DNA of 33,610 bases from positions 1 to 33,610 of IMG/VR virus record IMGVR_UViG_3300028829_004918, one strand, 5' to 3'. The notes under the pieces were generated by a model. It was not told where the DNA came from. It made no database searches and saw only the letters and a program-made list of their open reading frames with translations. A program made the translations under genes and the position numbers. This document shows positions 1-33,610 of the stretch, piece after piece; positions within the stretch are counted from its first letter, which is position 1, and each line of letters opens with the position of its first letter. The stretch comes from a virus.

Positions 1-249
1 AAGTCCGATTCTACCGCTAAGCTGCTGGGGTGCTCTATGGAGGATTTCAAAAAACACATAGAGAGTCAGTTCACAGATGGCATGAGTTTTGATAACTATG
101 GAGAGTGGCATCTGGATCACATTATGCCCTGTTGTTCATTTGATATGAGAAACGCCGATCAACAGCGAAAGTGTTTTCACTTCACAAACATTCAACCATT
201 GTGGGCTAAGGAAAATTTGTCGAAAGGGGGAAGGGTTTTTTATGAGTGA
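1..249 (+). CDS. HNH endonuclease, C-terminal part (5' end outside window)
   Basis: The frame is open from base 1, so the gene starts left of the window; an internal ATG at 37 is probably not the start. The visible 82 residues carry the hallmarks of small phage HNH endonucleases: STAKLLGC followed by a helix, then WHLDHIMPCCSFDM with the HNH first histidine and aspartate, then FHFTNIQPLWAKENLSKG with the central and final metal-site residues. These proteins nick or cut double-stranded DNA with one metal ion and in phages are commonly free-standing homing enzymes. It lies two genes upstream of nrdB, a frequent neighbourhood for such mobile genes. The recognition half is not visible. Confidence 0.85.
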   Translation, partial: KSDSTAKLLGCSMEDFKKHIESQFTDGMSFDNYGEWHLDHIMPCCSFDMRNADQQRKCFHFTNIQPLWAKENLSKGGRVFYE

Positions 250-400
250 CTTTCAGGTACACAGCGAGGAAGAGACTAAGTATTGGGACGATTTCGTCAA
301 TGGAAATCCGCTGGAGAAACATGGAACCACCCAGACCGTGAAGTCTTGGTTCATGAGTGACCTAGAAGTGAAATACAGATTCAAGCGACAGGACAACTAA
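242..400 (+). CDS. small hypothetical protein, 52 aa
   Basis: An ATG at 242 overlaps the end of the HNH gene by 8 bases, and the stop codon at 398-400 directly abuts the nrdB ATG at 401, so the reading frame fills the gap exactly. A purine-rich GGGGGAAGGG lies upstream as ribosome binding site. The 52-residue product is charged and hydrophilic, with two aromatic clusters (KYWDDF, KSWF) and no signal peptide or membrane segment. I do not recognise the family. Its tight fit between two genes and normal spacing are the main support for it being real. Confidence 0.55.
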   Translation: MSDFQVHSEEETKYWDDFVNGNPLEKHGTTQTVKSWFMSDLEVKYRFKRQDN

Positions 401-1474
401 ATGACACAAACCATTCTGAATAGGGTTGCTAATGACCCCATGAAGCAACCTCTGTTTCTAGGGGATGATCTATCCATACAACGATATGATGTCTTCAAAT
501 ATCCAGTGTTCTTCGACCTATACAAGAAGCAACTGGAGTTCTTCTGGAGACCCGAAGAGATTGAGCTAAAGAAGGATCGCAGCGACTTCAAGGACGACAA
601 GACCATGTCCGAGAATGAGCGTTTCATCTTCACCTCCAACCTCAAATATCAGACAGTGATGGACTCCGTAATTTGCCGTGGAGTCCCCCTAATCCAACAA
701 CACGTATCCAACCCCGAGCTGGAAGCATGTTTGAACGTATGGCAGTTCTTTGAGCAGGTACACAGCTACTCCTATACGTACATCATCAAGAACGTGTACG
801 CTGACCCCACCGCTGTCCTTGACTCTTGTCTGACTGACCAAGAAATTGTGAAGCGAGCAGAAGTCGCCGTAAAGGAATATGATGCCCTACTTGAAACGCC
901 TCACAGCGTTAAGGCTCTCAAGAAGCAGATATACCTCACCCTCATTAGTATTAACATTCTAGAAGCTGTGCGATTCTATGTGTCATTCATCTGTGCCTTT
1001 GCATTCGCAGAGAACAAAAAGATGGTTGGTAATGCAGACATTGTGAAGCTCATTAAACGCGACGAAGCTCTGCACCTCTACAACACTCAAGAGATACTGA
1101 AAATCTTGAGAAATGTAGACGAAGAAGGTTTTAAGGAGATTGCCGATGAGTGCGAGGATGAAGCCTGCAATATGTTCGAATCAGCAGCTAGAGAAGAAAA
1201 GGCGTGGGGAGAGTATTTGTTTCAGAACGGGTCTATTATTGGTCTTAACGAAACAATCATGTCACAATACATTGACTGGCTCTGCCATTCTAGACGTAAG
1301 GCTATTGGACTCCCATACGAGACTGGATTCAGAAATCCAATCGCAGGTTGGACGGAACCTTGGATGAACTCGGAAGCGGTGCAAGTAGCACCACAGGAAC
1401 ACGAGATTACAAGTTACAAAATCGGAGCGAGCAACAACGACGTGGAAGACATGTCTTTTGATGGCATTCTATAA
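401..1474 (+). CDS. nrdB: ribonucleotide reductase class Ia, small (beta) subunit
   Basis: This 357-residue protein makes the diferric-tyrosyl radical that the large subunit NrdA needs to reduce ribonucleoside diphosphates to deoxyribonucleotides. All expected ligands are visible at E. coli spacing: D88 (LKYQTVMDS), E118 and H121 (FEQVH), radical tyrosine Y125, E188 (ILEAVRFY), E222 and H225 (RDEALH). The C-terminal tail ends in an acidic and hydrophobic stretch (DVEDMSFDGIL) of the kind that docks on NrdA. No nrdA is in the window; it may lie to the left. The gene follows the 52-aa gene without spacing and is followed 12 bases later by dUTPase, forming a dNTP-supply block. Family assignment is secure. 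Confidence 0.96.
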   Translation: MTQTILNRVANDPMKQPLFLGDDLSIQRYDVFKYPVFFDLYKKQLEFFWRPEEIELKKDRSDFKDDKTMSENERFIFTSNLKYQTVMDSVICRGVPLIQQHVSNPELEACLNVWQFFEQVHSYSYTYIIKNVYADPTAVLDSCLTDQEIVKRAEVAVKEYDALLETPHSVKALKKQIYLTLISINILEAVRFYVSFICAFAFAENKKMVGNADIVKLIKRDEALHLYNTQEILKILRNVDEEGFKEIADECEDEACNMFESAAREEKAWGEYLFQNGSIIGLNETIMSQYIDWLCHSRRKAIGLPYETGFRNPIAGWTEPWMNSEAVQVAPQEHEITSYKIGASNNDVEDMSFDGIL

Positions 1475-1486
1475 GAAAGTAGGACA

Positions 1487-2050
1487 ATGACAGGAATACA
1501 ACCAAACGTAGAAATTTTACCAATGGGCGAAGGGTTAGTGTCAAACTTTAGTTTCGCACCAATGAACACAATGCAGTGGCAAACACCCTCTGTTGGTGTT
1601 AAGAAGCTTGGAGATGATGCGATTATTCCAACAAGAGCCAAAGAGGGTGATGCTGGATATGATCTGTATGCCGCAGAGGCAGTAACCATAATGCCGGGTG
1701 AAAGAAAGCTGGTAAGTACACAGGTGGCGTTTGAAATTCCACCGGGATATGTGGGACTCATTTGGCCGAGGTCATCCATGTCTACTAAACAAGGGGTGGA
1801 CGTGCTGGCTGGAGTAATAGATTCAGGATATCGAGGTGAAGTAGGGGCGTGTCTGCTAAACACCAATCCATGCGTAACCACTTCGGAAAACTCACACTCA
1901 TTTAATTACGACGACGCAATTCGAATAGAAAAGGGCGATAGAATCGCTCAAATTCTCATCCAAAATATTGCTGGTTTAGAGCTAAAAGAAGTCGAAGACC
2001 TTTCTGACTCAGAGAGAGGAGACGGAGGCTTTGGTAGCACTGGCAAATAA
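1487..2050 (+). CDS. dut: dUTP diphosphatase (trimeric dUTPase)
   Basis: It hydrolyses dUTP to dUMP and pyrophosphate, keeping uracil out of DNA and feeding dTMP synthesis. All five conserved motifs are present in order: I AGYDLYA (56-62), II PRSSMS (94-99), III VIDSGYRGEVG (110-120), IV GDRIAQ (150-155) and V RGDGGFGSTG (177-186), with catalytic D112 in motif III. At 187 residues it is longer than the usual 145-155 because of an extra N-terminal stretch of about 40 residues. The ATG at 1487 has AGTAGGA upstream; in-frame ATGs at 1523 and 1562 would trim the extension. Motif III to IV also holds a small insert (TTSENSHSFNYDD). It sits between nrdB and the PhoH gene. Confidence 0.95.
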   Translation: MTGIQPNVEILPMGEGLVSNFSFAPMNTMQWQTPSVGVKKLGDDAIIPTRAKEGDAGYDLYAAEAVTIMPGERKLVSTQVAFEIPPGYVGLIWPRSSMSTKQGVDVLAGVIDSGYRGEVGACLLNTNPCVTTSENSHSFNYDDAIRIEKGDRIAQILIQNIAGLELKEVEDLSDSERGDGGFGSTGK

Positions 2051-2061
2051 CAGGAGCCACA

Positions 2062-2721
2062 ATGAAAAAACGTAAGCAGACAAGGAAAGAAACACCTAAA
2101 GTACAACCTCTCGAAGCGAGAACTGATAATCAACGTGATTACATCAGAGCCGTCGCTGAAAATGATGTAGTACTATGCTCTGGACCCGCTGGTTCTGGAA
2201 AATCTTTTATCGCAGCTGGCTTATCTGCACAGCACCTTCATCACAACAGCATATCTCAAATTGTCATTACTAGACCACTTGTGTGTGCTGGTAGAGACAT
2301 CGGCTCTCTGCCGGGTGAAGTAAATGAAAAGATCAGTCCATACCTAGCTCCAATGGAGAAGAATTTCAGGTACTTCTTCGGTAGAGGATTCTATGGTCAT
2401 TATTTCAATGATGGTAAGATTCTATACAAGCCGCTAGAGCTGATGCGTGGAGACACCTTTGATGATACGTACATGATTCTTGACGAAGCTCAAAACTGCA
2501 CACAGGAGCAAATCAAGATGTTTATTACGAGGATTGGGGAGAACTCTAAGGTTCTGATCAATGGCGATGTTAGACAGTCTGACATCGGTAACAAGTCAGG
2601 ATTGCAGAAGAGTATGGACCAGCTGCGTGAGGTAGAGGGAGTGGGCGTCGTTGGACTAACTCACTCGGATATACAGAGAAATGGGATTATTGGCAGAGTA
2701 CTAGCGGCGATGGAGGAATAG
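2062..2721 (+). CDS. phoH: PhoH-like P-loop ATPase
   Basis: A 219-residue member of the PhoH family, ATPases related to the N-terminal half of superfamily I helicases and very common in marine phages; their role in infection is unsettled, with RNA metabolism the main proposal. The Walker A motif is GPAGSGKS (41-48), followed by the family signature ITRPLVCAGRDIGSLPGE, Walker B ILDEAQN (139-145) and a GDVRQSD motif. The basic N-terminus (KKRKQTRKETPK) is short, and the protein lacks any extra domain, so it is close to the stand-alone PhoH length. CAGGAG precedes the ATG. The zinc-ribbon gene begins immediately after the stop codon. Confidence 0.93.
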   Translation: MKKRKQTRKETPKVQPLEARTDNQRDYIRAVAENDVVLCSGPAGSGKSFIAAGLSAQHLHHNSISQIVITRPLVCAGRDIGSLPGEVNEKISPYLAPMEKNFRYFFGRGFYGHYFNDGKILYKPLELMRGDTFDDTYMILDEAQNCTQEQIKMFITRIGENSKVLINGDVRQSDIGNKSGLQKSMDQLREVEGVGVVGLTHSDIQRNGIIGRVLAAMEE

Positions 2722-3084
2722 ATGCCACACTACGACTACGAATGTGAAGAGTGCAGTCATGAAGTGCATGACGTAAAGCAGTCTATGAATGACGAGCCTC
2801 TGGTGGAATGCCCTGAATGTGGGAAGGATGGACTTTTTCGCGTAATATCGGGTGGTGCTGGGGTAATGATCCAGAACATCACCACGGTTGGTCAGCAAGC
2901 AGACTTTAATGGAAAGAAGTACAAGACTCAGCTTGAAGAAGCCGCGTGTAGGAAACGGGAATCGGAACCGAAGAAAGAAGTACCGCTACATCATGATCCG
3001 AAACTTGGGGGAGCTTCTCCACAAGAGATCAACAAGATGTCGCAGAATCAGAAAACCCGTTACATAATGGAAGGTAGAAAATGA
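2722..3084 (+). CDS. FmdB-type zinc-ribbon protein
   Basis: The N-terminus is a zinc ribbon of the FmdB regulatory-protein type: MPHYDYECEECSHEVHD, then VECPECGKDGLFRVIS. The two CxxC pairs (C8/C11 and C31/C34) can bind one zinc. The remaining 80 residues are polar and end in a motif-poor basic segment, with a run of charged residues near 75-90. FmdB-like ribbons occur widely in bacteria and phages, usually as small proteins without a proven role. The start codon follows the phoH stop codon with no spacer and the stop overlaps the next ATG by four bases, so it belongs to the same transcription unit. Confidence 0.75.
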   Translation: MPHYDYECEECSHEVHDVKQSMNDEPLVECPECGKDGLFRVISGGAGVMIQNITTVGQQADFNGKKYKTQLEEAACRKRESEPKKEVPLHHDPKLGGASPQEINKMSQNQKTRYIMEGRK

Positions 3085-3404
3085 AATTCGTCAATGAGGG
3101 AACTTTTGTTGAAGACAAGAAACAGATTGTCATCAAACTGAATAGAAATGGTCAGCAAGTAGAGTCTGACAAAGAGAAGGTCTTCGCAAAAGCAGTAGTG
3201 GGAGGTGGAAAGACTCTCTACTACGCAAAGTTTTACGCGGGAATCCTATATGACCCACTAGGAGCACACAGCAACAGAGAATATTGGGTTGATAGTAAGT
3301 TCCGAAGCGTTGATAAGAACACGTATGATTTCTATACGATGTATCTACAAACTAACAATCAAGTTTACCTATCTAGAGCACAAAGGGGAGCGATCAATGA
3401 GTAG
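3081..3404 (+). CDS. hypothetical protein, 107 aa
   Basis: The ATG overlaps the previous stop codon (ATGA). The product is 107 residues, basic in its N-terminal half, with several aromatic residues (YYAKFYAGILYDP) and no signal peptide or membrane span. A GGGKT string at about 42-46 resembles part of a Walker A motif, but no surrounding strand or Walker B is visible, so I do not read it as an ATPase. I do not recognise a family. The next gene overlaps it by eight bases, which supports coupled translation. Confidence 0.65.
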   Translation: MKFVNEGTFVEDKKQIVIKLNRNGQQVESDKEKVFAKAVVGGGKTLYYAKFYAGILYDPLGAHSNREYWVDSKFRSVDKNTYDFYTMYLQTNNQVYLSRAQRGAINE

Positions 3405-3726
3405 AAGTGGACCACTGAGCAAGACTGAGAAATTTTACCTCGACAGCAAGTACAAGGACATCAGCCTAGAGCAGTTGTGCAAGGACTTGGACCGTGGCAA
3501 GAAGCAGATTACTAAGTACATTGACGAGGTTGCTAAGATCAACAACCCTCCTCATATTGCTAATTCGCTTTCAGCAATGGGCAACAACGGGCAGGGAGCT
3601 ATCGTGCTGACACAGGCAGCAGAAGAGATGGCAGAACAGGTCAATCAGACCAAAGCGGACTCTAGAGCGGCTTCTAGATACAAAACCCGAGTGTTTACTC
3701 CAAAGAAGGCTGCTACGAATGACTAA
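3397..3726 (+). CDS. hypothetical protein with helix-turn-helix-like N-terminus, 109 aa
   Basis: The start is taken at ATG 3397, which overlaps the previous stop codon and has GGGAGCG upstream; the open frame further left is overlap only. Residues 5-45 (KTEKFYLDS, then ISLEQLCKDLDRGKKQITKYI) have the pattern of a small DNA-binding helix-turn-helix: a helix, the short ISLEQLCKDL helix, a turn at D-RGKK and a recognition-like helix. The C-terminal half is rich in Ala, Gln and Lys and is probably extended or helical. It might be a small regulator, but no family is recognised. Confidence 0.6.
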   Translation: MSRSGPLSKTEKFYLDSKYKDISLEQLCKDLDRGKKQITKYIDEVAKINNPPHIANSLSAMGNNGQGAIVLTQAAEEMAEQVNQTKADSRAASRYKTRVFTPKKAATND

Positions 3727-4123
3727 GTGGCTTGACTGTTACAGGTCAAACAAAGATGCGACGTGGATTAAGTGTCAGACTCTCGATGGAGAATGGCACT
3801 ATTTCCATGATCACAAAGTGTGGTTGGGGCTAAAGAAAGCTGGTGTTGGAGTTAAAACGCTCCAGCTCCAGTTCCGCTCTCACATTGTAGATATACCCCT
3901 TGAGGATTGCGATGGAGTATACCTAGTTAAGGCACTCGTTGGTATCACAGACGTGTTTACTAGAGACTGCCTAACAGTTGGATTGGTACGTGGCAACGAA
4001 GTGTCAAAAAGCAGATACTCACTACCAGAATTAGTACTTGAAGATAGCTCAATTGACCCAATTAGCAAATGTTTTGCAGAGGCTATTATCTATGAAGAAG
4101 AGGAAAAGAACAGAGAAGAGTAA
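3719..4123 (+). CDS. hypothetical protein, 134 aa
   Basis: It starts at an ATG overlapping the previous stop by eight bases. The 134-residue product alternates hydrophobic and polar residues in a way that suggests a beta-rich fold (for example LDGEWHYFHDHKVWLG and LQLQFRSHIVDIPL). It ends in an acidic Glu-rich tail (EEEEKNREE). No catalytic motif, zinc site or membrane segment is visible and I do not recognise the family. The next gene starts within its last 32 bases, typical of this block. Confidence 0.6.
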   Translation: MTKWLDCYRSNKDATWIKCQTLDGEWHYFHDHKVWLGLKKAGVGVKTLQLQFRSHIVDIPLEDCDGVYLVKALVGITDVFTRDCLTVGLVRGNEVSKSRYSLPELVLEDSSIDPISKCFAEAIIYEEEEKNREE

Positions 4124-4586
4124 GTACAAGCACAAGTCTACTGGAGACTATTGCACATGTGCTGCTTATGTGGCAGAAATACTATGTACTAACAACGCTC
4201 AAAATCAGAATATAGGGTCGCTTCCCTATAAGTTCTGGAACGTTAAACCTTGGGACTGGACTTTCAAAAAGCAGGTAATACTGGCTAGGAAGTTCATCAA
4301 AAAATTCTCCGAAGAAGCTCTTGTCAAAGCAGTGTCTTCACCGGAGTTCTCTCGCACCTTTTCTCTGAACAGCCCTCGTGCTGAGGGGATAGTGCGTAAG
4401 TATCATGAAATCATTAAGGCTCAACAAGAGAAAGAAACACAAGAGCTGAACGTAATAGAAAACGCCAAAACATCAAAAAAGAAGTTTGGTAAGAAAAGTG
4501 GTCTCAACAAATTAAGGGAGATTGAGAAACGTGGCAAAAGCAAAAACAGCACCGAAGAAAAAGAAGACAGCAAAAAAGAAGGTTGA
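4092..4586 (+). CDS. hypothetical Lys-rich protein, 164 aa
   Basis: I place the start at ATG 4092, which has GAGG upstream at a suitable distance, rather than further left inside the previous gene. The product is strongly basic at both ends (MKKRKRTEKSKYKHK at the start and KKKFGKKSG near residue 135) and has a middle segment with conserved-looking aromatics (GSLPYKFWNVKPWDWTFKKQ). The C-terminal 30 residues overlap the recA-like gene and are low-complexity Lys/Glu. Basic character and its place just before the recombinase make nucleic-acid binding plausible, but there is no recognised domain. Confidence 0.6.
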   Translation: MKKRKRTEKSKYKHKSTGDYCTCAAYVAEILCTNNAQNQNIGSLPYKFWNVKPWDWTFKKQVILARKFIKKFSEEALVKAVSSPEFSRTFSLNSPRAEGIVRKYHEIIKAQQEKETQELNVIENAKTSKKKFGKKSGLNKLREIEKRGKSKNSTEEKEDSKKEG

Positions 4587-5697
4587 AAAGTTCACAGACG
4601 ATGATGTTAGCAACAGAGTGTGCTCTCAATACGGAGACATTGTTGAGTCTGGAGACAAGGTTCTAGACGACCTTACCGACCTGCAAGTGATTGGCTTCTC
4701 TCCGGCTTTGGACGCCGCTCTAGGTGGTGGATTACGTGAGGGCAGCTGTGTCATCATGTCTGGAGACCCAAAGACAGGCAAGACTGTGTCTTCTCTTCAC
4801 TTCGCCTCTAAGTGCCAAAAGCTAGGAAAACCCATTGTGTACTTAAACACTGAGGGACGTCTAGTGAAAGAGAACTTCCACGGCATCAAGGGGTTGGCTC
4901 CAAAACAGATGAAGATCGTACAGACGACAGCAGCAAAGCCGTTGATCAGTGCGGAAGACTACCTCAATACTTTGGAGACATACATTAAGTCTGAGCCGGG
5001 CATAGTGGCTATTGTGGACTCTGTTTCCAGTATGCTTCCCAAAGCTGAACTAGAGGGTGAAATTAGAGCTGGAGTCAGAAACAACCTACCAAGACTCTTG
5101 GCTATGTTCTTGAAGCGTATTAGCGGCGATGTGACACGAAACAAAGCTATTGTGATCTTCATCCTTCACAACATCGCGAACACTGGCGGGAGCATGTTCG
5201 CTGCTAAGAAGATGGCTGACTCTGGTAACATGGTTCAATACCAAGCTGGAACCAACATGGTTATCACCCACCGTGGCAAGTGGGTTAAGGGAGGAAAAGC
5301 GAAGAACGACGATGATGGCGATAGCGGAGAACACATCGGTCAGGTTGCCAACTGGAAGATTATTACCTCTGCCGCTGGCGGTATTCCCAACAGCTTGGCA
5401 GCTAGCTACATTCGTTATGGAATTGGCATCGACGAAGCCAAAGAAATAGCGGACATTGCCAGAGAGCTTACGCTCATCAAGGTTGCTGGCTCTTGGTTTA
5501 CTATTATGGCTGCGGTCAACGATGTAGAAGACCCAAGGGTTAAGGCAGTGTTGGAAAGAAACGAAGTGGACGCCACCGACAAGGAAGCAGTAGAGAAGTT
5601 CTTTAGGACGCAGGGCGACGACACACTAATGGAGCTTATCAATGACAATCCTGAGTTGGTTGAGTTTCTACAAGAGAAGGTGGAGGAATTGTTTTGA
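4531..5697 (+). CDS. RecA/UvsX-like recombinase
   Basis: A strand-exchange ATPase of the RecA superfamily, expected to form filaments on single-stranded DNA for phage recombination and fork repair. With a GTG start at 4531 (GGGAG at 4516-4520) it has 388 residues; a TTG at 4522 is too close to that site to be favoured. After a Lys-rich N-terminal tail come the ALGGGL segment, Walker A GDPKTGKT (78-85), a RecA-type Walker B strand AIVDSVSSM with D163, and a likely L2 region with HRGKW. The C-terminal 100 residues are acidic. Sequence is closer in style to UvsX and phage RecA-like proteins than to cellular RecA. Confidence 0.88.
   Translation: MAKAKTAPKKKKTAKKKVEKFTDDDVSNRVCSQYGDIVESGDKVLDDLTDLQVIGFSPALDAALGGGLREGSCVIMSGDPKTGKTVSSLHFASKCQKLGKPIVYLNTEGRLVKENFHGIKGLAPKQMKIVQTTAAKPLISAEDYLNTLETYIKSEPGIVAIVDSVSSMLPKAELEGEIRAGVRNNLPRLLAMFLKRISGDVTRNKAIVIFILHNIANTGGSMFAAKKMADSGNMVQYQAGTNMVITHRGKWVKGGKAKNDDDGDSGEHIGQVANWKIITSAAGGIPNSLAASYIRYGIGIDEAKEIADIARELTLIKVAGSWFTIMAAVNDVEDPRVKAVLERNEVDATDKEAVEKFFRTQGDDTLMELINDNPELVEFLQEKVEELF
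5682..5687 (+). promoter_or_regulatory. strong ribosome binding site deciding a TTG start
   Basis: GGAGGA lies six bases before TTG 5694, inside the end of the recA-like gene. No ATG or GTG in that frame lies nearby, so this site supports translation of the following nuclease from TTG. The same arrangement occurs at 6091-6095 with TTG 6103 and at 26705-26709 with TTG 26718. Confidence 0.7.
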
Positions 5698-6110
5698 AAG
5701 TATGGGGTTTGAACGATAGGGAATACAACATTAATCTCGACAGATATACCGTCGCACATAATGACAGTAGACCCAGATCGCAATTTCACCTTAGAGCCAG
5801 AGACATACTCAACAGGAAGTATGCTGGATATCTGATATATGAGGAAGTCAAGTTACCGGGATCAAGAAACCCCGCACTCAAATCCGCCCTGTTTCTTGAT
5901 TTTCTCATTCCCAGACTGGACATAGCGGTAGAGGTTCACGGACAACAGCACTATGAGTACAACACGTACTTTCACAAAGACAAAGCGGGCTGGAGAGCAC
6001 ACCTGAAACGCGACTCACTAAAGCAACAATGGTGTGAGCTAAACGCCCTCAATCTATATGTATTCAAATACTCGGACACAGACGAAGAGTGGGAGAGTCA
6101 ACTTGACTGA
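5694..6110 (+). CDS. Vsr/DUF559-like PD-(D/E)XK endonuclease
   Basis: The 138-residue product starts at TTG 5694 behind a strong GGAGGA, overlapping the recA-like stop codon. The core matches very-short-patch-repair and DUF559-type nucleases: LFLDFLIPRLDIAVEVHGQQHYE, with D in the LDF strand and E in the VEVHGQQH strand as metal ligands, followed by KRDSLKQQWCELNALNLYVFKYSD as the helix and last strand. These enzymes cut or nick DNA using the PD-(D/E)XK fold. Its place next to recombination genes fits DNA repair, but phages also carry the same fold as homing endonucleases (see 30764-31531). The N-terminal 45 residues show no DNA-binding motif I recognise. Confidence 0.75.
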   Translation: MKVWGLNDREYNINLDRYTVAHNDSRPRSQFHLRARDILNRKYAGYLIYEEVKLPGSRNPALKSALFLDFLIPRLDIAVEVHGQQHYEYNTYFHKDKAGWRAHLKRDSLKQQWCELNALNLYVFKYSDTDEEWESQLD

Positions 6111-6597
6111 ACAAGAAATAGGACCAACAGCTAAGGAGCGACTAGAGTCGTTCTTGAGTAGGATTGATGATTACTTGACACTGAAAAATGTCCAGCCGTC
6201 AGATATGACAGAAAACATTGAAGCAGCGTTGGAGATTGACAGCTACACATATGAGGAAACACTTGAACTCACGCAGGAGCAGTGTTTCTCATGTGCCTAC
6301 TCTCTCTACCAATACTGCGATAATGTGTTGTCTGAGATGAACAAACAAGCTATGGTATGTAACTGGTGTTCCAGTGCGTTGAACATCATGGTGTCGAGAG
6401 AAAGAGACGAGTTCTACACGTCCAGCTACAACCGCATGGACATGAAAATAGCCCGCCTAGCAGTGGACAACGAGGTTGTTTACAAGGTGAGGGAGTGGCT
6501 GAGAACAGCGGAAGCCAGAAGAGATGCGTTAAAACACAAAGAGCACCTATTGAAAAAGAAGGCGGATTGCCTAATGGAGAAAGGAAAAAGATACTAA
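6103..6597 (+). CDS. hypothetical helical protein, possible recombination mediator
   Basis: Start taken at TTG 6103 with GGGAG at 6091-6095; the frame is open further left, but only as overlap. The 164-residue product is largely alpha-helical. A pattern in the second half (ARLAVDNEVVYKVREWL, AEARRDALKHKEHLLKK) resembles the arrangement seen in UvsY-like and other phage single-strand-DNA accessory proteins. Four cysteines (near residues 63, 73, 87 and 90) are present but not in a clear zinc pattern. Its position two genes after the RecA/UvsX-like gene supports a mediator role. This is inference from position and helical pattern; no family match is certain. Confidence 0.6.
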   Translation: MTEQEIGPTAKERLESFLSRIDDYLTLKNVQPSDMTENIEAALEIDSYTYEETLELTQEQCFSCAYSLYQYCDNVLSEMNKQAMVCNWCSSALNIMVSRERDEFYTSSYNRMDMKIARLAVDNEVVYKVREWLRTAEARRDALKHKEHLLKKKADCLMEKGKRY

Positions 6598-7019
6598 TGT
6601 CAGACCCATTTATGGACTCATTGAGTGCAGAACAGAAGAGGGCGTTAATTGCAAAACTAATGTCTGAGCTGGGCGACGATACTCCTGATATACAGCCCCC
6701 ACGAGCACCTGTGCAGAGTATCCCAGAACCAAAGAAAACAGTAGTAACGGTGAATGACGATTTCACTGTCAACAGAGAGAATGGGGTGAGCGGAGGAACT
6801 CTGAAGACTCCCATCAAAGCACAGAAGAACACTTGGGTGGACGACGAGCTGGAGCACACAGACGTGAAGACACCCGTCGTGGAGAAGACAAAGAAGAGAC
6901 CTCCTGCTCAGATAGTAGAGGTTGAGTGCTCTGGGTGTAATAAACGTTTCAAAGTTAGCAGTACAGTAGTTTATGGGGAGTACCACAGGTGTGACAGATG
7001 TGCAGGAACGAGACGATAA
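6597..7019 (+). CDS. hypothetical protein with C-terminal zinc ribbon, 140 aa
   Basis: The ATG at 6597 shares a base with the previous TAA. Residues 1-30 form an acidic helix (MSDPFMDSLSAEQKRALIAKL), followed by about 70 low-complexity Pro/Thr/Val residues that are probably disordered, and then a C-terminal zinc ribbon: VECSGCNKRFKVS and YHRCDRCAGTRR, with two CxxC pairs. Such tailed ribbons often link nucleic-acid enzymes, but no partner is evident. The last 47 bases overlap the start of the helicase gene, so the two are likely translated together. Confidence 0.7.
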   Translation: MSDPFMDSLSAEQKRALIAKLMSELGDDTPDIQPPRAPVQSIPEPKKTVVTVNDDFTVNRENGVSGGTLKTPIKAQKNTWVDDELEHTDVKTPVVEKTKKRPPAQIVEVECSGCNKRFKVSSTVVYGEYHRCDRCAGTRR

Positions 7020-8478
7020 GTTATCGGACATTGAGTCTGAGAACGCAATACTAACAGCGATGTTTGAACACGGAGTGGATGCTTATGTAGAGCTTTGTGA
7101 TGTTATAGACTGCGAAACCTTTTCAAGTAAGAGAAACAAATTCCTATACAGGGCTTTGGAGAAGGCTTTCAAAACGGCGGTTCATGTAGACTTACCAAGT
7201 GTCATGACTGCCGCCACTCAGTTGGGAATTGAGAAGCATCTTAACACCAGTGGGATGGGTAGTCATATTGAGATGTTGATGCAGTCGCATGTGCGTCAAG
7301 ACAACTTGATGAACTTCGCCGCTCAAATCAAGAAGTTTGAACTCGCAAGGAAGATGCTGAAGATATCAAACCGTATTTCTCTTGACGTAAACAGCTTACG
7401 TGGAGACGAAACGATTGATGAGATTTTAGCAATCGCTGAGGTGCCACTGGTTGACCTGTTGCAAGAGGATGACCCCTCTAAGCAAACAGAGGAAATTGGA
7501 GAAGGCATTGAGGAATACATTGAGCACATTAAGGAGAACCCATGCGATCAGATTGGTATCTCTTCAGGGTTTCCCAGATTTGACGCGGCTATTGGTGGTG
7601 GATTACGTAGAAGGTGTGTTGACCTAGTATCTGCTCGACCAAAGGTTGGCAAGAGTGTTTGCGGGGACAATATTGCTATCAATGTGTGTAAGCAGGGGGT
7701 TCCTATCCTCATGCTTGATACGGAGATGTCCAAGGAAGACCACTTCAACAGGCTGATTGCCAATATGAGTGGTGTTCCAATTAACGACGTCGCCACCGCT
7801 AAGTTTGCAGCTGATCCAGAGCAGAACGTTGCTGTAATGGAAGCGGTGGATACCATCAAGAACATGCCATACACATACGCAAGTGTGGCTGGTCAGCCGA
7901 TGGACAAGATTCTCAACATTATCAAGCGTTGGGTGCTTCACGATGTGGGTACAGATGAGAACGGAAGAACAAACGATTGCGTTGTGATATATGACTATCT
8001 CAAGCTTATGAGTTCTTCTTCTATCAACAACAACATTCAGGAGTTTCAGGCTCTGGGTTTCCAGATCACGTCACTCCACAACCTATCTGTAAAATACGAC
8101 TTTGCGTGTGTGGCGTTTGTGCAGCTGAATAGAGAAGGTATCACGAAGGAGTCCACAGACGCTGTGAGCGGCTCTGACAGGCTCGTTTGGCTCTGCACCT
8201 CATTCAGCATCTTCAAGCTTAAATCGCCAGACGAGCTAGCTGAGGATGGTCCAGCGGCAGGTAACAGGAAATTGGTCCCGTTGGTATGCAGGCATGGTCC
8301 GGGAATGGAAGATGGGAACTACATCAACATCAACATGGAAGGCTCTCATGCTAGACTCAAAGAGCTTCGTACTCGCGATGAGATGAGAGCTAATCCCGAC
8401 GTCGATGGAGCTATTGAAGGAGCTGAGCTACCTTTTGAAGAGGAAACACTAGATGCCGAAAATGATCTCACAGAATAG
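6973..8478 (+). CDS. dnaB: replicative DNA helicase, DnaB family
   Basis: A hexameric 5'-3' helicase that unwinds the fork and normally binds the primase. The N-terminal 130 residues are the helical DnaB N-domain (ESENAILTAMFEHG, LPSVMTAATQLG). After a linker comes the RecA-type motor: GFPRFDAAIGGGLRR, Walker A RPKVGKS (222-228), LDTEMS (the H1a-like strand), Walker B VVIYDYLKLM and VAFVQLNREG, which aligns with the DnaB FSQLNR sensor. At 501 residues it is slightly longer than DnaB. The ATG at 6973 is chosen; GTG at 6991 has GGGGAG upstream and is an equally good start. Primase follows with a 26-base overlap. Confidence 0.92.
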   Translation: MGSTTGVTDVQERDDKLSDIESENAILTAMFEHGVDAYVELCDVIDCETFSSKRNKFLYRALEKAFKTAVHVDLPSVMTAATQLGIEKHLNTSGMGSHIEMLMQSHVRQDNLMNFAAQIKKFELARKMLKISNRISLDVNSLRGDETIDEILAIAEVPLVDLLQEDDPSKQTEEIGEGIEEYIEHIKENPCDQIGISSGFPRFDAAIGGGLRRRCVDLVSARPKVGKSVCGDNIAINVCKQGVPILMLDTEMSKEDHFNRLIANMSGVPINDVATAKFAADPEQNVAVMEAVDTIKNMPYTYASVAGQPMDKILNIIKRWVLHDVGTDENGRTNDCVVIYDYLKLMSSSSINNNIQEFQALGFQITSLHNLSVKYDFACVAFVQLNREGITKESTDAVSGSDRLVWLCTSFSIFKLKSPDELAEDGPAAGNRKLVPLVCRHGPGMEDGNYININMEGSHARLKELRTRDEMRANPDVDGAIEGAELPFEEETLDAENDLTE

Positions 8479-9439
8479 TTTAGCGGCTTTAAGCGATCAC
8501 ATTTGCGAATACTCAGAAGACTTGTTGCACGATTTGGGCATAGATCACTATTATCAAGGTGACACGGTGTTCATGCCATGTCCCATTCACTGTAGCGACG
8601 ACCCCAGAAGTGCTTCAATATCGCTGTCAAGGGGCATATGGAAGTGCTGGACCAGAAGTTGCCACGATGAGCACAAGGGATTGCTGAGTTTTGTAAGAGG
8701 TGTCCTTTCTGTTAATCAAGGAGTACCAGCTTCTTTTCCAGAAACCATTGGATATCTCAAGAATCTCTATGATGTTGATGTAGGGACTGTTGAATACGAA
8801 GAACGTGATTTTGTTATGCCTCCGCGAGAGTGGAAGCGTTTCACTATGGACGTTCCTAGAGCTGGCGGCTCGTTTTACTACATAAATCGTGGGTACAAAC
8901 AAGAGACGTTAGCCACATTTGGAGTAGAAGATTGCATCAAGAATGGTCACTACATGTTCGGCAGGAGTATTATTCCAGTCCAATGCGAAGGTGGAGTAAT
9001 AGTTGGATACATGGCAAGGGGAACCAAGAAGTATAGCTATCCCAAGTTTGTCAACTCTAGGGGATTGAGAAAGTCCCTGTTCTTGTACAACCTACATAGG
9101 GCGAAGAAGAGGATCATTGACAACACGATGATAATTGTGGAAGGTGCTGGCGACGTGTGGAGATTGCACGAAGCCGGTGCCGGAAACACAGTAGCAATAA
9201 TGGGTAAAGACATTAGCTACTATCAAACAGAGCTGCTGAAGGAACACTCCATTAAGAGATTGGTGGTTCTTACTGACAATGATCAGCCGGGCAGAGAGTC
9301 TAAGAGGTCTTTACAAAGAAAGCTGCATGATGATTTTGAGCTGATCTTCCCAAGAATGAGAAGAAAAGACATCGGAAACATGAAAGAAGAACAAGTTCGT
9401 AATACCATACTCACACAGATAAAAGGGTTGTACAAATGA
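8453..9439 (+). CDS. DNA primase, DnaG type (zinc and TOPRIM)
   Basis: It makes RNA primers for lagging-strand synthesis, acting with the helicase encoded immediately upstream. The N-terminus holds a zinc-binding segment, MPCPIH (C43, H46) and WKCWTRSCHDE (C65, C70). The middle carries a primase core (YYINRGYKQETLATFGVED), and the TOPRIM domain shows IIVEGAGDVWRLHEAG (catalytic glutamate) and VVLTDNDQPGR (DxD metal site). At 328 residues it is shorter than bacterial DnaG and lacks the C-terminal helicase-binding domain. The start at 8453 overlaps the helicase end; ATG 8462 is an alternative. Confidence 0.88.
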   Translation: MPKMISQNSLAALSDHICEYSEDLLHDLGIDHYYQGDTVFMPCPIHCSDDPRSASISLSRGIWKCWTRSCHDEHKGLLSFVRGVLSVNQGVPASFPETIGYLKNLYDVDVGTVEYEERDFVMPPREWKRFTMDVPRAGGSFYYINRGYKQETLATFGVEDCIKNGHYMFGRSIIPVQCEGGVIVGYMARGTKKYSYPKFVNSRGLRKSLFLYNLHRAKKRIIDNTMIIVEGAGDVWRLHEAGAGNTVAIMGKDISYYQTELLKEHSIKRLVVLTDNDQPGRESKRSLQRKLHDDFELIFPRMRRKDIGNMKEEQVRNTILTQIKGLYK

Positions 9440-10179
9440 CTAAGATTATTGGATTCTCTGGGAAAAAGCAGTCTGGAAAAGGAACTTCTTCAAACATGCT
9501 GCATGGCATGGTCATGAAGGGCAGGGGAATGATCAAGGACTTCCGTCTTAGCGACAACGGAGAGCTGATCATCCAAACTACCGACTCGGGAGGGACTCTA
9601 GATTGGGGAGTTTTTGACACCCAGCGGAGAGACGCCGCGTTTGTAGAGTACGCAGATAGAGAGCTTTGGCCTTACATTAAGATGTATAGCTATGCGGATA
9701 CTCTCAAGTGGCTGTGCGTTGACCTGTTTAACATTGATGCTTACAAAATCTACGGCAATGACGATCAGAAGAACGAGGAAACACAATACGAGTGGAAAGA
9801 TATGCCGGGTCTTCGTAAGAAGGGCAATATGACGGGCAGAGAATTCATGCAGCACTTTGGTACTAACATCATGAGAAGAATGTACCAGAACGTGTGGGTC
9901 GACAACACAATGAAGCGTATTCTCAGCGAGGGAAGCAAGATCGCCGTTATTGGGGATGTGAGATTCCCTAGTGAATCAGACGCCATTTTGGAAGCTGGGG
10001 GAGACGTGGTTCGTCTAACCAGAAATCCATACGACGACAAGCATGAAAGTGAGCTTGCACTCGACCCCGACAAGTATGACGTAAACAAGTTCACCCATTT
10101 GGTGGACAACGAAGACTCAGACATTAAAGACTTATGCTGGTTCATCAATGAAACTTACAAAGGGGAGATTGCTGTATAA
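9436..10179 (+). CDS. deoxynucleoside monophosphate kinase
   Basis: A 247-residue P-loop kinase of the phage dNMP kinase family (like T4 gene 1), converting dNMPs to dNDPs for the phage dNTP pool. The Walker A is GFSGKKQSGKGT (6-17), followed by an insert rich in charged residues, then YADTLKWLCVDLFNI, TGREFMQHFGTNIMRRMY (NMP-binding type helix) and VIGDVRFPSESDAI with a D-x-R substrate element. It complements nrdB and dut in the same unit. The ATG overlaps the primase stop codon by four bases and the stop shares a base with the next start. Confidence 0.88.
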   Translation: MTKIIGFSGKKQSGKGTSSNMLHGMVMKGRGMIKDFRLSDNGELIIQTTDSGGTLDWGVFDTQRRDAAFVEYADRELWPYIKMYSYADTLKWLCVDLFNIDAYKIYGNDDQKNEETQYEWKDMPGLRKKGNMTGREFMQHFGTNIMRRMYQNVWVDNTMKRILSEGSKIAVIGDVRFPSESDAILEAGGDVVRLTRNPYDDKHESELALDPDKYDVNKFTHLVDNEDSDIKDLCWFINETYKGEIAV

Positions 10180-11216
10180 TGCTAATCGAGTACATCAGAA
10201 GCAGCAGTTATTCCAATTGGGACTTCTGCCAGATGCAATACTTTATGACATACGTCCTTGGATACAGTAGTCCCAGCGGTCAAAAAGCCGAAATCGGAAC
10301 GATGGTACACAAAGTGATGGAATGTCTCGCGAACTTGAAAAAAGCAGAACAGGACTTGAAAGGGAGACAAACTAAGCTATCATTTACAGATGATGCCGTG
10401 GGGCTGATAGAGGTCCACAAGAACGATCTGAGGAAGAAATCGCTGATTGAGTCGCTGATTGAGACCAGCTACCAGCACTACAAGAAAACTTCCATCCACA
10501 AATGGCCCCCGCGATTCCGCAAGGACGTGGTGAACCTGACTTATCAAATCCTCTCATGGAGCAAAGGGGCTTTTGACCCAAGGAATAGGAATATTCTCTA
10601 TCCAGAGCCTCACTTTGATATCACCATTGACGAGCCGTGGGCGGCTTTTGAAGGCAAAGACACAGAAGGAAATCCAGTTAAAGGACAGCTTGGTATTAAG
10701 GGAACTATCGACCTTGTGACCACTGTAGATGACAATACCATCGAGGTCATCGACTGGAAGACTGGACAGAGGAAGAATTGGGCAACTGGAGCTGAAAAAG
10801 ACCTAGCAGCACTTCGCAACGACCCCCAATTACTCCTGTACTATTACGCCATATCGCACATGTTTCCTCAATATGAACACGCGATTATGACTATCTTCTT
10901 TGTTAGAGACGGTGGTCCATTCAGTCTTTGCTTTGATCCATCAGATAGAGACCGTTTCTTAGATATGCTAAAGAAACGTTTCCTTGAGATCAAGGGTAAT
11001 GTAACTCCACAGCCACTTAACTACAGAGACCATGCCACTAAGCCAAATTGGAAGTGTTCCAGACTATGTCACTTCTATAAGAACAATTGGCCGGGCACTA
11101 ACACAAGAATGTGCAATCATGTTGAAGCTCACATCAAAAAGGAAGGTATTGATTCAGCTGTCGAGAATCTTACGAAAGATGGGTTTAGCGTTGGGTATTA
11201 CGAAGCACCCGGCTAA
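10179..11216 (+). CDS. Cas4/AddB-like PD-(D/E)XK nuclease with candidate Fe-S cluster
   Basis: A RecB-family nuclease of 345 residues. The N-terminal motif is SNWDFCQMQYFMTYVLGY, and H44 (TMVHKVME) is the usual RecB histidine. The catalytic aspartate is in KGTIDLV and the catalytic D-x-K in VIDWKTGQ. A Q-rich helix motif follows (DPQLLLYYYA). Cysteines C17, C293, C297 and C312 are arranged as one near the N-terminus and three near the C-terminus, the pattern of the 4Fe-4S cluster in Cas4, AddB and Dna2. There is no CRISPR array or cas1/cas2 nearby, so a role in DNA end processing or replication is more likely than adaptation. Confidence 0.88.
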   Translation: MLIEYIRSSSYSNWDFCQMQYFMTYVLGYSSPSGQKAEIGTMVHKVMECLANLKKAEQDLKGRQTKLSFTDDAVGLIEVHKNDLRKKSLIESLIETSYQHYKKTSIHKWPPRFRKDVVNLTYQILSWSKGAFDPRNRNILYPEPHFDITIDEPWAAFEGKDTEGNPVKGQLGIKGTIDLVTTVDDNTIEVIDWKTGQRKNWATGAEKDLAALRNDPQLLLYYYAISHMFPQYEHAIMTIFFVRDGGPFSLCFDPSDRDRFLDMLKKRFLEIKGNVTPQPLNYRDHATKPNWKCSRLCHFYKNNWPGTNTRMCNHVEAHIKKEGIDSAVENLTKDGFSVGYYEAPG

Positions 11217-11397
11217 GAGTCCCATATTCACAAGAGAAATCATTGAGATAGAGAAGAGGCTCTATGCACGCATTAGAATGCGTAACCTCCTCTCTTCTCA
11301 ATTCGGCACTGGATATCCTCCTGACATCATCCGCAGAGCCTGCATCTTAATAGAAAGCTCGTATAATGGGCCTAATGTCACTCAACCGCGTGTATAA
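11179..11397 (+). CDS. small hypothetical basic protein, 72 aa
   Basis: ATG 11179 starts inside the end of the nuclease gene. The 72-residue product is basic and rich in Ile and Arg (EIIEIEKRLYARIRMRNLL), probably helical. An earlier in-frame ATG at 11032 lies fully within the nuclease gene and is not favoured. TTG 11191 is a third option. No family is recognised. The bases from 11217 to 11365 belong to no other likely gene, which supports it. Confidence 0.5.
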   Translation: MGLALGITKHPAKSPIFTREIIEIEKRLYARIRMRNLLSSQFGTGYPPDIIRRACILIESSYNGPNVTQPRV

Positions 11398-11746
11398 AAC
11401 AGAAGTGCTTGGTAGTTCTTCCTTCGCCGCTGGCTTAGATGAAGGCAGACCTGTTAAGGTTTCAAGTAACAAAACTTGGGAAGTTAACTGTGCTTTTCAA
11501 AAGAGAGTAGTTGGACCAAAAGTGCCAAAGTCTCGTTTCTGGGAATGCTCTGGAGACGAGGATTACCTATGGATATATGCTGACGAAGTGCATTCTATCT
11601 CTCCCGGTGATACATGCAAGTGTAATTACCTGCAAAACGGTGAATTTGACTTCAATGTGACAAAAGAGGTCTCCTTCATTGTGAGTGACGTCAGCGTAGA
11701 CCATGAAAACTATCGAATGACTATCAGGGGGAAGTGTAATGCTTAG
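11366..11746 (+). CDS. hypothetical protein, 126 aa
   Basis: Start at ATG 11366, with in-frame ATG 11375 as an alternative. The 126-residue product is predicted mostly beta by its alternating pattern (TWEVNCAFQKRVVG, EVSFIVSDVSVDHENYRMTIRGKC) and has three cysteines (residues 42, 61 and about 89) besides C124. No signal peptide, no known motif. It ends by overlapping the start of the Tat-signal DUF1501 gene by eight bases, the only clue to a link with that gene. Confidence 0.6.
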   Translation: MGLMSLNRVYKTEVLGSSSFAAGLDEGRPVKVSSNKTWEVNCAFQKRVVGPKVPKSRFWECSGDEDYLWIYADEVHSISPGDTCKCNYLQNGEFDFNVTKEVSFIVSDVSVDHENYRMTIRGKCNA

Positions 11747-12982
11747 TAGAAGAAATTTTCTCGCCGCTCTATCTGCCGTATCAATGGCTCGTCCCGCAGC
11801 AGCCGCAAAAGAAGCTACCAGAGGCAAATCCACCATGCTTATCTGGCTGTCTGGTGGACCCCCAACTATTGACATGTGGGACTTGAAGCCCGGCTCTAAG
11901 AACGGTGGACCATTCAATCCAATTTCTACCACCGGAGATTTCCAAATCTCAGAAAAGATGCCACTACTCGCTAAATCTGGCAAAGACTTCTCTATCGTGA
12001 GAACTATGTCAACGCGAGAAGCAGAACTATGTCAACGCGAGAAGCAGACCACGCCAGAGCATCTTACTTCATGCACACCGGCTATGTCCCCAATCCTTCT
12101 ATCAAGCACCCATCTATAGGGTCAATTGTAGCTAAAGAGGTTGGACCCGCCCTTCCTGACCTAGAAATCCCCGCATACTGCTCCATTGGGAAGAACAAGT
12201 TCGGTGGAGGCTACTTAGGTGCTGAATTCAACCCCTTTGTAATCAACACTGACGGTAACGTTCCCAACATTGGTAAGGCTATCAAACCAAGCAGGTTAAC
12301 GCTGTTGAACATGATTGAGGAACAGTTCTCCAAGGGTAATCGCGGAGACCTTCCTGACGAGCACAGAAGATTGGTTAACAAGGCTGTTCAGTTAACTACA
12401 AGTAAGCAATTGGAGTCAATCAAGGTGCAGTATGAGCCACAGGTGGTTCGCGATGCCTATGGCGACACAACGTTTGGGCAGTCAGTGCTAATGGGGCGAC
12501 GTCTGATGCAAACGGGAGTACCTTTCGTTGAAGTCAATTGGGGAGGGTGGGATTTACATGTAGATGTTCACGGCAGACTTGAACAGAAGTTGCCAGAGCT
12601 GGACAGAGTTGTCTCATCTTTGTTTTCTGACCTGAAACGCTTGGATATGTGGCACGATACGGCTATTATCATCATGGGCGAATTTGGACGCACTCCGAGG
12701 ATTAATGCAAATGCAGGACGAGATCACTGGGCTTCAACTTGGTCGGCTGTTATTGGGGGAGGGCTATTCCACGGCGGTAGGGCATATGGAAAGACTTCGC
12801 CTGATGGAAAAAGTATCTCTGACGGAAAACCGTTTACAGCTGGCGACCTTCTCTGCACAGCTTATCAGGCAATGGATATCGACCCGGAAAAGCTCTACAT
12901 GAGTAAGAGCGGAAGACCTTTGAAACTAGGAAATGGTGGGAGAACTATCAGTGGACAATGGGATGATAAGAGAAGAACTTAA
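11739..12982 (+). pseudogene. Tat-exported DUF1501 family protein, frame broken by a 23-bp tandem duplication
   Basis: DUF1501 proteins are sulfatase/phosphatase-like (alkaline-phosphatase superfamily) exported proteins abundant in Planctomycetes. The N-terminal frame opens with a Tat signal, SRRNFLAALSAVSMARPAAAA, then IWLSGGPPTIDMWDLKP and runs to FSIVRTMSTREA; it then reads about 30 foreign residues and stops at 12119. The rest of the domain continues in another frame: STREADHARASYFMHTGY, then GEFGRTPRINANAGRDHWASTW and ISGQW to 12982. Removing one copy of the 23-bp repeat gives 1221 bases, a 406-residue intact protein with the expected junction READHARASY. So the gene is either switched off, recently broken or misassembled; all other features look functional. 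The family is secure and the cause of the break is not. Confidence 0.9.
12001..12046 (+). repeat. perfect 23-bp tandem duplication inside the DUF1501 gene
   Basis: Two identical 23-base units (12001-12023 and 12024-12046) beginning GAACTATGTCAACGCG follow each other without spacer. The following two bases also match, so a slippage or recombination event could remove either copy seamlessly. The unit length is not a multiple of three, which shifts the frame in the middle of the conserved TMSTREADHAR segment. Confidence 0.95.
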
Positions 12983-13193
12983 TGAATATTTCATACCACC
13001 TAGTCCTTATGGACCTAGTGGAATAAGTCTTTGGGTGTATCCATTGCAATACAAGGAGCCTGCCATCACCACGGTGGCAGGTTTCTCAAGGAGTCAAGTT
13101 TCGAGGAGTCCGCTCACCAGAAGAGAAGGGTTCTCTCAAGCTCCAGTTGATCAAATGCTAATGAATGCTTATCGCAGCGATGGCACTCCATGA
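12951..13193 (+). CDS. hypothetical protein, member A of a three-gene paralogue set
   Basis: Start taken at GTG 12951 with GGGAG at 12938-12942; ATG 12963 is the alternative. It overlaps the DUF1501 end. The 80-residue product shares two segments with the 136-aa protein at 13303: FIPPSPYGPSGIS (against FVPESLRPAVSGIS) and LTRREGFSQAPVDQMLMNA (against LTRRERFEKAPIDKMLRDA). The DNA is much less similar than the protein, which suggests old paralogues held by selection. No fold or function is recognised. It may be a shortened copy, since the middle and tail of the longer member are missing. Confidence 0.7.
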   Translation: MDNGMIREELNEYFIPPSPYGPSGISLWVYPLQYKEPAITTVAGFSRSQVSRSPLTRREGFSQAPVDQMLMNAYRSDGTP

Positions 13194-13282
13194 ATTTCTT
13201 ATTTTGGGGTAAGAAAAAGGGCGAGGCTCTGCATAGATACAGTCTTGAGAATTGCTTTGTTCCAGCTAAGCTACGCGGCTAA
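13190..13282 (+). CDS. very small hypothetical protein, member B of the paralogue set, 30 aa
   Basis: ATG 13190 overlaps the previous stop as ATGA. The 30-residue product begins MNFLFWGKKKGE and ends YSLENCFVPAKLRG. The last 12 residues match the start of the 136-aa protein (LEHMFVPESLRP), so this looks like a peptide carrying only the N-terminal motif of that family. The Lys-rich patch also echoes the TKKKKVGIF near the C-terminus of the longer member. Its size alone would not justify a call; the overlap and motif do. Confidence 0.55.
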   Translation: MNFLFWGKKKGEALHRYSLENCFVPAKLRG

Positions 13283-13302
13283 ATACACTTACAGGAGACA
13301 TA

Positions 13303-13713
13303 ATGCCAAGAATTGACCCAACTGCTTTAGAACATATGTTTGTGCCAGAATCATTGAGACCAGCAGTGTCTGGTATTTCTATGGATATGATGGGGTTTGG
13401 AGACTTCGAAGCGGCACCAATGAGGAAGCGGAAAAGTGGCTTTGAGACGTCGATCAGCCTGACACGCGGTAAACTGCCAGACAACATTCTTACGCGACGT
13501 GAGAGATTTGAAAAAGCTCCTATTGATAAGATGCTGAGAGACGCCTCTTTCCCACCAAAGCGTTGGGTGCCAAGAAACTTTGACAGTTTCGGAAAACTCG
13601 CCCAAAATCTGGAGATGTCACGAGACTTTACCAAGAAGAAGAAAGTCGGCATCTTCCAAAAAGTAGGCTCTGCTATTGAAAGTTACATGAAATACGCCTT
13701 CGGAACTGGATAA
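13303..13713 (+). CDS. hypothetical protein, member C of the paralogue set, 136 aa
   Basis: AGGAG lies just before ATG 13303. The 136-residue protein is the longest of the set: LEHMFVPESLRPAVSGIS (about 9-26), a Met-rich GISMDMMGFGDFE, a basic stretch (MRKRKSGFE), then NILTRRERFEKAPIDKMLRDA (about 61-81), and a C-terminal TKKKKVGIFQKVGSAIE helix. It is basic overall and has no signal peptide. The gene ends nine bases before the polymerase start, so it is in the same unit as the split DNA polymerase. A role with the replisome is possible by position only. I do not recognise the family. Confidence 0.7.
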   Translation: MPRIDPTALEHMFVPESLRPAVSGISMDMMGFGDFEAAPMRKRKSGFETSISLTRGKLPDNILTRRERFEKAPIDKMLRDASFPPKRWVPRNFDSFGKLAQNLEMSRDFTKKKKVGIFQKVGSAIESYMKYAFGTG

Positions 13714-13722
13714 AGGAAGATT

Positions 13723-15129
13723 ATGACAGAGTGGTTTCCGCTACACAACAGGACTCATTACAGCTTGTTAAAAGGGTTCTCAAAACCGGAAGAATTAGTA
13801 AAAAGGTGTGTAGACAATGGATATAGGTTATGTGGAATTGCTGATTTCAAGTCTCTTGCAGGAACAGTCGCGTTCAGCAAGAAATGTGACGGAGCCGTGC
13901 AAAAAACCTGCTATGTAGATCAGTCGCAAGCTGAGCTGCACAGGATTCTACTGGCTTCTGAAATGAAAGCCACTCTAAGAAAAGCAAAGAAGCTCGCTGC
14001 TGGAGAAGAAGACTTCTGGTGCAAGGAATTTTTCCTCACGGACAATTACTACGTGCCCAACGCGGATGAATCCGCTACTATTAATGATCCAGAGGGTATG
14101 GCGATTCTTCAGGAGATAGAGAGTAGGCTTGAAGACTACAGTATCCTGAATCCGCCCATGCTTCCAACTTTCCCCACTCCCAATGGAGAAACTGAAGAGG
14201 AATACCTGAAGGAGATGTGTCGCGAGGGATGGAGAAAGTTTGTTAATGGTAACAACTTCTCAAAAGAGAAAAAGCAGGAATACCTAGACAGGTTCAACAA
14301 AGAGTTTAGTGTTATTGAAAATGCTAATCTGTTTGGCTACTTCCTGATCGTTCAGGACATTATGAACTATGCCAAGAAGAATGGCTGGATGACTGGTCCG
14401 GGGAGAGGCAGTGCCGCTGGATGCCTCATCTCATACCTCATTGGTATTACACAAATCGACCCTATTGAATATGACTTGATTTTTGAGAGATTCTTTAACG
14501 CTGGACGTTCATCAAAGGGTCACGTTTCGCTGCCCGACATTGATATGGACCTTCCCAAGAGATGCCGTCAAAAGATTGTTGACTACGTAAAAGAGCAGTA
14601 TGGGGAAGATCGCGTTTGTCAGATGATCACGTTGGGGAGATTGCAGGGGAGAAGTGCTGTCAAAGAGGTGGCTCGTGTAACAGAGGCATGTCATCACGCC
14701 GAAGTGAACGAAATCACCAAATACATTCCTGACGAAGCGGATATTGCAGATGAACTACAGGTGATGGATGAAGAAGACCGTTCCATTATCAGGTGGGCTT
14801 TGGAATTTGGCAACAAGAACCTGAAGGACTTTTGCTACATTGAAGATGGTGAGTTCCACGGACCTCACGCAGAGCTGTTTAAGACAGCAATTGAGATTGA
14901 GGGGACATTTAAGTCTCAGGGGAAGCACGCGGCTGGAGTGGTAATTTCTCAAGAGCCTCTTCAAGATGTGTGCCCAATGACTAGGGATAAAGAGGGAAAT
15001 CCTATCGCAGCCTTGGAGATGTCCGGATTGGAAGACTTGGGACATGTGAAGTTTGACTTCTTGTCTATTAACTATTTGGACAAGACAATGTGTACAGAGG
15101 AATTGATAGGAGAACGTACTAATGGCTAA
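13723..15129 (+). CDS. DNA polymerase III alpha (DnaE), N-terminal half: PHP remnant and palm
   Basis: Family C polymerase, first of two gene-encoded halves (468 residues). It opens with a PHP-like segment, FPLHNRTHYSLLKGF, in which the second histidine of HxHS is replaced and a long middle part is missing, so PHP metal binding is unlikely. The palm follows: GYFLIVQDIMNYAKK, TGPGRGSAAG, catalytic D272 and D274 in SLPDIDMDL, the QGRSAVKEVARV segment, GKHAAGVVIS and the third catalytic aspartate D445 in VKFDFL. The protein stops 23 residues later, exactly where family members run on into the fingers. The fingers are in the gene starting at 15799. It overlaps the exonuclease start by eight bases (ATGGCTAA). 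Confidence 0.9.
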   Translation: MTEWFPLHNRTHYSLLKGFSKPEELVKRCVDNGYRLCGIADFKSLAGTVAFSKKCDGAVQKTCYVDQSQAELHRILLASEMKATLRKAKKLAAGEEDFWCKEFFLTDNYYVPNADESATINDPEGMAILQEIESRLEDYSILNPPMLPTFPTPNGETEEEYLKEMCREGWRKFVNGNNFSKEKKQEYLDRFNKEFSVIENANLFGYFLIVQDIMNYAKKNGWMTGPGRGSAAGCLISYLIGITQIDPIEYDLIFERFFNAGRSSKGHVSLPDIDMDLPKRCRQKIVDYVKEQYGEDRVCQMITLGRLQGRSAVKEVARVTEACHHAEVNEITKYIPDEADIADELQVMDEEDRSIIRWALEFGNKNLKDFCYIEDGEFHGPHAELFKTAIEIEGTFKSQGKHAAGVVISQEPLQDVCPMTRDKEGNPIAALEMSGLEDLGHVKFDFLSINYLDKTMCTEELIGERTNG

Positions 15130-15802
15130 CAGAGACTTCGTGGTTTATGACTTTGAAACTGGCGGAAGAGACCCTGATACGTGTCAGCCGACACAGTTGG
15201 CGGCAATTGCTCTTGATGGACGTACCCTACGTAAGAAGGGTGAATTCCAGTCAATGATCAGGGCTGAGATTGATGACGATAAAGCTATCGCAGCGGGACT
15301 TGGACCCCTTGAAGAGGGTGCTCTGAAGATTACTGGTCACACTAGAGAAGAAATTGACGCGGCTCCTTCGCTAGAGTCTGTATGGAAGCGTTTTGGGGCT
15401 TTCTGTCTCAAATACAATTGGAAGAAAACACCGTTCTTCGCCCCTATTCCTTGTGGGTACAATATTATTGGCTATGACAACGTTATTGCCAAGCGTCTTT
15501 GTAAAAAATACGGTCCTTGGAGCGATAAAGACAACTGCCCCACTATGTTCAGCAAAGTATTCAAGATGGACATTATGGACATGATGTATATGTGGACGGA
15601 GGCAGACCCAGAAGTTAAGAGTATCAACATGGCTGCTCTCCGCAAGCGTTTTGGTATGTCATCTGAGGGAGCACACGACGCTCTACAGGACGTGAAAGAC
15701 ACGGCGAACATCATGATCAAGATGCTGAGAACCCACCGTGCTGTGTACAAGAACCTCGAAATTGACGATTGCTTCAAAGGAAAGGACTTGTTCATCAAAT
15801 GA
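15122..15802 (+). CDS. DEDDh 3'-5' exonuclease (proofreading-like), nested between the DnaE halves
   Basis: A 226-residue DnaQ-family exonuclease that removes mispaired 3' ends. DEDDh motifs are clear: Exo I VVYDFETGG (D10, E12), Exo II YNIIGYDNVIAKRL (Asp) and Exo III AHDALQDVKDT with H185 and D190. GGAG precedes ATG 15122. Length fits the DnaQ/epsilon domain, without the usual C-terminal clamp-binding tail I could recognise. Its start overlaps the end of the first polymerase half and its end overlaps the start of the second (ATGA at 15799). Position implies that it assembles with the split polymerase to form the proofreading holoenzyme. Confidence 0.92.
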   Translation: MANRDFVVYDFETGGRDPDTCQPTQLAAIALDGRTLRKKGEFQSMIRAEIDDDKAIAAGLGPLEEGALKITGHTREEIDAAPSLESVWKRFGAFCLKYNWKKTPFFAPIPCGYNIIGYDNVIAKRLCKKYGPWSDKDNCPTMFSKVFKMDIMDMMYMWTEADPEVKSINMAALRKRFGMSSEGAHDALQDVKDTANIMIKMLRTHRAVYKNLEIDDCFKGKDLFIK

Positions 15803-17361
15803 ACTTTTTGGATGACAAAACTTGGACACTATTGCAAGAGGGCAGGACTAAGGGTGTCTTTCAGCTAGAGAGTAATCTTGGTAAGAGCTGGGCTAAGAAA
15901 GTAAACCCATGCTCAATTGAAGAGTTGTCTGCACTCATTGCTATTATCCGCCCCGGTTGCTTGAACGCTATGTTTGACGGCAAGTCTATGTCCCAACACT
16001 TTGTGGATAGAAAATCCGGCAAAGACGAAACGCAATTCCTACATCCGTCTCTGGAGCCAATTCTCAAGACGACCTACGGAGTTCTTGTATATCAAGAGCA
16101 GGCGATGCGTATAGCCCAAGAGCTTGCTGGTTTCGACCTGATTGAGGCGGATGATCTAAGAAAGGCTATTGGTAAGAAGAAGGCTGACTTGATGGCTGAG
16201 ATTAAGATCAAGTTCATAGCTGGCTGCAAAACTACGGGCATTGTTACTGAGGAAGAAGGTGCGGAGATTTTCGGGTGGATCGAAAAGAGTGCTCGTTACT
16301 CTTTCAACAAATCCCACTCTGTATCCTACGCCTTCAACTCCTTTACGAGTGCTTATTACAAAGCCAACTATCCCATTGAATTCTTCGTATCTTACCTGCG
16401 ACACGCCAAAGATTCACCAAAACCGCACCAAGAAGTGTATGAATTGGTATCTGACGCCAAAATGCACGGTATTAACTCCTCGATGTGCAAAATTGATAAC
16501 CACGTTGAGGATTACTCACGAAGTGGGAACAACATACTGTTTGGTATCAAAAGCATTAAGGGTATGGGCAACATAGTTGGGAATCAGACTTGCCAAGCTC
16601 TTATCGACGGTCCTGCCGAGCTAGGTAAGGACTTGAAGAAAATGACTTGGCTGGAAATATTGTTATACATTGCCAGCAAGTGTTCTAAGACTGGTTTTGA
16701 GCCACTTTGCTCAGTGGGCTTCTTCAATACCACTCAAACCAAAATCAATAGAAACACCGCTCAGTTTGAATATGACACTTTCCGAGTTATCAACAAGTTG
16801 GAACTAGAGTGGGCTATTGAGCAATATCCGTCTAAGAAATGGAAGACTTTGAAAGACTGTCTCGTTGACCTCGCTCCCACTAAGAAAGAAGGCGGGGGAA
16901 CCAACACAGTTGGAAGACAGAAGAAGATACTTAACGAAATTCACTTCTTGGACAATCCCCCATATGAATTGGTGGACGACCCACAGTGGGTGGTAGAGTC
17001 AGAAATAAACCTGCTTGGTTGCCCCCTGTCTATGTCTAAACTTGAGACTTCCGAAACCGTTTTCACATCTAACAGCAGCTGCAAAGAAATTGTCGATGGA
17101 AAGCATGGCAGCAAGATTTCTGTAGCAGGAAACGTATACAGGGCTTCTCATCACAAAACCAAGAAGGGCAAGTCTGCGGGTGAGCTAATGAGCTTCTTAA
17201 CTATTGAAGATGAGTCAGGCTCTCTGGACAGTGTGGTAATATTCCCAAAGGTTCGCAAGCAATACTCGCACTTACTGTACGAAGGAAACAACCTATTGTT
17301 CCACGGCGAAGTCAAGCGTGGAGAAGGATCACTTTTGGTGGAAAAAATACATGAAATTTAG
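15799..17361 (+). CDS. DNA polymerase III alpha (DnaE), C-terminal half: fingers and OB domain
   Basis: Second half of the family C polymerase (520 residues), starting at ATG 15799 within the exonuclease stop. It begins MNFLDDKTWTLLQEGRTKGVFQLES, which in single-chain DnaE directly follows the palm linker, then SALIAIIRPGCLNAMF, GVLVYQEQAMRIAQELAGF, LRKAIGKKK, FNKSHSVSYAFNSFTSAYYKANYP, and a helix-hairpin-helix-like region. The last 90 residues (SKISVAGNVYRASHHKTKKG, SLDSVVIFPKVRKQY) form an OB fold as in bacterial alpha subunits. No intein or intron remnant is visible at either junction. The two halves add up to 988 residues, near the family length after allowing for the shrunken PHP domain. 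Confidence 0.9.
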   Translation: MNFLDDKTWTLLQEGRTKGVFQLESNLGKSWAKKVNPCSIEELSALIAIIRPGCLNAMFDGKSMSQHFVDRKSGKDETQFLHPSLEPILKTTYGVLVYQEQAMRIAQELAGFDLIEADDLRKAIGKKKADLMAEIKIKFIAGCKTTGIVTEEEGAEIFGWIEKSARYSFNKSHSVSYAFNSFTSAYYKANYPIEFFVSYLRHAKDSPKPHQEVYELVSDAKMHGINSSMCKIDNHVEDYSRSGNNILFGIKSIKGMGNIVGNQTCQALIDGPAELGKDLKKMTWLEILLYIASKCSKTGFEPLCSVGFFNTTQTKINRNTAQFEYDTFRVINKLELEWAIEQYPSKKWKTLKDCLVDLAPTKKEGGGTNTVGRQKKILNEIHFLDNPPYELVDDPQWVVESEINLLGCPLSMSKLETSETVFTSNSSCKEIVDGKHGSKISVAGNVYRASHHKTKKGKSAGELMSFLTIEDESGSLDSVVIFPKVRKQYSHLLYEGNNLLFHGEVKRGEGSLLVEKIHEI

Positions 17362-17384
17362 GTGTCGCCAAACGCCGTAGCAAC

Positions 17385-17390
17385 TATAAT
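17385..17390 (+). promoter_or_regulatory. possible -10 box upstream of SSB
   Basis: TATAAT followed by AC lies in the 42-base gap between the polymerase and SSB genes. No convincing -35 box is found 16-18 bases upstream. The same TATAATAC octamer occurs in the other suspected promoter (minus strand at 33465-33472), which is why it is listed. It is weak evidence alone. Confidence 0.3.
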
Positions 17391-17403
17391 ACTGGAGAAA
17401 TGA

Positions 17404-17706
17404 ATGAATATCTGTACCATCACCGGCTATGTCCTTGGCGATATCACGGTGACCTACGAAAACAACGAGCCTGTAGCGGAGTTTACACTCGCTGTTTATC
17501 AGTTCAGGAAAACCAAGGCCGATGGTAGCGAAGCGGAGATTGAGTCTCAGCTGGACTGCGAGGTCTGGTCGACAGGAGCCGAGGCTTTCAGCAAGATAGC
17601 CAAACCGGGTTCCAAAGTCACTATCAACGCTAGTGCCAAAAACGACCCACACAATAACAACAACGTGTTTTTCCGAGTTAACCAATTTGACGTTCATGAG
17701 GTGTAA
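17404..17706 (+). CDS. ssb: single-stranded DNA-binding protein
   Basis: A 100-residue OB-fold protein of the bacterial SSB type. It opens ICTITGYVLGDITVTY, then VAEFTLAVYQFRK, LDCEVWSTGAEAFSKIAKPGSKVTINASA and FRVNQFDV, which match the beta strands and the W/A..F.K..KG.V motif of SSB. It lacks the long disordered tail with the acidic DIPF end used by bacterial SSB to recruit partners, so it is a minimal version. GGAG precedes the ATG at 17404. It lies directly after the split polymerase and so completes the replisome set. Confidence 0.85.
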   Translation: MNICTITGYVLGDITVTYENNEPVAEFTLAVYQFRKTKADGSEAEIESQLDCEVWSTGAEAFSKIAKPGSKVTINASAKNDPHNNNNVFFRVNQFDVHEV

Positions 17707-17708
17707 CA

Positions 17709-19394
17709 GTGCGTAAGAAGCGAGTTTTATTTTGCGGAGAAGCCACATTCCTTAACACTGGATACGCGACGTACATTAGAGAGACGTTGAACTATCTACA
17801 CAGCACCGGGAAGTATGAGTTGGCAGAAATGTCCTCATATGGAGAAAGAAACGATCCAAGAGCAGACGGCATTCCTTGGAAGTACTACGGTGTGATGCCT
17901 AATACCACCTGTGAGCCTAAAGCCTCACCAGAAGAATTGCAGGATTACGAGAGTAAGCCATCTAACCAATTTGGCGAAGCCTTGTTTGAACATGTATGCT
18001 TGGATTTCCTACCAGACTTTGTCTGCGATATTCGCGACTTCTGGATGCTGGACTTTGCTGAGCGTTCTCCATTCCGAGATTACTTCAAGTGGGTGGTCAT
18101 GCCAACCGTGGACGCAGCTCCACAAGCTCGTCAGTGGATCGCTACGTATCAGTCTGCCGACGCCTGTCTAACTTACTCAGATTGGGCTGGAGGCGTCTTA
18201 ACGGAGCAATCAGGGGGCGAGATCAACTATCTAGGCAGCTCACCTCCATCCGCCCACCCTGCTTACAAGCCAGTAGCGGATAAACGTGCTCATAAAGAGG
18301 CTATGGGAATCGACCCAGATTCCATGATCATTGGCACAGTGATGAGGAACCAACGACGTAAGTTGTATCCAGACCTCTTCAAGGCATTCAGAAAGTTCTT
18401 AGATGACACAGGAAAAACAGACGTCTATCTCTATTGCCACACTTCTTACCCGGACCTTGGATGGGACATTCCTGAGCTGCTCCAAGAGCATGGACTGTCG
18501 TCAAAAGTCTACTTCACGTACATTTGCGGCGAAACTAAAAAGCCTTTCGTCTCTCTCTTCCGTGGAGCAATTACTCAGTCGCCATATACCGGGAAATGGA
18601 ACGCAGTTCTCACAAACGCGAAAATGGGTGCTAGTTATGAAAGCCTGTCAGACATTATTAACACATTCGACCTCTATGTCCAATACGCCAATTGCGAAGG
18701 GTTTGGACTCCCTCAAGTCGAAGCGGCAGCGTGTGCAGTCCCGGTAATGAGCACAGACTACTCTGCTATGGAGAGTGTTGTTAGAAAACTCGGAGGATAC
18801 CCTATCAAGCCGGTAGGTCATTACAAAGAGTTGGAGACGGGATGTATGAGGGCGGTGCCTGATAACAACCTTGCTGCCAAACTGTTCGCTGAGTTCTTTG
18901 AGATGACAGACGAAGAGAGAGATGTCCTTGGAAAGAGAACGAGGGCGAGGTTCTTAGAACACTACCAGTGGGACAAGAGCGGGAAGGTGTGGGAGAACTA
19001 CTTCGATTCCACCGACCCAATCGACATTCAGCAGTCTTGGCTATCTCAGCCTAAGATATCTCAATCGGAGCAGATGCCAGAGAAGATTGACCCTAATACT
19101 AGCCATCAGGACTTGGCTCGTTGGTTGATTGCTAAAGTGTTATGTGAACCTAACAAGTTGAATACTCACTTCGAAGCTAGACTGACCAGAGACTTGATGT
19201 ATAAATACACTACTGGAACCACAGGTGGGATGTACTATAATGAATCATCAGCTGCTTTTGACGGTAGTGCTAACAAGCATCCATTTAATCTCGAACTCGC
19301 TTACAAACACATGAAGGAGTTACTACATCGCAAGAATATGTGGGAACAAAAACGTGTAGACGTGATGAGAGCGAAGCAGAATGGTGCGGGCTAG
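17709..19394 (+). CDS. GT-B glycosyltransferase (GT4-like) with C-terminal extension
   Basis: A 561-residue protein from GTG 17709, with GAGGTG at 17698-17703. It begins with KKRVLFCGEATFLNTGYATYIRETL, the nucleotide-free N-domain of GT4 enzymes with the glycine-rich acceptor loop (TGYATY). The sugar-nucleotide domain shows IIGTVMRNQRRKLYPDL and the signature EGFGLPQVEAAACAVPVM with E330. GT4 enzymes transfer a sugar from a nucleotide donor with retention. The last 110 residues (from about 450) are not part of the GT fold and are unknown. First gene of the glycan cassette; donor and acceptor are not predictable. Confidence 0.88.
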   Translation: MRKKRVLFCGEATFLNTGYATYIRETLNYLHSTGKYELAEMSSYGERNDPRADGIPWKYYGVMPNTTCEPKASPEELQDYESKPSNQFGEALFEHVCLDFLPDFVCDIRDFWMLDFAERSPFRDYFKWVVMPTVDAAPQARQWIATYQSADACLTYSDWAGGVLTEQSGGEINYLGSSPPSAHPAYKPVADKRAHKEAMGIDPDSMIIGTVMRNQRRKLYPDLFKAFRKFLDDTGKTDVYLYCHTSYPDLGWDIPELLQEHGLSSKVYFTYICGETKKPFVSLFRGAITQSPYTGKWNAVLTNAKMGASYESLSDIINTFDLYVQYANCEGFGLPQVEAAACAVPVMSTDYSAMESVVRKLGGYPIKPVGHYKELETGCMRAVPDNNLAAKLFAEFFEMTDEERDVLGKRTRARFLEHYQWDKSGKVWENYFDSTDPIDIQQSWLSQPKISQSEQMPEKIDPNTSHQDLARWLIAKVLCEPNKLNTHFEARLTRDLMYKYTTGTTGGMYYNESSAAFDGSANKHPFNLELAYKHMKELLHRKNMWEQKRVDVMRAKQNGAG

Positions 19395-20100
19395 ATCATT
19401 TAATGATGTGACGGTAGTAGGTGTGGCTTGGGGGGACGACTATGTACGTCGTACCCTCAACGCCCTCATCTTTGGTGAGCAGCAGTGTGGTTTCGGTGCA
19501 AGGACATTGATTTGTCCAGCGGAGCAGGCTGACCAGTATCACCGATTGATGGACGAGTATCACATAGGTCACTATCACGTAGAGCCGATGAGTTCCAGAG
19601 AGTTCTCTAGGTTTATGGTGGAAGACCTACATATTCTCGCATCTACAGATTACCTCCTGAATATACAGCACGATACAGCTATAATAGATAGGGACAAATG
19701 GAAGCCAGAGTTTTTTGACTACGACTACATCGGATCGCCGTGGAAGAAGAATTGTGGATTCCAGAACAGAGTGGGAAATGGTGGGTTTTCACTAAGAAGT
19801 AAGCGTTTTCTGCAAGTATGCAGCGGTTTAGTGTATGAATCACTAACTGATATTGACTTTCACGAACACGCTCATGAAGATTGGTTCCTTTGCGTCAAGA
19901 ACTACAAACTCCTAATGGAAAAAGGAGTTGTATTTGCCCCTGTTGAAATTGCTGCTAAGTTCTCAGTTGAACACCCCATAGAAGAGAAATCATACGACCC
20001 GTTGGATTTGAGTACTTATGACGCCTTTGGTTTTCATGGCTCATTTAATCAAGCTGGTTACCGACTTTTAAGCGATAATTTGGAGACTGAAAAAGTATGA
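19381..20100 (+). CDS. DUF5672-like protein, probable glycosyltransferase
   Basis: The 239-residue product shows the core of DUF5672 proteins: LNIQHDTAIIDRDKW, FFDYDYIGSPWKKN, RVGNGGFSLRSKRFL and HEDWFLCV. These proteins are thought to be glycosyltransferases of GT-A type, in which the HDT/HED acidic residues and GNGGFSLR contact the donor. No biochemical role is certain. The ATG at 19381 overlaps the end of the first glycosyltransferase by 14 bases. It continues the glycan operon. Confidence 0.75.
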   Translation: MVRARSFNDVTVVGVAWGDDYVRRTLNALIFGEQQCGFGARTLICPAEQADQYHRLMDEYHIGHYHVEPMSSREFSRFMVEDLHILASTDYLLNIQHDTAIIDRDKWKPEFFDYDYIGSPWKKNCGFQNRVGNGGFSLRSKRFLQVCSGLVYESLTDIDFHEHAHEDWFLCVKNYKLLMEKGVVFAPVEIAAKFSVEHPIEEKSYDPLDLSTYDAFGFHGSFNQAGYRLLSDNLETEKV

Positions 20101-21221
20101 AAGTTCTGTTTATTGGTCATTACAAAGAGGGTGGTGGTTGGTCGAATGCCAGCGTTGATTTCATCCTAGCTATGGACCGCTGCGGTATTGACGTTGTGTG
20201 CAGGGATATCAAGCTTACTAACAAGGTGGTGGATGTCCCAAAGAGAGTGCTTGAGCTAGAGGCGGGAGACCCCTCTGATTGCACTGTCTGTATTCAACAC
20301 GTTCTTCCTCACCATATCGTGGGTTCTGACAAGTTTGAGAAGAACATCGCTTACGTTGAGACTGAGACCTTGAGCATTGAGCCGCTGTCTTGGGTAGAGC
20401 ACCTAAAGCTGGTTGATGAAGTGTGGGTTCCAAACCGATGGATGAAGGATGACCTATATCTGTTAGGCATAGAAACTAAGGTTGTTCAGCACACCCACGA
20501 TATTGCTAAGTACGAAAAAGAATACCCACCAATTAACATTCCACAGTGTGATGGTCGATTCAAGTTCTACTTCATTGGCGGCTTTGACGACAGGAAGAAC
20601 ATTGAGTCTATTGTGCGTTGTTTCCACTCAGAGTTTGATAAGAACGAACAGGTATCTTTGATACTGAAGGTCAACAAGTTTGGTATGAACCCCGAACAAT
20701 TGAGGGCACACGTCGACCAAATGATATCCAGAGTGAAGAACTCCCTACGCATGTATCCAAACGTGCAGGATTACATCAAAGAAGTAGTAATATCAGAGCA
20801 CGCCACTGAGGATAACCTATATGCACTGCATCAGCACGCAGACTGTTTCATTGCTCCTTCACACGGTGAGGCATGGTCTATTCCAGCCTTTGAAGCAATG
20901 TCCTTTGGCAAAACACCGATCTGTTCAAGATTTGGTGGTCCGAGTGACTTTATTGACAACGGCACTAGAGAGGCAAATGGAAAGGGAGCCTTAATAGACG
21001 GGGTGTACTCAATATGCACTTCTAAGGATGCCGCTTTCCCAGAGATGTTTACTGGCAGAGAAATGTGGTTCCAGCCTTGTGAGATGCAGATCAAAAACGC
21101 AATGCGTTTCTTCTATGAGAACCGCGACCCAGAGAAGTACAAGAAACAGGGCTTAGACAGAGCCAGAGAGTACTCTTACGAAAAAATTGGAAGCCTAATC
21201 AAGGAGACGCTAAGTGAGTAG
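20097..21221 (+). CDS. GT-B glycosyltransferase (GT4-like)
   Basis: A 374-residue protein starting by ATGA overlap. The N-domain opens MKVLFIGHYKEGGGWSNASVDFI, a GT4 start with a glycine-rich acceptor loop. The donor domain has FYFIGGFDDRKNIESIVRCF, then APSHGEAWSIPAFEAMSFGKTP with the E-x7-E motif, and RFGGPSDFI. The family transfers hexoses or related sugars from nucleotide donors. An insert after residue 300 (ISFTSK-like CTSKDAAFPEM) is longer than usual. It is most similar in layout to the gene at 17709 but lacks its C-terminal extension. Confidence 0.88.
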   Translation: MKVLFIGHYKEGGGWSNASVDFILAMDRCGIDVVCRDIKLTNKVVDVPKRVLELEAGDPSDCTVCIQHVLPHHIVGSDKFEKNIAYVETETLSIEPLSWVEHLKLVDEVWVPNRWMKDDLYLLGIETKVVQHTHDIAKYEKEYPPINIPQCDGRFKFYFIGGFDDRKNIESIVRCFHSEFDKNEQVSLILKVNKFGMNPEQLRAHVDQMISRVKNSLRMYPNVQDYIKEVVISEHATEDNLYALHQHADCFIAPSHGEAWSIPAFEAMSFGKTPICSRFGGPSDFIDNGTREANGKGALIDGVYSICTSKDAAFPEMFTGREMWFQPCEMQIKNAMRFFYENRDPEKYKKQGLDRAREYSYEKIGSLIKETLSE

Positions 21222-22200
21222 AAGAACCACGCAGATCATATCGCGAGTAGGCAAGCCTAAGAAGGTGTTTAACATTCTCACCTTTGACACTCATGAAAGA
21301 TACCAAACGCAGCTGGCTAAAACAGGTCACAACTTCTACTCATTCCAAGCTCCGCAGATGAAATCTTGGGACGAAAGATTCGCCCCCAAGCCGTCGAACC
21401 ACTATTCATTGCCTAACAACACTGTATACAACGGTCTTGATATCGACATCATTCTGTCTCAGAGCAAACATGGGCAATACCAAGCCGCTAGAAGAGTACA
21501 GGAAGTTCTTCAGGTTCCCCTGATGTGTTTGGAACATACCACTCCTAGCGAGGGTTTGTCTGACAAAGATTTCCACGCTCTTGCCTCGTGTTTTTCTGAA
21601 CACAACGTGTTTATTACTAACTACTCAGCGGCACAGTGGAAGTGTCCATTACAGTATAGTGTTATTCAACACTCAGTAGACACAGAGCTATTTCAGGAGA
21701 ACAATGGCGTTAGACCTAACGACATCATTAGTGTTGTGAACCAGTTTGAAAGCAGAGACTACTGCTGTAACTACAAAGGATGGAGACGTGTAGTAGAGGG
21801 ATTCAATTATGTTCTTATTGGAGACAATCCCGGACTGTCAGAACCAGCTGGAAATCCAGAGGTGCTGAGCACTGAACTATGTAGCTCAAAAATCTTTCTC
21901 AACACGTCCACTCATAGCCCGCTTCCAACCTCAATGCTGGAAGCGATGTCCTGCGGATGTGCAATTGTCACAACTGCGACCTGTGGAATCCCAGAGGTCA
22001 TCCAGAACAACGTGAACGGCTTTGCCAGCAACGATGAGGGCGAGCTGAGAGACAAGATTCAGGAGCTTCTTGACGACCCGGAGAAGGCAAGAGAGATGGG
22101 TAGAGCGGCACGTAAAACTATTGAAGAGAATTTCTCAGAGTCCGTCTTTGTGAACAATTGGAACATGGCATTCAACACAGTCTATAGGAGCGTTAAATGA
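21214..22200 (+). CDS. GT-B glycosyltransferase (GT4-like), variant active-site motif
   Basis: From GTG 21214 with AAGGAG at 21201-21206, 328 residues. The N-domain (KVFNILTFDTHERYQTQLAKTGHNFY) and donor domain (IFLNTSTHSPLPTSMLEAMSCGCAIVTT, then CGIPEVIQNNVNGF) match GT4 layout. The first glutamate of the E-x7-E motif is replaced (position held by P in HSPLPTSMLEAM), although the second is kept, so donor binding may differ. The final helix region (NFSESVFVNNW) is typical. It belongs to the same coupled set as its neighbours. Confidence 0.82.
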   Translation: MSRRTTQIISRVGKPKKVFNILTFDTHERYQTQLAKTGHNFYSFQAPQMKSWDERFAPKPSNHYSLPNNTVYNGLDIDIILSQSKHGQYQAARRVQEVLQVPLMCLEHTTPSEGLSDKDFHALASCFSEHNVFITNYSAAQWKCPLQYSVIQHSVDTELFQENNGVRPNDIISVVNQFESRDYCCNYKGWRRVVEGFNYVLIGDNPGLSEPAGNPEVLSTELCSSKIFLNTSTHSPLPTSMLEAMSCGCAIVTTATCGIPEVIQNNVNGFASNDEGELRDKIQELLDDPEKAREMGRAARKTIEENFSESVFVNNWNMAFNTVYRSVK

Positions 22201-22616
22201 AGGTACATATCGTAAGACCCGGAGAGCAATCAATTGAAGGCTTTGAGAGAGTTGAGATTTCTCCACAGTTTGGCGTTGATGTCAGTCAATACTCTGACAA
22301 TGAGATCGAAGAGATTTTCGCCAACGATCTGATTGACTCACTAAGCAGCGATCAGGTTGGAGAAGTGGTGGTTTCTTTAGTACGTAAGATGAGATTGGGT
22401 GGCAGGATAGTAGTTGGTGGAACCGACCTACGCATGTTCGCCAAGATGGTCATCAATGGCAGTATGAACGAAGAAGCCGCTAGTCAAATGATTGGTAAGT
22501 CCAACTGCATGGTGTCTACAAACATCATCATGGATACCCTCAGACAGTGCAACCTGAATATCCAAGCGTCATACATCAACGGAGTTCACTATGAAATCGA
22601 AGCAAAAAGAGGCTGA
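22197..22616 (+). CDS. SAM methyltransferase-like protein without motif I
   Basis: The 139-residue product has the second half of a class I methyltransferase: SDNEIEEIFANDLIDSLS, then VVVSLVRKMRLGGRIVVGGTDLRMF, the motif IV to post-motif pattern of type 11/12 enzymes. The glycine-rich SAM loop (GxGxG) at the N-terminus is absent; the start is only MKVHIVRPGEQ. It is probably catalytically dead, or a partner of another enzyme. Same pattern occurs in phage sugar clusters. It overlaps both neighbours by a few bases. Confidence 0.6.
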   Translation: MKVHIVRPGEQSIEGFERVEISPQFGVDVSQYSDNEIEEIFANDLIDSLSSDQVGEVVVSLVRKMRLGGRIVVGGTDLRMFAKMVINGSMNEEAASQMIGKSNCMVSTNIIMDTLRQCNLNIQASYINGVHYEIEAKRG

Positions 22617-23157
22617 TAGAACTACCACATTCGGAGTGGTTGTAGAGTACAAGGGAGATATGGGGCTTCTTAGAGAGTCTTGTCGCTCCCTGAAGGCATC
22701 TGAGTATGACAAGGACAAGTTTAATGTCGTGATCAGCTCTACGAGCTATGATGATGTAAATGGACTGGTGCATGAAACCAATCTCTTGTTAGAAGAGGGG
22801 ATAACCACCACCCTTGTATTACACACTCAACTAGCACATGAGTTTGAGCGAGACTTCAACAGCTTTGATAAAGTAAGTGGAATGAGATACTTACTACAGA
22901 TTCAGCCTGAATCGAACTTCGGACCAGAGACGTTTCAGAGAATAGCCGACCTCACTGTCAACAAGGAAAAGGGAGAGATTATTCGACAGTACGTAATGTT
23001 CGAGGGAGTGGGTTGGACCTGTGTGCGAACCAAGTTGGTGCAGATACAATACAATGATCACAAAAGCTACAAGAGAATGATCACCGCGATAAGAAAGTCA
23101 TCTAGGGAAGCCCGTCTTTACAAGTCTATTCAACGGGAATCAGCAGGTAATGTCTAG
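22591..23157 (+). CDS. hypothetical protein, possible degenerate GT-A fold
   Basis: A 188-residue protein starting at ATG 22591 within the end of the previous gene. The N-terminal strand-helix pattern (FGVVVEYKGDMGLLRESCRSLKAS, then FNVVISSTSYDD) resembles the first units of a GT2 glycosyltransferase, but no DxD or other catalytic motif follows. It could be a glycosyltransferase that has lost activity or an accessory protein. Listed as unknown because the resemblance is short. Confidence 0.5.
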   Translation: MKSKQKEADRTTTFGVVVEYKGDMGLLRESCRSLKASEYDKDKFNVVISSTSYDDVNGLVHETNLLLEEGITTTLVLHTQLAHEFERDFNSFDKVSGMRYLLQIQPESNFGPETFQRIADLTVNKEKGEIIRQYVMFEGVGWTCVRTKLVQIQYNDHKSYKRMITAIRKSSREARLYKSIQRESAGNV

Positions 23158-23917
23158 AAAACCTGAGTCATACATGACTCCAGCACAGAAGCCAAAGACA
23201 AAGAAGAAAAAGAAATCCGCTCCTAAGAATCACTTGGTGTCCGTAGTCTTGCTTAGTGAGAACTATGGATATCGAATGAAGTCCTGTGGACCAATCTCTC
23301 TTGTCAAGGTAGGAAACCAAACATTATTAGAACATCAGTTGGAAGCGATCAATCAGTCGTTTACCAACTATGAGATCATTCTATGTACAGGGTTTGAAAC
23401 CGAGAAGGTGCTGAACTTTATTGAGGTCAAATGCCCGCAGGCACCCATCAGAGTGGTCGAGAACCAGATTTACAAGGTTACGAACTGCTGTGAAAGCACA
23501 CGCATATCCCTGAACAACATCTCCAATGACTGTGTGGTCGTCTGCAACGGCGAACTGATGCTCAGCTCAGAGCAATTGAAGAAAGTGGACTTATCGCAGT
23601 CTTGCGTGTTGTCTCAGAGCCATCCTGTGGATAATATGGAGGTGGGGATTATACAGAACGACGGTTACTTGGAGACCATGAGCGTGGGTCTCAAGAAGAA
23701 CCTGTGGTCAGAAATCGTTTGTCTGTCGGACAGGAGAGCTATTACCTGCCTGAAGTCATATTTAGCTATGACAGAATTCAAGAACAAGTTTCTATTTGAA
23801 GCAATTCAGGCTATGTGCAAGAGACAGCCCCTCAGAGTAATAGACATGGGTTTCTCTGCTTCAAAAATCAACAATGCAAAAAGTTTACAGAGGGCGACAA
23901 ATGAGAATATTGGTTGA
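23150..23917 (+). CDS. nucleotidyltransferase-like protein (sugar-nucleotide type fold)
   Basis: The 255-residue product starts with a Lys-rich tail (KKKKKSAPKN). It then shows the order of a sugar-phosphate nucleotidyltransferase: SVVLLSENYGYRMKSCGPISLVKVGNQTLLEHQLEAI, then YEIILCTGFETEKVL and VVVCNGELMLS. The usual LAAGxGxRM nucleotide loop is replaced by LLSENYGYRM, and the DGD metal site by CNGEL. So the fold is likely retained while the catalytic loop is not canonical. If active, it would activate a sugar for the downstream transferases; if not, it is another degenerate member of the cassette. Confidence 0.6.
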   Translation: MSRKPESYMTPAQKPKTKKKKKSAPKNHLVSVVLLSENYGYRMKSCGPISLVKVGNQTLLEHQLEAINQSFTNYEIILCTGFETEKVLNFIEVKCPQAPIRVVENQIYKVTNCCESTRISLNNISNDCVVVCNGELMLSSEQLKKVDLSQSCVLSQSHPVDNMEVGIIQNDGYLETMSVGLKKNLWSEIVCLSDRRAITCLKSYLAMTEFKNKFLFEAIQAMCKRQPLRVIDMGFSASKINNAKSLQRATNENIG

Positions 23918-24764
23918 CAACTACGTCAGTGAAAAAACTACAGAGCCAGTGTACCTCGATAGGTGCTTCAAGATTGCTGGAGCTACGTCCCACCTGTGGG
24001 ACAGAAGAAAGGTTAGCTTATATGACATGTTCGACCAGTTCTCTCCAGAAGTGTTTGTTACAGACTACAAACGGATTACACCGGAACTCGCTAAATATCT
24101 TTCAGGATCAAGGAAACGGATTGATATTGTGCTTAACGTTACTGGAGCGGCTGAGCAGCAACTTGAAGCAATGGTATCATTCCTTTCCAACTCCTCAACA
24201 AAATCTCCTTTCTCGTTCACAAATGTACCAAGTGCAGTGGGATACGCCACCACAAAAAAACTGAAGGTAGAAAGTATCATGCACGGTGCGGATATATTCT
24301 TACCAAACAGCGGAAGCTTGGACTATAAGATCGACAATCTTGTTCTCTCAACAGGCGGGCTTGACCCAGCTAAGTACAAGACCAATGGTTCTTCTCACGT
24401 TATTGGAGCTGGAACTTCTGACGATTACAAGTTTGATGCCAGAATTCCTATTCACCAAGGTCCATCTCTCTACCGTAACTACGACAAGGCAGTAGTGGTA
24501 GGATCGCTGAATAATGTGTTTGGTCAGTTCTTCTTTGATACAGCACTTCACTCCAGAGGCGAGTTTAGCGTCTATCTTGAAGACCCCAAAGAGATTGAAA
24601 CATGCGTTAAAGTGATGAGCGAACTGAAAATGGATAACGTAAACAGCAGAGTGCCCATCCTAAGAAGCCACACCGCTCTGCATAGAGCTAAAAGATTCCT
24701 ACAAAAGTTGAAATGTAAAGAGTTGTGTTCAAACCTTGATAAAGCGATTGGAGAGTTGGTATGA
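23901..24764 (+). CDS. hypothetical protein, 287 aa, in glycan cassette
   Basis: Start at ATG 23901 with GAGGG upstream. The sequence has Rossmann-like strands (RILVDNYVSEKTTEPVYL, DIVLNVTGAAEQQLEAM, DIFLPNSGSLDYKIDNLVLS) and a likely donor-domain glycine-rich segment (AVVVGSLNNVFGQFFFD). That suggests a GT-B fold, but the E-x7-E motif is absent. No certain family. It is followed with four-base overlap by the next glycosyltransferase. Confidence 0.5.
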   Translation: MRILVDNYVSEKTTEPVYLDRCFKIAGATSHLWDRRKVSLYDMFDQFSPEVFVTDYKRITPELAKYLSGSRKRIDIVLNVTGAAEQQLEAMVSFLSNSSTKSPFSFTNVPSAVGYATTKKLKVESIMHGADIFLPNSGSLDYKIDNLVLSTGGLDPAKYKTNGSSHVIGAGTSDDYKFDARIPIHQGPSLYRNYDKAVVVGSLNNVFGQFFFDTALHSRGEFSVYLEDPKEIETCVKVMSELKMDNVNSRVPILRSHTALHRAKRFLQKLKCKELCSNLDKAIGELV

Positions 24765-25462
24765 GGATTTTAGCTCAGTTTCCCACATTAGGAAGACCAG
24801 AACAGTTCATGACATGCCTGAAGAAGTATGTCACACAAATGAGCGACAAGCACGAGGTATTCTTTAATATCAACTGTGACGCCGACGACCCCACAATGAG
24901 AAATGAGGCTATTCAGGAAGAGATCAGAATGCTGTGTGGATCGCAGAATTGTGACATCAACTTCCAGACTAACTCTACTAAGATTTCCGCTATCAACTCT
25001 TATATTGATTGCAAAGCCTTTGACATTGTTATCTGTATCTCTGACGACATGAACCCTATGGTTGACGATTGGGACAATGTTATCTGTGCAGACATGGTTA
25101 AGAACTTCCCCCAGCTTGACGGTGCGTTGAACTACAACGACGGCAGAGCTAGAGAAGAACTGATCACCTTCTCCATTCTCGGTAGACGACTATATGAGCA
25201 TTTTGGTTACATCTACCATCCAGACTACAAAGTGCTGTATTGTGACAACGAGTTCACAGAAGAAGTGCAGCGAATGGGCAAAGTAGTTTACATAGAAGAG
25301 GTGGTTTTCCAGCATGATCACTACGCTGAGGAAGGTAACATCAATAGCGGGAAGACAGATCATGCAACCGCAAAGACGCTACGCTCATCGGGCAGAGACG
25401 CTCAAGTTTATGAACAACGCAAGCTGCTGGGTTATCCCAAAGAAAGAGTAACAAATGACTAA
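24761..25462 (+). CDS. GT-A glycosyltransferase (GT2-like)
   Basis: A 233-residue GT-A enzyme. It begins MRILAQFPTLGRPEQFMTCL, a nucleotide-binding strand and loop, with NCDADDPT near residue 40 and the metal-binding DxD-type motif IVICISDDMNPM around 95. The substrate region (DYKVLYCDNEFTEEV and VVFQHDHY) resembles the end of GT2 proteins, with a histidine-containing late motif. Transfers a sugar from a nucleotide donor, probably needing a divalent ion. It overlaps the previous gene as ATGA. Confidence 0.8.
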   Translation: MRILAQFPTLGRPEQFMTCLKKYVTQMSDKHEVFFNINCDADDPTMRNEAIQEEIRMLCGSQNCDINFQTNSTKISAINSYIDCKAFDIVICISDDMNPMVDDWDNVICADMVKNFPQLDGALNYNDGRAREELITFSILGRRLYEHFGYIYHPDYKVLYCDNEFTEEVQRMGKVVYIEEVVFQHDHYAEEGNINSGKTDHATAKTLRSSGRDAQVYEQRKLLGYPKERVTND

Positions 25463-26111
25463 CATTGTTTCGTATTCATTGTGGGGAGACGACCCCAAGT
25501 ACACAGAGGGAGCGATCAAAAACGCTAAGGGAACCGCTCAGTGGTATCATGGGTGGGAGTGTCGCATTTACTACTCTGACGTTCCATCGCACATTCTGGA
25601 CAAGCTCAAGAAATTCAGTCACGTAAACCTTATCGACATGGGTGACAGCAAGGGCGACTGGACAGGCATGTTCTGGAGGTTCCTAGCGGCTGACAGTGAT
25701 GACGTGGTCATCTCTAGAGACACTGACTCAAGAATTGGTGCGAGAGAGGCTGAGGCGGTCTACAAGTGGCTGGAGGGAGGTGAATCTTTTCACATCATGA
25801 GAGATCACCCCTATCACGGAACGCCTATTCTTGGTGGAATGTGGGGAGCCAAAGACGGCATTCTGAAAGGCATCACCGAAGACATTGATGCGTACCGCAA
25901 AGAAGACAGGTGGCAGATTGATCAAGAGTTCCTGAAGAGTGTCATATACCCAAGGGTGAGGGGATACTCTTGTGTTCACGACCCGTTCTATGAGCACAAA
26001 GAGTTTCCAACAAGACGTCAAACCGGGGACTTCGTGGGAAAAGCTTACAACGCAGATGACACTGAGTGCGTGCCATCTCTATCTACTATGGTGGGAGGAA
26101 GCGACAGATGA
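25455..26111 (+). CDS. glycosyltransferase-like protein (GT-A, D-x-D)
   Basis: The 218-residue product has the central motif GMFWRFLAADSDDVVISRDTDSR, in which the DTD is the metal-binding D-x-D, followed by PILGGMWGAKDGI and WQIDQEFLKSVIYP, typical of GT-A proteins of the GT8/GT34-like group in phages. The first strand is IVSYSLWGDDPKYTEGA. The ATG overlaps the previous stop by eight bases. Substrate unknown. Confidence 0.7.
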   Translation: MTNIVSYSLWGDDPKYTEGAIKNAKGTAQWYHGWECRIYYSDVPSHILDKLKKFSHVNLIDMGDSKGDWTGMFWRFLAADSDDVVISRDTDSRIGAREAEAVYKWLEGGESFHIMRDHPYHGTPILGGMWGAKDGILKGITEDIDAYRKEDRWQIDQEFLKSVIYPRVRGYSCVHDPFYEHKEFPTRRQTGDFVGKAYNADDTECVPSLSTMVGGSDR

Positions 26112-26725
26112 TGAAGAAACTCGGCTCCGATTGGGGAGGATGGCTCATCGAAACCTCTCTGGTTAGAGACAACAGCGTGGTGGTATCAGCTGGTCTGGCA
26201 CACGACATCACATTTGACGTCGCTCTAATGGAAATGAACGATACTATCAAAGTGATTGGTATCGACCCGACTCCCTCTTCCCGCCAATCTGTAGAAAACC
26301 TTTCTCCTGAATTCAAAGATAGGTTCATTTATATCGACAAGGCTCTGCATGGAACACAGGGAAATGTTAGTTTAGGTGGAGATGCAAACTCCATTCTTCA
26401 GCCGCGTAATACCACCATGTATCAGGCTGTTAGCCTCAATGAGGTAATGGACGGCGTAGATGTATCACTGTTGAAAATGGACATTGAAGGTTCTGAGTAT
26501 TCAGTTCTCAGACACCTAGACAAGTTGAAAGCAGATCAGGTGTGCGTTGAGTGGCACCACTGGCTGGGTAGCAGTTACACGGTCAACGACACTCTCCACA
26601 CAATCGACAGAATCATCCAATTTGGATATGTAGAAGTGGCACGGTCTACCAACCTGCCGGAACGAATCATTCAAGAGTCTCTGTTTGTGAGACGTGACTT
26701 AGTAGGGAGTGTGAATTTTGGATAG
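26108..26725 (+). CDS. FkbM-family SAM-dependent methyltransferase
   Basis: Start at ATG 26108 (adjacent ATG 26111), with GGGAGG upstream. The 205-residue product carries the FkbM signature LLKMDIEGSEY (residues 121-131) that defines this O-methyltransferase family, and SAM-binding elements VVSAGLAHDITFDVAL and IGIDPTP. FkbM enzymes add methyl groups to hydroxyls of sugars and polyketides, so it probably methylates a sugar in the glycan made here. The active region lies in the same order as in family members. Overlaps the previous stop as ATGA. Confidence 0.85.
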   Translation: MMKKLGSDWGGWLIETSLVRDNSVVVSAGLAHDITFDVALMEMNDTIKVIGIDPTPSSRQSVENLSPEFKDRFIYIDKALHGTQGNVSLGGDANSILQPRNTTMYQAVSLNEVMDGVDVSLLKMDIEGSEYSVLRHLDKLKADQVCVEWHHWLGSSYTVNDTLHTIDRIIQFGYVEVARSTNLPERIIQESLFVRRDLVGSVNFG

Positions 26726-27392
26726 TATCAGCAGCGTGGACCCTCATGCCTTCTTAGCTAGATGTGAGGCTACTCGCGTAGAACACAGAACAATGGACTT
26801 TGAAGGTCACCAATACGCCATTCCTTATTCCACCGTCCAAATTGGAGAGCATAAGCTTGAAGGCTTGCGTGAGAACGAGGATCGCATTGATCTATTGAGA
26901 AACATCATCTCAGAGAACGCCGCCAGCCCTATGGTCCACTTGGACGTTGGTAGCAATCTAGGAGTCTTTGTTGAGAGTCTCAAGGACATGTTTAGTGCTT
27001 CAACTGGAGTAGATGCCGACCCATACTACATTGACCAATGCCATTTCTTATATCCCACCACTGCGAGTGAGTTTCACCTCTGTGATTTGAACAAGACCTC
27101 TCTGGGCGAGAAATTTGACAGCACATTCGATGTGATCACCGCTTTGTCTATGTTGGAATACATTAAGGACAAGGAGACATTTATCAATGATCTCTACAAA
27201 CTAACGGATCAGGTGTGTATCGTTGAGGGGCACAGCGAAGACATCATCAAGGGATATGACCTGAAATACGAAGCTATGCTTGAAGTAGAGCCGTGGACAG
27301 TCACACGCATAGAAGAGACCACTGATGTTGGTATCAACGCTCCACTCGCCACAGTTCAGACAGGAAGACCTGTGTGGGTGTGTGCAAAATGA
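26718..27392 (+). CDS. class I SAM-dependent methyltransferase
   Basis: A 224-residue protein from TTG 26718, supported by GGGAG at 26705-26709. Motif I is LDVGSNLGVF (75-84), followed by TGVDADPYYI with the acidic SAM-ribose residue and by FDVITALSMLEYIKD for motif IV. It is an active-looking type 11/23 methyltransferase of unknown target. Having a second methyltransferase beside FkbM suggests a doubly decorated glycan. The overlap with the previous gene is eight bases. Confidence 0.85.
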   Translation: MDSISSVDPHAFLARCEATRVEHRTMDFEGHQYAIPYSTVQIGEHKLEGLRENEDRIDLLRNIISENAASPMVHLDVGSNLGVFVESLKDMFSASTGVDADPYYIDQCHFLYPTTASEFHLCDLNKTSLGEKFDSTFDVITALSMLEYIKDKETFINDLYKLTDQVCIVEGHSEDIIKGYDLKYEAMLEVEPWTVTRIEETTDVGINAPLATVQTGRPVWVCAK

Positions 27393-27877
27393 AAGAGTTC
27401 ATTCCCAACACGCAGACTGTGAACAAGGATAGGAAGTACTTCGTAGATGGCAATGTTTTTGTAAAACACGACTCTGTTATCAATAGAGGCGTGAACGAAG
27501 CTGAGAAGCTGTCTGTTCTAGATCATCCATATATCCAAAAGAAAGTTTCGTCTGGTATCAAGGGTACTTATCACGAGCTGAGAACTGATTTCTTTGAAGG
27601 AGAAACTCTGGAGAACTTAGTCCTCTCATTTGAAGATATAGGAACCGTCAAGTCTCAGCTGCTTGAAGTCTTAGCCTACCTAACGAAGAGAGCAGTCATT
27701 CACCAAGACATTAATGTCAGCAACGTTCTGTGGAACGGCAAACAAATCCTAGTTATTGATTGGGAGTCTGCCGCTTTCTGCAACGGAGACCAAAGGATTT
27801 ATACCAACATCGACCTGACGGGAAAGCACCCACACTCCGGAATTCTCAACACCATCGCGGCAATCAAAAAGGGATAA
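27389..27877 (+). CDS. compact kinase-fold phosphotransferase (162 aa)
   Basis: Start at ATG 27389 (ATGA overlap). The protein keeps the order of a protein-kinase-like fold in a small form: a lysine strand (YFVDGNVFVKHDS, K26), EAEKLSVL with a helix C-like Glu, the catalytic loop VIHQDINVSNVL (H105, D107, N112) and metal motif VIDWESAAF (D124). The HxD...N and IDWE forms match Kdo/APH and RIO-like small-molecule kinases more than Ser/Thr kinases. In a sugar operon a sugar kinase is the most natural reading. The C-terminal lobe is truncated to about 40 residues after the DWE, which is short for the family. Confidence 0.7.
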   Translation: MKEFIPNTQTVNKDRKYFVDGNVFVKHDSVINRGVNEAEKLSVLDHPYIQKKVSSGIKGTYHELRTDFFEGETLENLVLSFEDIGTVKSQLLEVLAYLTKRAVIHQDINVSNVLWNGKQILVIDWESAAFCNGDQRIYTNIDLTGKHPHSGILNTIAAIKKG

Positions 27878-27878
27878 T

Positions 27879-28550
27879 GTGAAATACCTCGTTAGGATGG
27901 ATGACTTTCCACATGGAGACAAGAATCTATACGCCCACCAAAAAGATTGTTATGACAATGAAGTTCAGACAATCATAGACATATTCGAAAGAAATAGGGT
28001 AGATTACATATGGGGAGTTTCCCCTCTTCTGTGTGAAAAGAAACACTTTGAAGCACTCGATAGCATTGCTTATGGCAGGATAGTAATGCACGGCTTCTCT
28101 CACGCATTTCACGATGTGGAGGATTGGCACAGGGTAACGGACTGCTGGAAGGACGGCGGGGAGTTCAGCTTCTTTACTAAGGAGCAGTTGGCAGAGGAGT
28201 ATGAGATATGTGACAAACTACTTAGGAGGTTTGCTACTTACGATCCGAGACATTTCATCCCTCCTTTTAACTGTTTCAATCAAAACCTTGTGGATGTGTT
28301 GAACGCAAGAGGCGTCCAGTACATACATAGTTGCGACAACGAGTGGCTGAAGTTTCAACAGGGACAGCTGAAGTACGGAGGATTAGAACCAATCGTTTCT
28401 GAATTGTACAACTCTTACGACTATGTGGATCGTGTACTAAGTAGACTTGATGGGTTGGATAGTCAAATAACACTACACTGGATGTATGATATACAGCACA
28501 GTGGGTGGGAGTCCAATTACAACAAGCTAGCAGAAAGGTTGTCTACATGA
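27879..28550 (+). CDS. polysaccharide deacetylase-like protein (NodB/DUF2334 fold)
   Basis: Start at GTG 27879, with AAGGGAT upstream; the ATG two bases earlier reads straight into a stop. The 223-residue product has the CE4-type metal triad MDD (D8, D9) and MHGFSHAFHD (H71, H75), then FIPPFNCFN and ITLHWMYD near the end with a late histidine. NodB-fold enzymes remove N-acetyl groups from sugars using a zinc ion. It might deacetylate an amino sugar in the glycan, but DUF2334 members are uncharacterised. Next gene overlaps as ATGA. Confidence 0.75.
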   Translation: MKYLVRMDDFPHGDKNLYAHQKDCYDNEVQTIIDIFERNRVDYIWGVSPLLCEKKHFEALDSIAYGRIVMHGFSHAFHDVEDWHRVTDCWKDGGEFSFFTKEQLAEEYEICDKLLRRFATYDPRHFIPPFNCFNQNLVDVLNARGVQYIHSCDNEWLKFQQGQLKYGGLEPIVSELYNSYDYVDRVLSRLDGLDSQITLHWMYDIQHSGWESNYNKLAERLST

Positions 28551-29398
28551 GAGTGTTAATTATTCAGGAGAATGGTCGTCATGACAGAAACAGAAATTTC
28601 AGAGAGTGTTTTTGCCTTCAACGAGCTTTTTCGTCTCTTGACGTCAAGAGTGATGTTTGGGGGCTTGGACATGCACAATACGATACTGAACCCGCGTGGG
28701 ATGAATACGGGCTTATCATCAACCTTGAGAATTATGATGAGCAGAATTGGGTGCCAAATCTGCAAAAATTTTCAGCCAAGAAGTTCTTATGGAGTATTGA
28801 CGCCCACGTTAAAGGACTTGCGTGCTACGAGAAAACAGCTGTAGAGGGGAGATATGATCTTATCCTACAGGCTACTCCGGAGTTTGTTACATCAAGACAC
28901 GCTCCATCCGTGTGGCTCCCCAACTGCTATGACGACGAAGTGATCAAACCTACTAACTCCCTACCTCTCTACGATTGGGGGTTCTGTGGAAACATAAACA
29001 ACCGGATGCCTATTATCAACGCAATGGGGCATGTTAGCGAAAATGGCTCCGTGGATGTGATGGCAATTGGTCCAGATATGGTAAGTGCTATTTGCAGTTA
29101 CAAACTACATATCAACGCCAACATCAGTATTGATATCAACTACAGGAACTTTGAGACTATGGGATGTAGAGTCCCATTGATTACAAACTACAACCAGCAT
29201 TACTCGGTACTTGGCTTTCAAGACGGAGTCAATTGCATAACCTATAGAGACACGGAGAGAATGGTTAGCAAAGCAAAGAGGTTCTTATCCGGTCCAGAAA
29301 GAGACCGCAAGGAAATGGCGGAAGCTGGCTACGAGCTGGTTAAACAGCACACATTCAAAAAAAGAGCCAAGAGAATTCTTGAGCTAGCGGGGGTATAA
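28547..29398 (+). CDS. GT-B glycosyltransferase (CgeB/Glycos_transf_1_2-like)
   Basis: A 283-residue protein starting at ATG 28547 by overlap. The N-domain begins MRVLIIQENGRHDRNRNFREC, an arginine-rich loop seen in CgeB-like transferases; the donor domain has ANISIDINYRNFETMGCRVPLIT, in which the E of the NFE-x-M-x-G motif marks the family, and FQDGVNCITYRDTERMV. It is a likely sugar transferase with unknown acceptor. Its stop codon shares a base with the next gene start. Confidence 0.78.
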   Translation: MRVLIIQENGRHDRNRNFRECFCLQRAFSSLDVKSDVWGLGHAQYDTEPAWDEYGLIINLENYDEQNWVPNLQKFSAKKFLWSIDAHVKGLACYEKTAVEGRYDLILQATPEFVTSRHAPSVWLPNCYDDEVIKPTNSLPLYDWGFCGNINNRMPIINAMGHVSENGSVDVMAIGPDMVSAICSYKLHINANISIDINYRNFETMGCRVPLITNYNQHYSVLGFQDGVNCITYRDTERMVSKAKRFLSGPERDRKEMAEAGYELVKQHTFKKRAKRILELAGV

Positions 29399-30321
29399 TG
29401 AGAATACTGTTAACTGGAGGTAGTGGGTTTGTTGGTCAAAACCTAAAGAAACACCTTAGAGAACAAGGCTACAGAGTGTATGCGATCACCTCTAGTCTAT
29501 GGGACTTGAGACGCCAAGAGAGATGTGAGAGCATGATGGATCAGATCAAGCCTGACATCGTTGTACATGCGGCTGGCTCTGTGGGTGGGATTGGTGCAAA
29601 CCAACTTAATCCCGGAAAGTTTATGTATGAGAACCTCATCATGGGGACCAACGTGGTTCATGCGTGCATGGAGTACAAGGTCAACAAGCTTATTATGCTT
29701 GGGACGGTTTGTTCATACCCAAAACACACTACTGTACCGTTCAAGGAAGAGGATATGTGGAATGGCTACCCTGAAGAGACTAATGCTCCGTATGGGATTG
29801 CTAAGCACACGGTGGTAGAGCTAACTAAGCACTATCTAACACAGTACGGCTTGAACACTGTTAATCTGGTTCCAGTGAACATGTACGGACCACATGACAA
29901 CTTCGACTTAGAGACTAGCCATGTTATCCCCGCTCTTATCAAGAAGATTGATCAGGCTAGCCAAGACGGCACTCCAGTCAAGGTGTGGGGAACTGGTAAG
30001 GCTTCACGAGAGTTTCTTTATGTTAAGGACTTCTGTGTAGCTGTGCAAAAGGCTATAGAGTATAAGGGGGTGTATGTTGAACCGATCAATATCGGAACGG
30101 GTAGAGAGATTACGATTAGCCAGCTCGTTAGCACAATTAAGGATCAGATTGGACCACAAGTGGTTTCACAGTATCAAGTATCCCGGCCTGACGGGCAACC
30201 AAGACGATGCCTTGACACTACAAATGCAAGAGAGAAGCTGGGCTTTGATGCTACACACAGCCTTGCAGATGGACTAAAAGAAACCATCGCATGGTACAAA
30301 GAAAATAAGGAGACACTATGA
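29398..30321 (+). CDS. fcl: GDP-L-fucose synthase
   Basis: NADPH-dependent SDR enzyme that epimerises and reduces GDP-4-keto-6-deoxymannose to GDP-L-fucose (GMER). It has the GGSGFVG cofactor loop (7-13), T103 and C105 in LGTVCSYP, Y132 and K136 in PYGIAKH, H175 in FDLETSHVIPAL, and a GREFLYV-like REFLYVKDF. Against E. coli Fcl the positions are offset by four and match C109, Y136, K140 and H179, while catalytic Ser107 is Thr here and Arg187 is Lys. Length 307 is a little below normal 321. No GDP-mannose dehydratase (gmd) is in the window, so the precursor must come from elsewhere in the phage or from the host. Confidence 0.9.
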   Translation: MRILLTGGSGFVGQNLKKHLREQGYRVYAITSSLWDLRRQERCESMMDQIKPDIVVHAAGSVGGIGANQLNPGKFMYENLIMGTNVVHACMEYKVNKLIMLGTVCSYPKHTTVPFKEEDMWNGYPEETNAPYGIAKHTVVELTKHYLTQYGLNTVNLVPVNMYGPHDNFDLETSHVIPALIKKIDQASQDGTPVKVWGTGKASREFLYVKDFCVAVQKAIEYKGVYVEPINIGTGREITISQLVSTIKDQIGPQVVSQYQVSRPDGQPRRCLDTTNAREKLGFDATHSLADGLKETIAWYKENKETL

Positions 30322-30761
30322 GCGCCACTAATGCAGCATTTTACGTAGACACACTGTCTGAAACCGATCAAAATAAGAGCATCTTTGAACTTCTAAACAC
30401 GCTGGTAGAGACCAACGCTGTAAAAGATGCAAGCCTATTCTATAACAAGATAGACTTTAACTCAATATCCCCACAATTCGGCATGTTCAACGCAACCGAA
30501 CTATGGGGATTTAATGGAATTCTTATCAGTACCACTGCTAAGAACGCACTGTCAGCATCATCAATCGTCAACGATATCGAGAACTACTATCTGTTCAACA
30601 GGGGTGATGTAAACATCTTTGAAGTTATCAGGGTGGCACAGCAAATGACCATCCTTGTATCCAACACAGAAGACTATGAGTATGTGAAACGAATTACCGG
30701 ATGTGAACCTGTGTTGTCCAATCTCAACTCTACAGTAGTTGCACTACTAATGAAGGGGTAA
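30318..30761 (+). CDS. hypothetical protein at the end of the glycan cassette, 147 aa
   Basis: Starts by ATGA overlap with fcl. The 147-residue product is mostly helical and has a hydrophobic core (ELWGFNGILISTTAKNAL, ENYYLFNRGDVNIFEVIRVAQQMTILV). The ELWxFNGxLI segment resembles a conserved stretch found in GT-B type proteins near their N-terminus, but the protein is too short to be a full transferase. It may be an accessory subunit. No firm family. Confidence 0.55.
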   Translation: MSATNAAFYVDTLSETDQNKSIFELLNTLVETNAVKDASLFYNKIDFNSISPQFGMFNATELWGFNGILISTTAKNALSASSIVNDIENYYLFNRGDVNIFEVIRVAQQMTILVSNTEDYEYVKRITGCEPVLSNLNSTVVALLMKG

Positions 30762-30763
30762 CA

Positions 30764-31531
30764 ATGCACATCAACATAACAGAAGTACTGAGAATGTACG
30801 ACGACAACATTAGTACGTATGCGATAGCAAAACACTTCGGAACGTACCCCAATAAGATCAACAGGATGCTAAAGAAAGAAGGAAGAGAGCTTAGAAGCAA
30901 GAGTCAGGCACAGAAGGTCGCCCTCTCATCTGGACGTAAGGAACATCCAACCAAGGGCAAGCAGAGAACAGACGAAGAGAAAGTGGCGATTAGCAAATCC
31001 ATGTCTTCGTTCTGGAGCAGGATGAGTGCTGAGGTACGCGAGAATCGCTCTCAGATCAGCAAGAGGCTCTGGGAGAGTAAGTCACCGGAAGAACGTCAGG
31101 CGATGGCTCAGGCGGCTACTGAGGGGCTTAAACGGTCATCTGTGGAAGGCTCCAAGGTGGAGAACTACTTTGTGAACGGCGTTTCTTTAGGTGGCTTCAG
31201 AATTGAGCAGCACAAAAAGAATCTACTTGTCAACGAAAAACTCGAAATAGACCTGTATGTACCCGAGTGTCGGACTATTATTGAGGTAGACGGACCTAGT
31301 CACTTCTTACCCATCTGGGGCGACGACAAACTCAAGAAGCAGCAGAAGTCTGATGAGGACAAAAATGGTTTAGTACTGAGGTATGGGTTTACTATGGTGA
31401 GGGTTCTTTGCCCCACTGGAAATCCATCGCTGTTTAAGAGACAAGAGGCGTTAGGAAAGTTGTTAGACCTATTGGAGAAGATCAGGTCTGACGAGGGAGA
31501 ATCACAACCTTATGTGGAGATTGAAGTATGA
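30764..31531 (+). CDS. free-standing homing endonuclease: HTH, NUMOD3-like and Vsr/PD-(D/E)XK domain
   Basis: A 255-residue protein with three parts. The N-terminal 40 residues (LRMYDDNISTYAIAKHFGTYPNKINRMLKKEGREL) form an HTH for DNA contact. Residues about 50-120 carry a NUMOD3-like motif (KGKQRTDEEKVAISKSM, then a SPEERQAMAQAA repeat) typical of modular homing nucleases. The C-terminus is a Vsr-like nuclease, IDLYVPECRTIIEVDGPSHF with D and E ligands, then YGFTMVRVLCP. It is not inside an intron and sits between two genes, so it is a free-standing homing nuclease likely aimed at a neighbouring gene in related phages. It has the same fold as 5694-6110, with added DNA-binding modules. Confidence 0.82.
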   Translation: MHINITEVLRMYDDNISTYAIAKHFGTYPNKINRMLKKEGRELRSKSQAQKVALSSGRKEHPTKGKQRTDEEKVAISKSMSSFWSRMSAEVRENRSQISKRLWESKSPEERQAMAQAATEGLKRSSVEGSKVENYFVNGVSLGGFRIEQHKKNLLVNEKLEIDLYVPECRTIIEVDGPSHFLPIWGDDKLKKQQKSDEDKNGLVLRYGFTMVRVLCPTGNPSLFKRQEALGKLLDLLEKIRSDEGESQPYVEIEV

Positions 31532-32304
31532 GTGAAAAAGATGAGGATATGTTCGATGAACTAGGGGCAGAGCTACAGACGCCCAGCAACACAGACACGT
31601 CTGTGAAGAATGTCATCGTTCCAGAAGGACCAGATATTACAGACCCGGCGTGGAATGACTACGTGATGGGGCTGTTTATGCCAGAGGAGCTGATTGATGG
31701 AAAGCCACTTGTCGACGGACTACGGAGAGTTTCTCAGTTGGTTCTTGGAAGAATCGTCAGTGCATCGCCCACCCAAGTATTTCCACCACAAGCTGAAGAT
31801 CATCATGGTAGAGCAACAGTCGTCTTTGAGATCATCTTTGAGGACAACTCTAGATTTGCCGATGTCGCTGACGTCTGGGAGGGTAATACCGACGATACGT
31901 TTTGTGCGTTTGCTACAGCAACAGCTTCAACTAGAGCAGAAGCACGAGCTTTAAGGAAAGCGTTGAGATTGAGAACTTGCTCAGCGGAAGAGATGACCAA
32001 AAAGGACACAGCCTCTATTGTGAAAACAATTAGCAAGGTTAACGAGACAAGTGGAACTGTAACAGGGGAGTACAATGAAAAGGCTAGAATGACGTCTCCG
32101 CAGGCGAACTTTATTAGTGTTCGCTGTAAAGAGATGGACATTAATGCGAAGAAGCTATTTAACACAGTTCTCGGAGTAGAGAACACGAGCCGTATTGATA
32201 AGCAAACAGCTAGTACGGCAATTGATACACTGAATGGATATCTACAGGCGTTGGATACTATTCCGGGTGATATTCTTGGTTTTGAAAACGGATGGGAGAG
32301 CTAG
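31528..32304 (+). CDS. Rad52-like single-strand annealing protein candidate
   Basis: The 258-residue protein has a pattern like Rad52/Sak-type annealing proteins: a strand-rich core (GRATVVFEIIFEDNSRFADVADV), then an alanine-rich helix ending in TRAEARALRKALRLR, similar to the KRALR-type helix in the annealing family. The C-terminal 70 residues (MTSPQANFISVRCKEMDI, then DKQTASTAIDTL) match the small TxxQxxFI helical module often attached to phage recombination proteins. It would promote annealing of complementary ssDNA in recombination and late replication. The N-terminal 30 residues are acidic. The call is from motif pattern, not a clear family match. Confidence 0.5.
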   Translation: MSEKDEDMFDELGAELQTPSNTDTSVKNVIVPEGPDITDPAWNDYVMGLFMPEELIDGKPLVDGLRRVSQLVLGRIVSASPTQVFPPQAEDHHGRATVVFEIIFEDNSRFADVADVWEGNTDDTFCAFATATASTRAEARALRKALRLRTCSAEEMTKKDTASIVKTISKVNETSGTVTGEYNEKARMTSPQANFISVRCKEMDINAKKLFNTVLGVENTSRIDKQTASTAIDTLNGYLQALDTIPGDILGFENGWES

Positions 32305-32667
32305 ATGAAAGTTTCTTACACTACAGCTGACGGAAGAATGACAGTGGAGATCGACGCGGATCAGCCAAAGCAGGTATTCGCAGAGATCGGTATGTTCCAA
32401 GAGGTGTTTGAAAACACCGTGTGTGGAGCGTGTGGTCATACTGATGTTAGGTTCTCGACACGCGAAGTTGATGGGAACACCTACTACGAGCTTCGTTGTG
32501 CGAAATGTGGAGCCAAACTTGCTTTTGGAGCACACAACAACAACAAGGGAACTCTGTTTCCAAAGCTCAAGGCTGGCAAGAACGACCAGTCACAGCTGGA
32601 CGAAGGCACTTGGTTGCCTAACAAAGGCTGGATGAAGTGGGACAAGGAGCAAGGTAAGGCTGTATAG
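32305..32667 (+). CDS. zinc-ribbon phage protein, 120 aa
   Basis: Begins two bases after the annealing-protein gene stop, with GGGAGAG upstream. The 120-residue product has a ribbon of CGACGHTDVRF and YYELRCAKCGAKLAFG with two CxxC pairs, then a C-terminal tail with a LFPK and GWMKWD motif, a pattern I associate with a conserved phage protein found beside recombination proteins. Its function is not known. It ends the + strand block, 13 bases ahead of the terminator hairpin. Confidence 0.65.
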   Translation: MKVSYTTADGRMTVEIDADQPKQVFAEIGMFQEVFENTVCGACGHTDVRFSTREVDGNTYYELRCAKCGAKLAFGAHNNNKGTLFPKLKAGKNDQSQLDEGTWLPNKGWMKWDKEQGKAV

Positions 32668-32680
32668 CCTGAAACAAAAG

Positions 32681-32712
32681 AAGGGGGCTGGATCAAACCG
32701 GCCCCCTTTTTT
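32681..32712 (+). terminator. rho-independent terminator at the strand switch
   Basis: An 11-bp stem AAGGGGGCTGG/CCGGCCCCCTT (one G-T pair) with a six-base loop ATCAAA is followed by six T (32707-32712). It is the strongest hairpin of the window, placed after the last + strand gene and before the 3' end of the convergent - strand gene at 32734. On the opposite strand the hairpin is followed by CTTTTG, so it may also stop leftward transcription, but weakly. Confidence 0.88.
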
Positions 32713-32733
32713 CGTATTGTCACATATCGTGTC

Positions 32734-33435
32734 TTAGAGATACTCTAAGCTAAACCAAAGACCATAGCTTGTTTTACTACCAATCTCGTCGGGAGTACAG
32801 CTAATTCCAGCGTACCAATCGTGCTCAAGAGATTCATGAGCTGCCCCGTCTGTAGTCAACACCCCGTCCTTCGCAGAGTCGCTCACAGTGCCGTTTGTGC
32901 CACTGACACCCGGCGAAGAGGTGAACGTCACGTCAAACATGTCTTCTACAGGGTCAAACTCCTGCCAAGCGTGAGAAGCTTCCCCACGGTGAGCCAGAGC
33001 GTTGCCGCTGTCAGCAGTAGCCCCAAGGTTACGTACTTCGTAAATCTTGGTGTTCACACCGCTGGCATGTTGAGTAATGTCATTACGGTCAAAGATACGC
33101 AACTTGCAATTCTGCACACGCACAGCTTCTGTGTGAGCGAACCGAATCCTGATCGGAGCGTAGTAGTTAGGCATTGACTCATTGTCAATTTCTGCCCCAC
33201 CATTGTGAGAGCAGCCGCTAACAGACATGTACTTGGTGTTATTCAGCTTGATACCTGATGCAGTACCATTAGCGTTAGTCACATAGGATGTGTCCTGATG
33301 CTGACCAACTGGCACAGAGATACCATAACCAGCTCCGTACATACCCATACCAGACCCAGCAGAATGTTGGATAAGAGTAGGTTCGCCGGTAGCTGCGATA
33401 TTTACGTCGTTTGCATAGAATTTTACTTCAGCCAT
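32734..33435 (-). CDS. probable virion structural protein, 233 aa
   Basis: On the - strand from ATG at 33433-33435, with AGGAGA (complement of 33441-33446) five bases upstream. The 233-residue product is glycine/serine/threonine and asparagine-rich and beta-like, with repeated short strands (YMSVSGCSHNGGAEI, PIRIRFAHTEAVRVQNCKLRIF) and no signal peptide. That composition fits a head decoration, neck or tail protein; the start MAEVKFYANDVNIAATGEP is like that of phage virion proteins of unknown role. Opposite strand and a promoter of its own set it apart from the early genes to the left. No specific virion protein can be named. Confidence 0.6.
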   Translation of the reverse strand: MAEVKFYANDVNIAATGEPTLIQHSAGSGMGMYGAGYGISVPVGQHQDTSYVTNANGTASGIKLNNTKYMSVSGCSHNGGAEIDNESMPNYYAPIRIRFAHTEAVRVQNCKLRIFDRNDITQHASGVNTKIYEVRNLGATADSGNALAHRGEASHAWQEFDPVEDMFDVTFTSSPGVSGTNGTVSDSAKDGVLTTDGAAHESLEHDWYAGISCTPDEIGSKTSYGLWFSLEYL

Positions 33436-33440
33436 TATGT

Positions 33441-33472
33441 TCTCCTATTTGAGAATGTCTTTATGTATTATA
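33441..33472 (-). promoter_or_regulatory. candidate promoter and ribosome binding site for the - strand virion gene
   Basis: The complement of 33467-33472 reads TATAAT, with AC following, in the 43-base gap between the two - strand genes; AGGAGA (complement of 33441-33446) is the ribosome binding site. No good -35 element lies 16-18 bases upstream, which would fit a late-type promoter recognised through a -10-like box, but that is inference. The same TATAATAC octamer is at 17385. Confidence 0.45.
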
Positions 33473-33478
33473 CACGGA

Positions 33479-33610
33479 TTAGAGTGGAACAACTTCTAAA
33501 GTCACAGCTTGCTCGTAAGCATTGGGAGATGCCCAAGAATCAGCAAATGTATGACTAATGTCATTGTGGAAGTGATAAAAAATATCGTATTGGTTGTCAG
33601 AACTCTTGTT
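33479..33610 (-). CDS. hypothetical protein, C-terminal part, probable virion protein (5' end outside window)
   Basis: On the - strand an open frame enters from the right edge and ends with TAA at 33479-33481, giving 43 residues that finish ADSWASPNAYEQAVTLEVVPL. It lies upstream of the previous gene on the same strand with a 43-base gap. The hydrophobic, beta-like tail is like those of phage structural proteins. With only 43 residues visible, family cannot be named and the frame could be chance; position favours a gene. Confidence 0.5.
   Translation of the reverse strand, partial: NKSSDNQYDIFYHFHNDISHTFADSWASPNAYEQAVTLEVVPL

What the first reader, a model, noticed from the sequence alone, without database searches (positions are those of the whole stretch)
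13723..17361. DnaE polymerase split between palm and fingers, with a separate exonuclease gene between the halves
The catalytic aspartates (D272, D274, D445) are all in the first gene, while fingers and OB fold are in the second. The break falls 23 residues after D445, between palm and fingers. A DEDDh exonuclease sits exactly in the break and the three genes are coupled by 8- and 4-base overlaps. PolC carries its exonuclease in the same chain, and the split DnaE of cyanobacteria is joined by an intein. Here neither an intein nor a joining sequence is visible, so the two chains must fold together non-covalently, perhaps with the exonuclease as a third subunit. I know of no described case like this, but could not search.
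Basis: partly seen in the sequence, partly recalled or inferred. Interest (0 to 1): 0.93.

Follow-up and report, generated by a model that had tools for sequence, protein, structure and literature searches.

The report
Phage replicase built from two genes
A large, uncultured group of mainly aquatic phages appears to make its only recognisable DNA-copying enzyme, a bacterial-type DnaE, as two separate proteins with a proofreading-type nuclease gene lodged between them; no joining element is present, so the halves most likely snap together without a chemical bond.

Summary
In the window, half1 (13723-15129: degenerate PHP + palm with all three catalytic Asp), a DEDDh exonuclease (15122-15802) and half2 (15799-17361: fingers + OB fold) overlap by 8 and 4 bases. 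It is not a misassembly: 182 loci with distinct exonuclease sequences, from two diverged clades, all keep the order half1-exo-half2. No fused ORF was seen among them. Catalytic residues are essentially invariant. No intein, intron or conserved frame relation sits at the break. In 15 contigs of 132-224 kb no family A or B polymerase and no second DnaE was found, so this is probably the replicase. A read-through AlphaFold model puts the halves together as one Pol III alpha core (Z 31-37 against DnaE-type chains, >700 residues). The break lies in the loop joining palm and fingers; a cultured phage, phiT1, is split at the same loop, apparently independently. Relatives often carry nuclease genes in the break, hinting at a homing-nuclease origin. 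I read it as a 'genes-in-pieces' C-family replicase, comparable to split gp43/NrdA of T4-like phages and distinct from cyanobacterial intein-split DnaE. Docking of the halves, and the exonuclease as a subunit, are inferred, not shown.

The parts
13723..15129 (+). half1 of DnaE: degenerate/truncated PHP plus palm with catalytic D272, D274, D445
   Evidence: Pfam PHP and DNA_pol3_alpha; catalytic Asp 172/172 in relatives
15122..15802 (+). DEDDh 3'-5' exonuclease gene in the break; 8-base overlap with half1, 4-base overlap with half2
   Evidence: RNase_T, phrog_192 DNA polymerase exonuclease subunit; AF2 pLDDT 88, PolC exo domain Z 19.6, DnaQ/epsilon Z 18.5
15799..17361 (+). half2 of DnaE: fingers and C-terminal OB fold; the gene ends at the OB fold
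   Evidence: DNA_pol3_finger and weak OB by Pfam; OB fold matches Z 11-13 at model residues about 1095-1198
15058..15126 (+). C-terminal tail of half1 after D445 (the helix that follows the palm); too short for a usual N-intein
   Evidence: 15-35 residues after D445 in all relatives
17404..17706 (+). SSB gene directly downstream, conserved neighbour
   Evidence: Pfam SSB 4.9e-9; found within about 700 bp of half2 in 154 of 164 loci

Best explanation
This is a genes-in-pieces C-family (DnaE/Pol III alpha) replicase. A single-chain phage DnaE was broken, most simply once, in an ancestor of this phage group, at the loop between the palm's last helix and the fingers. The halves are now translated from overlapping, probably coupled genes with a DEDDh exonuclease between them. 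The nascent halves fold and dock without a covalent bond into one polymerase active site (palm Asp triad from half1, fingers and OB from half2). The exonuclease most likely supplies proofreading, since the PHP domain is degenerate. Shown: the split, its conservation, absence of recognised joining elements, absence of another recognised polymerase in large contigs. Supported by prediction only: a common fold. Inferred: docking in vivo, proofreading role, and origin of the break by invasion of a nuclease gene.
For: Order half1-exo-half2 in 182 of 182 complete loci with distinct exo sequences, no ORF matching two of the three. Catalytic residues: half1 D272/D274/D276/D445 172/172; exo D119/H185/D190 182/182. 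Strong purifying selection, omega 0.03-0.05 for all three genes in the one unsaturated pair (L069/L090). Split loci form one clade on a long stem among phage and bacterial DnaE. No PolA, PolB or second DnaE in 15 viral contigs of 132-224 kb. The model of both halves joined by a nonsense linker (linker pLDDT mostly 24-50) matches whole DnaE-type Pol III alpha chains, Z 31-37 in all but one entry, 717-765 residues across both halves. Break site coincides with the variable loop in single-chain DnaE. No intein at the break although inteins occur at other sites of the same genes in relatives. No Rfam intron. 40 of 68 ORFs in enlarged gaps carry nuclease-like motifs. Precedent for active split phage enzymes: PMC2988022.
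Against: No experiment. AlphaFold was trained on Pol III alpha, so the common fold may be remembered rather than derived. Only about 180 of more than 550 relatives were examined, chosen by similarity; a fused member could hide among the rest. The large contigs are of unknown completeness. The exonuclease could serve another role. The tree is a quick one with long branches.
Confidence: 0.82

Rival explanations
1. The halves are joined covalently by a split intein, as in cyanobacterial DnaE.
For: Related loci do carry intein or split-intein sequences at other DnaE sites: L088 and L156 at the FNKSH site, L137 at the PDID site.
Against: Half1 ends 15-35 residues after D445, explained by the helix that follows the palm in single-chain DnaE; in the window half2 begins directly with the fingers motif. 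No intein domain was found in the window halves by Pfam.
Confidence: 0.02
2. A programmed frameshift, readthrough or RNA intron makes a fused polymerase-exonuclease-polymerase chain.
For: Overlaps are short and the halves share a frame in the window.
Against: Relative frames vary between loci and slippery heptamers occur in only 24/154 and 52/154 loci; 20 stops in the shared frame of the window; no intron by Rfam in the window; independent genes are inserted in the gaps in many relatives.
Confidence: 0.03
3. Assembly artefact or decaying pseudogene.
For: The window's PHP has a deletion relative to relatives.
Against: Same arrangement in 182 distinct loci; invariant catalytic residues; low omega.
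Confidence: 0.01
4. The polymerase is split as described, but the exonuclease is merely a gene left in the break by recombination, not a polymerase subunit.
For: Other genes (methyltransferase FkbM, UDP-glucose dehydrogenase, glycosyltransferase) also sit in the gaps of some relatives; no interface was predicted.
Against: It alone is present in every complete locus, with intact DEDDh motif, whereas other inserts come and go; exo genes also adjoin DnaE in Pseudomonas phage SN (upstream) and in a gut phage, L263 (downstream).
Confidence: 0.2

Closest known systems
Genes-in-pieces enzymes of T4-like phages: split NrdA of Aeh1 (mobE) and gp43A/gp43B of Aeromonas phage 25
   Same: A replication enzyme split into two polypeptides in a phage, without intein, with nuclease genes associated with the break; the split enzymes remain active (PMC2988022)
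   Different: Those are a ribonucleotide reductase and a family B polymerase in a few phages; here it is a family C replicase, with an exonuclease in the break, conserved across a large diverse group
Split DnaE with trans-splicing intein of cyanobacteria
   Same: DnaE encoded as two genes
   Different: The cyanobacterial break (from my own knowledge, at the FNKSH site) is healed by a split intein; here the break is about 165 residues earlier and has no intein. Some relatives have both kinds of break.
Minimal split Pol III alpha of jumbo phages group 2.2 (Iyer et al. 2021, PMC7824862)
   Same: Pol III alpha split into two standalone phage proteins proposed to reconstitute an enzyme
   Different: That version is minimal, its genes lie far apart and it accompanies a family B polymerase; here the core is nearly complete, genes are adjacent and no PolB is found
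Rossellomorea phage phiT1 gp20/gp18 (PV767480)
   Same: DnaE broken at the same loop (573 + 469 aa)
   Different: A 49-aa ORF, not an exonuclease, lies between; it falls outside the split clade in the tree
PolC of Firmicutes
   Same: Polymerase and DEDDh exonuclease from one locus
   Different: PolC is a single chain with the exonuclease inside the PHP (own knowledge); here it is a separate gene between palm and fingers

Membership tests
DnaE / Pol III alpha (family C polymerase) | Pol-beta-like palm with catalytic Asp triad | tested here: met
   DNA_pol3_alpha 1.1e-71; D272, D274, D445 conserved 172/172
DnaE / Pol III alpha (family C polymerase) | Fingers domain and C-terminal OB fold | tested here: met
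   DNA_pol3_finger 7.8e-44; OB fold weakly by Pfam and by structure
DnaE / Pol III alpha (family C polymerase) | Single polypeptide (usual, not strictly defining) | tested here: not met
   Separate ORFs in all 182 complete loci; hence described as a two-chain variant of the family
Split-intein DnaE (cyanobacterial type) | N- and C-intein at the break | tested here: not met
   No room and no Pfam hit at the break
Genes-in-pieces phage enzyme | One enzyme encoded as two adjacent ORFs, no splicing element | tested here: met
Genes-in-pieces phage enzyme | Homing or other nuclease gene in or near the break | tested here: inconclusive
   No endonuclease in the window's break; nuclease-motif ORFs in the gaps of many relatives (40 of 68 gap ORFs)
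Genes-in-pieces phage enzyme | Halves associate into an active enzyme | not testable with these tools
   Only a fold prediction was possible
DEDDh 3'-5' exonuclease | D-E-D-H-D motif and fold | tested here: met
   D10, E12, D119, H185, D190; fold matches DinG exo, PolC exo, RNase T, DnaQ
PolC | Exonuclease within the PHP of the same chain | tested here: not met
   Separate ORF between palm and fingers

The most novel reading that the evidence does not exclude
A widespread phage lineage replicates with an obligate three-part family C core, palm subunit, fingers/OB subunit and proofreading subunit, made from one coupled operon whose gene order favours co-translational assembly; the break in the polymerase is functional, not a tolerated scar.
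Probability: 0.3. Interest if true: 0.88.

Novelty: new variant of a known kind. Interest (0 to 1): 0.74.

Why it matters
Replicative polymerases of family C are thought of as one long chain in which palm and fingers work as one machine. An intein-less, two-chain version that is kept in a large clade of phages, apparently as their only polymerase, would show that this division is viable, give a natural palm/fingers split for mechanistic and protein-engineering work, and make it testable whether the interposed exonuclease is part of the core. It also documents a replicase gene repeatedly invaded by nucleases, inteins and, in one cultured phage, an intron.

Tried and rejected
Single-sequence searches of viral contigs found nothing with half1 and one contig with exo; alignment queries solved this. 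Split intein at the break, frameshift fusion, intron and misassembly were tested and rejected (see rivals). The exonuclease has no tblastn match in cultured phages at 1e-5, so its nearest relative is unknown. Synonymous sites are saturated between window and L002, so dN/dS rests on one other pair. Host: MAG bins disagree (SAR202, Alphaproteobacteria, Flavobacteriales, Verrucomicrobiales, Phycisphaerales), so no host is claimed. No match to tail sheath PF04984 or beta clamp PF02767 in the 15 large contigs; this does not exclude divergent versions. Dassa et al. on fractured genes was not held. Literature searches found no intein-less split DnaE with an exonuclease between the halves, but only open-licence papers were searched.

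Full report
What is there. The window is a 33.6-kb virus record. Genes at 13723-15129, 15122-15802 and 15799-17361 overlap by 8 and 4 bases. The first carries a degenerate PHP and the Pol III alpha palm, the second an RNase_T/DEDDh exonuclease, the third fingers and an OB fold. Upstream lie ribonucleotide reductase, PhoH, UvsX-like recombinase, DnaB-like helicase, DnaG-like primase, dNMP kinase and a PD-(D/E)XK nuclease; downstream SSB and glycosyltransferases: a phage replication module.

It is real and widespread. Half2 found two relatives at 84% and 56% identity, both with the same order; L003 has an HNH endonuclease gene between exo and half2. Alignment queries reached more than 550 matches in viral contigs, of which the best 80 per scan were kept. 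After removing loci with the same exonuclease, 182 complete loci remain, and all have half1, then exo, then half2; 169 have one ORF per half. No ORF matches two of the three profiles. They fall in two clades, and the whole set is a single clade on a long stem relative to 15 single-chain DnaE of phages and Salmonella (quick method, long branches noted). Five contigs of bacterial MAGs also matched: three are complete and in the same order, one is cut off, and one (L164) has an intein-bearing half2 without half1 or exo in 4.3 kb upstream.

It is functional by conservation. The catalytic Asp are 172/172, the exonuclease D119, H185 and D190 are 182/182, D10 and E12 178/182; in at least three of the other four the motif lies just upstream of the called start, while L128 looks broken by frame errors. 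For the one pair that is not saturated, omega is 0.03-0.05 in all three genes. In 15 viral contigs of 132-224 kb no PolA or PolB is found and the split gene is the only Pol III alpha; these contigs may be incomplete.

Where the break is. In single-chain DnaE the palm ends KFDFLGL..., then a helix, a loop of variable length, then PLDDK...FQLES of the fingers. Half1 stops after the helix and half2 starts at the DDKTW...FQLES part; the loop is what is missing. In the second clade half2 has an N-terminal extension with a FxCGCxF motif, which fits half2 evolving as a separate protein.

No joining element. Half1 has 15-35 residues after D445, and in the window clade half2 starts about ten residues before the fingers motif. 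Intein models hit relatives at other sites: an N-intein and the cyanobacterial DnaE split-intein models at FNKSH in L088 and L156, and an N-intein at PDID in L137. So inteins are present in the family but not at this break. Rfam finds no intron in the window. Relative frames differ between loci and slippery heptamers are not conserved.

Common fold. The window's shared frame read through its stops gives both halves joined by about 220 nonsense residues. AlphaFold2 with 79 sequences, most of them unpaired halves, gives pTM 0.68, with low confidence mainly in the linker and a few short PHP and C-terminal pieces. The model aligns to whole DnaE-type Pol III alpha chains across both halves, Z 31-37 (one mutant entry 27), 717-765 residues, rmsd 4-6 A, and more weakly to PolC (Z 19-28). 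AlphaFold has seen Pol III alpha, so this shows compatibility rather than proof. The exonuclease model (pLDDT 88) is a DEDDh fold near DinG exo, PolC exo, RNase T and DnaQ.

Origin. Of 116 loci in the first survey, 54 have no further insert, 27 have one between half1 and exo, 23 between exo and half2, 12 both. Pfam finds Endonuclease_7 in 16 of 67 gap ORFs, also HNH_3, NaeI and non-nuclease genes; by motif, 40 of 68 look like nucleases (my own motif reading). This fits invasion of a conserved replication gene by homing-type nucleases, as reviewed for T4-like phages (PMC2988022), but nuclease entry after the split is equally possible, and the window itself has no endonuclease in the break.

Known relatives of the idea. 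Split gp43 and NrdA in T4-like phages retain activity (PMC2988022). Jumbo phages of group 2.2 have a minimal split Pol III alpha in distant genes beside a PolB (PMC7824862). Among 60 records sampled across 1271 phages with this region, phiT1 is the only one seen split at this junction by two aligned pieces; its halves are 573 and 469 aa with a 49-aa ORF between and it lies elsewhere in the tree. Microbacterium phage Dauntless has DnaE in two ORFs with an earlier break. Alicyclobacillus phage KKP_3916 has four pieces with a group I intron in one interruption.

Judgement. A new variant of a known kind: genes-in-pieces extended to the family C replicase, with an exonuclease in the break, conserved at clade level. 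Assembly without a bond and the exonuclease's role remain to be shown.

Noticed in passing
window 13723-15129 versus L002:7720-9321: Window half1 lacks about 65-80 residues of the PHP domain present in its 77%-identical relative; the frame is kept.
   Followed up: partly
L088, L148, L156 (half2), L137-L140, L070, L071 (half1): Further breaks in relatives at the FNKSH and PDID sites; intein N-terminal models hit L088, L156 and L137, so some of these phages have an intein-type break plus the intein-less palm/fingers break.
   Followed up: partly
L165-L244, half2 N terminus and the half1-exo gap: The second clade has a conserved N-terminal extension of half2 with a FxCGCxF motif, and a short gap of about 150-200 bases between half1 and exo that holds a small ORF of about 60 aa in L161 and L162.
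   Followed up: no
L246 (Rossellomorea phage phiT1): Cultured phage with DnaE split at the same loop and a 49-aa ORF between the halves; a practical test system.
   Followed up: partly
L254 (Alicyclobacillus phage KKP_3916): DnaE in four pieces, one interruption carrying a group I intron (RF00028).
   Followed up: partly
L263 (gut phage MT835494): DnaE interrupted near PDID with an intein-like end on the first piece (my reading of the sequence), and a DEDDh-type exonuclease gene directly downstream.
   Followed up: no
L164:4293-6584: Half2-like gene with an intein at the FNKSH site, without half1 or exonuclease in 4.3 kb upstream, in a contig binned as Phycisphaerales.
   Followed up: partly
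window 12029-12982: DUF1501 protein (2.9e-67) inside a phage replication region, with homologues near DnaE in 32 of 181 relatives; function unknown.
   Followed up: no
window 17709-22200: Row of glycosyltransferase genes directly after SSB; a homologue of the first is near DnaE in 163 of 181 relatives.
   Followed up: no
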